The notes beneath the pieces were generated by a model. That model ran no database searches, was not told the DNA's origin, and worked only from the letters and a program-made list of their open reading frames with translations. Of a stretch of DNA of 64,000 bases, positions 1-64,000 are shown in pieces. The translations under genes were made by a program, and so were the position numbers. Within the stretch, counting starts at the first letter, position 1, and every line of letters begins with the position of its first letter. Origin of the DNA: a virus; the IMG/VR virus record IMGVR_UViG_3300030419_007002, positions 1-64,000 of that record; one strand, written 5' to 3'.

Positions 1-892
1 CATCAACTACTTCTTCTTGCCCCGCTGACTCATTATGACCTGCCAGCATCCCGCCCAGCATAACAAAATCAGCACCAGCACAAAAGGCCTTGGCCACATC
101 GCCAGCACATACGCACCCACCGTCAGCCATAATATGCCCACCAATCCCATGTGCAGCATCCGCGCATTCAATGACTGCGCTGAGTTGAGGGTAACCGACA
201 CCAGTTTGAATACGAGTAGTACAGACAGACCCGCCGCCAATACCCACTTTAACAATATCTGCTCCACTTAATAATATCTCCTCTGTCATTTCGCCAGTGA
301 CAACATTTCCCGCTATGATGATAAGCGCGGGATGTTCATCTCTGACTCGTTTAATAAAATCACAAAACCTTGATGTATAACCATTAGCTGCATCAATACA
401 CACGAATCTATTCCAATAAAATTTAAACTGAAGGTCATTCAAATAATCTAAATCATCCAATCTGTGCGGGTCGTATTTGATACCAATAGAAGGACAAAGA
501 TGGTCATAAATTCTGCTTTGCCAATTATCCGCACCGCGCTCATATTTCCAACTCCCTTTATTTGCGAACCTTTGCTCTTGAGTTTTGTAAACCCCGTAGC
601 CATTCAACTTATGCGTCCACCTTTCTATATCGTTATGCTTACTGATACAGGTAAGCATATGATATTTAGCGAGAGCCTTCGCCGTTTCAAACGTGCCAAC
701 TGTGTCCATATTTGAGGCAACGATAGGAACACCTTTCCAGCTGTACCCCTTCGGGTCTGCACCCTCACCGCCGGCATTCTTGAATGTAAACTCCCGCATC
801 AAATCAACATCTTTACGGGATGTTAACTCTGAGCGCTTCGGGCGTAAAAGAACATCTTTGTAGTCTAGCTTCGTGTCTTCTTCAATTCTCAT
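1..892 (-). CDS. guaC: GMP reductase, 3' end outside the window
   Basis: NADPH-dependent reductive deamination of GMP to IMP, in the cytoplasm. Reading the minus strand from the ATG at 890-892 gives an open frame to the window edge (297 codons). The N-terminus ([20 protein letters not shown]) closely follows the bacterial GuaC start. [16 protein letters not shown] follows near residue 50, then [33 protein letters not shown] with the catalytic Cys near residue 224, and MADGGC and MLGGMLAGH near the end. There is an insertion of about 35 residues before the active-site loop compared with E. coli GuaC as I remember it. The start overlaps the end of the upstream nucleotidyltransferase gene by 11 bases. 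Identification is secure; the C-terminus is not visible. Confidence 0.95.
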
Positions 893-1277
893 CGATTATC
901 TTCTTTCTCAGGGCGCTCGTAGACCAATCGTGGTCTCTGTTATGAAAATAGATTTTAATATCTAAATGGTCGCCGGTAAATTTCTTACCCTCGTAATCGC
1001 TTCCTAGTATTCGTACGTCAGGCCTTACTTCATGAAGAAGCTGAACGAGGTCGTGCTCTGTCTCGTAGATTTGGATTTCGTCTATATACTTTATGCTTTC
1101 TAGTTGAATTCTACGCTCCGCTAGGGATTGAATAGGTTTATTTTTATTTGGCCTATCAATAGTAGGATCTGTTTGGAGTGCCGCGATTAAGTAATCGCAC
1201 TGAGCTCTTGCATCTTTTAGCATCAAGCAGTGTCCTGCGTGTAAAAGGTCAAAACAACTAGCAACAATACCCGTCAT
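882..1277 (-). CDS. Cytidylyltransferase-like nucleotidyltransferase
   Basis: A 131-residue protein of the HIGH-type nucleotidyltransferase fold (TagD / RfaE C-terminal family), which joins a phosphorylated small substrate to CTP or ATP. The ATG at 1275-1277 places the glycine-rich opening and the HAGH motif (residues 13-16) where the family has them; a longer frame from 1337 would add 20 residues with no family resemblance. A late [11 protein letters not shown] segment and the ending STSALRKKI correspond to the second nucleotide-binding region. It lies between a small membrane-protein gene and guaC, overlapping guaC by 11 bases. The substrate cannot be told from sequence. A second member of the family is at 50205. 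Confidence 0.8.
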
Positions 1278-1279
1278 AA

Positions 1280-1420
1280 TTAAATTACATTGAACAACTT
1301 CAACAGGATAACCACTTGAAGAAGCAGGGTGCAGCAAGCAAGCACGGTGCGGAGCATTTCCATTAAGTGATTACAATCATCAAGCCTCCGCTCAATTTTG
1401 TATAACCAATCTGGTAGCAT
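1280..1420 (-). CDS. Small membrane protein (46 aa)
   Basis: Open frame from ATG (1418-1420) to TAA (1280-1282). The first half is charged and contains KIERRLDDC; the second half, about residues 25-43, is hydrophobic and likely crosses the membrane. An AAAGGA ribosome-binding sequence lies 11 bases before the ATG, inside the last codons of the upstream gene, and the stop is 2 bases before the next start, so it fits tightly in the operon. No family recognised. Confidence 0.55.
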   Translation of the reverse strand: MLPDWLYKIERRLDDCNHLMEMLRTVLACCTLLLQVVILLKLFNVI

Positions 1421-1421
1421 A

Positions 1422-1964
1422 TTATCGCAAATCCTTTCTCAAAAGTCTCCATCTATCGCTGTCAATACATTTCTCTCCGCTATCTATCTCTTTTATCATA
1501 GCGACGACCTCCTCAATAGAATCATAAATATATTTGTGAGGCATCATTCCCATCATCCATAAAGGAGTTTTAGTTTTCCCCCCTTCCATAGATATAAAAA
1601 CAGGCTTTTTCATTCTGATAGCGGTAACTATTTCCTCTGCGCTACCCCAACTGGCTACTTCTGGCAACAGATGGGCGATAATGAAATCGCTCCTATCCAC
1701 CAAATTAAGATCGTAGCTTCTGATTTGCTTCATTCTTTCTGCTACGTCATTGTAATAGCCCCTTTCCATATCTCTATGGATTTTATCCCTTGCTTCTTCG
1801 TCTTCATCCACATCTTTAACAAAAGGTTTTTTGTATGGATTGAAGATTTGAACGTTCATGGGAGTTAGTTCTTCCTCTACATATTCTCGCCAATCTCTTC
1901 CATTGGCATACTGCATGTGACCAACGAGATATGTCTTGGTTCTGTATAATATGTTATCTTCCAT
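1422..1964 (-). CDS. Nucleoside 2-deoxyribosyltransferase-like protein
   Basis: A 180-residue protein. It opens with TYLVGHMQYANGRDWR, and the middle reads RSDFIIAHLLPEVASWGSAEE followed by KKPVFISME. This arrangement (N-terminal Gly-rich strand, D-F-I-I-A, then G-S-A-E-E with the conserved Glu, then a strand) resembles the nucleoside 2-deoxyribosyltransferase fold, whose members exchange bases on deoxynucleosides or hydrolyse deoxynucleotides. Position next to guaC supports a purine or nucleotide-salvage role, by inference. The C-terminal 40 residues are charged and not diagnostic. It could also be one of the related proteins of unknown substrate. Confidence 0.6.
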   Translation of the reverse strand: MEDNILYRTKTYLVGHMQYANGRDWREYVEEELTPMNVQIFNPYKKPFVKDVDEDEEARDKIHRDMERGYYNDVAERMKQIRSYDLNLVDRSDFIIAHLLPEVASWGSAEEIVTAIRMKKPVFISMEGGKTKTPLWMMGMMPHKYIYDSIEEVVAMIKEIDSGEKCIDSDRWRLLRKDLR

Positions 1965-2023
1965 AACTAGAAATTGCTTCTAGATAAAGATATCATAACG
2001 AAGTTAAAAAGGCAAATTACTTT

Positions 2024-3274
2024 TTAAATTTTATTTTCTTCTTTTCGTTTCTGTTCTAGCGCGTATTCTCTATATTGAGAAACGTTCTGGAGCACTACTA
2101 TTTTCTCATTAAAAATATCATCTTTTAGCTCGTTTATGAAGTCTTCAAAGTGAGGGTTCTCCTTTTTCCATATTGACCTTTCTTCAAAGTCTTTCTCCTC
2201 GAAAGTGCCCCAGTCATTCATTAGGGTGATTCTCACTTGGTCTACTCCAGCTTTTAGCCCTATTTTAATAAAATCTTTCATTTCTTTGTAGTTTTCCCTT
2301 TGCACTACGTACGCAAAGCAGTAATGAAAACCATATTCTTTCTTCCTTTCGGACAAGAAAGCTATATTCTTCATAAGGGTGGGCCAGTGCCCTCCTTTCC
2401 TTACTATATTATAAGTTTCTTCTGTCCCTGCATCGAGAGATATATTTACTTCGTTAATGTTATTGTGTATTTTCTTTATCTTGTCCCAGTTCTTGGGGGT
2501 AAACATAACACCGTTGGTCTGAAGGTTTATTTTTACGTTAGGGTATTTTGATCCATCTATGCTGTATAGTAAGTCTCTGAAAAGTTTTGATCCAAATGGG
2601 TCACCTGATCCAGTGACATTAACTGTATAGTGTTTGTCATGTGGTTCATTAAAAATCTTTTTTATAATTTTATTTTGTATAGCTAATGCTCTTTCGTAAT
2701 GAGGTCCGCTCGTGTAAGAAAATTTCTCAACCCTACAACTTGGGCACGCTAGGTTGCAGGAATTGTCATAAGTTAAGTTATAAAATATTGGATCGGATGT
2801 TAGTTGATTATTTTCTACTATATCTTTGTACCTATTGCTACCCCCAAACCCCTCTAGCTTATCTGTGTCGGGTAATACTTCTGCTGTGCCATCTGTGGAA
2901 CCAACTGAGTGACGCTGTATTTTGGGACAAGTTCCTTGGTTGCAGTATTTGAATGAACCATCTAATATGCTCGCCCTTATGTCTTGCGCTTCTTTGGAAT
3001 TAAAAACGTCATCTATACTTTTTTTATCATCTAGTATTCCCGCGCATTTATGAAGCCAAGCAGAGCAGCACAAAAAAACACGTCCGTCATTTTGGAAATC
3101 GATATAATCCCAAGGAGTTCTGCAGAATTTACCCTTTAGGCTTACCTTCTTCATAATAGAGCCTTCCATATCTTTCTGGTCTTTATATCCTACATAATAA
3201 CCAGAGTCATCCTTGACATCAGCCATCTTAAGCCTGAGTTGTTTCTGCTCTTTATTTATATTAGATTTATCCAT
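2024..3274 (-). CDS. Radical SAM protein with SPASM-like N-terminal Cys region
   Basis: A 416-residue protein. Residues 50-110 carry a cysteine-rich segment (CRTPWDYIDF, then VFLCCSAW and a later TCPK) like the extra Fe-S cluster region of SPASM proteins, here ahead of the core instead of behind it. The radical SAM cluster motif is CNLACPSC (CX3CX2C) near residue 172, followed by a GSGDP glycine motif and NLQTNG and SLDAGTEETY strands typical of the TIM barrel. Such enzymes cleave S-adenosylmethionine to start radical chemistry on a peptide, sugar or tRNA. The first ATG overlaps the upstream membrane-protein gene by 19 bases; an internal ATG at 3154 (MKKVSLKG) is an alternative start. Substrate unknown; the next genes suggest small-molecule metabolism. 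Confidence 0.85.
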   Translation of the reverse strand: MDKSNINKEQKQLRLKMADVKDDSGYYVGYKDQKDMEGSIMKKVSLKGKFCRTPWDYIDFQNDGRVFLCCSAWLHKCAGILDDKKSIDDVFNSKEAQDIRASILDGSFKYCNQGTCPKIQRHSVGSTDGTAEVLPDTDKLEGFGGSNRYKDIVENNQLTSDPIFYNLTYDNSCNLACPSCRVEKFSYTSGPHYERALAIQNKIIKKIFNEPHDKHYTVNVTGSGDPFGSKLFRDLLYSIDGSKYPNVKINLQTNGVMFTPKNWDKIKKIHNNINEVNISLDAGTEETYNIVRKGGHWPTLMKNIAFLSERKKEYGFHYCFAYVVQRENYKEMKDFIKIGLKAGVDQVRITLMNDWGTFEEKDFEERSIWKKENPHFEDFINELKDDIFNEKIVVLQNVSQYREYALEQKRKEENKI

Positions 3275-3528
3275 TTTAAATATCCATATACGTTCAAGAT
3301 AACTAAAGCCAGAGACATTACCGCCGTCGGGTAAGTCTTCTGCTTAATACAATATACACTAACCATGGAATTACCCACTATCCAAAGTAGCCAGCAAGAT
3401 GGCATTTTCTGCGCATTAAGGATATATCCCAACAAGACTAGTATGGCCCCCATCCAGCCAAGGATATTCTCTATAAATTTTTCCTTAAAAGAATAAATAA
3501 ACATTAATAATCTAACTTTTATTTTCAT
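3256..3528 (-). CDS. Small multi-pass membrane protein (PnuC/CBU_0592-like)
   Basis: A 90-residue protein with three likely membrane segments: around NILGWMGAILVLLGYIL, CWLLWIVGNSMVSVY and AVMSLALVILNVYGY, after a basic N-terminus. The pattern of short helices with W and G and the ending YGYLKW resembles small proteins of the CBU_0592 / PnuC-related group, but the match is by appearance only. ATG at 3526-3528 overlaps the upstream stop (ATGA), so it is translationally coupled to the Coq4-like gene. Function unknown. Confidence 0.6.
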   Translation of the reverse strand: MKIKVRLLMFIYSFKEKFIENILGWMGAILVLLGYILNAQKMPSCWLLWIVGNSMVSVYCIKQKTYPTAVMSLALVILNVYGYLKWINLI

Positions 3529-4073
3529 ATAAGCCTCTGGCACTCTTTATCTGGAAAGAGTTTTTGTTCAACGCAATAAATGCACTCTAGTAGTCTAACA
3601 TCTATACCAAGTTTATCTCTTATCTCGCTCACTTTTTCATTCGCAAAACTATTAAACTTTACTGTAGTTAAATCAATGGGGCATTTTTCACCTGCTAAAA
3701 CGCCTGAATAAAAAATATAACGCTCATTTTCATTAAATTTATATCCCTCTGGATAAAGGTATTTGGAGGCAAACATGAATAAATTTCTTCTCCACCTAGT
3801 CATTTTCTTGGTGCTCCCCATTGTGAAACCTATAACAAAAGCCTCATCTTTTACTAGCAACCCCCTTCCTAGCAAAACATGAATGCAGTCATGGGTAAAT
3901 AAATCTACAGCGCCGGTGAACAGTCGTGATGTCTTGTATTCAGGGTTTTCTATCAATTTAATTATTAAAGGGACATCTTCGGGGTTTAGTTTAAAATCCC
4001 CCATTTCCTCGAGAACATCGAACAGTCGGTCCCTACCTCTAGAAATGGGATAATGCCAAGACTCTGCATCCAT
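3525..4073 (-). CDS. Coq4-like zinc-motif protein
   Basis: A 182-residue protein. Residues 61-77 form an exact HDxxH-x11-E pattern (H61, D62, H65, E77), which is the zinc-binding signature of Coq4, a protein needed for ubiquinone synthesis and proposed to act on C1 of the quinone ring. The segment before it (RLFTGAVDLFTHD) and the helical remainder are compatible with an all-alpha Coq4-type fold, although length and other residues differ. It sits 8 bases downstream of the lysine/saccharopine dehydrogenase-like gene and overlaps the next membrane protein by 4 bases. An aromatic or quinone substrate is inference only. Confidence 0.45.
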   Translation of the reverse strand: MDAESWHYPISRGRDRLFDVLEEMGDFKLNPEDVPLIIKLIENPEYKTSRLFTGAVDLFTHDCIHVLLGRGLLVKDEAFVIGFTMGSTKKMTRWRRNLFMFASKYLYPEGYKFNENERYIFYSGVLAGEKCPIDLTTVKFNSFANEKVSEIRDKLGIDVRLLECIYCVEQKLFPDKECQRLI

Positions 4074-4081
4074 AAAAGATA

Positions 4082-5203
4082 TTAGGTTTCTATCCCTAAA
4101 ATCTTCAAATTTTCTTTAAATTCTTCGAATGGAATATCTGCGTACGATAAGGCGGCTGGGTATTGAACCCAGTAATCTCTGCGTTGCTCTTTATTGCCTT
4201 CTAGTTTCCCTTGGGCCATAATGGCTGCGACTGAAGAAATTGAAAATGCGGTAGCTTTTTGCATGGCCGAAAATTGTTCATCCGATTTAATCACCCTTTC
4301 TCTTCTCCAAACTTTGTCGCCGCCGCTAACCTCTGCTACGACAAAAACTTCGTCGTTTTCTGCTTTACCGCACCCCTGAAGGAAAATCTTCTCCATTGTC
4401 TTATCATCTAATTGACAATCCCTCATCAAGAAGTTAACTATATCGCGGTGACCTTTATATCTAATAGTTTTATAAGAACAATTTCTGACGCCCCTATCTT
4501 TCATGGAGTGAATAGAGTGTGATGCGCCTCCGCTTGTGTAAAAAGCCTCCATCTTGCCAAACTTATTACCCTCTATCTGCTCTAATCCATCCATGCCTTT
4601 GACGGTTTCAATTTCTCCGTCTCTTAGGATTAAGCAGTCATCTATGTACTCGTTAATAAGCCCGTCTGTGGACCAAGTTACTGCGTATCTAAGCGGGTTT
4701 TTTGTGCTTTCTGAGTAGTCTGGCAGTCCACCTACCATCATCTTGACATCTTCTACTTGTCCATGTAGCTGCCTGTACCCTTCTTCCGCTAAGATATTTA
4801 CCCAACCGGGGGCAAGGCCAAGGTCTGTTAGTACGGGTTTTTCAGCTACTTGTCTAGCGTAATCATTTATGCTTTCTGAAACGTCTACCCTGCCCCCTAA
4901 GTCACAATAACGTATGCCACTATCCACACAAAATACGCCCAACCTCTTTGTTTTGTGGTAAGGTAAGGAAGAGATTACTATATCAATGTCTTGATTATCT
5001 AATATATGACCTAAGCTTAATTCAAAATCATGCTGCGTCTTCCCCTCTACTAAAATAAAATCGGCATCAGGGACTAATTGTCTAAGTGTCGACTCTGCGG
5101 GGGCATAGGAATCCACTCCTAGGATTTTAAATCCTAGTTTATCCATAGCGTAGCAGATGGCTTGCCCCATTCTGCCAACGCCAAACACCGCAGCCGTTTT
5201 CAC
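4082..5203 (-). CDS. Saccharopine dehydrogenase / lysine 6-dehydrogenase-like oxidoreductase
   Basis: A 373-residue NAD(P)-dependent enzyme. The Rossmann motif GVGRMG is at residues 8-13, SSLPYHKTKRLG follows near 85, and DLGLAPGWVN near 130 is the substrate-loop signature shared by saccharopine dehydrogenases and L-lysine 6-dehydrogenase; the later YKTIRYKGH is also family-typical. Lysine 6-dehydrogenase turns lysine into allysine (2-aminoadipate 6-semialdehyde). An aldehyde dehydrogenase lies 0.9 kb away in the same operon, which fits this product. Translation starts at GTG (5201-5203) sharing its G with the TAG stop of the preceding gene. Carboxynorspermidine- or homospermidine-type activity is an alternative. 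Confidence 0.8.
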   Translation of the reverse strand: MKTAAVFGVGRMGQAICYAMDKLGFKILGVDSYAPAESTLRQLVPDADFILVEGKTQHDFELSLGHILDNQDIDIVISSLPYHKTKRLGVFCVDSGIRYCDLGGRVDVSESINDYARQVAEKPVLTDLGLAPGWVNILAEEGYRQLHGQVEDVKMMVGGLPDYSESTKNPLRYAVTWSTDGLINEYIDDCLILRDGEIETVKGMDGLEQIEGNKFGKMEAFYTSGGASHSIHSMKDRGVRNCSYKTIRYKGHRDIVNFLMRDCQLDDKTMEKIFLQGCGKAENDEVFVVAEVSGGDKVWRRERVIKSDEQFSAMQKATAFSISSVAAIMAQGKLEGNKEQRRDYWVQYPAALSYADIPFEEFKENLKILGIET

Positions 5204-5409
5204 TATTCAGTAATATCTAGGTCGGAGGGGGCTACTACGTTTTGGGCGCCTTGGCTTCTGGCTGCATCCGCTTCGGCTTCCATTTTTCTGCGGATCTTTT
5301 CTGATCTTTCCAGTAAGAAAGATCTATCATCTCCCTCTAGTTCTGCGCATTTATCGTAAGGCATATTTAGCATATGCATTAGCTTCCAGTTTTCTTCTTG
5401 TGTGTTCAT
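5203..5409 (-). CDS. Small conserved-type phage protein (68 aa)
   Basis: An acidic, helix-rich protein whose start (NWKLMHMLNMPYDKCAEL) and FLLERSEKIRRKMEAEADAA stretch resemble small proteins found beside baseplate genes in T4-like phages, but I cannot assign it. The tail is low-complexity. Its TAG stop overlaps the GTG of the dehydrogenase gene. Confidence 0.6.
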   Translation of the reverse strand: MNTQEENWKLMHMLNMPYDKCAELEGDDRSFLLERSEKIRRKMEAEADAARSQGAQNVVAPSDLDITE

Positions 5410-5415
5410 AAAATG

Positions 5416-5568
5416 TTATCTTCTTCCGGGTTTGCAGTTCTGTCGGTATCTTTTCCTAGGGCCTCCTTGACCTCTATACTTTTTCATACCTTTGCTGTTG
5501 TTACTGCACCCTTGTCGAGTCTTTTTCCCTTTGGGTTTTTGGTATCCTGATTGGTCTGTTTTTGCCAT
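5416..5568 (-). CDS. Very basic small protein (50 aa)
   Basis: ATG at 5566-5568, TAA at 5416-5418. About one third of the residues are Lys or Arg, and Gly, Gln and Ser make up most of the rest (KPKGKKTRQG, KKYRGQGGPRKRYRQ). Such a chain would bind nucleic acid. It fits between two genes with 3- and 6-base gaps. Similar Arg/Lys/Gly-rich short proteins are common in marine phages; function unknown. Confidence 0.6.
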   Translation of the reverse strand: MAKTDQSGYQKPKGKKTRQGCSNNSKGMKKYRGQGGPRKRYRQNCKPGRR

Positions 5569-5571
5569 AAA

Positions 5572-6069
5572 TTATAATTCTTCTATTCTCTTTGCTTTAT
5601 CATCTATAACCATGTCACAGGCAGGTTTAATATACTTACCCTTGGAACCTGTGGATAAATCATGAAATTTGCACCCCCAAGATTCAAGTTGTTTCCAAGT
5701 AAATTCATAATAACATTTACCCAAAGAAATCGATCTTTGCGAGCCACCCCTAGCCGTCCAGTAAACTACATACCAACCTTCGTCATATAATTTATTAATT
5801 TTCGCTATATTCTCATGACTCGGTTCTGCTAAGTTGTATTGCCTTTTGTCTGGGTAAAAGCAAATGGTCTCATCAATGTCTACTAGCACAACCTGTCTAT
5901 CGTCTGATGAATATTTTTTAGATTCGTGAAACTGCATGTCTTTTGCTAACTTTCTGTATTGATCATGTTCTGGGTGCCCGCTCATCTCATTATTATTAAA
6001 AATGAGGTCATAATTTTCTAAATATTTTTCCGTATCTACCTTCCTAGGTCTACTCCCTTTGCCGTTCAT
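5572..6069 (-). CDS. HAD-family phosphatase with N-terminal KGSRPR phage motif
   Basis: A 165-residue protein in two parts. Residues 1-25 are a motif (KGSRPRKVDTEKYLENYDLIF) that I recognise as a free-standing small protein in many phages. From about residue 60 a HAD domain begins: VLVDIDET with the nucleophilic Asp and general acid Asp, then WTARGG (motif II Thr) and a C-terminal IDDKAKR with motif IV acids. The short HAD with no cap resembles the 3'-phosphatase of phage polynucleotide kinases or LNS2/PNKP-type phosphatases. Substrate could be a nucleotide, DNA end or sugar phosphate. Confidence 0.75.
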   Translation of the reverse strand: MNGKGSRPRKVDTEKYLENYDLIFNNNEMSGHPEHDQYRKLAKDMQFHESKKYSSDDRQVVLVDIDETICFYPDKRQYNLAEPSHENIAKINKLYDEGWYVVYWTARGGSQRSISLGKCYYEFTWKQLESWGCKFHDLSTGSKGKYIKPACDMVIDDKAKRIEEL

Positions 6070-6072
6070 GCT

Positions 6073-7608
6073 TTATTTCATGCCTTGTGGAAAGGTTAAT
6101 CTGTCTGCATGATTAACCGTCCAGCTTATTTCGTGGGTTACTGCCCTAAAGGTGCGGGCAGCACTTGGGAATCCATTACCAGATTTTTTAACGCCCCCAA
6201 AGGCGAGGTGAGATTCTGCGGCGATAGATCCGCCGTTCCAGTATATCATTCCTGCATCGCATTCATCCCTCATTATCCTAGCTTTTCTAAAATCATTTGT
6301 TAACACCCCAACCGCAAGCCCGTACTCCGTATCGTTGTATATTCTTATGGCATCTTCAATTGTGTCAAAGGGTATGATAGCTACATGAGGGCCAAAAACT
6401 TCATTTCTTAGATAGGGTGCGTCAACCCCGCGCCACTCTACTTTATAAACCATTGGTGTGCTGTAGTAAGCTTTATGATCACCAGTATAGGTGGGAGAAA
6501 GTAATACTTCAGCTTGAGGGTCATCCGTAACTATCTTATTATAATATCTTATTTTATTAAAACCCTGCTCATTTATGATTGGGCCATAGTAAATATCTTT
6601 GTTAGGCACAAGCTCTTCCCAGACCATGCCATCTGGGCAACCAGAAGTTCCCAGCATAGATTTGAATGGGTTTCCTGTTTTAAGTTTAGAAGCCTCTTCA
6701 GCAAATCTTCTCGCAAAATCATTATAAATAGTTCTTTGAACTAGAATTCTACCGGATGATACGCAGCGTTGACCAGATAATTTAAAAGCGCTGGCTATCG
6801 TAGCTTCTAGCGCAAGGGGAATTTCTACATCGTCAAAAACGATACAAGCAGATTTACTTCCTAATTCACAGGAGGTTGTTTTATGCCAAGATTCAGCAGC
6901 CACTTTACGAATATGTTGTCCGACGTCGGCAGAGCCAGTAAAGCAAATATGATCGACACTATCCCTAACCAAAAAATCACCAGTAGCCCCATCGCCATGA
7001 ACCAAGTTAATGACACCGCGTGGGATGCCAGCTTCCGCATAGATCTGGACAGCCATTTGAGTTGACATTGGGGCATCTTCACTTGGTTTAATTACGATTG
7101 TGTTTCCTTCTACTAAGGCTGGGGCTGCATTCCAAAACATGCCGATAGCCAATGGAAAATTGAATGGTGTTACAATAGCTATTACACCTTTAGGCTTGCG
7201 AAGCATATAAGCATCTTTATCTTCAACTTCTGAGGATACCGCTTCTCCATGAGAGTAGCGCCCCGAGCCGAAGGCAAATTGGGCCATATGCAAAGCTTCA
7301 TTGACTTCCGCTATGCTTTCGTTGTAGTTTTTGCCTGTTTCTAGTGAGATTACTGTCGCCAGCTTCTCCCTGTCTCTTTCTATCAACTGGGCCACTTTAT
7401 TCATATAATCAGAACGCACAAAGCGACTGACCTTTCTCCATTTTCTAAACGCTTTCCTTGCTGAGAGCACGGCTTTGCTTACTTCGCTGGCGTTACTCAT
7501 TGGAAATGCGCCTTGAGCTTTCCCTGTCGACGGGTTAACTTTGGTATACATCTCCGCTGTGGCTCTCCACTCTCCGTTAATATAATTTCTTCCTTCGAAA
7601 TCTCGCAT
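6073..7608 (-). CDS. Aldehyde dehydrogenase (ALDH superfamily)
   Basis: A 511-residue NAD(P)+-dependent aldehyde dehydrogenase. FNFPLAIGMFWNAAPALVEGNTIVIKPSE is the cofactor-binding region (the Lys binds NADP), CFTGSADVGQ the nucleotide fold, CELGSKSACIV contains the catalytic Glu, SGQRCVSSGRI the catalytic Cys, and NEVFGPHVAIIPF and GGVKKSGNGFP complete the family. The ATG at 7606-7608 follows AAAGGAGG, the best ribosome-binding site in this arm; the longer frame from 7689 is not needed. With the lysine 6-dehydrogenase-like gene nearby, oxidation of allysine to 2-aminoadipate is a reasonable hypothesis; succinate- or other semialdehydes are alternatives. Confidence 0.93.
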   Translation of the reverse strand: MRDFEGRNYINGEWRATAEMYTKVNPSTGKAQGAFPMSNASEVSKAVLSARKAFRKWRKVSRFVRSDYMNKVAQLIERDREKLATVISLETGKNYNESIAEVNEALHMAQFAFGSGRYSHGEAVSSEVEDKDAYMLRKPKGVIAIVTPFNFPLAIGMFWNAAPALVEGNTIVIKPSEDAPMSTQMAVQIYAEAGIPRGVINLVHGDGATGDFLVRDSVDHICFTGSADVGQHIRKVAAESWHKTTSCELGSKSACIVFDDVEIPLALEATIASAFKLSGQRCVSSGRILVQRTIYNDFARRFAEEASKLKTGNPFKSMLGTSGCPDGMVWEELVPNKDIYYGPIINEQGFNKIRYYNKIVTDDPQAEVLLSPTYTGDHKAYYSTPMVYKVEWRGVDAPYLRNEVFGPHVAIIPFDTIEDAIRIYNDTEYGLAVGVLTNDFRKARIMRDECDAGMIYWNGGSIAAESHLAFGGVKKSGNGFPSAARTFRAVTHEISWTVNHADRLTFPQGMK

Positions 7609-7609
7609 A

Positions 7610-8167
7610 TTATCCTCCTTTAGTGCTTTCCATAAGTCCTTTAACATTAAGCTCACAGAACCCTTTACCTTCTCTAGATATAAGTTCATAAACTACTCCC
7701 GTTAATTCTGATGGTTTAGTAAAAACTTGAACAAGTCCGGGGCAAGTCATCGGTTCATCAGAATAGAACTCAGCATACCCTTTCTCTTTCCATTCTTTCA
7801 TAGTAGCTTCCACATCTTCTACTTGATAAGCTATATGGTGAACCCCACCAATACCACCCCTTTCGGCCACCCAATCACCCACGATACTTCCTTTCGGGCC
7901 GTCACTCACAAAAATCTCTGGAGGAGCATGATATTCTACAGGAACTTCTGTTTCGATTTCGTTCAAGGAAAGATGAGTCTCCATTCTCCATAGACTAGTC
8001 TCTTCTGTTCTGTTTTCTGGTGGAACCAGCGCTAGACAATCTGCTTTACCACCATCATCAAATTTTATTTGAAACTCTATGCCGACTTTATAACCTAGGG
8101 TATCTTCAAAAAACTTAGCTGTTTTGTGCCGGTCTTTCGATCTGTAAGCTATGTGGTCTAGTCTCAT
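7610..8167 (-). CDS. VOC/glyoxalase-fold protein, 4-hydroxyphenylpyruvate dioxygenase-like
   Basis: A 185-residue vicinal-oxygen-chelate protein. MRLDHIAYRSKD at the start carries the first metal-ligand His, GGVHHIAYQVED near residue 105 the second half-repeat, and VVYELISREGKGF near 160 the Glu ligand. The ending (EGKGFCELNVKGLMES) resembles the conserved C-terminal helix of 4-hydroxyphenylpyruvate dioxygenase, but the protein is about half the length of that enzyme, so it may be a one-unit relative or epimerase. The stop is 1 base before the aldehyde dehydrogenase ATG and its last codons supply that gene's ribosome-binding site. Confidence 0.75.
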   Translation of the reverse strand: MRLDHIAYRSKDRHKTAKFFEDTLGYKVGIEFQIKFDDGGKADCLALVPPENRTEETSLWRMETHLSLNEIETEVPVEYHAPPEIFVSDGPKGSIVGDWVAERGGIGGVHHIAYQVEDVEATMKEWKEKGYAEFYSDEPMTCPGLVQVFTKPSELTGVVYELISREGKGFCELNVKGLMESTKGG

Positions 8168-8185
8168 TTGTTATCTTATTATATA

Positions 8186-8395
8186 TTAATAATCAAAATC
8201 TTTCAAATTAGAAAATTTTTTCTCTTGTATTCTAACAAGTCTGGCCCCAAAGACGTCCTCGTTTCGTATTCCATTTTGTTTATTAGATTCTTCCACAATT
8301 GACAGCGCCTCCATAGCGTCAGCCTCTTTTCTAAAAAAGGCTACCGAAGCCCATGTCAAATTATTCATTTTCTTTTGTACTTCGTAGAATTTCAT
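8186..8395 (-). CDS. Hypothetical small protein (69 aa)
   Basis: No family recognised. It is basic at the N-terminus, with an alpha-beta pattern (LTWASVAFFRKEADAMEALSIVEE) reminiscent of very small RRM-like or ferredoxin-like folds. The ATG overlaps the stop of the hydrolase gene upstream by 4 bases. Confidence 0.55.
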   Translation of the reverse strand: MKFYEVQKKMNNLTWASVAFFRKEADAMEALSIVEESNKQNGIRNEDVFGARLVRIQEKKFSNLKDFDY

Positions 8396-8874
8396 TTCTT
8401 TCTAGGAGGGGGTAACTTAAAAAATTTATGTTTTTTGTAAACAAAAACCGGAGTTTTGCCCCTAGTCCAATAGGGGAAAGACGTTGTTCTGCAAAAATGG
8501 TTCGCTCCGTTAGTTATGTCCTCCAGCTTTACTTTTTTATTACAAACTTTTCTGGCCAACTCTCTGGCATAGATTTTAGATGGCGATCTCCAAAGGTAAT
8601 ACAATTCTCGCTCTTTTTTTAAGCTCCATTGCCGCCCGCTACTGACCCACCACGTATCAAACTGCCTGTATTCATGGCACACTTGTAGTGGGGTGAGCCC
8701 TCTTTCCTTGGCCCTCGTTTGTATGACACATGCTACTGCTGACATACCCTTCTCTCCCTCGCCGCGGGCTTCTCCGAGTATTGTGAGTGCCACTACTCTT
8801 TCCTCTATAGTTAGGGCTTTGTCTGCGAAAACAGAAGAGGCTAAAAAAATAAGTAAAATAGTTATTCTTTTCAT
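8392..8874 (-). CDS. SleB-family cell wall hydrolase with signal peptide
   Basis: A 160-residue secreted hydrolase. Residues 1-17 (MKRITILLIFLASSVFA) are a signal peptide. The rest matches the SleB/CwlJ hydrolase_2 pattern: LTILGEARGEGEKGMSAVACVIQTRAK with the catalytic Glu, then LTPLQVCHEYRQFDTW, and ANHFCRTTSFPYW near the end. The family cleaves peptidoglycan glycan strands. In a phage this is an endolysin candidate that could be exported by the host secretion route; no holin is adjacent (a holin-like protein is at 38015). It overlaps neighbours by 4 bases at both ends. Confidence 0.85.
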   Translation of the reverse strand: MKRITILLIFLASSVFADKALTIEERVVALTILGEARGEGEKGMSAVACVIQTRAKERGLTPLQVCHEYRQFDTWWVSSGRQWSLKKERELYYLWRSPSKIYARELARKVCNKKVKLEDITNGANHFCRTTSFPYWTRGKTPVFVYKKHKFFKLPPPRKK

Positions 8875-9428
8875 TTTAAAATTCTTTCTATTCTAATCGT
8901 AGTATTGATTATACCATTAAGGGCATATCTAATCAATGAAAAAATGAAAAATATTGGGGCCGTGGTAAATGACACTAGCTTATTTTGCTTTCTGTTTGAG
9001 TTTTTGACGGCTTCTTCGATTTTTTTTCTAGCTTCTTTCCTAGGGGTATTGTCTCTCTCTACACATTCATGTAGGTCACACTCTTTTAGGTCGCCCTTCC
9101 AGAATAAAGCCTTGAATGTAAAATAGAAATCGGTTTCTTCCTCTAGGTGCATCCCGTATAAGTTTAGCTCCCCTGTGTAATCTATTCTTTCAATTCCGTC
9201 GTCTTTCTCTTCTACTTCTGCGTGACCTTCTTCGTCGTAAATGAACTCTCTCTTAACGTTTTCCTTGTAAAGTTGCCCGTCTTCAGATATGGTGTACCTA
9301 TCTGGAAATAGGGAAGCGCCGAAGGAGTCAGTTTGGAAATCTATTTCTTCCCAGTTCGGCGGGTTGTCGGCGTCAGTAAGGCATCCGGACGTAGGTAATA
9401 TATATTCACATGTAACGCTATCTATCAT
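8871..9428 (-). CDS. Hypothetical protein with C-terminal membrane segment
   Basis: A 185-residue protein, unassigned. The first 150 residues are acidic and beta-rich with several Cys (TCEYILPTSGCLTD, ECDLHEC); residues about 150-172 (LVSFTTAPIFFIFSLIRYAL) form a likely membrane anchor. The ATG at 9426-9428 follows the TAG of the upstream sulfotransferase by 4 bases and is preferred to a longer frame beginning at 9467. Confidence 0.65.
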   Translation of the reverse strand: MIDSVTCEYILPTSGCLTDADNPPNWEEIDFQTDSFGASLFPDRYTISEDGQLYKENVKREFIYDEEGHAEVEEKDDGIERIDYTGELNLYGMHLEEETDFYFTFKALFWKGDLKECDLHECVERDNTPRKEARKKIEEAVKNSNRKQNKLVSFTTAPIFFIFSLIRYALNGIINTTIRIERILK

Positions 9429-9432
9429 TCGT

Positions 9433-10386
9433 CTACCAATTATAGTCTTTTTCGTAACCAAGATCAACTATTAAATCTCCATAAAATAACTTAAATAAGT
9501 AAGTTACTTCGTCGGTGAAGTGATCTTTCCATCGATCTTTTTTATATTTAAAATTGGCGTGTGAGTCTTCCTTTAGCTGTTTTTTGCTCCAAGAAGCTGT
9601 ATCGAAGTCCCTAGCTTTCTCGAGCACTGAGTCGTGCATTGTTTTGTCTATTTTATAAAAATTTAATAGTTCAATTATAGAGGAGTCAAAGTCCTCCATG
9701 ACTTGTTCAAATTTTATTTCTTTAATTCTGCTCTCTATTAGTGTGCCTTCTCTTATCGCTTCCTTTTTCGCTATGTTCCAGTAGTACATCCGCTTGTAGG
9801 ATTCATGCATTAACACCATCATCTCGTAAACTAGTGCGTCTTCTTTTTTCATGCTATTCAGGGCTTCTTGTTTAGTAAGGCCTTTTGCTGGCAGTAGGTA
9901 TTTCTTGATCGTCTCATCATAGGCCCTGTTTGCTTCTTCGCTTTTTTCTCTTAACCAGTATCTAGGAAAGCATTCTTCCTGCTGTGCGTCGAAGACCCAA
10001 GGCTCTAGTTCTTGGGTACATTTTTTGTGATAAAAATATCCAGAAATGAGCATGTCTCTGGGGTCTCTAACTGAGTGGGTTATGAGGTGCGAATTCTTAT
10101 CAAAATCAAGGAGGGAGAAGTTTATAATGCTGGGTTGGTCTTGTTTAAGGATGTATCTACTGGAGTCTTCGGTGAGATCTGGCAGGCATACCTTGATTCT
10201 TGCAAGCTGCGTGTTGGGTTCTGGGGTGCATGCTTTTTGGCAAGGGGAGTAGTCAGTTATGGAGTGGCAATCTTGGTCTAGTGTGAAAAGGTCTTCCTCG
10301 TTTAATTTTTCAGCTAGGGCTGTCAGGAAGTTCTTAAACAAAACTGTACCGGTTTTGTGGTGGCAAAAATGTATTATATTATTCAT
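9433..10386 (-). CDS. Sulfotransferase-family protein
   Basis: A 317-residue protein. After MNNIIHF comes CHHKTGTVLFKN, the PAPS 5'-phosphosulfate loop form (K-T-G-T), and THSVRDPRDMLISGYFYH near residue 110 is the 3'-phosphate-binding strand-helix with the family R-D-P-R-D signature. The C-terminal part is helical (DSSIIELLNFYKI) as in family members. It transfers sulfate from PAPS to a sugar or other acceptor. The ATG at 10384-10386 overlaps the end of the small upstream gene by 8 bases; a longer frame is disfavoured. One of four sulfotransferase genes; the donor could come from the APS kinase at 55047. Confidence 0.82.
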   Translation of the reverse strand: MNNIIHFCHHKTGTVLFKNFLTALAEKLNEEDLFTLDQDCHSITDYSPCQKACTPEPNTQLARIKVCLPDLTEDSSRYILKQDQPSIINFSLLDFDKNSHLITHSVRDPRDMLISGYFYHKKCTQELEPWVFDAQQEECFPRYWLREKSEEANRAYDETIKKYLLPAKGLTKQEALNSMKKEDALVYEMMVLMHESYKRMYYWNIAKKEAIREGTLIESRIKEIKFEQVMEDFDSSIIELLNFYKIDKTMHDSVLEKARDFDTASWSKKQLKEDSHANFKYKKDRWKDHFTDEVTYLFKLFYGDLIVDLGYEKDYNW

Positions 10387-10552
10387 CTTCAGACATAAGA
10401 CCTCTAAGTAATTTAAGATGGTAAACCATCCAGCTTTCTCCCACGGCTTTTTCGCCTTGCCCTTTATCAATTGCGGATTGCTTTTGTTTTAGGTCGTCAA
10501 TTTGGGCTTTCTCTATTATCTGATCGAGAAGCTCTAGGTTTCTGTTCTTCAT
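10379..10552 (-). CDS. Hypothetical small protein (57 aa)
   Basis: ATG at 10550-10552, TAA at 10379-10381. A helical, charged chain (LELLDQIIEKAQIDDLKQKQ) with a WMVYHLKLLRGLM segment; no family recognised. An AGGA sequence 11 bases ahead, in the end of the phosphomannomutase-like gene, may direct translation. Confidence 0.55.
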   Translation of the reverse strand: MKNRNLELLDQIIEKAQIDDLKQKQSAIDKGQGEKAVGESWMVYHLKLLRGLMSEDE

Positions 10553-10556
10553 ACTG

Positions 10557-11288
10557 CTATATATCCTGTAATAACTTTAAGGTCTCGTTCGGGTTGTCTA
10601 CCTGAAAGAAAACTCCATCTTTATTTTCAAGTAGATCTAAGACTATATCATAATCATTGCCGCCTTTAAAGCATTTATCTCCTACGAATATTATTTCGCC
10701 GCCTAGGTTGTCTCTTACCCATCTGCTGGCTAGGGATTTATTGTTGCCCTTTGGCTGTATGTCTATGCTAATTTGTCCTCCTAGCCTAGCTTCCAATTCT
10801 GGAAAGTTTTCTTCTATTTCCTTTGCGATGGACTCCCTCTCTCCGTTTTCTTGATCCCACTTGTAATATTTTAATCTTTCTTCTTTTTCAGCTGACCTGC
10901 CTAGGGTGGTAAAATTAACCATTCCAGATCTTTCTTCAAAGATGGGGCCTCTACCACCAAGTTTAGCTTTCACAGGGAAGCTTCCGTACATTTGGCGAGA
11001 TATTAGTAATTCCTTTAGCTGGAAAGGTAATTGAAAATCATTTTTATAAACTAATTCTTGATCTTTCCAGAATTCATTACCCATACAGCAAAATATGCCC
11101 TCCAGTCTATTTAAAACGCTAGAAGGTATTTGTTTCTGTATTTTCTCTAAGTTGCTTCCTGCCGCCAAAAAAACTCGCTTGCTTGCCATCCACCCTAGGA
11201 AGGGCATTGCGAAACTTGAATCCATTTTTTCTAATGGGTTAGTTAATGTGCCGTCTACATCAAAAAGGTAAGTTATTTGTTTATCCAT
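10557..11288 (-). CDS. Phosphomannomutase (eukaryotic-type HAD family)
   Basis: A 243-residue HAD-IIB enzyme interconverting mannose-6-phosphate and mannose-1-phosphate. FDVDGTLT (D10 nucleophile, D12 acid) opens the chain, GRSAEKEER near residue 130 is the PMM sugar-phosphate-binding signature, GGQISIDIQPKGNNKSLA is the cap-to-core return with the conserved Lys, and FVGDKCFKGGNDYDI is the final metal-binding motif. Length agrees with PMM1/PMM2-type enzymes. It overlaps the cupin gene by 16 bases. With the cupin and the GDP-mannose dehydratase at 46453 it belongs to a GDP-mannose route, although no GDP-mannose pyrophosphorylase is seen here. Confidence 0.85.
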   Translation of the reverse strand: MDKQITYLFDVDGTLTNPLEKMDSSFAMPFLGWMASKRVFLAAGSNLEKIQKQIPSSVLNRLEGIFCCMGNEFWKDQELVYKNDFQLPFQLKELLISRQMYGSFPVKAKLGGRGPIFEERSGMVNFTTLGRSAEKEERLKYYKWDQENGERESIAKEIEENFPELEARLGGQISIDIQPKGNNKSLASRWVRDNLGGEIIFVGDKCFKGGNDYDIVLDLLENKDGVFFQVDNPNETLKLLQDI

Positions 11289-11629
11289 ACTCTGTAGCTA
11301 TCTGAATCCATGTGGTAAGTGCTGCTTTCTATTATTTCTGTCTCTTCAAGCGCTTCTATTTGGTGGGGTAGTAATCTATCTACGATATAGCAATCCCCTT
11401 CTTCTAGGATGACGGAAGTAATTTCTGCCGTAACCGTATCTATGGTATTTAACCTAGCCGACCCAGATAATACATAAAAGGTCTCGTGTTTCTGGGAATG
11501 AAAGTGCATTGAGAAGGCGTGACCCTTTTTTACATGCAATATCTTGCCGCAATAGTCATTCTCTTCGTCATTCGCTAACCATAGTTCGTGTCCCCAGATT
11601 TTTTCTACTCTTTTAGCTTTAGTTTTCAT
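11273..11629 (-). CDS. Cupin, mannose-6-phosphate isomerase type II-like
   Basis: A 118-residue single-domain cupin. EKIWGHELWLAN, KKGHAFSMHFHSQKHETFYVLSGSARL and CYIVDRLLPHQIEA are the two cupin motifs, with His and Glu metal ligands in the arrangement seen in the C-terminal isomerase domain of bifunctional mannose-1-phosphate guanylyltransferases. It probably interconverts fructose-6-phosphate and mannose-6-phosphate, feeding the phosphomannomutase beside it. Start ATG at 11627-11629 shares bases with the TAA of the upstream sulfotransferase (TAATG). Confidence 0.78.
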   Translation of the reverse strand: MKTKAKRVEKIWGHELWLANDEENDYCGKILHVKKGHAFSMHFHSQKHETFYVLSGSARLNTIDTVTAEITSVILEEGDCYIVDRLLPHQIEALEETEIIESSTYHMDSDSYRVWINK

Positions 11630-12411
11630 TACATCATATATTTTTCCCACATCGTTGCGTACTCATTATAATCCATGTTATACTCAAAAAAATCAAGTTC
11701 TAGATCGTGTTTTTTTCTTATTCGACCTCTCGCTTTTTCTGTTTTTAAAATAGAACTAACATGCGGCCTTTTATCTAGAGGCCTTGATTCGTTTTCTCTG
11801 CTTAGGGTTAAATTTGGTAACCCAATTTTGCCACAAAGATATGAAAAGTCTAGTCTCAGGCTGTCGTACTTCCCGATAAAATCTAAGTCTGTTTTAATGT
11901 CGAGGTTGCCGAGCGGGTCTGTTGTCTGGTTCTGTTTTTTGTCTACGCATAAAAAATCTAATAAATTATATTCCCAGCTATAATTTGAATTTATATATTG
12001 GTCAAAACTCATTTTTTTTATTTCTCTGTATTGTTCAATATAGCCTTCTGGTGAGGGGTCCCATTTGCCTTTGCTTTTCATCCACCAAAAGTAAAGAGAT
12101 AGGTATATGTCGTAAGGATTTCTCACAAAAGAAAATTTAAAGTATTGGTTCCATCTTCTAGTTCCGACGTGTCTTTTAGCCCATACTGCAGTGGAGTGCT
12201 TCCATGGTAGGCGCCCTTGCTCGTGTCTTTGTCCTGATCCACCTTTGAGGTTTTTGCTGCGATTATTATCCGAGAGTATTTCGTGATCATGGGTGTAGCC
12301 ATATACTTCATCTTTTTCACCTAAGTAGGGTAGGAGGGATCTCGCTATAGAGGTGCCGCCTGTTCGATGTATGTGCAAAAAAATAAAATTATGTTTATGA
12401 GAAATAATCAT
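11629..12411 (-). CDS. Sulfotransferase (Sulfotransfer_2-like)
   Basis: A 260-residue protein. FLHIHRTGGTSIARSLL near the start is the PAPS loop, and FKFSFVRNPYDIYLSLYFWW near residue 92 is the 3'-phosphate loop, in the spacing of carbohydrate sulfotransferases. Then come FIGKYDSL and the basic stretch EKARGRIRKKHDLELDFF, typical of the C-terminus in this group. It overlaps the glycosyltransferase upstream (ATGA) and the cupin downstream, so sulfation and mannose-type sugar genes are transcribed together. Acceptor unknown. Confidence 0.85.
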   Translation of the reverse strand: MIISHKHNFIFLHIHRTGGTSIARSLLPYLGEKDEVYGYTHDHEILSDNNRSKNLKGGSGQRHEQGRLPWKHSTAVWAKRHVGTRRWNQYFKFSFVRNPYDIYLSLYFWWMKSKGKWDPSPEGYIEQYREIKKMSFDQYINSNYSWEYNLLDFLCVDKKQNQTTDPLGNLDIKTDLDFIGKYDSLRLDFSYLCGKIGLPNLTLSRENESRPLDKRPHVSSILKTEKARGRIRKKHDLELDFFEYNMDYNEYATMWEKYMM

Positions 12412-13496
12412 AACTGTTTATACGTCTCTGAATCTATGAAATCTTTTAAGAAAATGTCTGGCTTTAGTTTTTCTCTGATTGAGAAGTTCTTTAAGTATTC
12501 ATTGGTCTTTTTAATTAAGTCTAGATCAGAAGCTTTTCGGGCTGCGTCCTCTAGCGAATCAAAGTAAAATGGATATTCTGCCCCTAAATATTCTTCTACG
12601 GGTGGTATGCGGTTAATTAATAGCGGAGTGCATCTAGCCATCGATTCTATAACTGCGTTGTTCGCACTGGAATCATACATATCTAGGAAGGCTATGTTAT
12701 CTACGAATAGTTCGTCATAATCTTCATTGGGTATTCTATTGAGTTCTTCTACGTAGTTGTATTGATCCGTGCCGTAAATACCCCAAGCTGATCTGAGCCA
12801 AGTCTCATTCTTGAACTCTTCGGCTTTAAGCTGCTTGAAGAAGTCGTGCGCTTGGGTTCCTTTCTTGAATGGGAGGACTCTGGTTTTTGTGTACAAGTTC
12901 TTAGGTACTGGCAGTACATCTATAGAATTTATTTTCCTCAACCAATATCCAACATTAATTATCCTTTTGTTTTCGTTAGATTTAAATTTATCAAAATCAA
13001 ACTGTGAGTCGGGTATTTCTGATGGGTGGAATAGGGAAGAAACTGTTTTTCCTGTTTTTTCCCTGAGGAAATCTGCGTGACTTTCTGAGAGCGTCCATAG
13101 CCCCAAACAATAATCTAGACTATATTTGAAAGCGTCACTTTTGACTATCTCTTTGCCTGCGTATAGCTCCCCGCAGAACCAGTCCGGATGACGATTCGGT
13201 ATAGAGGCTGGGTTATGGAGGAAGCCGCACCATGGCTTTTTAAAAGGTAAAATTCCTTTTCTTTCGTATTCGTCTTTTCTCCAACAGAATAAGTCCTCTA
13301 GAAAACCGTGAAAGTAGACGCCTTGATCGTTGTGGATGGGTTTTAGAGCTCTCATGGCATACGCCCAACCGCTCCTATGAGAGGAAAATGTTACTTGAGT
13401 TCCTAGGTTTATTTTTCCTTCTGGGTTAGAGGGTATTAGGTAGGTGGTATCGTCCTGCCCAAAGGAATTAACTGATTTTACTCTTTCGTCTTCCAT
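12408..13496 (-). CDS. Glycosyltransferase (GT-B-like)
   Basis: A 362-residue protein. NVGYWLRKINSIDVLPVP near residue 180 resembles the start of the C-terminal Rossmann domain of GT4-like enzymes, and LFVDNIAFLDMYDSSANNAVIESMARCTPLLINRIPPVEEYLG near 270 has the nucleotide-sugar binding E-S-M-A-R-C-T-P-L-L pattern with its conserved Glu. The first 170 residues form the acceptor-binding half. It starts an operon: the repeated element at 13548-13600 and a terminator lie just upstream. Confidence 0.75.
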   Translation of the reverse strand: MEDERVKSVNSFGQDDTTYLIPSNPEGKINLGTQVTFSSHRSGWAYAMRALKPIHNDQGVYFHGFLEDLFCWRKDEYERKGILPFKKPWCGFLHNPASIPNRHPDWFCGELYAGKEIVKSDAFKYSLDYCLGLWTLSESHADFLREKTGKTVSSLFHPSEIPDSQFDFDKFKSNENKRIINVGYWLRKINSIDVLPVPKNLYTKTRVLPFKKGTQAHDFFKQLKAEEFKNETWLRSAWGIYGTDQYNYVEELNRIPNEDYDELFVDNIAFLDMYDSSANNAVIESMARCTPLLINRIPPVEEYLGAEYPFYFDSLEDAARKASDLDLIKKTNEYLKNFSIREKLKPDIFLKDFIDSETYKQL

Positions 13497-13547
13497 TTTT
13501 CTTCTTAAGTATTTTATGTCGAAAGAGGGGCTTAATCAAAAAATAAT

Positions 13548-13600
13548 AATATATCGTCCACCCTGAACAAAATTTCCTTCGCGGTTGAAAAATCATTTTT
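13548..13600 (-). promoter_or_regulatory. Repeated upstream element, copy A
   Basis: A 53-bp sequence nearly identical to the one at 15819-15871. On the minus strand both contain AACCGC, then AAGGAA, then TTCAGGGTGGACGATATATT. Each ends about 45-52 bases before the start codon of a minus-strand operon, and this copy directly follows a terminator. GATATATT could be the -10 region. Most likely a phage-specific promoter or activator site. Confidence 0.6.
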
Positions 13601-13604
13601 TTTT

Positions 13605-13631
13605 AAAAAAAAACCGATCCAAAAGGACCGG
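13605..13631 (-). terminator. Rho-independent terminator
   Basis: On the minus strand CCGGTCC-TTTT-GGATCGG forms a 7-bp stem (one G-U pair) followed by nine T. It ends the transcript of the two small genes at 13671-13985. Confidence 0.8.
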
Positions 13632-13670
13632 CTTTATTTTAATGCTCAGAGTTTATGAAAACTAAGAGAG

Positions 13671-13778
13671 CTAAGCAGGAACGACCCAATCCCCGCCTAT
13701 TCTGAACTCGCTCACTTGTCTCATAAGGGCCTCTTTGTTAGAGTGTATATTATATCTCTGAGGTTTGTTTTTCTCCAA
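13671..13778 (-). CDS. Possible very small protein (35 aa, TTG start)
   Basis: A TTG at 13776-13778 preceded by AAAAAAGG, running to TAG at 13671-13673. The peptide begins MEKNKPQRYNIHSNKEAL and ends RIGGDWVVPA. Tight placement between the upstream stop (9 bases away) and the terminator supports it, but the start codon is weak and no family is recognised. Confidence 0.4.
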   Translation of the reverse strand: MEKNKPQRYNIHSNKEALMRQVSEFRIGGDWVVPA

Positions 13779-13784
13779 CCTTTT

Positions 13785-13985
13785 TTACTCTTGGGGTTGG
13801 CCAGCTAGGTCTTTCGTGGCTGTAACTGGGGTTGGAGTTTCTTGCTCTAGCGCTACATCATTAAGTTTAACGATAGCGTAGGTGGTTAAACCAAAGTTAA
13901 GGGTTAGGAGCAACAATGCTAGTCGCGCATAAACGGTCTTAACTGTGGTGAGTTTGTTTGTTTTATTATTTTCTTCTTTATTCAT
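13785..13985 (-). CDS. Single-pass membrane protein (66 aa)
   Basis: Polar Asn/Lys/Thr-rich N-terminus, then one membrane helix at about residues 21-41 (RLALLLLTLNFGLTTYAIV) and a polar Thr/Pro-rich tail. No family recognised. It is the first gene behind a strong sigma70-like promoter and ends a 0.4-kb unit closed by a terminator. Confidence 0.6.
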   Translation of the reverse strand: MNKEENNKTNKLTTVKTVYARLALLLLTLNFGLTTYAIVKLNDVALEQETPTPVTATKDLAGQPQE

Positions 13986-13997
13986 TGTTTGAAGTCT

Positions 13998-14026
13998 ATA
14001 TTATCACATAATGATGATTATGTCAA
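13998..14026 (-). promoter_or_regulatory. Sigma70-like promoter
   Basis: On the minus strand TTGACA (14026-14021), 17-base spacer, TAATAT (14003-13998); the ATG of the membrane-protein gene is 12 bases beyond the -10 box. Confidence 0.8.
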
Positions 14027-14029
14027 ATA

Positions 14030-14353
14030 TTAATTTACTTTAATGCTCACCCCCTTGTCTTTTTCGTTCTTAATAAATTTAATATGCAATAAACCATCTT
14101 CATACCTCGTCAGGGTGGCTGATGCGTCTGCTTTGCTGGGGATTGATAAATATCTTGAGTAGGATTTATCATCTTGTTTAGCTGATACATGTAATAATCC
14201 ATCTTCAGCTTTGATTTTAATGTTTTCCTTTTTGATCCCAGCTAGATTTAGGTTTACTTCATATTGTTCGTGATCTGGCATTGATTTAGAGTAAGCTAAA
14301 TCAAAATCATGCCAAAGGTCGTTGAATAATCTGGTAGTTAATAATGTTTTCAT
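14030..14353 (-). CDS. Small heat shock protein (Hsp20 / alpha-crystallin)
   Basis: A 107-residue chaperone that holds unfolding proteins. The N-terminus (MKTLLTTRLFNDLWHDFDLAY) is a short arm; YEVNLNLAGIKKENIKIKAEDGLLHVSAK and YLSIPSKADASATLTRYEDGLLHIKF form the alpha-crystallin beta-sandwich, with the A-x-x-x-x-G-L-L/I motif near the end. The C-terminal I-x-I tail is reduced to VSIKVN. Hsp20 genes are frequent in marine myoviruses. The ATG at 14351-14353 lies 14 bases after a sigma54-type sequence. Confidence 0.9.
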   Translation of the reverse strand: MKTLLTTRLFNDLWHDFDLAYSKSMPDHEQYEVNLNLAGIKKENIKIKAEDGLLHVSAKQDDKSYSRYLSIPSKADASATLTRYEDGLLHIKFIKNEKDKGVSIKVN

Positions 14354-14366
14354 ACGTTTTAGTTGA

Positions 14367-14383
14367 AGCAATATGCGTGCCAA
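14367..14383 (-). promoter_or_regulatory. Possible sigma54 (RpoN) promoter
   Basis: On the minus strand TTGGCACG (14383-14376), CATA, TTGCT (14371-14367): a full match to the -24/-12 consensus. The predicted start of transcription falls at or within a few bases of the Hsp20 ATG. Confidence 0.45.
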
Positions 14384-14420
14384 ACTATAACGTCTTAAAA
14401 CGAGGCGTTTTGTTTATGGG

Positions 14421-14437
14421 TGTGACTTTGTGTCACA
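14421..14437. promoter_or_regulatory. Inverted repeat upstream of Hsp20
   Basis: TGTGA-N7-TCACA dyad, about 40-55 bases upstream of the -24 box, where an enhancer-binding regulator could sit. It may alternatively be a weak hairpin at the end of the 50-aa gene at 14452. Confidence 0.35.
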
Positions 14438-14451
14438 ATTTAATTGAGACA

Positions 14452-14604
14452 TTACTTCTCTACTAGGTAAAGGTCTTCGTTTTTGCACTTCCGGATGAAC
14501 GTTTCGGCTTGCTCCTTACCTTCCGGGGTGAACGGGAAAACTCCATGTCTATAGTTCTTACTCTTCGATAAAACTAGGTAATATTTCTGCTTCTTACGTG
14601 CCAT
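14452..14604 (-). CDS. Small basic protein (50 aa)
   Basis: ATG at 14602-14604, TAA at 14452-14454. Sequence MARKKQKYYLVLSKSKNYRHG, then FPFTPEGKEQAETFIRKC; the alternation suggests a compact beta-alpha fold. An AT-rich TATAAA sequence lies 10-16 bases before the ATG on the minus strand. No family recognised. Confidence 0.55.
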   Translation of the reverse strand: MARKKQKYYLVLSKSKNYRHGVFPFTPEGKEQAETFIRKCKNEDLYLVEK

Positions 14605-14648
14605 ATAGTTTATAATATGGCGAGTCAGGTAAAAACTCTATTATTTTT

Positions 14649-14951
14649 TTAAGATAATTTGTAAACTAACTCGTGAAGCCGGACTTCTGTGAAGATTTCT
14701 GAAGTTAAGTCCTCGATTATTTGATCGAAGGTAAAACCTTCTTCGTCAGCCCATCTCCACTTGTACACATCGATTGTGAAAGCATGAATACCAGATTCTT
14801 CTGTTAGCCCTATTAATCCAAGTTTTGCCTTCGACTTATTCATTAATAGAACACTGCTATCTGATGTAGATTCACGAACCGTGAGTTTGATATTCTCAAA
14901 TTCAGATTGTATGAGGACACTCGCAAGTGCCTCCTTAAGCTCCTTTTTCAT
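14649..14951 (-). CDS. Hypothetical protein (100 aa)
   Basis: An alpha-beta protein (ALASVLIQSEFENIKLTVRES, AFTIDVYKWRWADEEGFTFDQIIEDL), unassigned. Its ATG follows the palindrome TGTAATAGATTACA (14954-14967) by a few bases; see the motif described among the findings. Confidence 0.6.
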   Translation of the reverse strand: MKKELKEALASVLIQSEFENIKLTVRESTSDSSVLLMNKSKAKLGLIGLTEESGIHAFTIDVYKWRWADEEGFTFDQIIEDLTSEIFTEVRLHELVYKLS

Positions 14952-14970
14952 TCTGTAATAGATTACACTA

Positions 14971-15216
14971 CTACTTCCTCCAGATATCTGGATCTTCTGC
15001 CCTTTTTCTTCTCATGTATTCTCTCTTTTGCTTTCTTCTTCTTTCCTTGTCTGATTCGTCATATCTCTTGCGCGCATTCTTAAGGGCTATTTTGCCTTTT
15101 TCTGACGAAAGATATTTTTTTTGAGCAAAATGAGGGTCATTCTTCTGAGAACTCGTATCCGAAGTATCGGATATCTTCTTTAAACATCGTTTTAACTTTT
15201 TCCTTGGTTTGTTCAT
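14971..15216 (-). CDS. Basic charged protein (up to 81 aa)
   Basis: Lys/Arg-rich helix (YLSSEKGKIALKNARKRY, ERRRKQKREYMRRKRAEDPD). The YxSSxKGKxAxxNAxxRY pattern is one I associate with short nucleic-acid-binding phage proteins. The only in-frame ATG visible is 80 bases inside the end of the upstream sulfotransferase, an unusually long overlap, so the start is uncertain; a run of eight A at about 15118 is a possible frameshift site. Confidence 0.5.
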   Translation of the reverse strand: MNKPRKKLKRCLKKISDTSDTSSQKNDPHFAQKKYLSSEKGKIALKNARKRYDESDKERRRKQKREYMRRKRAEDPDIWRK

Positions 15217-15775
15217 CGTAGTATTTAGAATAATGTTCGTGTTCTGATTTGTTTAGGTGGGGTACGTCGGATTCTATTTTTAATCTATCTAATATAGTAG
15301 CTGCATCTTCTGAGAAGTTCTCAAATCGACCTATAAAGTCCATGTCAATTTTTCCGCGTCTATTGATTAGGTATTTGACTTGAGACCAAGCGAAACCCAT
15401 GTGCTCAAAATATAAATTATCTAAAAATTGATTGAAGTCAGAGAGGCTGGAGTGATCTTCTACTTTTCTGAAGAGTGGGCCATCATCCGCATGCAAAAAG
15501 GAATCGGGCTGCAATCTGTGGCTAGAGATTCCCTTTTCGATTGCCACCTCTTTTTCCCAGAAATATAAAGAAACTACTAGGTCCCAAGGGTTCCTGACAA
15601 AGGCAAACTTAAAGTAATCGTTCCATTTTTGTCTGCCGTGAAGGGCCTGTAGCTCTCTGGCGTCTAAAAATGCATCCACCGGGGATTCGTTAACCGGCGA
15701 AATCGCGCTGGCAATAGATGTACCTCCGGTCTTGGGTATATGTATAAAGATAGCCTTATGTTCGTCTGATATCAT
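15137..15775 (-). CDS. Sulfotransferase (Sulfotransfer_2-like)
   Basis: A 212-residue PAPS-dependent sulfotransferase, the clearest of the four. MISDEHKAIFIHIPKTGGTSIAS carries the phosphosulfate loop (residues 12-19), WNDYFKFAFVRNPWDLVVSLYFWE near 55 the 3'-phosphate loop with Arg and Ser, then FIGRFENF and the C-terminal YFGYEF. This matches heparan/chondroitin-like family 2 enzymes and many bacterial and phage homologues. It is preceded by repeat copy B, which probably drives it. Confidence 0.9.
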   Translation of the reverse strand: MISDEHKAIFIHIPKTGGTSIASAISPVNESPVDAFLDARELQALHGRQKWNDYFKFAFVRNPWDLVVSLYFWEKEVAIEKGISSHRLQPDSFLHADDGPLFRKVEDHSSLSDFNQFLDNLYFEHMGFAWSQVKYLINRRGKIDMDFIGRFENFSEDAATILDRLKIESDVPHLNKSEHEHYSKYYDEQTKEKVKTMFKEDIRYFGYEFSEE

Positions 15776-15818
15776 GTCTATATCTGAGAATGTTTACACA
15801 TTTAAAATCAAAAGTTCC

Positions 15819-15871
15819 AATATATCGTCCACCCTGAAAAAAAACTTCCTTGCGGTTCGAAAATCATTTTT
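15819..15871 (-). promoter_or_regulatory. Repeated upstream element, copy B
   Basis: Second copy of the element at 13548-13600, about 85% identical by eye, with the core AGGGTGGACGATATATT unchanged. It ends 44 bases before the sulfotransferase ATG. Its distal end overlaps the stop codon of the small frame at 15864. Confidence 0.6.
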
Positions 15872-16013
15872 TCCATAATTCTTTGAAGTTCCTAAATAAA
15901 TGACTTAATATCCATTTAATACAACTTATTTTATTTTTTTGTTTAAGGCATCTAGGTATTACCCTTAGATTTATTTTAATTGAGTCCATTGGGCCCATCT
16001 CCTCGTTTTTCAT
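15864..16013 (-). CDS. Possible small protein (41-49 aa)
   Basis: Frame from ATG 16013 (49 aa) or, more likely, ATG 15989 (41 aa), which has GAGGAG 9 bases upstream; stop TGA 15864-15866. The peptide (DSIKINLRVIPRCLKQK, then CIKWILSHLFRNFKELWKK) is basic and amphipathic. It fills otherwise empty sequence. No family recognised. Confidence 0.45.
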   Translation of the reverse strand: MKNEEMGPMDSIKINLRVIPRCLKQKNKISCIKWILSHLFRNFKELWKK

Positions 16014-16054
16014 TGCTCTTTTCTTTCTTTATTTTTTGTAGTCGTAGTGGTAGT

Positions 16055-16825
16055 TCATACTGTCTTAAAATAGTTTTTTTCGTAGTCCCACATAACATCA
16101 TTCATGTCTTGGAAAGTTTCTATCTCACTGTCTTTGTTGCACATGTATTCATACATACTTCTATCCTTTGACCATTTAACTCCGTCCCAAAATTCAAAGC
16201 CAGCAAAGTCTCTTTTGTATATGCAGGTTTTTTCATAACCGGGCATCATGTAAAGGTATTTCATGCCGCAGTCTTTAGCCCATTGCGTTTCTTTTAAGAT
16301 GCTGTACTTACCCAATGAAACGCGGGGCTCGTGGTAGTCCCAGCAGAACTGCAACCCTGTGGCTGCGTTAGCGGTATTATAGGTTCTAACTAATGTCCAA
16401 GCCCTAAGTTCGCCTCGGTCATAATAATGAAAAACCAATTTATTATCTTGGTCTAATTCAACCTGATTTATGGGGCCTCCCTCGCCCAGATCGTCAGTAA
16501 AGCCTCTGTGCTTCATATATTTTTCATATACCTTTTGTATCTCCTCAAGGTCTGTCTCAGAATATTTTTTAATTTTTCTTGTTATTCTTTTGGCTCTTCT
16601 TAGAATCTTTCTGGTTTTTTTATTTTCCACTAAATCATTAACATTCAAGCGAACCTGCCTACCTTGAAACCAGCATCTAGGTTCTTCATCCGCCCATTCA
16701 TCAACAGCCCAACCTGTTTGCAGCGCGTGGTTTTCTTCTTCTGGTTTTACATGTGCATAAGCATTGCAATAAATTATGCTCATGTCTGTCATTTTACCTG
16801 TTATGTGGTGAAAAAATATTTTCAT
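16055..16825 (-). CDS. Arginyltransferase (ATE1)/GNAT-like acyltransferase
   Basis: A 256-residue protein. The second half, from FHYYDRGELRAWTLVRTY to SLGKYSILKETQWAKDCGMKYLYMMPGYEKTCIYKRDF, resembles the C-terminal domain of arginyl-tRNA-protein transferases: a G-x-Y-S-I-L-x-E helix, Y-L-Y strand, then a Gly-Tyr segment and Y-K-x-x-F. ATE enzymes move an amino acid from tRNA to a protein N-terminus and so mark it for degradation. The N-terminal Cys-rich region of true ATE1 is reduced to two Cys. A lipid II-type or FemX-like aminoacyltransferase is an alternative. It overlaps the upstream gene by 4 bases. Confidence 0.5.
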   Translation of the reverse strand: MKIFFHHITGKMTDMSIIYCNAYAHVKPEEENHALQTGWAVDEWADEEPRCWFQGRQVRLNVNDLVENKKTRKILRRAKRITRKIKKYSETDLEEIQKVYEKYMKHRGFTDDLGEGGPINQVELDQDNKLVFHYYDRGELRAWTLVRTYNTANAATGLQFCWDYHEPRVSLGKYSILKETQWAKDCGMKYLYMMPGYEKTCIYKRDFAGFEFWDGVKWSKDRSMYEYMCNKDSEIETFQDMNDVMWDYEKNYFKTV

Positions 16826-17064
16826 TTATCTTTTTTCCACGGCCTTGGATTTGTTTGGGGTTTTTCATTGTATGGTATACCGAAAGTTTCATTTCCGCAT
16901 ACTCTCAGGTCGTTAGAATCAAAATGTTTTACATAACCAGAGTCAGAAAGAAATACTACCCAAACGGTATTAAAATCTGGACTATAATCTATAACTAATT
17001 GAGCCCAGCCTTCACCCATAGGGGTTTCAACTGGAATAGGCGGATTCAACTGTATCATACTCAT
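16822..17064 (-). CDS. Hypothetical small beta-rich protein (80 aa)
   Basis: The sequence (MIQLNPPIPVETPMGEGWAQLVIDY, TVWVVFLSDSGYVKHFDSNDLRV) suggests a small SH3-like barrel. Starts at 17064 or at the second ATG, 17058. The promoter-like GTGTAAT motif lies 8-14 bases upstream. No family assigned. Confidence 0.6.
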   Translation of the reverse strand: MSMIQLNPPIPVETPMGEGWAQLVIDYSPDFNTVWVVFLSDSGYVKHFDSNDLRVCGNETFGIPYNEKPQTNPRPWKKDK

Positions 17065-17112
17065 CCTGCATGTAATTACACTACAAAAAACAGGATTACA
17101 TTTCCATCGCGT

Positions 17113-17328
17113 TTACTCTTCGGTATATTCTCTTTGAAAAATCTTAACGTCAGTTCTTCTGTCTTCTATGAAACCTTCGTCGTATAAATACTGTATCATA
17201 GATAAACAAAATGCTTCGTCGACTCGTTTTTGGGGGTCGTAAATATTTATTATTTTAGTCGCCCAATGATCAGTCTTTGAGAGACTATCCCTATGCTTAA
17301 TTTCTATATAAAATCCTAGATAAAGCAT
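17113..17328 (-). CDS. Hypothetical small protein (71-73 aa)
   Basis: Alpha-beta chain (MLYLGFYIEIKHRDSL, then CLSMIQYLYDEGFIEDRRTDVKIF); no family. An in-frame ATG at 17334 would add two residues. It is divergent from the gene at 17376, with a palindromic operator-like site between. Confidence 0.55.
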   Translation of the reverse strand: MLYLGFYIEIKHRDSLSKTDHWATKIINIYDPQKRVDEAFCLSMIQYLYDEGFIEDRRTDVKIFQREYTEE

Positions 17329-17346
17329 GGTCAATATTCTATTATA

Positions 17347-17368
17347 AATTACACTGCCATGTGTAATT
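17347..17368. promoter_or_regulatory. Operator-like palindrome between divergent genes
   Basis: AATTACAC-TGCCAT-GTGTAATT, a perfect 8-bp inverted repeat. GTGTAAT on each strand also resembles the promoter-like motif seen elsewhere in the window, so the site may be two overlapping divergent promoters. Confidence 0.5.
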
Positions 17369-17375
17369 ATATGTG

Positions 17376-17702
17376 ATGAATTTAATTATCGTGGACGAAC
17401 TTAGCTCGGACCCACCCTCTGAGGGTTTGTACTTCCGTTTTTTAACCATGGTGGCAAAAAAAGATTTAAATTACGACGTTTTGCTAGAGTCTGAGTCAGA
17501 AATGGTAGATATAAATTGGAAATTTCTAAAAAAGAGGGGCTGGTTTGATTTCGTGGATGACATTATTGTTCCCGAATGGAGGTTGGAGGGCGTCCGGGTC
17601 GATACAGATATTAATTATCCTATGACCATAAGAACTCCATACATTAGATGCGAAAATACACCTAACTTATTGGGGCAAATCAAAAGCTTAAGGGATATTT
17701 AG
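17376..17702 (+). CDS. Hypothetical protein on the opposite strand (108 aa)
   Basis: One of two plus-strand genes inside the minus arm. MNLIIVDELSSDPPSEGLYFRF, LLESESEMVDINWKFLKKRGWFDFVDDIIVPEW: this reads like a small HAD-like or nucleotide-fold protein without clear catalytic acids. ATG at 17376 (a GTG lies in frame 3 bases earlier). The stop overlaps the stop of the convergent 807-residue gene by 3-4 bases. Confidence 0.6.
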   Translation: MNLIIVDELSSDPPSEGLYFRFLTMVAKKDLNYDVLLESESEMVDINWKFLKKRGWFDFVDDIIVPEWRLEGVRVDTDINYPMTIRTPYIRCENTPNLLGQIKSLRDI

Positions 17703-20122
17703 CTTTCTACTCTTTCTTTCGCCTTATAAAAGAAAACTCGTTCGTGGTTTATTGGAGATGCCAGTAGGATTGCTGGTTTAACATCTTGAATTTTAGTTAA
17801 TTGGAATATGTGAGACATCCATGTTTGCTCGAATGGGTGACTCCATGTTTCGTCTAAAAACATTTTTTTGTTTCCCTCCTTGCTAACTATCTGCGGCCAG
17901 TTAGAATAGTAAACCTCACCGTCTATGTACGGAAGACCCTCTAAGCTTTTTATCTCGTTGAACGTGGTGCGGGGGCAGTTATCGTCTAGTCCTAATGTGG
18001 GTAGCTTGTTGTAGTTTGGCCAGTACTCCTCTCTTTTTTCTTGAGGGACGTTATACCAAGCCCATTGGGTTGCATTATCTCCATAGAATTCGGTAAAAGA
18101 TAATTTAAGAAAATCATATTCTTCTTTCAGCATTATCTTTATGCATTTTTCGTATAGGTCTTTTACGTAGTTATTGAATCCATTTTTGCAAACGGTACTA
18201 GTCAGGCTAGAATCGGTCGGCGGGTATAGCATCATGTCATCTTCAAGCCAAAACATAAACTCCGAATCAGACTCGGCGAAATGTTCTGCCGCTCTCTGTC
18301 TACCTCCACATATACCTAAATTTCCTTCTTTTATTTGCTCGAAGTCGTAGGCTTTGCATATTTTTTCGTATTTTTTATCTAAAGACTTTTTAGTTGAATT
18401 GTTTACTAAAACTTTTTTTAAGTTCGGGTCTTTTAAGAATCCCTCATGTGCTTCGTAGGAGTCTAATAGTAGCTGCAGTTGATCCGGGGAATTAAAAGTT
18501 ATTATATAGAGCGAGCATTTTATACCAGTAATATCTATTATCCTGTTTTGTTTTCTGGCTAATTTTATTGAGTCCTCTAGCTCCGCCTTACCCTCTAGTA
18601 TGTCCTCAAAAAATTTATTTATGAATCCGTTTTCTTCGATCATGAACCTGTCGAAGATCTGCGGGTTGAGGTACGTCATCAGGGTGAATATGCTTTCCTC
18701 TGTACCCATATGCCCCTCTTTTAGGGTTGACTCTAGTAAGTAATAATAGAAGCCGTTAGCCTCTGCTATGTGTTCTTTTCTTCCTCCAAAGAAGCCCCCT
18801 CTTGCTACCCAGCTGACATGCTTTGTCTCTGCGTACCTATCCATTGCTGCCTTTTCGAATCCGTGTATTTCGGATTGCGTCTCGTAAGGAAAGCATAAAA
18901 ATAGAAACTTATCCAAGAAGGGCTCTACCTTAGGTATTATTTCATGCTTCGTCCAGTAGCCTTCGTGAACTGTACTGGTTATTCCTCCATCTACCCAAAC
19001 GAAATAATCCGTACCGAACGGATCCATTATAGACGCATCATTTAGCATGAACATTTTGCTCATAACCATCGGATTGTATAGCTCCATGGTTGCCTGAGTG
19101 CTTTGCTCTAGCCAAGACGCTTGTTCTTTCCAAGATTTTCTTTTTCTTATCTTTTGTACTTCTTTGTAGAAGGGGAATTTTTTAAAATCAGAAACCTCCT
19201 TTATTGAAACTACTGTATTGTGTTCGGATCTATGCTCCCAGACTATGTGCTCATATTTCTTTTCTATGTATATGTACATAGGGGAGTCTGTTTTTAGTAA
19301 TTTAATAAAATTATCTATATAAAAATCAAAACCCCTTTTGAAGCCTTCTCCGGCCTTGTCTCTTTTAAGATCCCATATACCGGTAACAATGGTGGTTTTG
19401 CCCTTGTCGAAGTCTGAGCTATTGCCCTGAGTCGATGGGGCAAAATATAAATCTGAGCTTCCTTTGTAAAACTCATTACAGGTAAAGCCTTCCTCGTTAA
19501 AAAGGGCGAGTATCCGGTGGTTGCTGAGGTAGTCTCTGCCTGACTTGCCGTTTGCTGACTCAAAAACAATTACTGGTTTCTGTTCCGATTTTCTTAGGAA
19601 ATCTAGGACTCCTTTTAAAACTAAATAGTCTGCCCCCTCGCAATCTATTTTAATTAAATCAATATCTTCTTTATAGTTTACGTTTATTAAGCTTTCGTTT
19701 ACTAGTTCGTCAAAATTGTAAAAGGTTTTCTCCTGTCCTTCGCCTTCTGAGCATATCTTGTCTAGCCCTAGGTTTAAGTCTTTCTCGTCGACTTCGCCTT
19801 CTCTTGTTGCTGTGTGGAAGTATATATTTTTTGTTTCATCTAATAAGCCGTAGTTGTATACGTCTACCTTCTTATTTCTCGAGAGATTCTTTTTGGAGAA
19901 CTTGAATAGATCAATTGATGGCTCTAATAAAATTCCTTTGTTTATTTTTATTTTTTTAGATAAGTTAACGAAAAACTTACCCGTATTACTACCTATGTCT
20001 ATTACGCTATAGGATTTTTTCTTTGGTAAAACTTCAGAAATTTGATGGATCAATGAGTCTATGTGTCTGTCTTGCTCTTTGTGCCACCTCCTGATTAGCT
20101 CTGTTCTTTTTTTAGATGTCAT
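17699..20122 (-). CDS. Three-domain FkbM methyltransferase / HtrL-like / glycosyltransferase fusion
   Basis: An 807-residue protein. Residues 1-210: FkbM-type SAM methyltransferase (YSVIDIGSNTGKFFVNLSKK, then EDIDLIKIDCEGADYLVLKG). Residues about 240-500: WlaTC/HtrL-type glycosyltransferase (TTIVTGIWDLKRDKAGEGF, YFVWVDGGIT, WVARGGFFGG). Residues about 535-807: GT2-like domain (CSLYIITFNSPDQLQLLLDS, NNST, then FWLEDDMMLYP as the acidic metal motif). It could transfer two sugars and add a methyl cap to one glycan. The start overlaps the carbamoyltransferase end by 11 bases. The domain order is continuous with no frameshift. Confidence 0.8.
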   Translation of the reverse strand: MTSKKRTELIRRWHKEQDRHIDSLIHQISEVLPKKKSYSVIDIGSNTGKFFVNLSKKIKINKGILLEPSIDLFKFSKKNLSRNKKVDVYNYGLLDETKNIYFHTATREGEVDEKDLNLGLDKICSEGEGQEKTFYNFDELVNESLINVNYKEDIDLIKIDCEGADYLVLKGVLDFLRKSEQKPVIVFESANGKSGRDYLSNHRILALFNEEGFTCNEFYKGSSDLYFAPSTQGNSSDFDKGKTTIVTGIWDLKRDKAGEGFKRGFDFYIDNFIKLLKTDSPMYIYIEKKYEHIVWEHRSEHNTVVSIKEVSDFKKFPFYKEVQKIRKRKSWKEQASWLEQSTQATMELYNPMVMSKMFMLNDASIMDPFGTDYFVWVDGGITSTVHEGYWTKHEIIPKVEPFLDKFLFLCFPYETQSEIHGFEKAAMDRYAETKHVSWVARGGFFGGRKEHIAEANGFYYYLLESTLKEGHMGTEESIFTLMTYLNPQIFDRFMIEENGFINKFFEDILEGKAELEDSIKLARKQNRIIDITGIKCSLYIITFNSPDQLQLLLDSYEAHEGFLKDPNLKKVLVNNSTKKSLDKKYEKICKAYDFEQIKEGNLGICGGRQRAAEHFAESDSEFMFWLEDDMMLYPPTDSSLTSTVCKNGFNNYVKDLYEKCIKIMLKEEYDFLKLSFTEFYGDNATQWAWYNVPQEKREEYWPNYNKLPTLGLDDNCPRTTFNEIKSLEGLPYIDGEVYYSNWPQIVSKEGNKKMFLDETWSHPFEQTWMSHIFQLTKIQDVKPAILLASPINHERVFFYKAKERVES

Positions 20123-21752
20123 TTTTAGATATAATCCTATCTTCTATTACTACAGAGTCTAAACCATGCTCTAGCATAAGTATTGATTCTTGTATAGTAG
20201 AGACTATGGGTTTTCCGTTAACGTTTAGTGACGTATTTAGTAATACTCCGTGGTCATTTATTTTATTAAAATGAGTTAGTAAGTCGTATAGCCATGGGTT
20301 TTGATCCCTCGTGACCGTCTGTACTCTAGCTGTTCCATCAATGTGAGTAATTGACGCCAGTCTTTTCTTCCACTTTTTCTTAACTTTACAGGCGTAAGAC
20401 ATGAACCTCGACTCCCCTTCGAAAACAAAATATTTATTTACATCCTCCAGTCTAACGACTGGGGCAAAAGGCCTGAACCACTCCCTGTGCTTGACGTTAT
20501 CGTTAAGTTTTTCTTTCATTCCTTCTACAGATGGGTTGCACAGAATACTTCTATTTCCTAGCGCTCTTGGTCCATGCTCCGCTTTGCCTCTGGATACCCC
20601 AATGATATCCCCTTCTTTAAGTTTCGCGGCTAAGTCGCTTAGGTTAACGTCGGAAACAGCGCTTTCGTTTCCGTGAGAAAGCAGATTAAGCCCCATTATT
20701 GACAAATAAGAATCTTTATCTAGCAAGGGGAGTCCTGCATACGTCGCATCGAATCTTTTATCTGGCCTAAGGTATCCAAGGAGCATTCCTAAGGGTAGTC
20801 CGCAATCACTGCTATTGGGCGCGATGAACATGGGCCTCTTGAACTCATCTTTTATTCTCGTATTCAAGGATATATTAAGCGCACATCCACCAGTCAAAAT
20901 TATAGGAAGGTCTGGGTATTTTTCTATATATGGCCTAGTATATTTCAGGAATACATTTTCGAAAGCTCTTTGAGATGTCGCGGCTACGTCATATTCGATT
21001 TGCCCTTCGAGCCGTTGCTCTTCATCAAAAATTATGTTGGTGTTTTCTGTAAGTTTATCCAGCTTTTTCTTGTAAAAAAAATCATCTTCTTGGTTAAGTA
21101 GGTTGGCGTGCATGGGGCAATCGTAAAAGTCCTCAAAAAATGGCAGCCATCTCTCGATTACCTGTCCGAAAGCTTCTAGCCCCATGATTTTTCCAGAGTA
21201 AACTAGGTTACCTTCGGATAATGTTTCTTGGGATATGTCAGAAAAGAAATGCCCAAAAACCATGTATGGAAAACCTAAGTTAACCATAAAATAATTTCTT
21301 ATTAAGTTTACTCCTTTTTTTCTGTCAGCTAAATAAATATTAAATTGGCCATCGTTTCCGCCCCCATCATAAGAAATGACGAGCGCCTCTAGAAAATCTG
21401 ATTGATAAAAGGAACCGTTCGCATGACTTTCGTGATGGTTACAAAGGATAGCTTTATCGTGGTCTACTAAATCTAGTAAGTCTAATCTCTGCTCGCCTAT
21501 AACGTAATCCGCGCTTTGATGTAAACAGGTATCGAACCTTGAAGGGAGATTGTATTTTCTTTGGAGAAATTCCAAGCAGCTTTGGAAAGAGAAGGCTATC
21601 TTGTCTTGGTGAGGTATTTTGTATTGACAGAAGCCGGAGTTTTTCATCCCGAAGAATTTTTCAGCTTCCAATACATAAAAGGATCCGTCATGGTAGGCTG
21701 CTATGCCTCCATTATGTGATCCGTGTATAGAAATAACTGACTCATTCTTCAT
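20112..21752 (-). CDS. Carbamoyltransferase (NodU/CmcH family)
   Basis: A 546-residue enzyme that moves a carbamoyl group from carbamoyl phosphate, through carbamoyl-adenylate, to a hydroxyl of a sugar or antibiotic. N-terminal Kae1-like part: SIHGSHNGGIAAYHDG, CNHHESHANGSFY (metal-binding His pair), VISYDGGGNDG, TGGCALN. C-terminal YrdC-like part: GEDIIG-type ATP loop, SRGKAEHGPRALGNRSIL, KHREWFRPFAP, GTARVQTV, LNTSLNVNGKPIV. All hallmark residues are present and the length is normal. It sits between two glycosyltransferase genes, so the acceptor is probably a sugar of the same glycan. Confidence 0.93.
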   Translation of the reverse strand: MKNESVISIHGSHNGGIAAYHDGSFYVLEAEKFFGMKNSGFCQYKIPHQDKIAFSFQSCLEFLQRKYNLPSRFDTCLHQSADYVIGEQRLDLLDLVDHDKAILCNHHESHANGSFYQSDFLEALVISYDGGGNDGQFNIYLADRKKGVNLIRNYFMVNLGFPYMVFGHFFSDISQETLSEGNLVYSGKIMGLEAFGQVIERWLPFFEDFYDCPMHANLLNQEDDFFYKKKLDKLTENTNIIFDEEQRLEGQIEYDVAATSQRAFENVFLKYTRPYIEKYPDLPIILTGGCALNISLNTRIKDEFKRPMFIAPNSSDCGLPLGMLLGYLRPDKRFDATYAGLPLLDKDSYLSIMGLNLLSHGNESAVSDVNLSDLAAKLKEGDIIGVSRGKAEHGPRALGNRSILCNPSVEGMKEKLNDNVKHREWFRPFAPVVRLEDVNKYFVFEGESRFMSYACKVKKKWKKRLASITHIDGTARVQTVTRDQNPWLYDLLTHFNKINDHGVLLNTSLNVNGKPIVSTIQESILMLEHGLDSVVIEDRIISKNDI

Positions 21753-23061
21753 TTAAGATAACTGCGTCTAAGATCTTCGGAGTGTCCTGTTCGTGTACCG
21801 AATCTGGGTAAATTCTACCGGACAATTTCTCCATCCAATCTTTAGACTTACTGTGGGGCCATACCACCCATTCAAACGGCTTAACTTCCGTTTCGAACTC
21901 CCTGAATATCTTTATATAACCATCTGGGTCGTTGTACAGGTGGGGCATATCTTCTGCGGTTACGTCTTGCCTATGTATGGTGTTGCCTTCTTTATCGTGA
22001 AACGCTACCGCCCAGAAGTCATAATCTTTCTCGGGTACTTGATTCTTATCAAGGTCTATGCAGTGTTTAAATATCTTCATGAAGGAGGCTTGCCACTCTT
22101 CTTCATTATTGTAAACTGCTGGGTTCGGGGGGTAATTCTCGTCTTTAGTCCATTTTTGTATAGCTCTTTTTCCAAAGTTTAAACCGGAATAAACTTCATA
22201 TTGCCTTAAGGTTCTGTCTGTGCCCCAGCCATACTTTCCGAAATCAATGTCATTGACTAACCCATCCATTTCAAAGAGGGTTCTGTTTCTTCGGTGTGAT
22301 GACTCGTTCTTCCTCCCCCAGTCTGAATCATCATCCCATTGTTTTGTCCTTCCTTTTCTGGTGTATTCGTGCCAAACAACCACTTTATGCGGGTGGAATA
22401 GGTCGTAGCCATGGGTGTAGGCTCTGGCGGATATGCTGATTTCTTCTCCGTGGAAGTAGTATTCTGGGTCGTGCTGTACTTCCTCACTGAATTTGCCCCA
22501 AGTAAAGCAGAAATGAGCAGAATAAAATCTAGCAGGAACAGGATATTTCAGTTCTTTAAAGTTCTCTATGGTTGAAGGCATGAAGAATACAGCGCCCTCT
22601 GGAATGAATCTATCAAAATTCATTTGCCAAGGCTCGTTCACCCTTTCCTCTGGGTCTTTTCTTGGGTTGTAGGATGGGATATAGGCTGTGAGTAAGGGTT
22701 TCTGGTAACCTAGGTCTACTAGGCTGTGGAACATTTCTTTAAGCTCTGTATCCCAATTCTTTATGAATCTGTGATGGGAGTCCAACTGTAGGGTATAAGT
22801 CTCCCCTTCGTATAATTGCTGTATTTGATTCCTCGCCCAGCAGGTGCCTTTTGTTTCGTCATGGGGTACTTCTATTATCCTAAACCTTTTATCATCTTTA
22901 TATTCTTTTAGGTCATCAAATTTATCATCTGGGTGAAACTGCCTACATATACCGAAAACTAAATCATCAGGTTTCTCGGCGTTCTCGATACAATCTTTTA
23001 ATGTGGGTAGGAGTTCTGGGTCCCTGTAGCTCGCTATCTGTATAAAAATTTGATCGGACAT
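21742..23061 (-). CDS. Glycosyltransferase, Skp1 GlcNAc-transferase-like (GT60 type)
   Basis: A 439-residue protein. IFIQIASYRDPELLPTLKDCIENAEKPDDLVFGICRQ at the start, then GTCWARNQIQQLYEGETYTLQLDSHHRF (the D-S-H metal motif) and FFHGEEISISARAYTHGYDLFHPH are typical of the polypeptide N-acetylglucosaminyltransferase family that modifies hydroxyproline in Skp1; bacterial and viral homologues exist. The final 130 residues are less conserved. It heads the unit with the carbamoyltransferase and the three-domain enzyme. Confidence 0.85.
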   Translation of the reverse strand: MSDQIFIQIASYRDPELLPTLKDCIENAEKPDDLVFGICRQFHPDDKFDDLKEYKDDKRFRIIEVPHDETKGTCWARNQIQQLYEGETYTLQLDSHHRFIKNWDTELKEMFHSLVDLGYQKPLLTAYIPSYNPRKDPEERVNEPWQMNFDRFIPEGAVFFMPSTIENFKELKYPVPARFYSAHFCFTWGKFSEEVQHDPEYYFHGEEISISARAYTHGYDLFHPHKVVVWHEYTRKGRTKQWDDDSDWGRKNESSHRRNRTLFEMDGLVNDIDFGKYGWGTDRTLRQYEVYSGLNFGKRAIQKWTKDENYPPNPAVYNNEEEWQASFMKIFKHCIDLDKNQVPEKDYDFWAVAFHDKEGNTIHRQDVTAEDMPHLYNDPDGYIKIFREFETEVKPFEWVVWPHSKSKDWMEKLSGRIYPDSVHEQDTPKILDAVILNEE

Positions 23062-23157
23062 TTTATTAAGTATTGTCAGGTGTTACTGGTTCAAAATATA
23101 TTAGATAATATAAAGTATTATTTCTAGAAAAACGTACATTTTTTTTGATAATGGTTA

Positions 23158-23700
23158 GTGTTGAGTATACTCAAGAAAAAGGTACCAGTGGATATAAAGA
23201 ATTGCTCATTGCTTATATTGGCTATGTTGCTGTCTTGGTATCTCTTCGTCGGGTATAAATATAGTTTTGTGTTAAATTGGGGCGAGAGTATGGTTCCTAC
23301 TTACGAAGACCGGGAAATTATAATCGTTCAAAATAAATATACGCTAGGAGATTACTGGCGTCCGGACAGGTATGACAATATAATTATACGGGTGGATGGA
23401 GAAAGGTTAAGTAAAAGGGTATTGGCTCTGGAGGGCGAGTATGTTCGGATCAGGCACGGGAAAGTATATATAAACGAAAAGAAAAGGGAAGATCCATATG
23501 GGGCAGGGCATATCATTTACTGGACAGAGCCAGAGGAAATAAGGAAAAAGAAGCCCGAGGAGGAGTGGCTATTCTTGAATGTAGATCAAGACGTAGGGCT
23601 GGTTCCGCCCGGGTATGTGTTTGTCATGGGCGATAATAGGAAGATAAGCTGGTACGGCATGATTAGGATCGAGGATATTAAGGCTTTAGTTATTTTTTAA
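23158..23700 (+). CDS. Signal peptidase I (S26 family)
   Basis: A 180-residue membrane protease that removes signal peptides on the outer face of the inner membrane. Membrane anchor at residues 17-35; catalytic Ser in GESMVPT (S44); catalytic Lys in LSKRVLALEGE (K86); box E-like MGDNRKISWYGMI near 156. It is shorter than E. coli LepB, as in Gram-positive or minimal forms. Start is GTG at 23158 (TTG at 23161 also possible). Plus strand between two minus genes; the stop overlaps the convergent neighbour by 4 bases. It may process the phage's own secreted proteins (8392, 25218, 55768). Confidence 0.88.
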   Translation: MLSILKKKVPVDIKNCSLLILAMLLSWYLFVGYKYSFVLNWGESMVPTYEDREIIIVQNKYTLGDYWRPDRYDNIIIRVDGERLSKRVLALEGEYVRIRHGKVYINEKKREDPYGAGHIIYWTEPEEIRKKKPEEEWLFLNVDQDVGLVPPGYVFVMGDNRKISWYGMIRIEDIKALVIF

Positions 23701-24686
23701 TTAAGTAATTCGATTGAGAGCTCGCCTTCCCCGTAGCGAGCGCGCTTCGTTAAGTCTACTGTGCTGTCTATCACTTTGCCTATCGGTACCTTAGAAAATA
23801 ATTCATCCCGTATACCGTAACTCTTTACCCAATTATAAAACTGATTTTTGTTAAAGCATTCATAATGTTCATTATTGGGATGAATTGTCAAGCCGCCGTT
23901 TATGTGCTCTATGTTCCGTATGTCGAACTCTGAGGGGTCATCTAGGTTTGCGAAGCAGGTCTCGTAATCCTTTCCTCCGATGGATTTGAGTATTGATACA
24001 TTGCATTCTTCGTAATTATCTGGAAAGCTAGATATTAGTTCTTCGTAGCTTACTTCTTTTAGTGAGTCCATAAATATGCTTTTTATGCATGTTCCTTCAT
24101 CGTTAAAAAGGCGGGGTCTACTCCAATTTATATTAGCAACTAAGGGATATTTACCTGTCCTTTCTTTGTGTTCGTTACAGATGGAATCTATGGTCGGGCT
24201 GTGAGAAGAGTTTTCGTATTCGTGGACGTAATGATTGATGTTGTGTAGCTGTTCTTGAAAAACATTAATATCAATAACTCGGAACTGGGCGTCAGTGTTA
24301 TCAGTCGTCCATTTTCTTAGTATCGGTGAGCCTATTAACTTAGATTCTGCTAATTGATCCTGTGTTAACTCATGGTGCCAGCAGTGTTCGGTTATTGACC
24401 CTGTGGTGAAGCATCTATGTATTCTGTTGGTTTGCGCCCAAGGCATGCCTAGGTATGCCTTGTATGGGAATTTTTTTCCATCTATTATTTTGTTAAGCTC
24501 TGCTATTGATTCGTTTATTTTTTGTGCATAGCTATCGCGTTTGCCAGAGAGGCCTGCGGCTTCTTCCTCGCTTGGGTGGTAATTTATTGAATTTACTCCC
24601 GCTACAGGAGGTATTCCATGACTCTTGAAGACGTTGTAAGCGCTAATCCACCTCTCCACGACTGGGGTCTCTAGTAGTTCTATCAT
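23697..24686 (-). CDS. Hypothetical protein (329 aa)
   Basis: No family recognised. Many aromatic, His and Asn residues (YLGMPWAQTNRIHRCF, EHCWHHELTQDQL, NINHYVHEYENS), a PLVANINWSRPRLF segment, and no membrane helix. It may be a metal-binding or structural protein. It is downstream of the small gene at 24730 and ends tail-to-tail on the signal peptidase gene. Confidence 0.65.
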   Translation of the reverse strand: MIELLETPVVERWISAYNVFKSHGIPPVAGVNSINYHPSEEEAAGLSGKRDSYAQKINESIAELNKIIDGKKFPYKAYLGMPWAQTNRIHRCFTTGSITEHCWHHELTQDQLAESKLIGSPILRKWTTDNTDAQFRVIDINVFQEQLHNINHYVHEYENSSHSPTIDSICNEHKERTGKYPLVANINWSRPRLFNDEGTCIKSIFMDSLKEVSYEELISSFPDNYEECNVSILKSIGGKDYETCFANLDDPSEFDIRNIEHINGGLTIHPNNEHYECFNKNQFYNWVKSYGIRDELFSKVPIGKVIDSTVDLTKRARYGEGELSIELLN

Positions 24687-24729
24687 TACCTCCCCGTGAG
24701 AGAAGGTGAGTTTTATGTATTTTTGTTTT

Positions 24730-24939
24730 TTAATAAAGAATATATTGGTTATAGTCTACTTCGTCATCGTTCCAGCATGGGTTATCGCTGCCCTTGGCTT
24801 TCTTTCTTTTTAATTTTGAATGGCAGATAGCTAATCTTTGCTTGTGAGACGGGAATTCTTCTTTCATTGTGTCGTTACTCATACAGTTTGATATAAAGCT
24901 GTTTTTGTCTTGACCTTTATCTGGTGAGGGTATTGGCAT
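24730..24939 (-). CDS. Conserved-type small phage protein (69 aa)
   Basis: MPIPSPDKGQDKNSFISNCM, then MKEEFPSHKQRLAICHS: the F-x-x-x-C-M-x-D-x-x-M-x-x-E-F-P-x-x-x-Q-R-x-A-x-C pattern is a recurrent short motif in phage proteins, sometimes fused to head proteases. Function unknown. It follows a terminator and a GTGTAA motif and probably has its own promoter. Confidence 0.7.
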   Translation of the reverse strand: MPIPSPDKGQDKNSFISNCMSNDTMKEEFPSHKQRLAICHSKLKRKKAKGSDNPCWNDDEVDYNQYILY

Positions 24940-24956
24940 AACTATAGTGGTTACAC

Positions 24957-24986
24957 GAAAAACGTGGCCAGCTTTCGCTGACCACG
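24957..24986 (-). terminator. Rho-independent terminator
   Basis: Minus strand CGTGGTCAGC-GAAA-GCTGGCCACG, a 10-bp stem with one mismatch, then TTTTTC. It closes the protease/lipoprotein unit. The 80 bases between it and the lipoprotein stop hold no supported gene. Confidence 0.85.
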
Positions 24987-25068
24987 CTATTATCTATCTC
25001 CACCGGACACCCCCCTCGTAGGAAGCGTTGTTTAGTAGCCTAAAGCCCCAAATCAAAAACACCTTAGG

Positions 25069-25221
25069 TTAATTTTTCTCGCAAGCACAATTGCAATCGG
25101 CAACTGAGCAACTGTCGGATGAACAGCAGCCCGCTTCGCAGGAACAATCCGAACATCCGGAATTTCCCCAGTTGCAACCGATTACAAAAAGCGCAGCGAA
25201 TAAAGTGATAATTGTTTTCAT
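25069..25221 (-). CDS. Cysteine-rich lipoprotein (50 aa)
   Basis: ATG at 25219-25221, TAA at 25069-25071. A lipoprotein signal (MKTIITLFAALFVIGC) puts the lipidated Cys at residue 16; the mature 35 residues hold nine more Cys in CxC, CC and CxxC groups and no long hydrophobic run. It could bind metal or be heavily disulfide-bonded in the periplasm or outer membrane. The ATG overlaps the end of the secreted protease gene (ATGA), so the two are made together. Confidence 0.7.
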   Translation of the reverse strand: MKTIITLFAALFVIGCNWGNSGCSDCSCEAGCCSSDSCSVADCNCACEKN

Positions 25222-26159
25222 TTTCTTTCTTTTAGTATTAATACCTTTGGATATGTTACACGTAACATGAACGGAAATAACTTTTTAGTTTCTTCGTTAT
25301 CAGCGGTATCTTTATCATCTTCCTCATCTTTTGGTGCGTGTTCTATGGGCATTTTCTTTAATGTGTCTTCGTCTGGCATTTCTACATTTCTGTCTAGGGC
25401 CCACATCATTTTATGTTTTTCGCAGTAATCTTGCATTCTCCTAACGGGTACTATAAGGTTAAAGCCCTCTCCCGCTCCCCTGACAAGCATTCCGATATAT
25501 CTGGCATCAGATTTTAAATATACACCTCCGCCACTAGACCCGGGGAATGCGGTCACTGTGGTTTGATCGAATACATATTTATTTAAACTTTTAATTAACC
25601 TACCGTGCTGAGAGTAGATTCCATCTGTCATGCTGTTCGCGCCCATTTGCCCCAGTAAGCTGCCTACGTGGAGTAAGCCTGTGCCTAGGTCTGGAATTTT
25701 TTCATCAAGATAGAAAGTGACCGTGTCTGTCACAAAATTGTATTTTCTTACACGAAGCAAGGCTAAATCGTGTCCATCGTCTGCATCGCTATATTTAAGA
25801 ACTTCAGCGTCCATTTGCAGTCTGCCGACGGTCCTTCCTCCTTGCCTGATCTCTTTTACCACCATTGGGTCTTTAAATTCCACAATGGTCTTCGGCTTAC
25901 CGTCCACCAGAGCCGTCCTAGTTTTTCTTAAGTTGTCTATAACATGAGCGGCTGTCCATACGAAATTCACCTGATTCCCTTTGGCGTCTTTTCTCGTGAA
26001 GATAACCCCAGATCCTTCTCCGGTTGAAAAATCTCCTTCGGATCTTATTGTGACAGAAACATTTTGCAAATGGTCTGCGGTTGTTTGTTTTTTATCGGCC
26101 GCACTCAGGTCGAAGCTTGAGAACGCCAATCCCAGTAGGATAGTGTATACGATTTTCAT
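25218..26159 (-). CDS. Secreted trypsin-like serine protease
   Basis: A 313-residue protein. Signal peptide at residues 1-21 (ending DLSAA). Catalytic triad of the chymotrypsin/HtrA fold: H72 in FVWTAAHVID, D131 in GHDLALLRV, S209 in FPGSSGGGV. No PDZ domain; the last 60 residues are acidic (EDDKDTADNEE) and probably disordered, ending in a short basic beta segment. It likely acts in the host periplasm. It is coupled to the Cys-rich lipoprotein by a 4-base overlap and preceded by a purine-rich AAAAGGTAAAAGG leader. Confidence 0.88.
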   Translation of the reverse strand: MKIVYTILLGLAFSSFDLSAADKKQTTADHLQNVSVTIRSEGDFSTGEGSGVIFTRKDAKGNQVNFVWTAAHVIDNLRKTRTALVDGKPKTIVEFKDPMVVKEIRQGGRTVGRLQMDAEVLKYSDADDGHDLALLRVRKYNFVTDTVTFYLDEKIPDLGTGLLHVGSLLGQMGANSMTDGIYSQHGRLIKSLNKYVFDQTTVTAFPGSSGGGVYLKSDARYIGMLVRGAGEGFNLIVPVRRMQDYCEKHKMMWALDRNVEMPDEDTLKKMPIEHAPKDEEDDKDTADNEETKKLFPFMLRVTYPKVLILKERK

Positions 26160-26222
26160 TTTTACCTTTTACCTTTTAAGAGCTTACACAGTTTTATTGT
26201 TAATAATAAATTAAAAAACAGT

Positions 26223-26498
26223 TCAAAACGAACAAAATTCTTTCTCATCGTGAAGTAACTTAACCTCGTCTACCCCTAGTTTTTCCTTAATAAAAGCCTT
26301 GTCATCGTCCGTAAGAATGTCACACATATTTTGGTATATATTTTCTACGTTGTGCACTCTCTTGTTTCTGTCGCACCCGCATCCCCCGGATAGACCCGTA
26401 ACCATGTTTCTCCAATGAGAGAGCATTTCATTATAGTTTGGGGTTTTGCCAACGGATTCTAGCGTTTGAAAAAAATGACCAAAATTTTCTATTTTCAT
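26223..26498 (-). CDS. Hypothetical protein with GGCGC motif (91 aa)
   Basis: Helical protein with LSGGCGCDRNKR in the middle, a motif I have seen in short phage proteins of unknown role. Cys residues could bind metal (CGC, then later C). No family assigned. One base separates it from the upstream membrane protein. Confidence 0.6.
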   Translation of the reverse strand: MKIENFGHFFQTLESVGKTPNYNEMLSHWRNMVTGLSGGCGCDRNKRVHNVENIYQNMCDILTDDDKAFIKEKLGVDEVKLLHDEKEFCSF

Positions 26499-26499
26499 A

Positions 26500-26853
26500 T
26501 TATTCCCTCATAAGTTTAATCAAAGAAAAATAAACAATAAGCGTTACTATTATAATAGGACAAAGATACCAAAGTCCAAAAAAATAAGCGGAAAAAATAC
26601 TCATCCATACAGTCAAGCATATTGGACAAGTTATCAATCTCATAATGAAAGAGTTATGTTTCTTTAGTAAGAAATCATGATAAGTAAAGAAGGGATTATT
26701 GTTAGATTCTTTTTCGTACTCATCTATTTTAATTAACTTACTTAAGCCAAGTAGCTTGGCGTACTCTAGTAATGCTTCTGTTTTTAACCACAATATAAGA
26801 ATAGTACAATTAATAAGACTCATGTGAGTCAAAATTAAATAATCTATTTTCAT
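26500..26853 (-). CDS. Membrane protein (117 aa)
   Basis: Three likely membrane helices: residues 5-24, 70-90 (RLITCPICLTVWMSIFSAYF) and 93-112 (YLCPIIIVTLIVYFSLI). The CPIC-LTVW segment resembles DUF1360-like small membrane proteins. First gene after a good promoter at 26860-26888. Function unknown. Confidence 0.65.
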   Translation of the reverse strand: MKIDYLILTHMSLINCTILILWLKTEALLEYAKLLGLSKLIKIDEYEKESNNNPFFTYHDFLLKKHNSFIMRLITCPICLTVWMSIFSAYFFGLWYLCPIIIVTLIVYFSLIKLMRE

Positions 26854-26859
26854 TTATGA

Positions 26860-26888
26860 ATTATATTAAAGCATATTAAAATTTTCAA
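26860..26888 (-). promoter_or_regulatory. Sigma70-like promoter
   Basis: On the minus strand TTGAAA (26888-26883), 17-base spacer, TATAAT (26865-26860); the ATG at 26853 is 6 bases beyond the -10 box, so the message should be leaderless or nearly so. Confidence 0.8.
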
Positions 26889-26914
26889 AAGTATGTTAAC
26901 GCTTCTTTAAGCAT

Positions 26915-26949
26915 AAAAAGACAAGACCCCCTATGAAAGGGGGCCTTGT
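26915..26949 (-). terminator. Rho-independent terminator of the noncoding region
   Basis: Minus strand ACAAGG-CCCCC-TTTCAT-AGGGGG-TCTTGT, an 11-bp stem interrupted by one mismatch, followed by CTTTTT. It has no coding gene directly upstream, which points to a transcribed RNA. Confidence 0.85.
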
Positions 26950-27290
26950 GTGTATGCGCACGCTTCTTTGAAGCCATGTTTTGTTGATGCTGATTGGACA
27001 TTCAGCGACCTACACAAACCGAAAGATATATTCGGAACCACCTACCTTCCTTTGAAGGCGAAGAAACTGTGCTTAAAACTTCTTACAGTGGTCGACCACA
27101 ACACGCCGGGGTATTGCAACAAGAATTACTTGTTAGTTTTTTAGATTATCTTGGTAGTAGATAATAGCTATCCCTTTGAAATGGCAGCAAGCCAACTGCC
27201 AACCTACTTTGCTTCGGTTATCTTGGGAAACCTTGTCTGATTACTCTCAGCAGGCTGAAAGATGTAAAATCTTTTTATTTAATGTATCCT
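26915..27290 (-). ncRNA. Candidate structured noncoding RNA (about 350-375 nt)
   Basis: The 350 bases between the dUTPase stop and the terminator have no coding frame with a plausible start, yet on the minus strand contain at least nine short perfect hairpins in series. Examples: TCAGC-CT-GCTGA, TGGCAG-TTGGCTTG-CTGCCA, ATTATCT-ACTACCA-AGATAAT, AACAAG-TAATT-CTTGTT, GTGGTCGACCAC, CCGAA-TATATCT-TTCGG, GCTGA-N8-TCAGC, GCTTC-AAA-GAAGC, then the terminator. I find neither RNase P nor tmRNA signatures. The 5' end is a guess. Confidence 0.5.
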
Positions 27291-27305
27291 ATTCTTATTT
27301 AAAAG

Positions 27306-27788
27306 TCAAAGTCCACTGCTCCCGAACCCTCCAGAACCCCTCTCTGATTCAGAAAAATCACTTACCTCAACCCAGTCTGGGGTATAGCATTTTTCGATAA
27401 TTAATTGAGCCACTCTATCTCCGGGGTTTATTTCTATCTTGTTCCTTTCGCCGAACATACTTTCCATAGCAGAGTTTCTTTTACTCTTATCGAAAAGTGA
27501 GTCTGGTAAATTTAAATTTATAAGAACCACCCCAAGCTCACCTCTGTAATTTGAGTCCACAACCCCAGCCAAGACATCTAATCCCTTTTTTACGGCTAGG
27601 CCACTTCTTGGAGCGATCCTGCCGTAATACCCTTCTGGTATTTCTATTGATATGCCAGTAGACACGACGGCTCTTTGCATTGGGTTTATAGTCACCCTAA
27701 TATCACTAAATATATCAAAGCCAGCGTCCCCTGCGTGTTGATTTTCTGGCTTGATAGCTGAAGGAGATATCTTTTTAAACCTTATCAA
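27306..27788 (-). CDS. dut: dUTP diphosphatase
   Basis: A 160-residue trimeric dUTPase hydrolysing dUTP to dUMP, which keeps uracil out of DNA and supplies dTMP synthesis. Conserved motifs: AGDAGFDI (I), APRSGLA (II), GVVDSNYRGELGVVLIN (III), GDRVAQLII (IV) and RGSGGFGSSG (V) at the C-terminus. There is an insertion of about 20 residues (SKRNSAMESMFGERNKIE) between motifs III and IV. It overlaps the UDP-sugar dehydrogenase gene by 4 bases and is followed by the noncoding region. Confidence 0.97.
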   Translation of the reverse strand: MIRFKKISPSAIKPENQHAGDAGFDIFSDIRVTINPMQRAVVSTGISIEIPEGYYGRIAPRSGLAVKKGLDVLAGVVDSNYRGELGVVLINLNLPDSLFDKSKRNSAMESMFGERNKIEINPGDRVAQLIIEKCYTPDWVEVSDFSESERGSGGFGSSGL

Positions 27789-28678
27789 ACTACAGCCCTT
27801 CCCTTGTCATCCTTCCAGTCTTGCTCTTTACGATCAACCTGTTTATTTCTAGACACTGCGCCTTCAATAATGTAACTCTCCATTCCGGCGTCAGACATCT
27901 GAGAGTACAGGGAACTAGTATCTTTAGGGAAGCAGGTTCCACCGAACCCATTTTTTCCATCAGGTCCCGGCACGGCGCTATGACTCGCTCCTATCCTGTC
28001 ATCGAGACAGGTCATTTCTCTTACCGATTCATAGTTTATATTAAGGCATTTACATAGCTCTGCGATTTCGTTAAAGAAAGAAACCTTGGTAGCCAAGAAG
28101 GAATTCCTTGCCAACTTAGATAGTTCAGCAGCTTCGGTGGACACGAAATTTAATGTAGGATGCTCTATCCGATTATTTCTTTTCGCTATTAAAAAGAGTT
28201 TCCTTATTATTTTCTTTACTTGTTTATTATTTATATCGTTAAGCCCAATTACCCACTGCTTACAATTTTTAAAATCATTTTCCCAATTAGCCTCCGTTAA
28301 AAACTCGGGCATGAAACTAACTCCGTGCTTCCGGCAGAACCCCGCGGGCACGGTCGACCTTACCACGATTGGGGAAAGATCTAAATGATCTGTTGATTCA
28401 AGCTGCTCTTCTGGGATCAAATCTCTCAACTGATTAATAACCTGCTCCACGACATCCGTACTGCAAGATCCGTCCTCTCTCATCGGCGTGGGTACGCAAA
28501 TAAAAACTAAATCACAACCAGCCAAATCTTCTAATCGTACATCTTTAGGAACCCTTTTCTTCTCGTCTATGTCATAAATCATAAAAGCAACGTCTTCATT
28601 ATCGGCGTACTCATCCTTGCAGCCGAAGAGCGACGTGGCTTTACCGACAAACCCATTCCCTATTATTCCGATGTTCAT
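27785..28678 (-). CDS. UDP-sugar 6-dehydrogenase, shortened form
   Basis: A 297-residue NAD-dependent enzyme of the UDP-glucose/GDP-mannose dehydrogenase family, oxidising C6 of a nucleotide sugar to the uronic acid. GIIGNGFVGKAT Rossmann loop, VFICVPTPMREDGS, RSTVPAG, MPEFLTEANW, TEAAELSKLARNSFLATKVSFFNEIAELC and the catalytic Cys in GFGGTCFPKD. It stops shortly after the central domain: the usual C-terminal third (nucleotide-sugar domain, about 120 residues) is missing, although the end looks natural. It could start the UDP-diacetamidoglucuronate route completed by genes at 40052, 41022 and 42768. Confidence 0.88.
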   Translation of the reverse strand: MNIGIIGNGFVGKATSLFGCKDEYADNEDVAFMIYDIDEKKRVPKDVRLEDLAGCDLVFICVPTPMREDGSCSTDVVEQVINQLRDLIPEEQLESTDHLDLSPIVVRSTVPAGFCRKHGVSFMPEFLTEANWENDFKNCKQWVIGLNDINNKQVKKIIRKLFLIAKRNNRIEHPTLNFVSTEAAELSKLARNSFLATKVSFFNEIAELCKCLNINYESVREMTCLDDRIGASHSAVPGPDGKNGFGGTCFPKDTSSLYSQMSDAGMESYIIEGAVSRNKQVDRKEQDWKDDKGRAVV

Positions 28679-29094
28679 TCGACAGACTCTCCCCCGTTTG
28701 AATTTTCATTGCTCTCCTGCATTAGGTAGCCGCATATCGTCACTACATTCATTATATCTTTTGCTTTCATGTCTGTTGCATTACATGAATCAGAATCATC
28801 CTGCAGCACATCGCAAAACCCGTTGATCAATTGTGAAATACTCAAGCACAGTTGTGCTGGTAATTCTACTGTTTGAGAAAAGGAGGAGAAAGGCTTCTTT
28901 AGAACCCAGTATTCATTAGATTCTTGTATAAAATCTATTTTTTGTAAATCTTTCAGCGCGCACAGCAGAATCGCCTTGTCCTCCTCCTTATCTTTAGACT
29001 TCGGTAAAATTGTGCCGAAATCCCTGTCTATAGATAGCGTGTCCTTGTCTGCGAACCACTCAAAAAGTTTGTTAGATGCATCTAGTGAGGTCAT
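28675..29094 (-). CDS. Hypothetical protein (139 aa)
   Basis: First gene of the minus arm. Helical and acidic (LFEWFADKDTLSI, DKAILLCALKDLQKIDFIQE, LCLSISQLINGFCDVL), possibly a winged-helix-like regulator, but unassigned. ATG at 29092-29094 is preferred to an upstream in-frame TTG. It overlaps the next gene by 4 bases. Confidence 0.6.
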   Translation of the reverse strand: MTSLDASNKLFEWFADKDTLSIDRDFGTILPKSKDKEEDKAILLCALKDLQKIDFIQESNEYWVLKKPFSSFSQTVELPAQLCLSISQLINGFCDVLQDDSDSCNATDMKAKDIMNVVTICGYLMQESNENSNGGESVE

Positions 29095-29103
29095 TTCAAG
29101 AAC

Positions 29104-29131
29104 ATAATACAAACCATTAAAAATAAATCAA
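29104..29131 (-). promoter_or_regulatory. Leftward sigma70-like promoter
   Basis: On the minus strand TTGATT (29131-29126), 16-base spacer, TATTAT (29109-29104), 9 bases before the ATG at 29094. It drives the minus arm. Confidence 0.7.
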
Positions 29132-29137
29132 TTTTTT

Positions 29138-29166
29138 TTGACTTTCTTATTAAAAGAATGTATCCT
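29138..29166 (+). promoter_or_regulatory. Rightward sigma70-like promoter
   Basis: TTGACT (29138-29143), 17-base spacer, TATCCT (29161-29166), 10 bases before the ATG at 29177. Back-to-back with the leftward promoter. Confidence 0.75.
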
Positions 29167-29176
29167 ATAGTCGTAT

Positions 29177-29437
29177 ATGAACACAGAACAAACCACACCA
29201 GTAGACACGTGCCGGACAACCCGAAGGGGTAGACCTCCGGTTAAGCTTGATTGGCCAGAGGGTAGCTTTACTGTTTCAGATGTTAAGAAAACGTCTGGGC
29301 AGGCACTATCAAATGTATCTATTCAGCTTAAAATTAACAAAGCTGTTTCTGACGGAGCGTTGCAAGTTGTAGGCAAGGTATCGTCAGGGATGGGCAGACC
29401 AAAGGTTACCTATAGAAAAACTACAGGAACTCCTTAG
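29177..29437 (+). CDS. AT-hook/DNA-binding-type small protein (86 aa)
   Basis: First gene of the plus arm, alone between a promoter and a terminator. RRGRPPVKLDWP contains an AT-hook-like G-R-P core, and FTVSDVKKTSGQALSNVSIQLKINKAV looks like a helix-turn-helix; a second GMGRPKVTYRK GRP motif closes it. It probably binds AT-rich DNA and may regulate the divergent promoters. Inference from motifs and position only. Confidence 0.65.
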   Translation: MNTEQTTPVDTCRTTRRGRPPVKLDWPEGSFTVSDVKKTSGQALSNVSIQLKINKAVSDGALQVVGKVSSGMGRPKVTYRKTTGTP

Positions 29438-29442
29438 TGTGC

Positions 29443-29467
29443 GGGGGGTTATACCCCCCTTTTTTTT
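29443..29467 (+). terminator. Terminator abutting the next start codon
   Basis: GGGGGG-TTATA-CCCCCC hairpin followed by eight T; the ATG of the deaminase gene begins at the very next base (29468). Confidence 0.85.
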
Positions 29468-29893
29468 ATGACCAAAGGAAAGGACAGGATATCTTGGGAT
29501 GAATATGCCCTAGAGCTAGCTTGGGTTGCCTCAAAAAGAAGCGAAGACCCATACCTAAAGGTCGGCGCATGTATCCTTAGGCATGACAACTCAGTTGCGT
29601 CCCTAGGTTATAATGGAGCACCGAAGGGGATAGAGATAGATTGGGAAGATAGAGACGAAAGGAGAAAAAGGGTAATACATGCAGAAATTAATGCCCTTAG
29701 ATATATTAAACCCCAAGAATGTAAAACTATTGCGGTAACTCACTTACCATGCAACGACTGCCTTAAATCTATAGCTTCTTACGGAATTCATAACGTGATC
29801 TTTTCTGAGATTTACGAGAAAGATCCCTCATCCCTAGAGATAGCTAGGGATTTAAAAATAAACTTAAAAAGCATCTTAAAAATCGAAAATTAA
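29468..29893 (+). CDS. Deoxycytidylate deaminase
   Basis: A 141-residue zinc enzyme converting dCMP to dUMP. SWDEYALELAWVASKRSEDPYLKVGACILRHDN, GYNGAPKG, then HAEINAL (zinc His and catalytic Glu) and PCNDC (zinc Cys pair) are all present. With dUTPase it makes dUMP for thymidylate synthesis, though no thymidylate synthase is in the window. The ATG directly follows a terminator T-tract and has no ribosome-binding site, suggesting readthrough with an unusual start or a leaderless message. Confidence 0.93.
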   Translation: MTKGKDRISWDEYALELAWVASKRSEDPYLKVGACILRHDNSVASLGYNGAPKGIEIDWEDRDERRKRVIHAEINALRYIKPQECKTIAVTHLPCNDCLKSIASYGIHNVIFSEIYEKDPSSLEIARDLKINLKSILKIEN

Positions 29894-29915
29894 TCCTTGA
29901 TTCAGGAGGGGTTTT

Positions 29916-29987
29916 ATGCTAGATTTGGTTGATGATTTTTCTTGGAATATCTGGAGTAGCTGGTTCAGGCAAGGATCTTTTTTTTAA
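29916..29987 (+). CDS. Possible leader peptide (23 aa) overlapping the kinase start
   Basis: AGGAGGGG lies 6 bases before ATG 29916, the best ribosome-binding site nearby, but this frame (MLDLVDDFSWNIWSSWF...) ends after 23 codons inside the kinase gene. The kinase ATG is 16 bases further on in another frame. It could couple translation, or the Shine-Dalgarno may act on the kinase directly. No peptide family. Confidence 0.3.
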   Translation: MLDLVDDFSWNIWSSWFRQGSFF

Positions 29988-30564
29988 AAAACTTAAAAAA
30001 GAACTAGCCAAGATAAACGTACAGGCAGAGAGATTAGCCATAGCAGATGCCCTAAAGTCAGAAATTAATTCTATAACGATACCTAGATATGGGATTAATG
30101 CCTTATCGTGTACCCGAGAAGAAAAAGAAACGATCCGAGGCTTACTTGTCGAATATGGAACCTCGAAGAGGAAGCAGACCGCTGGCCGACATTGGATCGA
30201 TAAGCTCGGAGAGAAAATAGACGCGCTAGACTTCGAAGAGCCTACAGTAGTATGTATTACCGACGTTAGATATGCGGAATATGAAAAAGATGAATTGCAC
30301 TGGTTGAAAGAAGAGCTAGGCGGCAAGCTTGTACATATCTCCCAGTATACCTATGGCTTTGGAGGGGAGAAAAATTACCTAGACCCAGCTAACTCAGAGG
30401 AGGAAAGGCAAGAGCCCAAGCTTAAGAAAGAGTCTGACTACAGGCTCGAATGGCAATTTAAAAACGGCCCCAAATCAGAAATGCAAGAATATACATCGGG
30501 CAAAGTAAGAGAATTTTTAGAATGGATACTACAAAATGAAAAGGAATGGCTGGAAAGAGCTTAA
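29932..30564 (+). CDS. Deoxynucleoside monophosphate kinase-like protein
   Basis: A 210-residue P-loop kinase. FLGISGVAGSGKDLFFKKL is the Walker A region; RLAIADALKSEI and the following RGLLVEYGTSKRKQTAGRHWIDKL, then VCITDVRYAEYEKDEL (Walker B-like), match the phage dNMP kinase layout, which phosphorylates several dNMPs including dUMP/dTMP. Length is close to T4-type kinases. The ATG at 29932 puts the P-loop 8 residues in. The end overlaps the frameshifted gene by 29 bases. Confidence 0.8.
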   Translation: MIFLGISGVAGSGKDLFFKKLKKELAKINVQAERLAIADALKSEINSITIPRYGINALSCTREEKETIRGLLVEYGTSKRKQTAGRHWIDKLGEKIDALDFEEPTVVCITDVRYAEYEKDELHWLKEELGGKLVHISQYTYGFGGEKNYLDPANSEEERQEPKLKKESDYRLEWQFKNGPKSEMQEYTSGKVREFLEWILQNEKEWLERA

Positions 30565-30981
30565 GAAGATAATTTCGAGCTATACTTCTGAAAAATCAAA
30601 AGCTCCGAGCGAAGGGGAACTGATAACCCCGCTCTTTGCTATGAAGCCTTCAAACCCGGTCTCGATGTCTGAGGCATACGCTAAAGTATTACTAGGCAAT
30701 GACTTACCGATAGAAAAATTTATTTTCTTAACCTGCGGTATTAAAAAAAAAATATTTTACACGCAACCATATCCATCAACTCAGTACAATCGCCCGACTC
30801 GACCGATGAAGACAAAAAATTTGACAGTACAGAATTTAGTGACTTCATTAACTACGCCACAACACCCATGAGAATGTTCGCCATGACAAAAAAGCATATA
30901 GATATAATAACTTTTGACAACGAACAGATGACAGCAAAACAATTTGAACTCCACCTGACAAGGTGGTTAAATAAAACTTAA
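30536..30981 (+). CDS. Hypothetical protein with a -1 frameshift in a run of ten A
   Basis: Upstream frame from ATG 30536 (or 30641) reads ...SEAYAKVLLGNDLPIEKFIFLTCGIKKK up to A10 at 30743-30752; a -1 shift there continues as NILHATISINSVQSPDS..., FDSTEFSDFINYATTP, IDIITFDNEQMTAKQF to TAA at 30979-30981. Both halves look coding, while the unshifted frame ends as an implausible Thr/Pro-rich tail at 30871. Total about 148 codons. It is either programmed slippage or an assembly/sequencing error in the homopolymer. No family recognised. The stop is 1 base before the sigma-like gene. Confidence 0.6.
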
Positions 30982-30982
30982 A

Positions 30983-31579
30983 ATGAATGAAACAACAACG
31001 TTAGATAAATCCTTAGCTCAAGACGTCAAAGATAAAGACTGCGAAGAGGCGCTAATAGAGCTCATCAATAGGCACACCCCACTGTGCTATAATATATATA
31101 AAAAATACCAGCCAGCCATAACGGCCTCCGGACACTGCATAACAGAGATATCGAAAGAAAAAGATTACTGGGTATATAAAGCGGCAAAAAGTTACGACCC
31201 CACAAGGAAAGTTAAGTTTTCTACTTGGCTGGGTAACCAAATAAAATACCATTGTTTAAACGTAATAAACGACAACAGATACATAGCAGTAGAAGACAAG
31301 GATTTAGATTTCCTAATCAATAAATCGCCCTCGGAGGAAACGTCAGACTTCCAAGCTGAAATCGATTTTGTCTTTAATATTTTAGACCAACTTAGAGATA
31401 AAAGAATTAAAAAGGTGTTTGAAGAAAGATACTTCAGCAAAACCGTCAAGAAAAAACCTTGGTCTAAAATAGCAAAGATAGTAGGAGTGAGCACTCAAAC
31501 AGCTATTAACCTACACGAAAGAGGAATAAGTATTTTAAAGAGAAAAATGTTATCGAAACAATCTCCAGATAAAATATAA
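30983..31579 (+). CDS. Sigma-70-like RNA polymerase factor
   Basis: A 198-residue protein. The middle (DYWVYKAAKSYDPTRKVKFSTWLGNQIKYHCLNVIND) corresponds to sigma region 2, especially 2.2-2.4 with Y-D-P-x-R-x-x-K-F-S-T-W. The C-terminus (WSKIAKIVGVSTQTAINLHERGISILKRKM) is a region 4.2 helix-turn-helix. Phages use such factors to redirect host RNA polymerase to middle or late promoters. Its own target may be the repeated element at 13548/15819; this link is inference. Confidence 0.85.
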   Translation: MNETTTLDKSLAQDVKDKDCEEALIELINRHTPLCYNIYKKYQPAITASGHCITEISKEKDYWVYKAAKSYDPTRKVKFSTWLGNQIKYHCLNVINDNRYIAVEDKDLDFLINKSPSEETSDFQAEIDFVFNILDQLRDKRIKKVFEERYFSKTVKKKPWSKIAKIVGVSTQTAINLHERGISILKRKMLSKQSPDKI

Positions 31580-31580
31580 T

Positions 31581-31608
31581 TTGACATTCCGCTTTAATAT
31601 GATATCAT
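31581..31608 (+). promoter_or_regulatory. Sigma70-like promoter
   Basis: TTGACA (31581-31586), 16-base spacer, TATCAT (31603-31608), 9 bases before ATG 31618. Confidence 0.8.
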
Positions 31609-31617
31609 TAATCCGAT

Positions 31618-31875
31618 ATGAGTACAAACAACAAATGGAGCGATAGAGAAGTCGGTGCCTTTTGGAAAAGGGAAGGTAAATCTTCTGGTCGAAAATACTT
31701 GGCTGGTCACATGGAAGTGAATGGCGAAAAACAAAAAGTTGTTGTATTTTCTAACTCCAATAAGAAAAATGACAAGGCCCCAGATTTCAGGGTTTACTTG
31801 TCAGACGAAGTAAGCCGTGAGGGCTCACCAACCACCGACGATGCTCAGGAAGAATCAGCAGATCTCCTGCAGTAA
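31618..31875 (+). CDS. Small phage protein, DUF736-like appearance (85 aa)
   Basis: NNKWSDREVGAFWKREGKSSGRKYLAGHMEVNGEKQKVVVFSNSNKKNDKAPDFRVYLSD: the beta-strand pattern ending K-A-P-D-F-R-V-Y is like DUF736-type and similar short phage proteins of unknown role. The tail is acidic and disordered. It has its own promoter and terminator, which suggests high or separate expression. Confidence 0.7.
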   Translation: MSTNNKWSDREVGAFWKREGKSSGRKYLAGHMEVNGEKQKVVVFSNSNKKNDKAPDFRVYLSDEVSREGSPTTDDAQEESADLLQ

Positions 31876-31890
31876 AATAACGCAAAACAC

Positions 31891-31920
31891 AAAATCAGGG
31901 CCTCGTGCCCTGATTTTTTT
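31891..31920 (+). terminator. Rho-independent terminator
   Basis: AAATCAGGGC-CTCGT-GCCCTGATTT followed by a run of T. Confidence 0.92.
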
Positions 31921-31948
31921 TGTATTTTTACATAATTGATAGTATCAT
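31920..31948 (+). promoter_or_regulatory. Sigma70-like promoter overlapping the terminator T-tract
   Basis: TTGTAT (31920-31925), 17-base spacer, TATCAT (31943-31948); the ATG at 31956 is 7 bases on, so the transcript likely starts at the start codon. Confidence 0.65.
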
Positions 31949-31955
31949 CATCTAT

Positions 31956-33044
31956 ATGAACCTTTCTTTAAATTTACCTTTGAATAGCGTAAGCTTTGGG
32001 CAGGTGTCTACAGCCTTGCTAAGGGAGGTGTACAGCAGGGGAATGGAGCCCTGCTTATTCCCTATAGGAAACGTAGATATAACCTGCCAACCGGATGATA
32101 AGGACTTCTCTGACTGGATAGATACGTGCGTGAAAAAGGCTAACTCACATCACGACAGAAAAACCCCCACCCTCAAGCTGTGGCACATAAATGGTTCGCT
32201 AGAGTCTTATAGCGAGAAACAAATGCTATACACCTTTTACGAGCTAGACCAACCCACCGCCATAGAAACTAATATTTTAAAAAATAATACAAAAGTTTTG
32301 GTAAGCAATACAGAGGCGAAAGAAGTCTTAAACCTCAACGGGGTTGAAAACGTAAGCGTTATACCTCTGGGATTTGACAAGACTAACTTTAAGGTCTTAG
32401 ATAAAAAATACTTTTCAGACAATAGGATAGTATTTAATATTGTAGGAAAATTTGAAAAAAGAAAACACCACGTAAAACTCATAAGGTCTTGGATAAAAGC
32501 TTATGGAAATAACCCAAAATATTTCCTTCAGTGCTCTATATGGAATCCATTCCTGAAGCCAGAAGACAATAATAGCATCATAAACCAGATAACAGAAGGA
32601 AAAAAGTTTATGAATGTTAATTTCTTAGGGGCCATGCACAAAAATTCGGTATACAATGATTACCTAAATTCATCTAGCATTATTATAGCTATGTCAGGAG
32701 CAGAGGGGTGGGGGCTACCAGAGTTTCAGTCCGTAGCAATGGGCAAACACTCGGTAGTCTTAAACTGCACGGGCTATAAAGAGTGGGCAAATAAAGATAA
32801 CTCAGTACTAATAGAGCCTAAAAACAAAATAGAAGTTTATGACAATATGTTTTTTAAGAAGGGACAAGACTACAGCCAAGGGAATATATATGATTTTTCG
32901 GAAGAAGAATTCCTAAAGGGTTGCGAAGAGGCGGTAGCCAGATTCTCTAAAAATAAAATAAACGAAGAAGGACTAAAGCTCCAAGAAGAATTTACTTACC
33001 CCAAGATGCTAGACTCCATAATAGAGGCATCAGAAACCATTTAG
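31956..33044 (+). CDS. Glycosyltransferase (GT4-like)
   Basis: A 362-residue GT-B enzyme. N-terminal LNLPLNSVSFGQVSTALLREVY, then VSVIPLGFDKTNF linking the domains, IVFNIVGKFEKRKHHVKLIRSW (start of the donor domain) and IIIAMSGAEGWGLPEFQSVAMGKHSVVLNCTGYKEW, with the E-x7-E motif (E in AEGWGLPE) that binds the nucleotide sugar. The first in-frame ATG at 31920 lies in the terminator; ATG 31956 matches the promoter and the family start. Confidence 0.85.
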   Translation: MNLSLNLPLNSVSFGQVSTALLREVYSRGMEPCLFPIGNVDITCQPDDKDFSDWIDTCVKKANSHHDRKTPTLKLWHINGSLESYSEKQMLYTFYELDQPTAIETNILKNNTKVLVSNTEAKEVLNLNGVENVSVIPLGFDKTNFKVLDKKYFSDNRIVFNIVGKFEKRKHHVKLIRSWIKAYGNNPKYFLQCSIWNPFLKPEDNNSIINQITEGKKFMNVNFLGAMHKNSVYNDYLNSSSIIIAMSGAEGWGLPEFQSVAMGKHSVVLNCTGYKEWANKDNSVLIEPKNKIEVYDNMFFKKGQDYSQGNIYDFSEEEFLKGCEEAVARFSKNKINEEGLKLQEEFTYPKMLDSIIEASETI

Positions 33045-33048
33045 CAAT

Positions 33049-33402
33049 ATGCCTCTTTACATATACGTACATCCAGAAACAGAAGAACTGATAGAGATTA
33101 GGCAGAGGATGACTGATACTCACGTATACATAGATGAGCATGGAACAGAATGGAGTAGGGTATACACCGCGCCAAAAGTTTCCGCAGACACGAACTTGGA
33201 CGCTTTCTCATCCAACCAATTCTTAGACAAGAGCTATAAAAATAGCGACAATAGTAATGTAGGCGACCTTTACGATATGGCAAAAGAAGCCAGTGAAAAG
33301 CGCAAGCAAAAACTTGGATATGACCCAGTGCAACAGAAATTTTTTAAAAATTACTCCGAAAAAAGAAAAGGTCGTAAGCACCCCAATGATCCATCCAAGT
33401 GA
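33049..33402 (+). CDS. FmdB-like protein without zinc ligands (117 aa)
   Basis: The start MPLYIYVHPETEELIEIRQRM and the later WSRVYTAPKVS follow the fold of FmdB zinc-ribbon proteins (MPxYEYxC...), but no cysteine is present. The rest is a charged helix with KKRKQKLGYDPVQQ-type repeats and a basic tail (SEKRKGRKHPND). Found in phages as a conserved protein of unknown role. No gene or clear site is seen in the 109 bases after it. Confidence 0.65.
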   Translation: MPLYIYVHPETEELIEIRQRMTDTHVYIDEHGTEWSRVYTAPKVSADTNLDAFSSNQFLDKSYKNSDNSNVGDLYDMAKEASEKRKQKLGYDPVQQKFFKNYSEKRKGRKHPNDPSK

Positions 33403-33511
33403 AGCATACACTTACTAACATCTCACAAACAAAAAAGTTCTTTTAGAGTTTTTTTTCTTTCTTTTTCGAGCGAAACCATGTAATATTTACTACCACGATT
33501 GGTATCTAAAA

Positions 33512-35941
33512 ATGAATTCGGCCTCAAGCAAAATAAGTGTTAAAAAAAGGAACAATAGACTTCAGCAGCTAGATATAGACAAAGTAAATATATGTGCACA
33601 AAGAGCCTGCGAAGGCCTAGAAGACGTTTCCGCCAGCGAGGTGGTCATAGATGCTAACGTCCAACTTTACGACAAAATACCCACTAAAGAGATTGACAAG
33701 GCACTGATTATGTCCGCTAGGACGAAGATAGAAAAGGAGCCTAATTACAGTTACGTGGCGGCCAGATTATTATTGGGTAATATCCATAAAGAAGTTTTTG
33801 GAAGTAGCGTGGACAAAGATGCATTTGACCACCAGTATAGATTATCTTTCATAAGGAATATCAAATTATTAGTAAAAGAAGGAATACTTAATAAGAGATT
33901 ACTTGAATTTGATTTAAAAAAATTGTCAGAATCCCTTTCTCTAGAAAGAGATTATAATTTTAAATATTTAGGATTACAAATTCTCTACGATAGATATTTC
34001 CACAAGCTAGACAAACGAAGGTTAGAGTCACCCCAGTCCTTTTGGATGAGAGTCGCCATGGGATTGGCTCTTAACGAAGATGACAAAGAGAAAAAAGCAA
34101 TTGAGTTTTACGAGGCTATTAGCACGTTTAGACTTTGCCCATCTACGCCTACGCTTTTTAATAGCGGAAGCGTACGCTCGCAGCTTAGCTCTTGCTACCT
34201 CAATACCTTTGATGACTCCATCGACGGTATCTTTGAGGGTGCATGGCAAGAAGCAAGAAAATCTAAGTTTGCCGGAGGTTTAGGCTTTGACGTTTCTAAT
34301 TTTAGGGCAGCTGGGTCATACATTAAAGGCACCAACGGCTCCTCCAGCGGAATAGTTCCTTGGCTTAAAATATTTAATGATCTTTTGGTTGCAGTAAACC
34401 AAGGTGGTAAACGCCCCGGTGCGGGGTGTGCGTACCTAGAACCTTGGCACTTAGACATAGAAGACTTTTTAGACCTCAAAAAGAACACTGGGGACGAACG
34501 CAGGAGATGTCACGACCTAAATACAGCGAATTGGATACCTAATCTTTTTCTAAGAAAAGTTGAAGAAGATGATGACTGGTACCTATTTAGCCCAAGTGAT
34601 ACCCCAGATCTTCATGGCCTCCATAGCGAACAATTTGACAAGAAGTACAAAAGCTATTGCTCAAAAGCCGACAAAGGAGAAATCGAAAACTTTAAAATCA
34701 TTAAGGCCAAGGACTTATGGAAGAAAATGCTTCGCTCCCTGTACGAAACAGGACACCCTTGGATGACATTCAAAGATAATGCTAACCTTAGGTACTCCAA
34801 TTACCACGAAGGCATTATTAATAGCTCTAATTTGTGTACAGAAATTTTCCTCCACACGATCCCCTCAAAATACAAGCAAGGGGAAAAAACAGAAGTGGGG
34901 GAAACCGCAGTCTGCAACTTAAGCTCTATAAATCTAAAAACACACCTAAAGAAGAATGGAAAATTAGATTTTAAACTTCTCTCTAAGAGTATATCTACCC
35001 AAATGAGGATGCTTGATAATGTAGTTGATCTTAACTTTTACCCGACGAAAGAAGCAGAGAAAGCTAACATGGCCCACAGACCCGTTGGCGCAGGAACCAT
35101 GGGATGGGCTGACGTGTTTCATTCGTATGATATAGATTTTTCCTCCAAAGAAGCGGTCAGGCTTTCGGATGAACTATATGAATTTATTTCTTATCACTGT
35201 ATCCTCAATTCAAGTAAGCTAGCGAAGGAGAAGGGAAAATACTCCTCCTACGAAGGATCAAAATGGAGCCAAGATATCTTACCTATAGATACCTATAAAA
35301 ATCTTATGGATTATTTAGGCGAAAAGCCTATTATGCATAAGGGCAGACAATATGTTTTGGAGACGGATTGGAGAGCTTTACGGGATAGTATTAGGGTACA
35401 CGGTATGCGTAACAGTAATACTATGGCTATCGCTCCTACTGCTACTATATCTTATATACAGGGCTGCTCGCCTTCTGTTGAGCCAGATTTTTCTGTTCTT
35501 TTCGTTTACGAAAACAAATCAGGAAACCTGACTATAACTAACGAGTGGTTCGTGAAGGAGTGCAAAAAACTAGGCATATGGAATAGCTCCCTTATAGAAA
35601 TGATTAAATCTGTAGACGGAAACCTTAATAATTTAAATGGAGAAATACCGGAAGAAGTAAAAGAAAAACACAGAAGGGCATTTGACCATGATCAGTTTTC
35701 TTTAATCGACAACGCCGCAGCGAAACAGAAATGGATAGACATGGGGCAGAGTTTGAATTTATTCAACAATAAAACTTCATTAAAATATTTGAATGATCTT
35801 TATATTTATGCTAATAAAAGAGGTCTAAAAAGCACGTACTACCTCAGGACAGAGTCGGCGAGTAAAATAGAAAAATCTACCACGGCAAATCAACCTGCGG
35901 CTTGCAGCATATTGGACCCAGATTGTGAAAGTTGCCAATGA
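33512..35941 (+). CDS. nrdA: Ribonucleoside-diphosphate reductase, class I large subunit
   Basis: An 809-residue protein reducing NDPs to dNDPs. ATP-cone at residues 1-90; LSSCYLN with C228 and AVCNLSS with C468 are the active-site thiol pair; NLCTE supplies N440, C442 (thiyl radical) and E444; GGLGFDVSNFRAAGSYIKGTNG is the effector/substrate loop, and PTATISYIQGCSPSVEP is the phosphate site; the C-terminus CESCQ is the redox pair rereduced by thioredoxin or glutaredoxin. Complete, with all key residues, and likely active. Overlaps nrdB by 4 bases. Confidence 0.98.
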   Translation: MNSASSKISVKKRNNRLQQLDIDKVNICAQRACEGLEDVSASEVVIDANVQLYDKIPTKEIDKALIMSARTKIEKEPNYSYVAARLLLGNIHKEVFGSSVDKDAFDHQYRLSFIRNIKLLVKEGILNKRLLEFDLKKLSESLSLERDYNFKYLGLQILYDRYFHKLDKRRLESPQSFWMRVAMGLALNEDDKEKKAIEFYEAISTFRLCPSTPTLFNSGSVRSQLSSCYLNTFDDSIDGIFEGAWQEARKSKFAGGLGFDVSNFRAAGSYIKGTNGSSSGIVPWLKIFNDLLVAVNQGGKRPGAGCAYLEPWHLDIEDFLDLKKNTGDERRRCHDLNTANWIPNLFLRKVEEDDDWYLFSPSDTPDLHGLHSEQFDKKYKSYCSKADKGEIENFKIIKAKDLWKKMLRSLYETGHPWMTFKDNANLRYSNYHEGIINSSNLCTEIFLHTIPSKYKQGEKTEVGETAVCNLSSINLKTHLKKNGKLDFKLLSKSISTQMRMLDNVVDLNFYPTKEAEKANMAHRPVGAGTMGWADVFHSYDIDFSSKEAVRLSDELYEFISYHCILNSSKLAKEKGKYSSYEGSKWSQDILPIDTYKNLMDYLGEKPIMHKGRQYVLETDWRALRDSIRVHGMRNSNTMAIAPTATISYIQGCSPSVEPDFSVLFVYENKSGNLTITNEWFVKECKKLGIWNSSLIEMIKSVDGNLNNLNGEIPEEVKEKHRRAFDHDQFSLIDNAAAKQKWIDMGQSLNLFNNKTSLKYLNDLYIYANKRGLKSTYYLRTESASKIEKSTTANQPAACSILDPDCESCQ

Positions 35942-36951
35942 TGAATAAAAATGGATTATTACTAGATGGGGATACGTCAGGAGTCAACCAGATACTACCT
36001 CATAAACATAAACTCGCTTGGGATTTATTCCTTAAAGGAGTGGCCAACAATTGGTCGCCAGCGGAAATAAACATGAGCGACGACGTAGAGCAATGGAAAA
36101 ACGAGACCCTTACTAAAGATGAAAAATTACTAGTTAAAAGATGTCTTGGATTTTTTGCCGGAAGTGAGTCCTTGGTTGGCAATAACCTACTGCTTAATGT
36201 TGCGAAGTGGATAACGGACGCAGAATGCGGCCAATACATAATGAGACAAGCTTATGAAGAGTCCCTACATAACTGGACGGTAGTAACTTGTTGCGATTCT
36301 TTTTCCTTAAAAGTATCTGAAGTATATGAAGCTTATCTAAACATCCCCTCTATTAAAGCGAAAGATGATTTCTTGATGCAGATTACAACCGATATTAATC
36401 GTCAAGATTTTTCTACGAAAACCACCGAGGGGAAAAGGGAATTCTTAAGGAACCTAATAACTTACTACATTGTCTGCGAAGGAACGTTCTTCTTTAGCGG
36501 CTTCGCTATGCTTTTGGCGCTAGGAAGACAAAACAAACTCCCCGGACTATCAGATCAGATAAGATATACCCTTAGAGACGAGAGCCTACATATTCAATTC
36601 GGCACATACCTAATCAATACAATTAAACAACAATACCCATCGGTGTGGACAAAAAAATTCGAGCAGGAAACCGTAGAGCACATCAAGAAAGCTGTAGAAT
36701 TAGAAGTACAGTATGCTCACGACGTACTCCCAAGGGGTATCTTGGGGCTTAATGCTGATATGTTCGTAGACTATATGCAATATATTGGCAACAGGCGACT
36801 CGAAGGAATTGGCATCGACTTCCGATTTGACAGCGACCAGAATCCATTCCCTTGGCTTTCTGAGGTTGTCGATACGGGAGCGATGACCAATTTCTTTGAG
36901 AGAAAGGTGAAAGACTATCAGAGTTCAGGCAGTTTAGAAGACGACTTCTAA
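35938..36951 (+). CDS. nrdB: Ribonucleoside-diphosphate reductase, small subunit
   Basis: A 337-residue di-iron protein. Iron ligands can be seen in AGSESLV and YEESLHNWTV (E-x-x-H), in FFFSGFAMLLALGR and in RDESLHIQFG (E-x-x-H). The Tyr radical position near the E-x-x-H helix is plausible, but its spacing should be checked against subclass Ia and Ie types. C-terminal acidic tail SSGSLEDDF contacts NrdA. ATG 35938 overlaps the nrdA TGA. Confidence 0.97.
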   Translation: MMNKNGLLLDGDTSGVNQILPHKHKLAWDLFLKGVANNWSPAEINMSDDVEQWKNETLTKDEKLLVKRCLGFFAGSESLVGNNLLLNVAKWITDAECGQYIMRQAYEESLHNWTVVTCCDSFSLKVSEVYEAYLNIPSIKAKDDFLMQITTDINRQDFSTKTTEGKREFLRNLITYYIVCEGTFFFSGFAMLLALGRQNKLPGLSDQIRYTLRDESLHIQFGTYLINTIKQQYPSVWTKKFEQETVEHIKKAVELEVQYAHDVLPRGILGLNADMFVDYMQYIGNRRLEGIGIDFRFDSDQNPFPWLSEVVDTGAMTNFFERKVKDYQSSGSLEDDF

Positions 36952-36952
36952 T

Positions 36953-37684
36953 ATGATTAGCCATAAATATAAATGTATTTTTATAGAGATACCCAAAAAT
37001 GCATCCTCCAGTATATCCAAGTGGCTATACGAAAATGATACGTCGACGCTAGGCTCTCAATGCGAGCATCCCTCTAAAAATTATAAATGGATAGATGAAC
37101 ACCAATACAGAGACGGACATATTCACACTTCTGAACTCCGACACCTCTATAGAAGACACTGGGATAATTATTATAAATTTGCCGTAATAAGGAATCCCTT
37201 CGATAGAGTCTTTTCCTGCTACTCGATGTACACGAGCAAAGAATGGGAGTCTCAATACCAAAAAAACGAATTTAGCATACATGACGAACGACTATATGAA
37301 GAAGTTTCAGAATATAAAAACTTTCCTGAATTTTGCAGCGGATATCTCGATCGGATAACCATTCATTCTCTTTTCCAAAATGGAGCAAGGTACTCCGAAG
37401 TAGGAATGTATCACGGGGTTCACCTAAGAGAGCAAAGCTGCTGGGTTAACCCAACCAAAGAATGGTCTGATAATATAAATATTATAAAATATGAAAATTT
37501 AAAAGAGGAAATACAGTCCCTTTCCGATGCGCTAGGCATACCGTTCTCACGCAAAGATTTCCCTTGGGAAAATAAGAAAGGGAAAGGAAGAGGTAGCTAC
37601 AAAGGGTTTTATGACGCAGAAAGCATAAAAATAGTCAAGAAAAAATATAGATCAGATTTTTATTTTTTTAAATATAATTTTTAA
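36953..37684 (+). CDS. Sulfotransferase-family protein
   Basis: A 243-residue protein. CIFIEIPKNASSSISKWLYE is a PAPS loop variant (P-K-N-A-S-S-S), and YYKFAVIRNPFDRVFSCYSMY near residue 70 is the 3'-phosphate loop. DNINIIKYENLKEEI and the ending KKKYRSDFYFFKYNF match the family. It is the only sulfotransferase in the plus arm and follows nrdB by 1 base, an unusual place for a glycan gene. Confidence 0.85.
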   Translation: MISHKYKCIFIEIPKNASSSISKWLYENDTSTLGSQCEHPSKNYKWIDEHQYRDGHIHTSELRHLYRRHWDNYYKFAVIRNPFDRVFSCYSMYTSKEWESQYQKNEFSIHDERLYEEVSEYKNFPEFCSGYLDRITIHSLFQNGARYSEVGMYHGVHLREQSCWVNPTKEWSDNINIIKYENLKEEIQSLSDALGIPFSRKDFPWENKKGKGRGSYKGFYDAESIKIVKKKYRSDFYFFKYNF

Positions 37685-37686
37685 TT

Positions 37687-37715
37687 TTGACTTTTCCATC
37701 ATTTAATGTTATGAT
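37687..37715 (+). promoter_or_regulatory. Sigma70-like promoter
   Basis: TTGACT (37687-37692), 17-base spacer, TATGAT (37710-37715), 11 bases before ATG 37727. Confidence 0.8.
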
Positions 37716-37726
37716 TTACTCAATAT

Positions 37727-37924
37727 ATGAAGACAGTAAAATATAGTATCGCTGCAATCCTCCTGATTGGCTTTGCAGCAGGTTGTTCTAGCACCATGAC
37801 AGTTGGGCCCAGCGCCAATAAAGACGGCTATCTGGGCGCCTCAGGCTCATTATCACCCCCTGTGGGAGCGAGCGTAACTGTACCTTGGGTAAAGGCCGAG
37901 GTGAAACAAGTGGAATCGGAATAG
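37727..37924 (+). CDS. Small lipoprotein (65 aa)
   Basis: Lipoprotein signal peptide with lipobox GFAAGC (Cys at residue 20); the mature part is Gly/Ser/Pro-rich (SSTMTVGPSANKDGYLG, SLSPPVGASVTVPWVK). Alone between promoter and terminator. Possibly an outer-membrane-directed protein such as a superinfection-exclusion or lysis accessory factor; unassigned. Confidence 0.75.
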   Translation: MKTVKYSIAAILLIGFAAGCSSTMTVGPSANKDGYLGASGSLSPPVGASVTVPWVKAEVKQVESE

Positions 37925-37946
37925 AACAGCCGGTATTCGACCAAGA

Positions 37947-37977
37947 CCCTAGCTTGTAATGAGCTAGGGTTTTTTTT
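37947..37977 (+). terminator. Rho-independent terminator
   Basis: CCCTAGCT-TGTAATG-AGCTAGGG followed by eight T. Confidence 0.93.
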
Positions 37978-37978
37978 G

Positions 37979-38006
37979 TTGCCCTCTTTCTGTTTATGTG
38001 TAATAT
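37979..38006 (+). promoter_or_regulatory. Promoter with GTGTAAT motif
   Basis: TTGCCC (37979-37984), 16-base spacer, TAATAT (38001-38006) inside GTGTAATAT; ATG 38015 is 8 bases beyond. Directly follows the terminator. Confidence 0.65.
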
Positions 38007-38014
38007 AAGATAGA

Positions 38015-38299
38015 ATGGAGCTAACTAATCTTATAGATGTAGTAACAGGAGTCTTTGCGTTAATAGCTGGCTGGGTTTTTAAGCTAGTTCTTTCGCAATT
38101 AAAGGAGATGAAAGATGAACACCAACACTTATTCATCAAACAGACAGAGGATTATAGAGAATTAACCAGTAAGGTCACAGATTTAGCAATATCCCTTCCA
38201 GATAAATACGTCAACAAAGACGACTTCAAAATGTTTGCAGAGAGAATGAACGATCGCTTCGATAGAATAGAAGAGAAGCTAGATCAACTAAAAAAATAG
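38015..38299 (+). CDS. Membrane-anchored coiled-coil protein, holin/XhlA-like (94 aa)
   Basis: Residues 8-28 (VVTGVFALIAGWVFKLVLSQL) form one membrane helix, followed by a long charged helix (KEMKDEHQHLFIKQ, DDFKMFAERMNDRFDRIEEKLDQLKK) with heptads. This layout is seen in XhlA-type hemolysin/holin accessory proteins and spanin-like proteins. A lysis role is possible with the SleB-like hydrolase, but unproven. Confidence 0.6.
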   Translation: MELTNLIDVVTGVFALIAGWVFKLVLSQLKEMKDEHQHLFIKQTEDYRELTSKVTDLAISLPDKYVNKDDFKMFAERMNDRFDRIEEKLDQLKK

Positions 38300-38316
38300 A
38301 TTCTTCTAAAAAAAAA

Positions 38317-38344
38317 TTGCCTTTTACCCATATTAGTTTATAAT
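38317..38344 (+). promoter_or_regulatory. Sigma70-like promoter of the glycan cluster
   Basis: TTGCCT (38317-38322), 16-base spacer, TATAAT (38339-38344); the ATG at 38352 is 7 bases on, predicting a leaderless message. Confidence 0.75.
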
Positions 38345-38351
38345 ATGGTAT

Positions 38352-39161
38352 ATGCTATCTATTTACAGTTCTGCATTTAATTTAATTAAAAATAACTTTA
38401 ATTATAAAGATGCATTAAATAATTTTTCACACTTCGCTAACGAAGTAGTTATAGCTGTAAACAGTAGCGAAGACGACACCCTTTTGGCTCTTAAAGATTA
38501 CGCGGACGAAAGAAAGAACATAAAAATAGTAGAAACAGACTTCAGTTACGAAGACCCCCTCTTAGACGGAAAGATAAAAAACGCAGCGCTTCAAGAGACC
38601 ACTGAAGAATTTAAGATAAACTTGGATCTAGACGAAAGAATACCGATAAGGCATAGGAGTAAATGGGAAACTCTGGCTTATCAATTAAGATTTGCATCGT
38701 TTGATTCGTACTTAGTACCCAGCCTTAATTTATGGGGAAACCTGATGTCTATGCGGTGGGACGATGAAATGAATTTAAATTTTAAATGGTACCTTCACAA
38801 AGGGGGGCTCACTAGGGGCGCGGTTAACTTTGCTAAATTACCAGACGGAAAAGTAGACACGTCCAAGAGCGACACCTGCGAACTAATATATGAAGACGGG
38901 ACGCTTGTAAAAGCAGCGCATATAACCAAGGACTCGTGCCGGAGCTCTATGCAAGAATATTTAAATTTCATAGAAAACGAAGGCATCTTTGTTTTTCACC
39001 TAGGGTATGCAGATTTTTCTGACAGAGCATTAAGAAATAAAAACTTCTGGAAGAAACACTGGGAGATAGAGTCAGGAAAAGAAAATGATATCCCCACAAA
39101 AGAAAAGGATATCCCCGAGCACAGAACTTATCTTCATAACTTGAAGATGTGGGACGAATAG
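38352..39161 (+). CDS. GT2-like glycosyltransferase
   Basis: A 269-residue GT-A-type protein: YSSAFNLIKNNFNY, EVVIAVNSSEDDTL, then FKINLDLDERI, where D-L-D is the metal-binding motif, and a WETLAYQLR helix. The C-terminal third is less conserved. First gene of the 38.3-47.5 kb glycan cluster. Donor and acceptor unknown. Confidence 0.7.
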   Translation: MLSIYSSAFNLIKNNFNYKDALNNFSHFANEVVIAVNSSEDDTLLALKDYADERKNIKIVETDFSYEDPLLDGKIKNAALQETTEEFKINLDLDERIPIRHRSKWETLAYQLRFASFDSYLVPSLNLWGNLMSMRWDDEMNLNFKWYLHKGGLTRGAVNFAKLPDGKVDTSKSDTCELIYEDGTLVKAAHITKDSCRSSMQEYLNFIENEGIFVFHLGYADFSDRALRNKNFWKKHWEIESGKENDIPTKEKDIPEHRTYLHNLKMWDE

Positions 39162-39164
39162 TTT

Positions 39165-40049
39165 ATGATTCAACTTATCTTAACTTACGGACACTCAGAA
39201 TTCACAAGGGTATGTATCGACTCTGTGTACAAGAACACGCCCAAGGATGAAATAAATTTAATAGTATGGGATAATTTTTCCGAAGACAGAATAAGCGAAA
39301 GTGACATAGACCCAGAAAACACTGTCCTAATTAAAGCTGAAAATAATTACGGAGTTTCCATCCCTATAAATTTCTTGATAAAGGAGGTGGGTCAAGCGCT
39401 GGATGATGACGTTTTTTATATATCAAATGACCACTACCTATTCCCCGGCTGGATAGACCCACTCCTAGGGAGGTCTGAGTTCAATATCTTTTGCCCTTGG
39501 ATACCGTTTGGGCTAGACGGAATAATGAACGGCTATGGCGGACAGAAACAAAGCAAGCTTATTGATTTTTGGTCGGACGAAAAAATAGACCTGCATAATT
39601 CAATAAAAGCAGAATACCTAGACCACCCAGAGTCCTCAGAAAAAATAATGAAATTTTTTAACAACATTTACCCAGACGGGGAAGATAGGTTCGTGAAGGA
39701 TAACGTACTGAGTCAAGAGCCCGTAAGTTACGGTAATGTATTGTGGATGGGATGCTTTGGGATTAAAAGGTCATTGCTAGACATAGTCCCAGAGTATAAA
39801 ACTAACGTAGGACTAGCAAGCACTGAAGATTATATATGGCAATGTGAAACTAGGGATATGCCCCAAGTTAAAATGGGCGTCTATAATCATTCCTACGCGC
39901 ATCACTTTCAGTGCATAACTGGGCAAAGGGTATCTCTCAGCATGGATCACGAACACAAGGAATTCGAAGCCACCCCGCCAGAACTGTCAGGCAGAGATAG
40001 GGAAGAAATGGACAAAGCGCTTGCTAAAATAAAAAAAATTAAAAAATAA
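39165..40049 (+). CDS. GT2-like glycosyltransferase
   Basis: A 294-residue protein opening MIQLILTYGHSEFTRVCIDSVYKNTPKDEINLIVWDNFSED, the classic GT2 beginning; ISNDHYLFPGWI takes the place of the D-x-D motif (N-D-H) and LSTEDYIWQCE-like SSTEDYIWQ is the catalytic acidic motif. Followed after 2 bases by the Gfo/Idh gene. Confidence 0.78.
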   Translation: MIQLILTYGHSEFTRVCIDSVYKNTPKDEINLIVWDNFSEDRISESDIDPENTVLIKAENNYGVSIPINFLIKEVGQALDDDVFYISNDHYLFPGWIDPLLGRSEFNIFCPWIPFGLDGIMNGYGGQKQSKLIDFWSDEKIDLHNSIKAEYLDHPESSEKIMKFFNNIYPDGEDRFVKDNVLSQEPVSYGNVLWMGCFGIKRSLLDIVPEYKTNVGLASTEDYIWQCETRDMPQVKMGVYNHSYAHHFQCITGQRVSLSMDHEHKEFEATPPELSGRDREEMDKALAKIKKIKK

Positions 40050-40051
40050 TC

Positions 40052-41032
40052 ATGAAATTAGGATTAATAGGGTACGGATACTGGGGACCTAACATAGTTA
40101 GGAACATGCAAAAAATAAAAGGATTACAATTGGCCTTCGTTGTGGATAAAAATCCAGAAGCGCTCGACAAAATCCCGATGGTTACATCGATGTTTGATAA
40201 CATAGATACAGCACTGTCTAGACATGACGATGTAGATGGCGTTATCATAGCAACACCCATATCCACCCATTTCCCCTTGGCCAAAAAAGTACTAGAGGCA
40301 GGAAAAAGTGTCCTTATTCAGAAGCCTATGGCTATGAGCGTAGAAGAATGCGACGAACTAACAGACATGGCGAAATCGAAAGGCTTAACCATAATGATAG
40401 CGCATACATTTTTATTTACTGGCGCAGTAAGAAAACTTAAAGACCTAGCAGACTCCAATCATTTAGGAAACTTAAAACATTTCGATTCCTGCAGGGTTAA
40501 TCTAGGATTATTCCAAAGAGATTCTAATGTGGTTTGGGATTTAGCTCCCCACGACTTTTCTATCCTGAGTTATATAATCGGGGATGAAAAACCGCTTTTT
40601 CTTTCTGCGGTCGGGTCCACGCATACGCCGAAGGGGAACGCTGACGTAGCGAATATATCAATTCAATATGAAAATGGGTTTTCTGCGCATATCCACATAA
40701 GCTGGTTCTCTCCTATTAAGGTGCGTCAAATTTTGCTTAATGGAGATGAGCGGATGGCCGTATATGACGACAACAAACCCTCCGAAAAGATAATGGTTTA
40801 CGATAAGGGGGTAAATTACGCAGATAGCGTTTTCGATTATCGAGTGGGTGATATGTTCTCCCCAAAACTACCAAGCTCTGAGGCAATTGAGCAAGAGATA
40901 GAACACTTTTGTGAATGCATTCAGGGGGCAGAATGCATATCGGGCCCAGACCTAGGGAGGAAAGTTGTTGGGTTAATAGAGGCAACCAATAAGTCAATAG
41001 GGCTGAAAGGAGAACCTTTCGATGTACAGTAG
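40052..41032 (+). CDS. Gfo/Idh-type dehydrogenase, WbpB/WlbA-like
   Basis: A 326-residue NAD-dependent sugar dehydrogenase. GLIGYGYWGPNIVRN Rossmann loop, ATPISTHFPLAKKVLEAGKSVLIQKPMAMSVEE (catalytic Lys in Q-K-P, normally E-K-P), and WDLAPHDFSIL with the catalytic His. In WlbA/WbpB the enzyme oxidises UDP-GlcNAcA at C3. The two neighbours that follow (acetyltransferase and aminotransferase) are the next enzymes of that route, supporting the assignment. It overlaps the acetyltransferase by 11 bases. Confidence 0.82.
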   Translation: MKLGLIGYGYWGPNIVRNMQKIKGLQLAFVVDKNPEALDKIPMVTSMFDNIDTALSRHDDVDGVIIATPISTHFPLAKKVLEAGKSVLIQKPMAMSVEECDELTDMAKSKGLTIMIAHTFLFTGAVRKLKDLADSNHLGNLKHFDSCRVNLGLFQRDSNVVWDLAPHDFSILSYIIGDEKPLFLSAVGSTHTPKGNADVANISIQYENGFSAHIHISWFSPIKVRQILLNGDERMAVYDDNKPSEKIMVYDKGVNYADSVFDYRVGDMFSPKLPSSEAIEQEIEHFCECIQGAECISGPDLGRKVVGLIEATNKSIGLKGEPFDVQ

Positions 41033-41480
41033 AGTCAAGGATTGCAAGCTGGGCATGGGAGTATCCGTGCATAACTATGTAAATGTTTATGGTTGCGAAA
41101 TCGGCGGGAACACTACTTTAGGATCATATGTAGAAGTGCAAAAGAACGCCAAGATAGGTAAAAATTGTAAAATTTCTAGTCATTCATTTGTGTGTGAGGG
41201 CGTGGAAATAGAAGATGAAGTTTTTGTAGGCCACGGAGTTATGTTTATTAACGATAAAAAACCAAAAGCCTGTAATGTCGACGGATCCAAGCAAAGGGAT
41301 GGCGATTGGAAGCTAGAGAAAACCATCGTAAGGAAAGGAGCATCGATAGGATCAAACGCAACTATTTTATGTGGCATAGAGATAGGCGAAAGCGCAGTGG
41401 TAGGCGCTGGGTCAGTAGTAACAAAAGACGTGCCCCCTAATTCTATCGTTTATGGAAATCCAGCGAAAACTAAACAATGA
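41022..41480 (+). CDS. Left-handed beta-helix N-acetyltransferase, WbpD/WlbB-like
   Basis: A 152-residue hexapeptide-repeat enzyme. VHNYVNVYGCEIGGNTTLGSYVEVQKNAKIGKNCKISSHSFVCEGVEIEDEVFVGHGVMFIND matches UDP-2-acetamido-3-amino-glucuronate N-acetyltransferases closely, including the catalytic Asn/His region; the end GAGSVVTKDVPPNSIVYGNPAK is standard. It uses acetyl-CoA to make the 2,3-diacetamido sugar. It is slightly shorter than bacterial WbpD. Confidence 0.85.
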   Translation: MYSRVKDCKLGMGVSVHNYVNVYGCEIGGNTTLGSYVEVQKNAKIGKNCKISSHSFVCEGVEIEDEVFVGHGVMFINDKKPKACNVDGSKQRDGDWKLEKTIVRKGASIGSNATILCGIEIGESAVVGAGSVVTKDVPPNSIVYGNPAKTKQ

Positions 41481-42766
41481 AAATACAATTCATAAATCAT
41501 GCTAGCGTAATTTTTAAATGCGGCGAAACAAAAATTCTAACTGACCCTTGGTACTGTGGACACCCTTTTAATAACGGGTGGAGCCTGTTGGTAGAAAAAG
41601 ATATAGATATCAATAAATTAGATTTTAATTATCTTTGGTATTCTCACGAGCACCCAGATCATTTCAGCATAGCTGATATAAAAAAAATTAACGAAGATCG
41701 CAAAAAAGAAATAACCATCCTTTTCCAAAAAACTCCAGACCAAAAAGTTAAAGGCTTCTGTGAGAAGCTGGGGTTTAAAGTAAAAGAATTAGAGCCACTG
41801 AAGGAATACGAATTAGAAGGGGGTGTAAAAATAATCTGCGGCATAGAAGGCGGATTTGATTCTTGGATTTCAGTTAGTCACGAAGATAAAACAGCCCTAA
41901 ATATTAATGATTGCAGGGTAGAAAACGAAGAAGAGCTAGATGAAGTTAAAAACCTTGTCGGAAAAATTGATGTTTTGTTAACGCAATTTAGTTGGGCTAA
42001 TTGGGTAGGCAATAGCGGTGATGAAAAAGCTATTGAAACATCCAAGGGGATGGTATACCATAGGGTAGATAATCAAATTAAATTTTTAAAACCGAAATAT
42101 ATTATACCCTTTGCTAGCTTTACTTGGTTTTCTCATGAAGAAAACTATTTTTGTAATCACAATGCAATAACGGTAGAAGAATTCGTGGAAAGATACCCCG
42201 ACGAGAATATGATTACGATGTACCTCGAAGATGAATGGGAGGTCGGAGAAGACAGGGATTGCGCAGATTCCATATCTAAATGGATGAAAGCAATATCCCA
42301 GAACAGAACCCCCAAACACACGAGCTATACCGTACCAATAGAAGACCTATTAGACTCATTTAAAGAAATGAAATCTAAATTGCAAAAAGACAATGACTGG
42401 CAATCTATAATTGAGCTACATGAATCAGGAAATCTAGAAGACTGCATAGTTCACCTTACGGATACGGACCAAAATTTTATATTTAACATAGTTAAAGAAG
42501 CATTAACAGAAACCCAAGAACCTCACGACATAGAAATGGGAAGCGAATCTTTTCATTACTTAATGAAGCATGCTTGGGGAAGGGGGACGTTAATGATCAA
42601 CGGCAGGTTTCAAGCTAATTACGAAACCTTATATAGATTTTTAAGGCAAACCCACATATATTACGGCAACAATATAGGAAAAAGTTTCCCGAAAGACATA
42701 AGCCCAGAACAGATAATTAACCCTAAATGTTTTGTCTTCGAAACGATAGGGGAAATGAATAATTGA
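41477..42766 (+). CDS. Metallo-beta-lactamase-fold hydrolase
   Basis: A 429-residue protein. INHASVIFKCGETKILTDPWYCG and LWYSHEHPDHFS (H-x-H-x-D-H) establish the MBL fold; the remaining ligands lie in LLTQFSWANW and the later PFASFTWFSHEE. It resembles the lactamase-like part of CMP-N-acetylneuraminate hydroxylase-type and UlaG-like proteins found in surface-sugar clusters, without a visible Rieske Cys-His motif. It sits between acetyltransferase and aminotransferase genes; substrate unknown. Confidence 0.75.
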   Translation: MKIQFINHASVIFKCGETKILTDPWYCGHPFNNGWSLLVEKDIDINKLDFNYLWYSHEHPDHFSIADIKKINEDRKKEITILFQKTPDQKVKGFCEKLGFKVKELEPLKEYELEGGVKIICGIEGGFDSWISVSHEDKTALNINDCRVENEEELDEVKNLVGKIDVLLTQFSWANWVGNSGDEKAIETSKGMVYHRVDNQIKFLKPKYIIPFASFTWFSHEENYFCNHNAITVEEFVERYPDENMITMYLEDEWEVGEDRDCADSISKWMKAISQNRTPKHTSYTVPIEDLLDSFKEMKSKLQKDNDWQSIIELHESGNLEDCIVHLTDTDQNFIFNIVKEALTETQEPHDIEMGSESFHYLMKHAWGRGTLMINGRFQANYETLYRFLRQTHIYYGNNIGKSFPKDISPEQIINPKCFVFETIGEMNN

Positions 42767-42767
42767 A

Positions 42768-43865
42768 ATGAAAGTAAAATTCTTAGATTTATCAAAGCAA
42801 AATAAAGTTTTTAAAAGCGATTTCCTTAAGGAAGTTTCCGACATAGTGGATTCAGGGGCATACGTTTCCGGAAAAAGAGTTGAAAAGTTTGAGCAGGCGT
42901 TTGCTGAATATTGTGACTCGAAGTATTGCGTAGCTACTAGCAGTGGAACCTCAGCCTTACACGCGGCTCTTTCCTGCTTCGACCTAGAGGGGGACGTAGT
43001 AACTCCACCTAATAGCTTTATAGCCACAAGCGAGGCAGTTTCTTACTGCGATAAATTAAAACATAAATTCGTAGATGTAGATAAAAGTGGGTGCATGGAC
43101 CCCAAAAAAACTGAAAAACTAATAGGAGAGAAAGAAACTAAACTCATTTTACCCGTAAGCCTTTACGGAAACCCATGCGATCTGATAGAGTACTCGAGGC
43201 TTTGTCAGCAACATAAAAAATTCTTAATACATGACGCTGCACAAGCTCATGGAGCAGAGGTGATGAATACGCCGATCTCTTGGTTTTCAATTGCTACGTG
43301 CTTCAGTTTTTATCCCGGTAAAAATTTAGGGACAGCAGGGGAAGGCGGCGCAGTTGTCACCAACTCTCGCCAAGCCTATGAATACATGAAGGCTTTCGTC
43401 AATCACGGACAAATTGAAAAATACAAACACGAAATAGTAGGTAACAATTACAGGATGAGTGAAATAGAAGCGGCAGCTTTGAATATAAAACTAAACTACA
43501 TAGACGAGTGGACAGATCAAAGGATTGAAGCAGCCGAAAGGTATATCAATAACTTTTCCGGACACAAGAAAATAGGCCTAATCAAAACAAATCCACAGAA
43601 CAAATGCGTATATCATTTATTTCCAGTTTTCGTTTCTAATAGAGACAAAATTATCAAGAAGCTAAATGACAAAGGTGTCCAGACGGGAATACATTACCCT
43701 ATACCCATCCACATGCAAGGAGCATACCAGAGCCTAGGTCACAAAAAAGGTGACTTCCCAGAATCAGAGAGGCAAGCTAGAAGAGAAATAAGCCTGCCTA
43801 TTTACCCCGGAATAACCAACCAGCAGATAGATTACGTATCTGAATCCCTAATCGATTCATTATGA
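42768..43865 (+). CDS. DegT/DnrJ/EryC1 aminotransferase, WbpE/WlbC-like
   Basis: A 365-residue PLP enzyme. ATSSGTSALHAAL, PNSFIATSEAV, DAAQAHGAE (PLP-binding Asp and Gln), CFSFYPGKNLGTAGEGG with the Schiff-base Lys, and NYRMSEIEAA, then the ending HYPIPIHMQGAYQ. In WlbC/WbpE the enzyme puts an amino group at C3 of UDP-3-keto-GlcNAcA. Full-length and likely active. Confidence 0.93.
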   Translation: MKVKFLDLSKQNKVFKSDFLKEVSDIVDSGAYVSGKRVEKFEQAFAEYCDSKYCVATSSGTSALHAALSCFDLEGDVVTPPNSFIATSEAVSYCDKLKHKFVDVDKSGCMDPKKTEKLIGEKETKLILPVSLYGNPCDLIEYSRLCQQHKKFLIHDAAQAHGAEVMNTPISWFSIATCFSFYPGKNLGTAGEGGAVVTNSRQAYEYMKAFVNHGQIEKYKHEIVGNNYRMSEIEAAALNIKLNYIDEWTDQRIEAAERYINNFSGHKKIGLIKTNPQNKCVYHLFPVFVSNRDKIIKKLNDKGVQTGIHYPIPIHMQGAYQSLGHKKGDFPESERQARREISLPIYPGITNQQIDYVSESLIDSL

Positions 43866-44764
43866 AGATAAAAACTTTCGGATATAAAAAAACCTCAGAG
43901 AACTACTTGCACTTACTTGAAGAAGAGTGGCTCAAAATGGGGCACGAAATTTTTTACGATGACGATACCTCTTCTGATTACGACTTCATTTTCAACATAG
44001 ATAGATCTCAGTTAGACCTAGCTTATTCAGAGTCCATAAAACGGAACAAGCCTCTACATTGTTTAATTTTAGATTTGTCTTATGGGTTTTTTAATGGGCA
44101 ATTTAACATTTACGACCCCTCTCTCGTAGAAAAAGAAAGTCGAATATATAAACACTGCGCTTCATTAATGGCGATCTCGAAGGAGACGGGGAGGGTACTA
44201 GAAAAGCTTACCGGACTTAGGGCTAACCACGTTGGAATACCCGCGCTTTCTTGTGATAAGTTTTATGAAGAAAGGGATAGGGGTGAATACATATATTTCT
44301 TTGGCAGACCCCTAGATCCAATTAAAAATATAACTACTGTTTTAAAAGCCATAAACGGCACAGGAGTTGAGCTTTACGTATCCGGAGAGCCATGCCCGCA
44401 AGAACTATTCACCTCTATCGCTCCAGACGTTAAAATAAAAAACTTTGGCTGGCTAGATAGGCAGGGGGTCAATGAACTAATAAAACAAGCCAGACTGCTG
44501 ATAGCCCCAGAGCTCTATGGTGGACTAGGCATGCAGCCAATAGAGGGCGCACTAATGGGAACACCGTGCCTAAGCGCTGATATACCAATAAAAAGGGAGG
44601 TGTGGGGAGACACGCTACCCCTCTACGAACCCCAAGACCACGAAGACTGTAGAGAAAAAATAATAAATTTTGATCAAGGATCTATCGATATGACAAAGGC
44701 AGCAGAGATAGCTGAATGGTACCTACCTAATAGAGTAGCAGAAAGGATACTTAATAATATATGA
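43862..44764 (+). CDS. Glycosyltransferase (GT4-like)
   Basis: A 300-residue GT-B enzyme, shorter than usual because the N-terminal domain is reduced. YIYFFGRPLDPIKNITTVLKAI starts the donor domain; RLLIAPELYGGLGMQPIEGALMGTPCLSADIPIKREV carries the E-x-x-x-x-x-G-x-P-x-x-E-like nucleotide-sugar motif. 4-base overlaps at both ends. Confidence 0.8.
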   Translation: MKIKTFGYKKTSENYLHLLEEEWLKMGHEIFYDDDTSSDYDFIFNIDRSQLDLAYSESIKRNKPLHCLILDLSYGFFNGQFNIYDPSLVEKESRIYKHCASLMAISKETGRVLEKLTGLRANHVGIPALSCDKFYEERDRGEYIYFFGRPLDPIKNITTVLKAINGTGVELYVSGEPCPQELFTSIAPDVKIKNFGWLDRQGVNELIKQARLLIAPELYGGLGMQPIEGALMGTPCLSADIPIKREVWGDTLPLYEPQDHEDCREKIINFDQGSIDMTKAAEIAEWYLPNRVAERILNNI

Positions 44765-45522
44765 AAATAGGCATTATATCCGCAGCGTATAATTGTGGTG
44801 AATACATTGATGAAGTTCTAGCTCCTTGGGTAGAGCTTAAAAAAGAGCACGATATATTTATTAGCATGATACATGTGTGCTTCAAAGAAAATCAAGAATT
44901 AGGCCTGTCGCCTAAATCAGAAGACAATACAGAAGAATTGTTGCAGCTTGCCCTAAGTGAATCAAAAATAGACTATTACGAATCTACGACAGAACCCCTT
45001 ACAGAACCAGAGGCAAGGACTATATGCTTAAATAATGTTAAAAAACATGACATAGATTATCTTTGGCTCTTGGGCTTAGACGAAATATATACGACCGAAG
45101 AAATAAAAAAAATAATTAATTTTGTAGAATTTAATAAGTTCATATCTTGGTTTAGCATAAACTTTAAAAATTATTTATTCGAGAATAATACTTGGATAGA
45201 TGGGTTCTCTCCCCCTAGAATCTTTAACGCAAGATGTAATGACGGTATTAAGCAGCTTTATTACGATGACGATGTCGTTTATAATGATGGGGCAGACTAT
45301 AAAGCGCTTTCTAATTTAGAGATACCCAGAGGGATAGCTCATGTCAAGCACATGACTTGGCTAAATAATGAAACCAGCAGGAGAAAATGTGAATACCAGA
45401 AATCTAGGTGGGGAGAAGATTTTTGTAGCTACCTTTGGGACTACGACAAAAAAGAATTAAAATTCAATGAAAACTACTACAAGCTCCACAACAAACAAAA
45501 GCCAAAATTAAATTATGATTGA
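44761..45522 (+). CDS. GT2-like glycosyltransferase
   Basis: A 253-residue protein: IGIISAAYNCGEYIDEVLAPW, then YLWLLGLDEIYTTEEI, where L-D-E is the probable metal site, and a C-terminal KHMTWLNNETSRRKCEYQK. Resembles short GT-A enzymes that read as glycan-specific transferases. Overlaps the next gene by 8 bases. Confidence 0.65.
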   Translation: MKIGIISAAYNCGEYIDEVLAPWVELKKEHDIFISMIHVCFKENQELGLSPKSEDNTEELLQLALSESKIDYYESTTEPLTEPEARTICLNNVKKHDIDYLWLLGLDEIYTTEEIKKIINFVEFNKFISWFSINFKNYLFENNTWIDGFSPPRIFNARCNDGIKQLYYDDDVVYNDGADYKALSNLEIPRGIAHVKHMTWLNNETSRRKCEYQKSRWGEDFCSYLWDYDKKELKFNENYYKLHNKQKPKLNYD

Positions 45523-46456
45523 TAAACCCAAGCTATGGTTATGCGGAATAACCCAAGACAGAGAAAAGGATGTGGAAGAAATGACTCGGCCAGAAGTCAT
45601 GGAGCACTTTGATGGATTAGTTTTTACGGATGGTTATTCAAAAGACGAAACTTATAGTATTCTTAACGAAAGAAAAAAAGAAGGAAAGATCGCTCGAAGA
45701 AAATGGACCAATGACCACGATTACCAAATGAACGAGTTCATGAGATGCGGAGCAATGAGTAACGGAGATTGGTTTGTTTTATTAGATTCGCCAGATAGAG
45801 TAAACCTAGATTGGGCAGCTGGCCTAAGGGAAGAAATAGAAAAGCTAGAAGAAGAATCGGTAGGAGCCGTAAACATGGACAGCAAAATACATCTAGCAAA
45901 ATATTTTGACCACATGTATTACGCCCCGAATCCTCACTGGGGCCTGCAAGGGGTCGTAAACAAAGTAGCATTTTACGACAAAGACCAGAAAGAGCAATGC
46001 ATAGAAAGTAAAAGGTTTGATAATCCAGTAAAATCAGCTTTAGTTCATCCCGTAAAATACTATTACGTATACGGAAGATCAAATCATTGCCAATTGCTTT
46101 ACGGAAGATTTGGTGCAGAAGCAGTCAACTTCCACGAAGCTAATAGGTTAAGGTTCAGATTGCATTGCGAAAAAATCTTAGGGCTAGACATCTCCACGTT
46201 AGATTCTCTAGAAGAATTCTATAGGAAGGGAGATTTTAGCGACGAATTCATAGATGCCGTGGAGCTAGAAGTAAACTTAAAAGATTACTTCAGATACAAA
46301 ATACTAGAACAAGACTTCGTAGAAGAGATAGATAAAAATAGAATTAATTGGAGTTTTAGACTATACTTAGATAGTGGAGACGCTAAACAAGAATCTACCG
46401 ATTATAAGGGCCCGATAAATCAATACCTAGAACAGGTAGGACAACCAGAAGAATGA
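45515..46456 (+). CDS. GT2-like protein
   Basis: A 313-residue protein: LWLCGITQDREKDVEEMTR, FDGLVFTDGYSKDETY, GDWFVLLDSPDRVN (aspartates at the GT-A metal position), NFHEANRLRFRLHCEKILG. Related to the preceding gene in style; it might transfer a sugar or be a catalytically relaxed partner. Overlaps gmd by 4 bases. Confidence 0.6.
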   Translation: MIDKPKLWLCGITQDREKDVEEMTRPEVMEHFDGLVFTDGYSKDETYSILNERKKEGKIARRKWTNDHDYQMNEFMRCGAMSNGDWFVLLDSPDRVNLDWAAGLREEIEKLEEESVGAVNMDSKIHLAKYFDHMYYAPNPHWGLQGVVNKVAFYDKDQKEQCIESKRFDNPVKSALVHPVKYYYVYGRSNHCQLLYGRFGAEAVNFHEANRLRFRLHCEKILGLDISTLDSLEEFYRKGDFSDEFIDAVELEVNLKDYFRYKILEQDFVEEIDKNRINWSFRLYLDSGDAKQESTDYKGPINQYLEQVGQPEE

Positions 46457-47517
46457 AAAAAGTATTAGTTACAGGAATCCTAGGGCAGGATGGCGCTAAC
46501 ATGGCGGAGTTTTTACTATTTGAAAACGAAGAGCCAGTCCAAGTCTATGGAATGATGCGCAGAAGCTCTATACCTAATTTTACAAACACAGATAAATTTA
46601 GATATCATGAAAATTTTGAGTTTGTGCATGGTGATCTTTCTGATGACGTCAGTCTCGATAACCTAGTAAAAAAAATTCAACCAGACTACTTCGTTAACTT
46701 CGCAGCAAACTCTTTTGTTGGTTGTTCTTGGGATATGCCAGAGCAAGTCATGGATGTTAACACCCTTGGCGTCCTTAGGTGCTTGGAGTCTATACGTAAG
46801 TTCAAGCCAGATTGTAAATTTTACAGCGCAGGAAGTAGCGAAGAATGGGGGGACGTAGACTATTCACCCCAAGACATAAAGCACCCCATAAAACCCAGAA
46901 GCCCCTACGGAGCGTCAAAAGCAGCAGCTAGACATTTAGTAAAAGTTTACAGAGAATCGCACAATCTTTACGCAGTTCACGGAATACTCTTCAATCACGA
47001 AGGGACCAAGAGGGGGGAGGAGTTTGTTACTAGAAAAATAACGAAAGCAGTTGCAAAAATATATAACCAGAAACGGATTGGGCAAAAAATTACACCAGTT
47101 GAGCTTGGAAACCTAGACGCTAAACGCGACTGGAGCGATAGTAAGGATTTTGTGAAAGGGGTATGGCTAATGCTTAACCAAGAATCCCCCAAAGACTATA
47201 TATTGTCGAGCGGAGAAACGCACTCTATAAGGGAATTTGTAGAGCTAGCCTTCAAGGAGGCAGGAATAGAAGGTCAATGGAAAGGCGAGGGGGTGGAAGA
47301 AACTTACAATCTTAAAGATTCTGATCCTAGTCGATATTCTTCGGGAGAAACATTATTAAAAATAAATAAAAAATTTTACAGACCAGCAGAAGTAGACCTC
47401 TTATTAGGAGACTCCAGCCCCATAAGAGAAGAATTAGGCTGGAAACCAGAAATTTCATTTGACAATCTAGTAGCAAGTATGGTACAATATGATATTGGAT
47501 TGTTAGATGGCAAATAA
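46453..47517 (+). CDS. gmd: GDP-mannose 4,6-dehydratase-like enzyme
   Basis: A 354-residue short-chain dehydrogenase. VLVTGILGQDGANMAEFLL cofactor loop, MMRRSSIPNF, HGDLSDDVSL, FAANSFVGCSWDMPEQVMDVNTLGVLRCLE, SAGSSEEWGD (catalytic Ser/Glu), SPYGASKAAARHLV (Tyr-x-x-x-Lys), FNHEGTKRGEEFVTRKI. It makes GDP-4-keto-6-deoxymannose, precursor of fucose, rhamnose or perosamine, drawing on mannose-1-phosphate from the gene at 10557. No GMER or RmlD-like partner is seen. Confidence 0.93.
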   Translation: MKKVLVTGILGQDGANMAEFLLFENEEPVQVYGMMRRSSIPNFTNTDKFRYHENFEFVHGDLSDDVSLDNLVKKIQPDYFVNFAANSFVGCSWDMPEQVMDVNTLGVLRCLESIRKFKPDCKFYSAGSSEEWGDVDYSPQDIKHPIKPRSPYGASKAAARHLVKVYRESHNLYAVHGILFNHEGTKRGEEFVTRKITKAVAKIYNQKRIGQKITPVELGNLDAKRDWSDSKDFVKGVWLMLNQESPKDYILSSGETHSIREFVELAFKEAGIEGQWKGEGVEETYNLKDSDPSRYSSGETLLKINKKFYRPAEVDLLLGDSSPIREELGWKPEISFDNLVASMVQYDIGLLDGK

Positions 47518-47881
47518 GACGGATCATAATAAATGTAAAATGATTGTATCCAAGCTCGTCTCTCAGACGAGATGGGATGGCTCTAAAAATCCCATTAGTT
47601 GGCCTAAAGAAATCAAAATAGCCAAACAGTTAATTAAAAAGTTTCCACAAGAAAAGTTTTGGAAAACTTTATTTATAGAAGAAAAACCCACTTCCTTGTC
47701 TTGGTTTTTGACCACGGAAGGTAACATAATTTTATGTCAGCACAACCTGAAAACAAACAAAAAAGAAACCACGGGGCTAGCTAAAATAGCTGAAGTAAAA
47801 ATGAACTCCACCAAGCTAGGTGAAGACAAAAACGTGTCGCTACCCCCGACAAACATTATGGAATTCATGAAGGATGACTAA
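47507..47881 (+). CDS. Hypothetical protein (124 aa)
   Basis: Basic at the start (MANKTDHNKCKMIVSKLVSQ), then FWKTLFIEEKPTSLSWFLTTEGNIILCQHNL; the layout resembles small proteins next to phage recombinases, but no family is recognised. It overlaps gmd by 11 and the recombinase by 8 bases, so it is part of a tightly coupled run. Confidence 0.6.
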   Translation: MANKTDHNKCKMIVSKLVSQTRWDGSKNPISWPKEIKIAKQLIKKFPQEKFWKTLFIEEKPTSLSWFLTTEGNIILCQHNLKTNKKETTGLAKIAEVKMNSTKLGEDKNVSLPPTNIMEFMKDD

Positions 47882-48962
47882 GAAAAAAACAGATAACGTT
47901 TCTCCCCTCCAACAGATACAAGCTTACTTGGAGCAAAACAAAGGAGATCATTACAACTTTGAAGAAGAGAGGGTATATACCGTCTCTAGCGGCAGCTTAT
48001 TATTAGATATAGAAATGGGTGGTGGAATAAAACCCGGAGTAGTAAGAGCCTCTGGAGTTACAGAGGGAGGCAAAACCTCTTGCGGCTTAGCTTTCGCCAA
48101 GAATTTCCAGAAGATGGATAACAGTATGGTTATCTATATCAAAGCAGAGGGTAGACTATCCGTAGACATGATAGAAAGAATGGGAATTGACACTAGCGAA
48201 GAAAAGTGGTTTGTTTTTAAATGTAATGTTTATGAAACTGTAATAGATTTTATGAGGCAGATGGTGAAAGATAACCCATCAGATACTCGTTATATGTTCA
48301 TCATAGACTCTATGGATGCTTTAGTCCCCAAGGGGGATCTCGAAAAAGGCGCAGACGAAGCACTCAAGGTCGGCGGCGGAGCTTTACTAAGCTCAGACTT
48401 CTTGCGCCGCATGGCGCTGGGGCTAGCGACAAGAGGTCATATATGCTACATGATTTCTCAAGTACGCAGCACAATAAAGATTAACCCATACGAAAAATCT
48501 GACCCGCAAGTCACAAACGCTTCGGGCGGAAATGCCGCGCTCCATTATAGCGATTGGATTTTAGAATTTCAGCCCAGATATTTAAAAGACCTGATCACCA
48601 CTCAGCCGAACGGCAAAGGTGATCATCTTGGACACTGGTGCAAGGTGGTTTTTAGAAAGACTCCTAACGAAAAAACTGGCGTGTCTGTTCGTTACCCTAT
48701 CCGTTACGGCAGAAAGCACGGCAAGAGCATCTGGGTTGAAAAAGAGGTTGTCGACATGATGCTTATGTGGGGAATGGCCACAGCAAAAGGTGCTTGGGTT
48801 ACAATTTCAGACGAAATAATAGAAGAAGTAAATAAAGAAACAGGGGTCGAGATTAAAAAGCAGCATCAAGGCATGGACAACTTTAGTAAATACTTCGAAG
48901 AAAACAAAGAAATAGGAAAATATTTATTTTATAAATTTAGAGAAACGCTAAAAAAATCTTAA
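47874..48962 (+). CDS. RecA/UvsX-type recombinase
   Basis: A 362-residue ATPase that coats single-stranded DNA and drives strand exchange. Walker A at residues 61-69 (GVTEGGKTS), Walker B FIIDSMDAL near 142, and MISQVRSTI with the L2 region between them and TNASGGNAALHYSDWILEF. It lacks the long C-terminal domain of bacterial RecA and is closer to phage RecA/UvsX forms. It follows the glycan cluster and precedes tRNA-Arg. Confidence 0.9.
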   Translation: MTKKKTDNVSPLQQIQAYLEQNKGDHYNFEEERVYTVSSGSLLLDIEMGGGIKPGVVRASGVTEGGKTSCGLAFAKNFQKMDNSMVIYIKAEGRLSVDMIERMGIDTSEEKWFVFKCNVYETVIDFMRQMVKDNPSDTRYMFIIDSMDALVPKGDLEKGADEALKVGGGALLSSDFLRRMALGLATRGHICYMISQVRSTIKINPYEKSDPQVTNASGGNAALHYSDWILEFQPRYLKDLITTQPNGKGDHLGHWCKVVFRKTPNEKTGVSVRYPIRYGRKHGKSIWVEKEVVDMMLMWGMATAKGAWVTISDEIIEEVNKETGVEIKKQHQGMDNFSKYFEENKEIGKYLFYKFRETLKKS

Positions 48963-48972
48963 GAAGAATTTT

Positions 48973-49049
48973 GCTCTCGTAGCTCAATTGGATAGAGCAT
49001 CTGTCTTCTAAACAGAGGGTTCTGGGTTCAAGTCCCAGCGAGAGTACCA
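48973..49049 (+). tRNA. tRNA-Arg (anticodon TCT)
   Basis: Seven-base acceptor GCTCTCG pairs with CGAGAGT (first pair is G-U), D stem GCTC/GAGC, anticodon stem TCTGT/ACAGA with loop CTTCTAA (anticodon TCT, reading AGA), five-base variable loop, T arm CTGGG-TTCAAGT-CCCAG, discriminator A, and an encoded CCA. AGA and AGG are the usual Arg codons in this AT-rich genome. The final A of CCA is the first base of the next gene's start codon. Confidence 0.95.
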
Positions 49050-50173
49050 TGAATAAAAGCGATACAAAAAAACTTAAAAATTTTTATGAATCCTTAAAGA
49101 GGGAGAAAGAGAGCTTCATAGGCTACCCAGTAAACACCTCCTTTGATTATTCCGAGCTCTTCGAGTTCCTGTCTATCCCGCTTAATAATGTGGGCGACCC
49201 ATTCTCTTCGAGTTATTACGGCCTAGACTCGAGAGAATTTGAAAGGGAGGTTTTGAATTGGTTTGCAAAACTACATAACGCTCCCCTTGATAATTATTGG
49301 GGATACGTAACCAATGGCGGAACAGAAGGAAACCTTTATGGGCTTTACCTAGCTAGAGAGTTGTACCCCAAAGGGGTTGTGTATTATTCCCAAGATACTC
49401 ACTATAGCGTAAGTAAAAACATTCGAGTATTAAATATGGAAAATGTGATGATTAAGTCCCGTCGCAATGGGGAGATGGATTATCAAGACTTTAAAGACAT
49501 GCTCTCTAGCTGGAGATCTGCACCGCCCATAATATTCGCTAACGTAGGGACGACGATGAGAGAAGCCTTTGATAGTGTATCTGAAATTAAAAAAGTCTTG
49601 AAAGAGTTAGCGATACCAGAATATTATATTCACGTAGACGCAGCGTTAGGTGGCATGACTCTTCCGTTTATTGAAGGCTCTCCCAAATTTGATTTTACAA
49701 CAGGTGTTCAAAGCATGTCTATAAGTGGACATAAGTTTATAGGTTCCCCCATGCCCTGCGGCGTAGTACTAGCCCTTAAGAGCAACGTGGGCAGGGTATC
49801 CAGAGCCGTAGAGTATGTGGGTTCACTAGATAGCACCATTAGCGGGTCAAGAAATGGATTCACTCCGATACTCCTGTGGTACGCAATTAAAAGGTATGGA
49901 TTTAATGGGTTCAAAAAAGTCGTAAGGCAATGCGTGAGAACCGCAGAGAAAGCCGTAAGGAAATTTAACGAAGCAGGTATAAAGGCTTGGAAAAATGATC
50001 ACTCTATAACAGTTATTTTCCCTAGGCCAAGCTATAAAATAAGCAAGAAATGGAAGCTTGCCGTTCAAGATGACATCGCCCACATAATTTGTATGCCTCA
50101 GGTTGATGATAAAACCATAGACTCGATAATAAAGGATATCCTAGAAGATGAGCCAAAGAAAATATTTGGATGA
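49049..50173 (+). CDS. Histidine decarboxylase-like PLP enzyme
   Basis: A 374-residue group II decarboxylase. GDPFSSSYYGLDSREFEREVLNWFAKL, GYVTNGGTEGNLYGLYLARELYPKGVVYYSQDTHYSV, IIFANVGTTMREAFD, YIHVDAALGGMTLPF (Asp binding the PLP ring) and SISGHKFIGSPMPCG with the Schiff-base Lys match the Gram-negative PLP-dependent histidine decarboxylases, which also have about 375 residues. It could make histamine or another amine. The start codon uses the last base of tRNA-Arg, so its ribosome-binding site would be inside the tRNA. Confidence 0.85.
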   Translation: MNKSDTKKLKNFYESLKREKESFIGYPVNTSFDYSELFEFLSIPLNNVGDPFSSSYYGLDSREFEREVLNWFAKLHNAPLDNYWGYVTNGGTEGNLYGLYLARELYPKGVVYYSQDTHYSVSKNIRVLNMENVMIKSRRNGEMDYQDFKDMLSSWRSAPPIIFANVGTTMREAFDSVSEIKKVLKELAIPEYYIHVDAALGGMTLPFIEGSPKFDFTTGVQSMSISGHKFIGSPMPCGVVLALKSNVGRVSRAVEYVGSLDSTISGSRNGFTPILLWYAIKRYGFNGFKKVVRQCVRTAEKAVRKFNEAGIKAWKNDHSITVIFPRPSYKISKKWKLAVQDDIAHIICMPQVDDKTIDSIIKDILEDEPKKIFG

Positions 50174-50204
50174 CCCCAATTTCCACCGTATAATTAATAG
50201 CCTC

Positions 50205-50615
50205 ATGAATATAAAATTAACAACTGTAGCGGTGAGCGGATACTTTGACCCTCTCCACGTGGGGCATATAGAGATGCTAGAAAAAGCGAAATCCCTAGGG
50301 GATAAGCTAATTGTTATAGTTAATAATGACGCCCAAGCTAAACTTAAAAAAGGCAAGTCATTCATGAGCCAAGAGGATAGGCTAAAAATCATAAGGTCGC
50401 TGAAATGCGTAAATGAAGCGTTCATTTCAATAGATGAAGACTCATCTGTATGCAAGTCGCTAGCCGCCTGTAAGCCAGATATTTTTGCCAACGGTGGAGA
50501 CAGAATAGAGGAGGAAATCCCCGAATCGCTTATCTGTAGGGAGCTCGGAATAGAAATGGTAGACGGACTTGGCGATAAAATAAGATCATCATCAGACTAT
50601 ACAGGACTTAAATGA
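50205..50615 (+). CDS. Nucleotidyltransferase, RfaE/HldE C-terminal-like
   Basis: A 136-residue cytidylyltransferase-fold protein: VAVSGYFDPLHVGHIEMLEKAKSLGD with the H-x-G-H motif, a Lys-rich KLKKGKSFMSQEDRLKIIRSL and ANGGDR near the end. In bacteria this domain of HldE adds AMP to heptose-1-phosphate. Here it is a separate protein upstream of the kinase domain gene. ATG at 50205 fits the family start; a frame from 50148 is possible. Confidence 0.8.
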   Translation: MNIKLTTVAVSGYFDPLHVGHIEMLEKAKSLGDKLIVIVNNDAQAKLKKGKSFMSQEDRLKIIRSLKCVNEAFISIDEDSSVCKSLAACKPDIFANGGDRIEEEIPESLICRELGIEMVDGLGDKIRSSSDYTGLK

Positions 50616-51382
50616 AATTTTTAGTAATAGGAGATAGCTGTACAGACAAATTTATCTACGGCAAATGCGAAAGGATATGCCCCGAAGCACCCGTGCCAGT
50701 CTTTAATCCGATAAAGGAAACCACCAATGGGGGCATGGCAGCTAACGTGAAAGCAAACGTTGAGTCTTTGGGCGTAGAATGTGATTTAATAACTCACGAA
50801 AATCAGATAGTTAAAACTAGATATGTAGATATTAAAACTAATCAAATGCTTCTGCGGGTCGATGAAAACGATGAGGCCATGGGAAAATTCAACCACGGAG
50901 AAGTAGATTGGAAAAAATATGATGCAGTTATTATTTCTAATTACGGAAAAGGTTTTCTCAACGGAATGAGTGATGTTAGAAAAATATGTTTAGAGCATGA
51001 TAATGTGTTTTTAGATAGTAATAAATGTAAGATAGATACAGATTTACCTTTAAATTTAAGATTCTTAAAAATAAATGAGTATGAACTAGAAATTAATCCT
51101 CACCTCAAGAGTCATCTAGAGCCAGACGTTGGATTTATGACAAATTATACTAGGCCAGATCAAATTATAATTACTCTGGGCCATAAGGGGTGCAGTTATA
51201 TGGGTAAGACTTACCCGCCGCCCAAGCGCGTTGTCGCTCAAGATTTATCTGGCGCAGGAGACACTTTTTTAGCAGCATTAGCCGTCTCCATAATGAAGGT
51301 CAACGAAGTAGAAATGGCTATAGAATTTGCAAACGAATGCGCTTCGAAAGTAGTTGAGAAAAGGGGAGTAAAAACAGTATGA
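50612..51382 (+). CDS. PfkB-family kinase, RfaE/HldE N-terminal-like
   Basis: A 256-residue sugar kinase, shorter than the usual 310. LVIGDSCTDKFIYGKCERICPEAPVPVFNP opens as in heptose-7-phosphate kinases; TTNGGMAANVKANVESLG, KTRYVD, ISNYGKGFL, ITLGHKGC and DLSGAGDTFLAALA with the catalytic Asp follow. With the previous gene it gives the two halves of HldE in reverse order, suggesting synthesis of an ADP-heptose-like sugar; a heptose isomerase is not seen. Confidence 0.85.
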   Translation: MKFLVIGDSCTDKFIYGKCERICPEAPVPVFNPIKETTNGGMAANVKANVESLGVECDLITHENQIVKTRYVDIKTNQMLLRVDENDEAMGKFNHGEVDWKKYDAVIISNYGKGFLNGMSDVRKICLEHDNVFLDSNKCKIDTDLPLNLRFLKINEYELEINPHLKSHLEPDVGFMTNYTRPDQIIITLGHKGCSYMGKTYPPPKRVVAQDLSGAGDTFLAALAVSIMKVNEVEMAIEFANECASKVVEKRGVKTV

Positions 51383-52314
51383 TTTATTTAGATGATTTAA
51401 CAGTTAAAGAATTGCTTGATAACAAGTGGCTTGAAATTGCTGAAGCCGTTGAGGAAGCATTTGTTGACCCAACGGCAGACATGGTTCCTAAAGTTTACCT
51501 TGAAGCAGGTAACGCTGGGGATTATAGGGCCATGCCAGCAGCATTAGGTGGCTACGCCGCTTTAAAATGGATTGGTGTGTTCCCTGACAATAAAAAACAC
51601 AGCCTTCCGACCACCATTGGTTCACTTATTCTTAACGATAGATACACGGGTCAGCCATTAATAGCAATGGACTGTACGACACTGACTGCGTATAGAACCG
51701 CCGCCACTTCCGCGATTGCTGCAAAATATTGCGCTCCAGACGCGGAAGAGTTTGCAATTATTGGTTGCGGGATACAGGGGAGGTACCATATCGAAGCCTA
51801 CGAAGCCATTTGTCAAGGCCACATGAAGTTAAGCATAGAGCTTTACGATACCAACGAAAGCCCCATGTTGCAAATGTTTAATTGGCTTGGTAGAGAAAAC
51901 CTTTGTCATGCTTGGGGCAGAAATAAGTCAGTAAAAGAAGCCGTTAAATACGCAGACGTTATCACGACACTCACGCCCTCGACTGAGGGCTATCTAAATA
52001 TACTTGATCTTAAAAGTAATTGTCATGTAAATGCAGTTGGCGCAGACGCCGTGGGTAAGCGTGAATTAATGACTAATGTAATTGACGGAGCCGCGAATAT
52101 CATTTGCGATGACCCAACGCAAGCTCTGCACTCTGGAGAATTACAATACAATGAGTGGCCTCATTTAGATGTTAGCTCCATGAATCATCTCATCAGGAAT
52201 CATAAAACCATGCAGTTAGACAGGGGCGTGTCAATATTTGACTCGACAGGGGTGGCGATAGAAGATATAGCTATCGCAGAATTAATCTATAGGCTTCACA
52301 ATGGACAAAAATAA
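51379..52314 (+). CDS. Ornithine cyclodeaminase / mu-crystallin family enzyme
   Basis: A 311-residue NAD(P)-binding protein. PKVYLEAGNAGDYRAMPAALGGYAALKWIGVFPDN, then TTLTAYRTAATSAIAAKYCAPD, and EFAIIGCGIQGRYHIEAY as the Rossmann loop, and DVITTLTPS, NAVGADAVGKRE. Members convert ornithine to proline, or act on alanine, lysine or ketimines. Its codon use looks slightly richer in GC and Ala than neighbours (not measured), so recent acquisition is possible. Confidence 0.9.
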   Translation: MIYLDDLTVKELLDNKWLEIAEAVEEAFVDPTADMVPKVYLEAGNAGDYRAMPAALGGYAALKWIGVFPDNKKHSLPTTIGSLILNDRYTGQPLIAMDCTTLTAYRTAATSAIAAKYCAPDAEEFAIIGCGIQGRYHIEAYEAICQGHMKLSIELYDTNESPMLQMFNWLGRENLCHAWGRNKSVKEAVKYADVITTLTPSTEGYLNILDLKSNCHVNAVGADAVGKRELMTNVIDGAANIICDDPTQALHSGELQYNEWPHLDVSSMNHLIRNHKTMQLDRGVSIFDSTGVAIEDIAIAELIYRLHNGQK

Positions 52315-52447
52315 TTTACTAAAATGGAAAATTCGCCGTTTAGAAGCTAAAATAAGTAAGCTAGAAGAAGAAAAAAGAACCTTGAAAAAGCGTCATAAAC
52401 ATCAAAGAAGTCGTGATAGAAAGGTATATATTCAATGCCGATGCTGA
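52301..52447 (+). CDS. Basic coiled-coil peptide (48 aa)
   Basis: ATG 52301, TGA 52445-52447, overlapping the previous gene by 14 and the next by 35 bases. LLKWKIRRLEAKISKLEEEK is a short amphipathic helix followed by a very basic KKRHKHQRSRDRK stretch. No family; the overlaps make it less certain. Confidence 0.45.
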   Translation: MDKNNLLKWKIRRLEAKISKLEEEKRTLKKRHKHQRSRDRKVYIQCRC

Positions 52448-52820
52448 AGAATTATTTTATAATAAATTAAATAATTTACATGATAAGTATGTTTATCATC
52501 TTATATTAAGCGGAGTAGCAGATAAAGGCACGGATATTGAGTCTATAAAAATGACCAAAAATCCGCTTGCAAACAAAAAATATTGCGAAAAAATAGTGGG
52601 CGGGTTGGTAAATATCAAACCACAAATAATATCGAGCCTAAAAGAAGATGGAAAAGCCAAACTAGAGTGTATTTTTACAAAGATAGAAGACAATAAATAC
52701 TTAAACCATATCTACATGATACAGAATGTTATGGATTGGCCACAGCTAGACAAGTTCAGCTGCCAAATATGGTATCTCGGAGAGACTGGGCTTGAGGACA
52801 TTAAAAAAATTTGGGATTAA
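52413..52820 (+). CDS. Hypothetical protein (135 aa, GTG start)
   Basis: Alpha-beta protein (IERYIFNADAEELFYNKL, KPQIISSLKEDGKAKLECIFTKIED, FSCQIWYLGETGLEDIKKIW), unassigned. The GTG at 52413 is the only credible start for the full frame. It directly precedes the proton-channel genes, 5 bases away. Confidence 0.6.
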   Translation: MIERYIFNADAEELFYNKLNNLHDKYVYHLILSGVADKGTDIESIKMTKNPLANKKYCEKIVGGLVNIKPQIISSLKEDGKAKLECIFTKIEDNKYLNHIYMIQNVMDWPQLDKFSCQIWYLGETGLEDIKKIWD

Positions 52821-52825
52821 TTTAA

Positions 52826-53311
52826 ATGAATACTTTTACTAAATGGTTTCTGATTAATGCGGTCATGGGAACTGCCGTTTTTTTTGCAGAACAAAAGGGC
52901 GCGGTATCTACCGTAATTAAAAATGACTTATCATATATTTCTATTTTGATAATGGCACTATACGTTGGAGTTTCTATTTACGTAGGGAGATTATGTTACT
53001 TAGCTGACAAAATAAATAAGAAAAGAGAAGACGACGCCAGAGAATATTTACTAAAACGATCAGACTTGGGGTGGTTCTCTGCGGAACATTTTTTCTCATT
53101 AGGGCTATTGGGTACGATCATAGGACTAATCTTCGCAACGAGAGGAAGTCTCGATTCATCACTACCAGTAGCAGATATAGTTGCGGGATTAAAAGAAGGG
53201 CTCAACACAGCCTTTTACACAACCGTGTGCGGAATTGTATTTAGCTTACCGCTACAGGTACAATTGGTAATTTTAAAATTTAAGCTAGAAACTCATGGCC
53301 ATAAAACCTAA
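52826..53311 (+). CDS. MotA/TolQ/ExbB-family proton channel subunit
   Basis: A 161-residue membrane protein with helices at about residues 6-22, 36-58, 88-106 and 126-150. SLGLLGTIIGLIFATRG (residues 91-107) and DIVAGLKEGLNTAFYTTVCGIVFSLPLQVQL (117-147) match the two pore helices of TolQ/ExbB, including the G-L-L-G-T and the T-T in the second. In bacteria such pentamers rotate around an ExbD/TolR dimer using the proton gradient. The partner gene follows at 53456. It lacks the long cytoplasmic tail of ZorA-type defence proteins. Confidence 0.85.
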   Translation: MNTFTKWFLINAVMGTAVFFAEQKGAVSTVIKNDLSYISILIMALYVGVSIYVGRLCYLADKINKKREDDAREYLLKRSDLGWFSAEHFFSLGLLGTIIGLIFATRGSLDSSLPVADIVAGLKEGLNTAFYTTVCGIVFSLPLQVQLVILKFKLETHGHKT

Positions 53312-53456
53312 CAGAAGCGAAAGGCTCATCATAGTCATTGTGGCTTCAGCTGCGATTGGCTTTACGCTAGGGGTTCTGTCCATGGAGCAAAAGGTAAAAG
53401 AAAAAGACGAACAAGTAGAAGAACTACTTGGCGCAGTAGAGGATTTATTAAAATAA
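53295..53456 (+). CDS. Small membrane protein with coiled-coil tail (53 aa)
   Basis: ATG 53295, TAA 53454-53456. Membrane helix at about residues 11-28 (LIIVIVASAAIGFTLGVL), then SMEQKVKEKDEQVEELLGAVEDLL. It overlaps the channel subunit by 17 bases and the ExbD-like gene by one, so it is probably a third member of the complex. Confidence 0.65.
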   Translation: MAIKPNRSERLIIVIVASAAIGFTLGVLSMEQKVKEKDEQVEELLGAVEDLLK

Positions 53457-54049
53457 TGAGAAAATTTTTTTCATTCAGGCCATTCATTGACGTTTTGTTC
53501 TGCTGCCTTCTTATGTTGGTGGCGATCTTATTTCTGCTAAAGACAGAGGAAGAGAAAACTAAGTCTCGCCCTCCTAATGTGATTTATGAAATAGTACTGA
53601 CTTGGGATGGAGACAGTGAAGATGATCTAGACATCTATGTGCAAGCTGCATCGGGGCACAAGGTATACTTCAACAATAGGGAGGGCGGAGAAGGCAGTCT
53701 TATAAGCTTAGACCATGACGCGTTAGGCAAGCGAAGAAATAATAGCCTATCCCAAGGGCAAGAAGGGACTGTTGTAAAATTCAACGAAGAGATAGTCTCG
53801 TTTAGAGGGGTAACCGAAGGAGAAAACATAGTCACCGTTCACGTATATTCGAAAAGAGATGAAGAACCAACAGTAGCCACAATTAAATTAATAAAAATTA
53901 AACCATTCAGAGAAGTCATCACCAAGCAAAGACAATTCTCCACCACGGGGCAAGAAAAAATAGCCTTCAGGTTTAAAACAGACAAGGACGGAAACATCTT
54001 AGACGTAAATGAGTTACCAGCTAATTTAGTAAATCAATTAGGAGAATAA
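53456..54049 (+). CDS. ExbD/TolR-like protein fused to a YfaP/DUF2135-like domain
   Basis: A 197-residue protein. The N-terminal SFRPFIDVLFCCLLMLVAILFLL is an ExbD/TolR transmembrane helix with the proton-carrying Asp (D12) in the P-F-I-D-V context. Residues 45-150 (EIVLTWDGDSEDDLDIYVQAASGHKVYFNN, SLDHD, GENIVTVHVYS) resemble the YfaP/DUF2135 fold, D-L-D-x-x-V included, which is found in extracytoplasmic adhesion or von Willebrand-linked proteins. It replaces the usual small ExbD periplasmic domain and lies outside the inner membrane. Confidence 0.75.
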   Translation: MRKFFSFRPFIDVLFCCLLMLVAILFLLKTEEEKTKSRPPNVIYEIVLTWDGDSEDDLDIYVQAASGHKVYFNNREGGEGSLISLDHDALGKRRNNSLSQGQEGTVVKFNEEIVSFRGVTEGENIVTVHVYSKRDEEPTVATIKLIKIKPFREVITKQRQFSTTGQEKIAFRFKTDKDGNILDVNELPANLVNQLGE

Positions 54050-54051
54050 TC

Positions 54052-55050
54052 ATGAAACCATTAGTAGCAGTAGTAGACTGGAAGCAATCACCAAGAGGTG
54101 ATGAAAGTTGCTATATAGAAAAAGAGGCTATTGGTAATAGGGCGCGAGTTAAATATTTTAAATGCGATACGGATAAAGACTGGAAAGGGGAAGTATTAAA
54201 ATCGGACTATATCCTCTTATGGCACAATACAAGTATGCCCGATACAGTAATAAACAAGCTGGAAGACTGCAAAGCAATAATTAGAATTGGCACCGGATAT
54301 GATTCAGTCGATTATATTGCGGCCGCAACCAGAGACATCCCAGTTTGTAACGTTCCAGACTACGGAACAGATGAAGTTGCAGATCACTCCATAGCCTTAG
54401 CGCTTGCCCTTTGTCGCCAAATTATACCCATTGACCAAGAATGTAAAAACCTTGGTTGGGACATACCAAACAAAAATAAGATTCAAAGATTTGGAGAAAT
54501 GATGTTCGGGGTTATAGGGCTAGGCAGAATTGGAACATCTGTCGCCCTAAAGGCTAAAGCTCTCGGATTTGAAGTTCATTTTTATGACCCCTACCTTTCT
54601 AATGGCGTCGATAAATCCCTAGGTATAGCTAGAAGTAAAAATCTCGATAATTTTTTAGGCATGATGGATATAGTGTCCATTAATTGCCCGCTAACCGAAG
54701 AAACTCATCATATGATTACGAAGAGGGAGCTTAAAATAATGAGAAAAAATGCTTTCATTGTTAATACAGCGCGTGGATCCATTATAAAAAAGAAAGATTT
54801 ATTCTCCTCCCTCAGAAAAAATGATATAGGTGGCGCAGCCCTTGATGTAATAGAAGACGAGCCATTGAAGACAAAAAAAGAAGCCGAAACCCCCAACCTA
54901 ATTGTAACGTGTCATTCTGGATTTTACAGTATCCAAGCTGCATGGGAAATGAGACATAAGGCAGCATCAATCGCACGAGATATGATCTTAGGAGAAGATA
55001 TAGAGAATTGTATTAACTGTAATTTTTTACCAAGGAATTTTATAAAATGA
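54052..55050 (+). CDS. D-2-hydroxyacid dehydrogenase (CtBP/SerA family)
   Basis: A 332-residue NAD-dependent dehydrogenase. VCNVPDYGTDEVADHSIALALALCRQ, FGVIGLGRIGTSVALKAKALGFEVHFYDPYLS Rossmann loop, DIVSINCPLTEETHHMI, NTARGSIIKKKDL with the catalytic Arg, DVIEDEPL with Glu, and CHSGFYS with the His region. Substrate unknown: hydroxypyruvate, phosphoglycerate or keto acid. It follows the ExbD-like gene by 2 bases. Confidence 0.93.
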   Translation: MKPLVAVVDWKQSPRGDESCYIEKEAIGNRARVKYFKCDTDKDWKGEVLKSDYILLWHNTSMPDTVINKLEDCKAIIRIGTGYDSVDYIAAATRDIPVCNVPDYGTDEVADHSIALALALCRQIIPIDQECKNLGWDIPNKNKIQRFGEMMFGVIGLGRIGTSVALKAKALGFEVHFYDPYLSNGVDKSLGIARSKNLDNFLGMMDIVSINCPLTEETHHMITKRELKIMRKNAFIVNTARGSIIKKKDLFSSLRKNDIGGAALDVIEDEPLKTKKEAETPNLIVTCHSGFYSIQAAWEMRHKAASIARDMILGEDIENCINCNFLPRNFIK

Positions 55051-55559
55051 TTTATTTATTATACGGACAACCGGGATCAGGCAAAACAACTCTGGGAAGT
55101 ATGTTGGCCAGAGAAATAGACACCCCATTTTTTATAGATGGAGATGAATTTCGTAAAATGTTTTCACGCCAGAACCTCGGGTACGGAAAGGCGGGCAGAA
55201 CCAAGAACATAAGGAATGTCAATGCGGTAGCAACCTTTTTAAATAAGAAAGGTAAAAGTGAAGACTGGATGTGCATTTATGTTCGTGACAAAAACAACCC
55301 CAACAGTATAGAGGGGATAAGCGTTAACAACGAAACTGATGTAGTTCTAAGTTTTGTTAACCCTTATGCAGAGCTAAGAGAAGAACTGAGGGTAGACAAT
55401 AAAGGGCAAGTGGTAGAGATTTTATTAAAGTCAGACAGAGATCTAAGGAAAGAATATCATGTTGAAGACTTCGAAGAAGGCAACCCAGATCACAGCATAT
55501 CCACAGACAAAGATGTTACAGAAGGTTGGGCTGAATTAAAAAATTTATTAAAATTATGA
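55047..55559 (+). CDS. Adenylylsulfate (APS) kinase
   Basis: A 170-residue kinase producing PAPS from APS and ATP. P-loop GQPGSGKTTL (residues 7-16), FFIDGDEFRKMFS and GYGKAGRTKNIR, which are the D-G-D and the family R-x-x-N-I-R motif, then the lid-like VNPYAELREELR and the KEYHVEDFEEGNPDHSISTD end. The middle (LNKKGKSEDWMCIYVRD) departs somewhat from bacterial CysC, so activity needs checking. It gives a donor-supply step for the four sulfotransferases of this window. No sulfate adenylyltransferase is seen. Confidence 0.82.
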   Translation: MIYLLYGQPGSGKTTLGSMLAREIDTPFFIDGDEFRKMFSRQNLGYGKAGRTKNIRNVNAVATFLNKKGKSEDWMCIYVRDKNNPNSIEGISVNNETDVVLSFVNPYAELREELRVDNKGQVVEILLKSDRDLRKEYHVEDFEEGNPDHSISTDKDVTEGWAELKNLLKL

Positions 55560-55771
55560 AATTAATATTACTACTAGCAGCTTTTTATTTAGTTGGATGT
55601 TGCTGCCCAACATGTGAGCCAACTATATATTACAGCCCTAGCGGTAAACCATTCCCTACTAGTTGGGGTAGTCCTCCAGAGATACAGACTAAAGACTATC
55701 GACCCCTGCAAGAAGGTTATGGGCATGGCAGCAGCACCTTATATCATTGGATAGAGGAGAATCAAAAATGA
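55556..55771 (+). CDS. Small lipoprotein (71 aa)
   Basis: MKLILLLAAFYLVGCCC: lipobox L-V-G-C with the lipid Cys at residue 15, followed by CCPTCEP; the mature part is polar with Pro/Ser/Gly and a short W-rich tail. It overlaps the next gene by 4 bases. Probably in the inner or outer membrane; unassigned. Confidence 0.7.
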   Translation: MKLILLLAAFYLVGCCCPTCEPTIYYSPSGKPFPTSWGSPPEIQTKDYRPLQEGYGHGSSTLYHWIEENQK

Positions 55772-56223
55772 AAATATTACTATTCCTATTACTTACTAGT
55801 CTCTCTACCTACTCTCAAGTAGCTAGACCAACGTACAACCCATTCAATAATGGAGGCATTCCATTTTACGGTCAAAATCAAATGAGGCCGCAAAATAATT
55901 ACTACAATAACAATAACTTGTACAACAGACCGCAGTTTCCAAATAATACAAACCATCCTTTGAATTTTCATCGACCAAATAATTTTGGGTTTCAGAATAA
56001 TTTTCAAAGACCCCAGCAGTTCTTCCCGCAGAGTCAGCCGCAGCAAAATTGGCAGCAACCCCAAGTACAACCACAACAGCCTCAACCGCAGCAACCCGCT
56101 CCCCCACCAATGTTTACTAGAAAGTTCCATCTTAATAATGGATATTTATTCGGTAGGCCTACGCTATGGTACGACTCCAAATCTAACAAGATGCAGCCTT
56201 GGGTTAGGAAAAACCTAAGATAG
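55768..56223 (+). CDS. Secreted Asn/Pro/Gln-rich protein (151 aa)
   Basis: ATG 55768 follows GAGGAGAATC. Signal peptide about residues 1-17 (ILLFLLLTSLSTYS). The next 90 residues are low complexity: Asn-, Pro-, Gln-, Phe- and Tyr-rich with PQQ-PQ repeats. The last 35 residues (FTRKFHLNNGYLFGRPTLWYDS) look folded. Prion-like composition suggests a surface or matrix component of the infected cell; no family. Confidence 0.7.
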   Translation: MKILLFLLLTSLSTYSQVARPTYNPFNNGGIPFYGQNQMRPQNNYYNNNNLYNRPQFPNNTNHPLNFHRPNNFGFQNNFQRPQQFFPQSQPQQNWQQPQVQPQQPQPQQPAPPPMFTRKFHLNNGYLFGRPTLWYDSKSNKMQPWVRKNLR

Positions 56224-56232
56224 CTAAGCGTA

Positions 56233-56499
56233 ATGAAAGCTAAATTTCCAGAAGGTTACGGGGAGTACAAAGAGTATGATTTTGATAACAGGATCAGCTA
56301 CGAAGAAGACTCTGATTCAATGTATATCTACGTCGCTCCGCCCCAAGGGCAAGTGGGGGCAGTAATGGTTTACAATGAAGATGGGTGTATGGTATCAATA
56401 GATACGGACGAAGTGAATACTCAAGTAGGTATTGAAATAATTGGCGTGTCTAAATTAATGGATAAATTTAATCTAAAGAATATAATAAAGAAGAACTAA
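56233..56499 (+). CDS. DUF2283-like protein (88 aa)
   Basis: FDNRISYEEDSDSMYIYVAPP, then VSIDTDEVNTQVGIEIIGVSKLM: the pattern Y-(D/E)-x-x-x-D-x-x-Y-I, followed by a V/I-G-I-E-I strand, corresponds to DUF2283, a short domain of unknown function common in bacteria and phages. 9-base gap after the previous gene. Confidence 0.7.
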   Translation: MKAKFPEGYGEYKEYDFDNRISYEEDSDSMYIYVAPPQGQVGAVMVYNEDGCMVSIDTDEVNTQVGIEIIGVSKLMDKFNLKNIIKKN

Positions 56500-56500
56500 A

Positions 56501-56674
56501 ATGGAAAATAAACACAGAGAGCCTTGGGAAATCATAGGCATCATAACCTCAGGATATTTAGGAGTATTATTAGTGCATTGTGTACTTACGGCTATGGAGT
56601 ATGGAATGTTAATTGTAAATTATAAAAAAGAATTTAATTTGGGAGACTGCTTTCACGTGCCCTTATTAGTATAA
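56501..56674 (+). CDS. Small membrane protein (57 aa)
   Basis: ATG 56501, TAA 56672-56674. Hydrophobic segment at about residues 11-36 (IIGIITSGYLGVLLVHCVLTA). Spacing of one base before and a one-base overlap after. Unassigned. Confidence 0.6.
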   Translation: MENKHREPWEIIGIITSGYLGVLLVHCVLTAMEYGMLIVNYKKEFNLGDCFHVPLLV

Positions 56675-56835
56675 TGCTTAAAAAAATTATATTAATATTT
56701 TTTGCAGTTTTAACTATTCTTTTTGTTATACAGGCATTACCTGTTATACTTGCTATCGTTTATTTAGGGGGTTGGATGATATGGTGCGTTCTAACAGGGG
56801 ATTCTTTTTGGGGTGAGTATGGCCCGTTTTGGTAA
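56674..56835 (+). CDS. Small membrane protein (53 aa)
   Basis: ATG 56674 shares its A with the preceding TAA; TAA at 56833-56835. Residues 4-46 are almost entirely hydrophobic (IILIFFAVLTILFVIQAL, VILAIVYLGGWMIWCVL), probably two helices. Unassigned; a holin-like role cannot be excluded. Confidence 0.6.
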   Translation: MLKKIILIFFAVLTILFVIQALPVILAIVYLGGWMIWCVLTGDSFWGEYGPFW

Positions 56836-57133
56836 AATGGAAAGTCGAAAAAAATTTATAAAATGCAGTTGTCACGGCGAAGGTATGCTACTTGCCAAGT
56901 TTGACGGCGAAGAAGAAATCTATGTTAGCTTTTGGCGAGAGGGCATAAACCCCGTCAAATTAACTTGGTGGATGAGACTGAAGCTGTGTTACTTGGCTTT
57001 ATTTAAGGGCAATTATTATGACGACCAGTTAGTTTTAAGTAAAGAAGAAGCAAGACAGCTTTGTACGTGGATTCAGGATGAATACGACATGGACGCGGTG
57101 GAAAGAGAGATGGAAAAAGATGTGGAACAATAG
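56819..57133 (+). CDS. Hypothetical protein, phage/host-shared type (104 aa)
   Basis: ATG 56819 with GGGGTGAG upstream. FIKCSCHGEGMLLAKFDGEEEIYVSFWREGINP, then MRLKLCYLALFKGNYYDDQLVLSKEEARQL: a small beta-plus-helix domain resembling proteins found widely in phages and bacteria without known function. CSC may be a degraded metal site. Overlaps the next gene by 14 bases. Confidence 0.65.
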   Translation: MARFGKMESRKKFIKCSCHGEGMLLAKFDGEEEIYVSFWREGINPVKLTWWMRLKLCYLALFKGNYYDDQLVLSKEEARQLCTWIQDEYDMDAVEREMEKDVEQ

Positions 57134-57356
57134 AATCATAAAGCACGAAAAGGATGGAGTCACTTGGCATAGTGTCCATGAAGTCTTTTACAATGAAGAC
57201 GGTAGCATTTATGGTCACACCGAAGACCCAATTACTATCGTTGGAGAAACCGAAGAAGAAGCGGTAGAACAAGCGGAACAAATATTGAGAGATATTAAAG
57301 ATACGCCAGTTCTTGTGGCGTCTGAAATAGAATTTAAAGACCATGAAGAAATATAA
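57120..57356 (+). CDS. Hypothetical small protein (78 aa)
   Basis: ATG 57120 (MWNNRIIKHEKDGVTWHSVHEVFYNEDGSIYGHTE) fits the fold start better than an upstream in-frame start at 57078. Ends in an acidic helix (GETEEEAVEQAEQILRDI). A similar 'W-x-x-x-E-V-x-Y' type occurs in many phages; unassigned. Confidence 0.6.
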   Translation: MWNNRIIKHEKDGVTWHSVHEVFYNEDGSIYGHTEDPITIVGETEEEAVEQAEQILRDIKDTPVLVASEIEFKDHEEI

Positions 57357-57696
57357 AAAAGAACGATTAGAGAAAAAAGGCTGGTCTGTTGGAGATACGG
57401 ATGATTTTCTAAATGACGAGTCTCTTGAAGAATTTATGTCTAGTGATTTTCCGAGGGTTTATATACATGACGTTAAAAATAACCCAGACGATACCTGCTC
57501 TATAGAAATTTCTACTAATAAAGCTTTTGACGAACTCTTTAAGAAAGAAAAAAATCGTAAGCGAGTTAGCAATAAAGGAATACAGGAGTTTTTTATAGAG
57601 CTACTCGAAAAGGGTCTAGCTAAAGAAGATGGGTACGATTTAAAGACATTAGACAAGCGTAAGTCAAGTCGTAAGGCAAGTAAACTTTACAAATAG
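57343..57696 (+). CDS. Hypothetical charged protein (117 aa)
   Basis: Lys/Glu-rich helical protein with a central beta segment (FPRVYIHDVKNNPDDTCSIEIS) and a very basic C-terminus (LDKRKSSRKASKLYK), possibly nucleic-acid binding. Overlaps the previous gene by 14 bases. Confidence 0.55.
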   Translation: MKKYKKERLEKKGWSVGDTDDFLNDESLEEFMSSDFPRVYIHDVKNNPDDTCSIEISTNKAFDELFKKEKNRKRVSNKGIQEFFIELLEKGLAKEDGYDLKTLDKRKSSRKASKLYK

Positions 57697-57722
57697 ACGG
57701 ACAAATGTAAAAAAGCTAAAAG

Positions 57723-57917
57723 ATGTTTAAAAGACTTTGGTTAATTTGGTCGAGGACGGTAGATCATCGCATTGGCAAAACCGACGATGACGCCCCAGAT
57801 ATTCCAATTTTAAAAAACAAAGATGCGAATATTAGTTTGTTAATAAGGACCGTAATCGTTATAATAAATGTAGTAACTTGTTTTTTTATTATAGCTAATG
57901 TGATAAGGCACTGGTAA
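57723..57917 (+). CDS. Single-pass membrane protein (64 aa)
   Basis: N-terminal basic region with RTVDHRIGKTDDDAPDIPIL, then a membrane helix at about residues 37-60 (SLLIRTVIVIINVVTCFFIIANVI). Likely cytoplasmic N-terminus. Unassigned. Confidence 0.6.
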   Translation: MFKRLWLIWSRTVDHRIGKTDDDAPDIPILKNKDANISLLIRTVIVIINVVTCFFIIANVIRHW

Positions 57918-57919
57918 AT

Positions 57920-58498
57920 ATGAATATAGCATTACCAATTTTATTATTAGTATTTGGAGCACTGAGCTTTTGGATACTCACTGAATCAAGCGTTAGGTGG
58001 TATATCAAAACGGCTTGCATTACAACGTTTTGTTTATTCACGATCGTTTTTTGGACAACTATACACACCTTCTTGGGGTGGTCGGCTCACGAAGAATATA
58101 TGCCTCAAAAAGTTTTGGTTCATTGGGTAATAATCAAAGAGCCCAATAAAGTAACCGAGTCGAAAGGCTCTATACACATTTTGATAGAGTCCATAGAAGA
58201 CGCAAAAGGAAATATGATTTCCAAATTCTTCGGCTACAGAACGGATAAAATTGAGCCAAGGCTATTTGAACTAAAATACAACAGAGAGCTTCACGAAAAA
58301 CTCGAAAAATTAAAACAGAGACTTAAACAAGGCCAACCTGTAGCTGGTAAATTCACCAAAGAAGGAGAGAAAGGAAAGGCTAAGGGTGGAAAGGGAAAGA
58401 AAAACGACAAGAACGGAGAGGGCAGCGAATCTCAAGAGCAAAGCTGGGAATTCCACGAATTATTACCATCAGAAATACAAGGGAAACCAGAGCGATGA
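57920..58498 (+). CDS. Membrane protein with charged C-terminal domain (192 aa)
   Basis: Helices at residues 3-20 and 30-52, then a basic/acidic domain with VLVHWVIIKEPNKV and SIHILIESIEDAKG strands, a charged helix (HEKLEKLKQRLKQ) and a Lys/Gly-rich linker (KEGEKGKAKGGKGKKNDKNG). Unassigned; possibly membrane anchoring of a cytoplasmic domain. Overlaps the next gene by 4 bases. Confidence 0.6.
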   Translation: MNIALPILLLVFGALSFWILTESSVRWYIKTACITTFCLFTIVFWTTIHTFLGWSAHEEYMPQKVLVHWVIIKEPNKVTESKGSIHILIESIEDAKGNMISKFFGYRTDKIEPRLFELKYNRELHEKLEKLKQRLKQGQPVAGKFTKEGEKGKAKGGKGKKNDKNGEGSESQEQSWEFHELLPSEIQGKPER

Positions 58499-58671
58499 AA
58501 GAAAAAATAAAAGAAGTATTAAAGCGTTACGAAAACATGCAGGTCAACTTAGGCTCAGAAGTAGCTAGAGATATATTAGCAGAAGAAATACTTTCGGCGC
58601 TAGACCCAGAGAAAGAAACCAAAGAGTGGCTAGATAAAAACGATAAGACTAGTGAATGCGGAGGAGTATAG
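58495..58671 (+). CDS. Small acidic protein (58 aa)
   Basis: ATG 58495, TAG 58669-58671. Helical (KIKEVLKRYENMQVNLGSEVARDILAEEIL), ending in SECGGV. Its last codons (CGGAGGAGT) form the ribosome-binding site of the next gene. Unassigned. Confidence 0.55.
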   Translation: MKEKIKEVLKRYENMQVNLGSEVARDILAEEILSALDPEKETKEWLDKNDKTSECGGV

Positions 58672-58862
58672 TGCACGAATTCAAACTACCCCCCTATATA
58701 TGCCCCTACGAAAAACGCAAGAAATTTTGCAGAAAAATAAGAGACACTGAAAAAGAAATCCAAAACTTGAAAAGCGAGGGGCGTTGGAAAGAGGTCGCCC
58801 ACTTACAATGTGTCTTAAGAAACTCTTGGTGGGGATACAAAAGATTTGCCGAAAACAAATAA
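58671..58862 (+). CDS. Basic small protein (63 aa, GTG start)
   Basis: GTG at 58671 with GGAGGAG 4-5 bases ahead, sharing a base with the preceding TAG. HEFKLPPYICPYEKRKKFCRKIRDTEKEIQNLK, then NSWWGYKRF; Lys/Arg-rich helices with two Cys in CPYEKRKKFC. Unassigned. Confidence 0.6.
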   Translation: MHEFKLPPYICPYEKRKKFCRKIRDTEKEIQNLKSEGRWKEVAHLQCVLRNSWWGYKRFAENK

Positions 58863-58873
58863 TTGTGTATAAT
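58846..58873 (+). promoter_or_regulatory. tmRNA promoter
   Basis: TTGCCG (58846-58851), 16-base spacer, TATAAT (58868-58873), with the mature tmRNA 5' end 7 bases further on at 58881. Confidence 0.75.
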
Positions 58874-58880
58874 AATATAC

Positions 58881-59294
58881 GGGAGCGTACTGGATTCGAT
58901 TTAGGGTCTTACGCCAGATTGCAAGTAGAGGATGATAGTTGGCCTCTTTAATAATCTATCTAGGAAACTTCAACTGCCGATAATATTGTTGATATGGCTC
59001 CTTCGCTTGACGAAGCTGATGCGATTCTCGCTAAGTTTGGTTGGACCGAAGAGGCCGCGATGGCAGCATAGATTGCCCCGTCCTACTCCGGATGCTCGTT
59101 AAGGAGATAGGGCGACGACAGCGAGCAAAACACTGGTTGAGTCTGGTTGAGTCTCCAGTTGCTTAAAAAAAGATAGACCAAACCTTACGTGAAGTTGTCG
59201 GTCACAGACACGTATTGCATTAGATCGACTAAGCTTGTAGTAATTTGAGCCGATGGCTTTAAAGACGCGGGTTCGATTCCCGCCGCTTCCACCA
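58881..59294 (+). ncRNA. ssrA: Transfer-messenger RNA (tmRNA)
   Basis: 414 nt. The 5' end GGGAGCG pairs with CGCTTCC before ACCA at the 3' end, forming the acceptor stem; CTGGATTCGA at 58890-58899 is the conserved D-loop region, and GCGGG-TTCGATT-CCCGC near the 3' end the T arm, with CCA encoded. The tag frame begins at GCC 58976 (ADNIVDM...) and runs to TAG 59069-59071 (...EEAAMAA): 31 codons, long for a tmRNA. tmRNA rescues stalled ribosomes and tags the incomplete peptide for proteolysis. It has its own promoter. Confidence 0.95.
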
Positions 59295-59302
59295 ATTTTA
59301 AC

Positions 59303-59722
59303 ATGAGACTGTACAATATAAAGGGGAGGCTTCAAAGCAGGAATGTCTCCAAGTATCTCATAGACTGGGATGGAAAATCTAGGTCAAAAATACAATTCTC
59401 AGTAAAACAATTCTTAAAATCATTCTGGAAGAATCAAATAGTTTATGAAGAGTTCCCCGTATACGGGACAAGGCTCAAGGTAGATATTTTAAATGCTACA
59501 AAGAAAATAGCGATAGAAGTACAAGGTAAACAACATAGTGAATTTAACAAATTCTTTCATAAAAACAGTGCATCTAATTACCTTAGCTCTATAAAAAGGG
59601 ACGTACAGAAAAGAGAGTGGCTTGAATTAAATAATTTTAAAATACTCGAGATAGAACAAGAGGATATAAACCAACTTTCTTTAGAATATATAGAAAAAAC
59701 ATTTAATGTCTCTATTTTATAA
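59303..59722 (+). CDS. PD-(D/E)XK-type endonuclease-like protein
   Basis: A 139-residue basic protein. YGTRLKVDILNATKKIAIEVQGKQHSEF has the D-x(n)-E-V-x-G-K-Q-H core of DUF559/Vsr-like or phage homing PD-(D/E)XK nucleases, and SIKRDVQKREWLELNNFKILEIEQEDI the following helix and strand. It starts 8 bases after tmRNA, a place where homing endonucleases are often found, so it may be a selfish gene. Confidence 0.7.
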   Translation: MRLYNIKGRLQSRNVSKYLIDWDGKSRSKIQFSVKQFLKSFWKNQIVYEEFPVYGTRLKVDILNATKKIAIEVQGKQHSEFNKFFHKNSASNYLSSIKRDVQKREWLELNNFKILEIEQEDINQLSLEYIEKTFNVSIL

Positions 59723-59740
59723 ACAGTGTAATCCATATTG

Positions 59741-60037
59741 GTGAAAAATAATAAATTTGTATTCCCGAAGCAAATCCTAGACCAAATAAATGAGTGCTCT
59801 AATGGAGGATTTATTCTATTTACTCTAAATGACGAAGGTTTACCAGAAGTACATAGCGACTTCGATAATCCTATTCATGCTATGGCTTTACAATATTATG
59901 TTAACAATTGGTCAAAAGCGGTTGAAATGCTGAACACTGAAGCGACCACGTCTTCATTAGAACTTCAAGAGATGCCTCCACCAGATGAAGAAAGTGAGAT
60001 TGAAGAACCAGAAGACAATGACGAAGATTGCATTTGA
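59741..60037 (+). CDS. Hypothetical protein with acidic tail (98 aa)
   Basis: Starts at GTG 59741 (or TTG 59738), 9-15 bases after GTGTAATCC. FVFPKQILDQINECSNGGFILFTLNDEG, then an Asp/Glu-rich tail (PPDEESEIEEPEDNDEDC). Unassigned. Confidence 0.6.
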   Translation: MKNNKFVFPKQILDQINECSNGGFILFTLNDEGLPEVHSDFDNPIHAMALQYYVNNWSKAVEMLNTEATTSSLELQEMPPPDEESEIEEPEDNDEDCI

Positions 60038-60062
60038 CTTTTAGCTCACTTTATAATATCTT
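60034..60062 (+). promoter_or_regulatory. Sigma70-like promoter upstream of the helicase gene
   Basis: TTGACT (60034-60039), 17-base spacer, TATCTT (60057-60062); a second TATAAT at 60123-60128 lies 5 bases before ATG 60134 but has no good -35. Confidence 0.5.
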
Positions 60063-60133
60063 TCATAAGATTTTGCGACAAATTGTCCCCTCAAAAAAAT
60101 GGGACTTACTGGTTGATGATATTATAATACGGC

Positions 60134-61633
60134 ATGAGCAACATATATTCCTTACAACTCGAAAAGCATGTCCTTGGAGGACTGATTAATCACCCCGACG
60201 TTTTCCCCGAAGTAGATAAATTTTTATCTGAATCAGACTTCTTTAGCGAAGTACATTATACAATTTTTTGCGTTATAAGAAAATCACTTTCAAAAAACGA
60301 GAAGGTAGATAAGGTCATCTTGGCTGACCAACTTAAGAACTGGGGGATCAAATATAACGGAGATTTAGACATCTACGAATACATAGATGGCATAGCGTTT
60401 ACTCAAATCAAGAAAAGCGCAGTTATACAAGCGGTAAAAGACCTCAAAAAGTACTCCCTCAGGAGGGACTACGAAAAAATCGGAGAAGAACTTAAGGATT
60501 CCATGCGCAAAAATGGAGAAAAAAAGTTCGAAGAGATTATAGAAAGTGCAGATAAAGTATGCAACCAATTAGTTACGAAATACACTGAGGCAGAAGAACC
60601 CACGAAGCTAACCACGGGATTAGTAGACCTCCTAGAAGACAGGGGGAATAACCCAGTCGAAGAAATAGGCCTAGCCACCCCATTCAAATGCTTAAACGAA
60701 ATGTACGGAGGGTTAAGGGTGGGGCAAGCCTTCGCAATAGCAGCTAGACCAAAGCAAGGCAAAAGCACCTTCCTTAACCAAGTAGCCTTCGAGACGGCAA
60801 GGATAAATAAATGTAAAGTTCTTTTCCTAGACACAGAAATGGCAACGGAGGAAGTAAAATTCCGAAGGTCAGCAGCTTTAACAGATATAAATCCTTGGTG
60901 GCTAGAAACAGGCAACTGGAGAAAAAATGAAGAGATGGTTAAAAAGGTTCGTTCGTGTGAGGGCTTGAAAGAGGATCATGATGTTTATCATCTTTACATT
61001 GGCAACATGAGCGTTGACAAGATTTGCTCTCTAATAAGAAGGTTTAAATATAACCACGTGGGCAGGGGCAATAATTTTTTAGTAGTTTATGATTACCTAA
61101 AAATAACCGGAGAAAAACTATCGGATTTTAACAAGGAATACCAAGCGATAGGTGATAAAATTAATATGCTTAAATCTGTATGCATGGAAACTGAAGCTTG
61201 CCTACTAACCGCTAACCAACTAAATAGAACCGGAGAGAACAGGGGGAGAAGGGGTGCCCAAGTAGTAGATGATATGTCTACGCTAGCTGGCTCAGATAGA
61301 TTAGCTTGGTTCGGTGGCAATATATTCATCTTCAGAGCCAAGACGGAAGATGAAGTACACCTAGATAACAGGGGCGGCATAGATCGAGGTACTCATAAAT
61401 TAATTTGCGTAGCCTCCCGTTACCAAGGCAAAAATGCAGCGGGTTTTAGGGACATGGTAACTAGGACATTAGAAGATGGCTCGCAACGAGCAGAGCCGAA
61501 TTATATTAATTTTAATATAAGTAATTTTAGGGTAGAGGAGCAGGGCACACTAGAAGACATAATCAGGAGAGAAGAGGGCATAGCAGATATATCAGACATA
61601 AGTGGAGATGACGGAGACTTTCTTTTAGAATGA
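60134..61633 (+). CDS. dnaB: Replicative DNA helicase (DnaB-like)
   Basis: A 499-residue hexameric helicase. N-terminal domain YSLQLEKHVLGGLINHPDVFPEV (residues 5-27), linker, and the RecA-like core: Walker A RPKQGKST near residue 206, VLFLDTEM, VVYDYLKIT as Walker B-like, LTANQLNR and QVVDDMSTLAGS, and RYQGKNAAGF (arginine/K-finger region). It unwinds DNA at the fork with the primase encoded 4 bases back-overlapped downstream. Confidence 0.93.
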   Translation: MSNIYSLQLEKHVLGGLINHPDVFPEVDKFLSESDFFSEVHYTIFCVIRKSLSKNEKVDKVILADQLKNWGIKYNGDLDIYEYIDGIAFTQIKKSAVIQAVKDLKKYSLRRDYEKIGEELKDSMRKNGEKKFEEIIESADKVCNQLVTKYTEAEEPTKLTTGLVDLLEDRGNNPVEEIGLATPFKCLNEMYGGLRVGQAFAIAARPKQGKSTFLNQVAFETARINKCKVLFLDTEMATEEVKFRRSAALTDINPWWLETGNWRKNEEMVKKVRSCEGLKEDHDVYHLYIGNMSVDKICSLIRRFKYNHVGRGNNFLVVYDYLKITGEKLSDFNKEYQAIGDKINMLKSVCMETEACLLTANQLNRTGENRGRRGAQVVDDMSTLAGSDRLAWFGGNIFIFRAKTEDEVHLDNRGGIDRGTHKLICVASRYQGKNAAGFRDMVTRTLEDGSQRAEPNYINFNISNFRVEEQGTLEDIIRREEGIADISDISGDDGDFLLE

Positions 61634-62550
61634 TGGATTACAAAAACATCCTTGGCGAAATAGGCTATTCCAATATCGTGGATAACGGTAGAGAATTAAG
61701 AATGAAGCCTATCTATAGAGAGTCTAGCAGCAACACCGTGTTAAGTGTCCGCAAGGACAGCGGCTATTTTATAGATTTTAGTAAAAATATTAGTGGCTCA
61801 TTTTACGACTTGGTTAAAATATCTTTAAAGCTAAAGTCCATAGACGAAGCAAAAACTTGGGTCTCCAAGGGGAACAGTATACCAGACGCAGAGAAGATAA
61901 AGCATCAGCCCAAGATCAAAACTCAAAGAGTTTTTTCCAAAGATCCTTTGTCTAAAATTCTACCCATCCACTCCTACTGGGTAAACAGAGGTGTCCCAGA
62001 AGACGTAGTAAAAATATTTAAAGGGGGAGAAATGAGGGAAAAGGGGAAGATGAAAGACAGATATGTTTTTCCTATTTTTAACTGGAAGGATGAGCTCATA
62101 GGTATAAGCGGCAGATATTTACTAGACCTAGAAAAGGGATCCAAGATACCTAAATGGAAACATTATGGTGACAAAAGTAAATGGAATTACCCACTGTTCA
62201 TTAACAGTAAGATTATTAGAAACAAAAAGGAAGTCATCCTAGTGGAAAGCATAGGAGATATGTTGGGATTATGGAAGGCTAACCACCATAATGTTATGGT
62301 TACTTTTGGATTAGATGTCAGCGTGTCTATGATAAATACATTCTTAAAAATGGACATGAATAAAATCATTATTGCATTTAATAACGATTCAGAAAACAAC
62401 AGCGCAGGAAATGAAGCGGCAAAAAAAGCTCATAAAAAAATGCTAAAGTATTTTGACCCCCATCAATTGTCAGTAAATTTACCAGACAAAAAAGATTTTG
62501 GCGAGATGTCCATAGACGAAATTAACGCATGGGCCTCTTCAATTAACTAA
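61630..62550 (+). CDS. DNA primase (TOPRIM), no zinc ribbon
   Basis: A 306-residue DnaG-like primase. DGYFIDFSKN-type and SGSFYDLVKISL segments occupy the place of the N-terminal domain but contain no zinc-binding Cys; the TOPRIM domain follows with EVILVESIGDMLGLW (catalytic Glu) and IIIAFNNDSENN (D-x-D region, here N-N-D). It makes RNA primers for lagging-strand synthesis. Overlaps dnaB by 4 and the nuclease gene by 1 base. Confidence 0.82.
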   Translation: MMDYKNILGEIGYSNIVDNGRELRMKPIYRESSSNTVLSVRKDSGYFIDFSKNISGSFYDLVKISLKLKSIDEAKTWVSKGNSIPDAEKIKHQPKIKTQRVFSKDPLSKILPIHSYWVNRGVPEDVVKIFKGGEMREKGKMKDRYVFPIFNWKDELIGISGRYLLDLEKGSKIPKWKHYGDKSKWNYPLFINSKIIRNKKEVILVESIGDMLGLWKANHHNVMVTFGLDVSVSMINTFLKMDMNKIIIAFNNDSENNSAGNEAAKKAHKKMLKYFDPHQLSVNLPDKKDFGEMSIDEINAWASSIN

Positions 62551-63569
62551 TGAATAATAAAGAAAGTATTTTATCTGCATCACGCATTAAAACGCTCGAA
62601 GCGTGTTCGTGGCTGTATTGGTGCAAATACAAGCTCAAACTGCCTGAGAAGACCAATTCCGGCGCATTAAGGGGCACTATATGCCATCTTATCCTAGAGC
62701 TTCTCCTCAAAAAAAGACATAAAAAACATTATAATTTAATAATTAAAGAAGGACATATAAAGGCTAGTAGCTCCGTAGATAAAGTAGTTAAAAAATACCT
62801 CAAGAAGCACAAGCTTTTAGACTCAAACGAAGACGAGGATCACTACGGACTTTGTAGCGATATGATTTTAGTTGGGCTTAAAAATGATTTCTTTAGCGAG
62901 GGCGGAAAGATCTTAGACCCTGAATATGAATTCCTATTAGAGAGTGAAGACCCACCATATAAAGTGATGGGGTTTATGGATAAAACAGTTACCTATAGCA
63001 AGAAAAAAGAAATCTTAATATCCGATTATAAAACCAGCAAGAGTAAATTTTCTGGAGAAGATTTAGATTCTAACTTACAAGGATTAATTTACAGCCTAGC
63101 TGCAAAAAAGATATGGCCTAAACTTAAATCTTCCATAAGGTTCATATTCTTAAAATTCCCCAAAGACCCACTGCAAGAGTTATCCTTTAAAGATTCTCAG
63201 CTTAGCGGGTTAGAATATTACTTAGCTCATGTTTTTAAAATTATAAATAATTTCTCGGAAGAAACAGCCTCTACAAATTATGCGGCAGATCAGCCTATGC
63301 CCCCTAAAGGGGGAGGCTTTAAAGGCCCACTGAACTGTGGCTTCGCCAAGAGGAAAGGTCAACTCAAAAAAGATGGCTCACTCATGTGGCATTGTCCGTT
63401 TAAATTTGATTTTGAATATCATGCTCTTGTCAACGAGCTCGGAGAAACCATATCCTCAGCCTTCGATGAGGATAGCTTACCCACCCCCAAGGACGGCGAA
63501 TCCATAGTTAAAAAGAAGTACGATGGATGCCCCAGACATAACAATAAAAATGATGATTTTGATTTTTAG
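62550..63569 (+). CDS. RecB/Cas4-like PD-(D/E)XK exonuclease
   Basis: A 339-residue protein. SASRIKTLEACSWLYWCKYKLKL, RGTICHLILELLL (H-x-x-x-E), MGFMDKTV and ILISDYKTSKSKF (D-x-x-K) are the RecB-family nuclease motifs, and NCGFAKRKGQ with HCPFKFDFE and a late CPRH may bind an Fe-S cluster or zinc as in Cas4/AddB. It may process DNA ends for the RecA-like recombinase. Confidence 0.82.
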   Translation: MNNKESILSASRIKTLEACSWLYWCKYKLKLPEKTNSGALRGTICHLILELLLKKRHKKHYNLIIKEGHIKASSSVDKVVKKYLKKHKLLDSNEDEDHYGLCSDMILVGLKNDFFSEGGKILDPEYEFLLESEDPPYKVMGFMDKTVTYSKKKEILISDYKTSKSKFSGEDLDSNLQGLIYSLAAKKIWPKLKSSIRFIFLKFPKDPLQELSFKDSQLSGLEYYLAHVFKIINNFSEETASTNYAADQPMPPKGGGFKGPLNCGFAKRKGQLKKDGSLMWHCPFKFDFEYHALVNELGETISSAFDEDSLPTPKDGESIVKKKYDGCPRHNNKNDDFDF

Positions 63570-63572
63570 AGC

Positions 63573-63601
63573 TTGACTTTCTTCTGCTTTTAGTTTATCA
63601 T
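63573..63601 (+). promoter_or_regulatory. Sigma70-like promoter
   Basis: TTGACT (63573-63578), 17-base spacer, TATCAT (63596-63601); the ATG at 63608 is 6 bases on, again predicting a leaderless start. Confidence 0.8.
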
Positions 63602-63607
63602 TAGTAA

Positions 63608-64000
63608 ATGAGTGTTTTACCGTTATTTAAGTCACATTATTCCTTAGGTAAAAGCATATTAACCTTAGAAAGCCCAGAGTCAGTATACCCAGAAGGCCCT
63701 GACTCCATTATAAAGATATGCAAAGACAATGAAATATCCTCTTTCTTCTTGATAGAAGATAATATGAGCAGCTTCCTTCAGGCCTATAAAAATTCCTGCC
63801 TAGAAAACATAAAGTTTAACTTTGGTTTAAGGTTAACCGTATGTAATGACATGGAAGCAAAAAACCAAGACGAATTAACTAAATCCTGCAAGTATGTTAT
63901 TATTGCAAATAATGATGAGGGGTACAGAAAGTTAATAAAAATTTATTCTTTAGCTTCTCAGAGGGGCTTCTATTATGAGCCAAGAATAGATTTTAAAAAT
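63608..64000 (+). CDS. dnaE: DNA polymerase III alpha-like protein, N-terminal part
   Basis: Open frame from ATG 63608 to the window end (131 codons). SVLPLFKSHYSLGKSILTL resembles the PHP-domain start of bacterial DnaE (F-x-H-x-H-S), with the first metal His kept as S-H-Y-S, and NFGLRLTVCND and KLIKIYSLAS follow in the usual order. The catalytic palm is outside the window, so polymerase activity is inferred from the start and from its place after the helicase, primase and nuclease genes. Confidence 0.7.
   Translation, partial: MSVLPLFKSHYSLGKSILTLESPESVYPEGPDSIIKICKDNEISSFFLIEDNMSSFLQAYKNSCLENIKFNFGLRLTVCNDMEAKNQDELTKSCKYVIIANNDEGYRKLIKIYSLASQRGFYYEPRIDFKN

Follow-up and report, generated by a model that had tools for sequence, protein, structure and literature searches.

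A putative proton-driven envelope motor with a third subunit shared by phages and Proteobacteria

Here, we identified a three-gene module, designated A-B-C, which probably encodes an inner-membrane envelope motor of the 5:2 class that is driven by the proton motive force (PMF), has a new domain in B and a new third subunit, C, and is shared by many unrelated phages and by bacteria. Mechanical work at the Gram-negative envelope is done by ion-driven 5:2 motors, of which only a few kinds are understood. In this class a pentamer surrounds two partner helices, and a membrane Asp cycles protons. We see an even chance that A-B-C represents a further, undescribed class of envelope motor beside the Mot, Ton, Tol, Zor and gliding motors, and one with a transducer subunit of its own, C, that phages have recruited repeatedly to energise the envelope of infected cells. 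The 5:2 class itself is treated in two papers (PMC9389320; PMC12505986). If this proposal is true, it would add a further kind of motor, the first to be found in phages as far as a search limited to open papers can tell; phages would bring their own envelope-energising machine, and a function would be given to three unannotated families. No paper on phage-encoded ExbB/ExbD was found in a literature search that covered mainly open-access papers, and no description of A-B-C as a unit was present in the databases searched.

The stretch of DNA analysed (64 kb, hereafter the window) is part of the 104,346-base virus record IMGVR_UViG_3300030419_007002, which contains ribonucleotide reductase and DnaB-like helicase genes. 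A previous sequence-only reading had pointed to three overlapping genes at 52826-54049, and these were indeed present on the plus strand: gene A (52826-53311, 161 aa), a 53-aa membrane/coiled-coil ORF (53295-53456) and gene B (53456-54049, 197 aa), with overlaps of 17 bases between A and the small ORF and of 1 base between the latter and B. The same reading had overlooked gene C (57920-58498, plus strand, 192 aa) as well as the chromosomal copies of the module in many Proteobacteria. Metabolic genes flank the motor genes (49049-52314 and 54052-55559), including those for a PLP decarboxylase, a cytidylyltransferase and a PfkB kinase as separate RfaE-like halves, and ornithine-cyclodeaminase-like, D-2-hydroxyacid dehydrogenase and APS-kinase-like genes. 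Elsewhere in the window, a minus-strand row at 17699-23061 (an FkbM methyltransferase/HtrL-like fusion, a Nol-like carbamoyltransferase and a GlcNAc-type glycosyltransferase) is a phage-borne set for surface-sugar modification.

The proposal of a TolQ/ExbB-type channel subunit was borne out for gene A, which matched Pfam MotA_ExbB (PF01618) above the curated cut-off (25.1 bits against 22.9, E=1.6e-5), as did 26 of 27 of its relatives at E<=0.1. A profile built from A retrieved solved structures of MotA, PomA, ZorA, TolQ and ExbB, with a Motility protein A at the top. Most homologues have three or four hydrophobic segments according to hydropathy. In the window, the third (residues 86-104, 53081-53137) contains the motif G93-L-L-G96-T97-I-I-G100 and the fourth (about residues 124-152, 53195-53281) contains T133 and G136. 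The two pore helices proposed previously at residues 91-107 and 117-147 agree roughly with the hydrophobic stretches at 86-104 and 134-152. All six of these Gly and Thr residues are kept in nearly all homologues; among the aligned rows, G93 is found in 92 and T97 in 88 of 93, T133 in 89 of 92 and G136 in 92 of 92. The window protein is a short form that lacks a long cytoplasmic tail. Values of pN/pS for the motor module in near relatives (0.13-0.34) imply purifying selection. Judged by its sequence, A is a genuine member of the MotA/TolQ/ExbB family.

Gene B occupies the position of ExbD, TolR or MotB, as seen in its AlphaFold model and in homologous loci. The model (pLDDT 87.2) has one helix at residues 8-36 (53477-53563), also evident from hydropathy, followed by an all-beta domain (residues 44-185, 53585-54010), and a single hydrophobic segment was found in 170 of 171 homologues. 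Previously, D12 in this helix had been proposed as the proton-carrying Asp of an ExbD-like subunit. The position of this candidate ion-binding residue (codon at 53489-53491) holds an Asp in 90 of the 92 homologues aligned and is invariant in 27 diverse rows, which upholds the membrane Asp, whereas the outer domain is not of the ExbD type: the small alpha/beta periplasmic domain of ExbD is absent from the all-beta model, ExbD, TolR and MotB were not among the listed fold matches, and the ExbD/TolR profile (PF02472) gave a best E-value of only 0.07-0.09, below its cut-off. No family matched window B above cut-off. The best Foldseek matches were DUF4425 structures, one of them calcium-bound (probability up to 0.99, but weak by E-value, about 0.01), and the weak Pfam matches of B homologues were to PPC- and PLCC-type beta-sandwiches. 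The agreement between the DUF4425 fold match and the weak PLCC match suggests that the modelled outer domain is a calcium-binding-type beta-sandwich. Its nearly invariant residues are W50, D57, D59, D88, G91 and E112. The positive N-terminus ahead of the single helix would, by the positive-inside rule, place this domain on the periplasmic side. DUF2135, which had been suggested as the identity of the domain (YfaP/DUF2135-like), was dropped: in spite of a tblastn resemblance of B to a phage protein annotated as DUF2135 (E=0.09), none of 27 B members had this family among its Pfam matches. Domains similar to the B sandwich also occur in 673-676 aa proteins of Klebsiella phage KpS8 (L006, 2259-4289) and Aeromonas phage phiA8-29 (L007, 2232-4253), apparently without a membrane helix, and neither phage record has a MotA_ExbB gene. 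These two proteins were left out of the B profile.

The small gene between A and B had been put forward as a possible new subunit, and this idea did not hold. A tblastn search across all fetched loci gave no match to the 53-aa ORF except the window itself, and the two motor genes overlap each other in most near relatives, with unrelated genes between them in others. As a motor subunit it was thus ruled out; the ORF is a passenger and not a conserved component. Within the clade of the window, most members have cargo in the B-C gap and some have it in the A-B gap, with contents that differ from one relative to the next. The A-B junction of this clade is an insertion spot for unrelated genes, including those for methyltransferase-like, ferredoxin-like and large basic proteins (L022, 5486-5998; L057, 8476-8703; L059, 4327-5442).

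The true conserved third partner of A and B is gene C. In the window, it was located by profile search 3,870 bases past B, with cargo genes between, and in distant loci A-B-C forms a tight operon, with C directly after B. The AlphaFold model of C (pLDDT 77) comprises two N-terminal transmembrane helices and an outer alpha/beta domain, with a tail that is disordered. Two positive residues lie in the short loop that joins the helices, from which the outer domain would be expected outside the cytoplasm. No match was obtained in the curated families of Pfam and NCBIfam, and nothing similar was found among solved structures by fold search. Against BFVD, the model matched three viral models with a probability of about 1.00, the named one being a transmembrane protein of Rhizobium phage RHph_Y68; because one P10VF sequence is part of the alignment behind the C model, this match is supportive but not fully independent. 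The C profile was widened by iteration, and in the phages similar to 16-3 the homology relies on weak scores (E of 1e-4 to 0.2) together with position.

With regard to phages, a tblastn search of phage records with B retrieved homologues from cultured Rhizobium phages, which share 24-29% identity across 90-99% of the length, and an ExbB-like gene lay directly upstream of B in every locus inspected. A more distant B query added 16-3, AP-16-3, NV1.1.1, RHph_X2_25 and RHph_TM3_3_14B, and scans of viral contigs (up to 342 kb) yielded 47 and 58 loci with B and 10 with A. Every one of the 65 distinct phage B loci contains A, 51 of them within 60 bases. C was detected in 55 of the 65 (36 within 100 bases); the ten loci without it all have <6 kb of downstream sequence, and C is present in every locus with a downstream flank of at least 6 kb. 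Thus, the claim that a phage encodes such a motor pair agrees with what cultured phages carry, and recurrence of the gene order, put forward previously as a check, was observed for A-B, and for C as well, but not for the 53-aa gene. Since the A-B order recurs in other phages, these are not isolated, unrelated membrane proteins.

The surroundings of the phage copies vary. Among about 30 distant phage loci no other neighbour family was common to more than eight, so gene context gives no firm indication of function. The module lies beside late-sigma-factor and DNA repair exonuclease genes in Pootjesviridae, and a vWA protein near it in RHph_I1_18 is of the DUF2828/DUF7788 type, unlike the vWA-FHA protein that accompanies some cellular copies (see below). 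In the temperate phage 16-3, p038, p040 and p042 correspond to A, B and C and had not been recognised there; the membrane Asp of p040 is D5. These three genes are not the immX immunity genes, which map to 18.3-18.7 kb. In four Rhizobium phages of the temperate type, a serine protease gene precedes A; it was rejected as a general fourth component, as a protease was detected in the flanks of few other loci. A relative of the protease directly upstream of A in the 16-3-like phages is encoded in the window at 25218-26159 (minus strand); its start resembles a signal peptide, and it contains a trypsin-like domain (Trypsin_2, E=1.5e-9). Also in 16-3 (L175, 19471-21066), p029 is endolysin-like (PHROG 181, E=4e-21), and p033 shows a weak similarity to Rz-like spanins (E=0.0016). 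Neither gene is annotated in the 16-3 record, and the region may be the lysis cassette of this phage.

A scan of bacterial genomes revealed the same A-B-C order in Gammaproteobacteria and Alphaproteobacteria; Thalassobaculum litoreum and Azospirillum brasilense, for instance, have it on the chromosome. Two class-wide samples, whose classes follow the titles of L079 and L082, together made up 464 alpha- and gammaproteobacterial genomes. In the first, 32 of the 274 genomes contain B, and in the second 25 of the 190 do (about one in eight), while 30 and 22, respectively, contain C; all 52 C-positive genomes were also B-positive, compared with about 12% expected by chance. At the gene level, 41 of 42 cellular B genes have A and 40 of 42 have C, 38 of the latter within 100 bases. 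These copies are located on long contigs beside core genes such as tilS/accA/dnaE, birA/coaX, glnS and fliG (names from sequence), and not beside prophage genes or in defence islands. Small MAG contigs placed in Parcubacteria or Actinomycetota may be phage sequences that were misbinned. In one gammaproteobacterial group (L150, L151, L154, L156 and relatives), the flanks contain a YkuD L,D-transpeptidase, a DUF302 lipoprotein and a vWA-TM-FHA protein, which are possible cellular partners of A-B-C; the L,D-transpeptidase and the vWA-FHA membrane protein imply an envelope setting for the cellular copies. The module of this group also adjoins a two-component system. Two or more further TolQ/MotA-family matches were detected in six of seven cellular genomes tested, which implies that A-B-C is an extra motor. 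In the B tree, the phage and cellular labels need at least two and at best four changes, so transfers between phages and cells have been few.

If A-B-C works as the known families do, A would form the ring or channel, presumably a pentamer around two B helices, and proton uptake and release at D12 of B would make the ring turn or shift. This motion could then reach the cell wall or the outer membrane through the B sandwich and through C, a third subunit specific to this motor that probably passes on or anchors the force. In phages, the module would most likely supply energy for work on the envelope of the infected host. As to the specific task, upkeep or remodelling of the host envelope is our first choice, held with modest confidence; it is preferred because the module is also chromosomal and does not reside in defence islands. 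A-B-C is directly testable since 16-3 of Sinorhizobium meliloti, a classical genetic phage, and several other Rhizobium phages have it among their unnamed genes.

Several other explanations were weighed. One is a defensive role like that of Zorya, in which the motor would detect a second phage at the envelope of an infected or lysogenised cell, or block its entry there. Temperate phages, 16-3 among them, and numerous large phages carry the module, which would fit, and ZorA is one of the closest relatives of A among solved structures and curated profiles. We regard such a role as unlikely, however: A scored 26.2 bits against a curated ZorA cut-off of 500 and lacks the long ZorA tail, no model of ZorB, ZorC, ZorD or ZorE matched B or C, and the chromosomal copies lie among core genes rather than in defence islands. 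An involvement in lysis, in which the module would use or sense the PMF late in infection and time or complete lysis, appears unlikely to much the same degree. Although the 16-3 module follows shortly after the endolysin-like p029, the spanin-like p033 and a periplasmic-type protease, and two out of 85 neighbours from other phage loci hit endolysin families, most phage loci have no lysis neighbour, the Pootjesviridae copy has the sigma-factor and exonuclease neighbours described above, and the bacterial copies are chromosomal and away from prophage genes.

It is more doubtful still that A-B is no motor and serves just for regulated ion leakage, or as an inert membrane support for the outer domains of B and C. 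The small cytoplasmic part of the very short A (161 aa) and the absence of a rotor, peptidoglycan-binding or transducer domain of known type could be read in this way, but the membrane Asp and the pore Thr/Gly residues are strictly kept across sequences of about 25% identity, which is what a working channel predicts. That A-B-C travel in the virion and power genome entry, a role suggested by the previous reading, is hardly to be expected, considering that the same module is found on bacterial chromosomes and is not linked to structural genes in either 16-3 or Pootjesviridae.

A-B-C was also compared with known systems. A survey describes, in the portion consulted, a 'generic ion transporter' group, made up of Exb/Tol-like pairs that are not flagellar and bear various added DUF domains (PMC12505986); that portion makes no mention of phage-encoded pairs, the B domain or C. 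Membership in Zorya was ruled out: although ZorA profiles are the nearest curated matches of A, the protein is far below the ZorA cut-off, B has no OmpA-like domain, and the other Zor genes, including ZorC, ZorD and ZorE, are absent. With the flagellar stators MotA-MotB and PomA-PomB, A shares its best solved match and, with four segments, the number found in MotA, whereas it lacks the torque-generating cytoplasmic domain and B lacks the OmpA-like peptidoglycan-binding domain that characterise stators in the same portion of the survey (PMC12505986). The Ton system has a comparable architecture, with A in the Pfam family of ExbB, B resembling ExbD in its single helix and near-N-terminal membrane Asp, and a third membrane partner beside the pair; it differs in that window A is far below the exbB equivalog cut-off, the outer domain of B is a beta-sandwich instead of the alpha/beta domain of ExbD, and C spans the membrane with two helices and lacks a TonB domain. 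No match of C of the TolA or TonB kind was obtained in Pfam, NCBIfam or solved folds, and no TolA, TolB or Pal was recognised beside A-B-C among neighbours that were clustered and only in part annotated by profile. A-B-C and Tol-Pal share several traits: A belongs to the Pfam family of TolQ, which is also among its solved relatives, B has the single helix with a membrane Asp near the N-terminus, a third membrane partner is present, and the order TolQ-TolR-TolA is similar to that of A-B-C.
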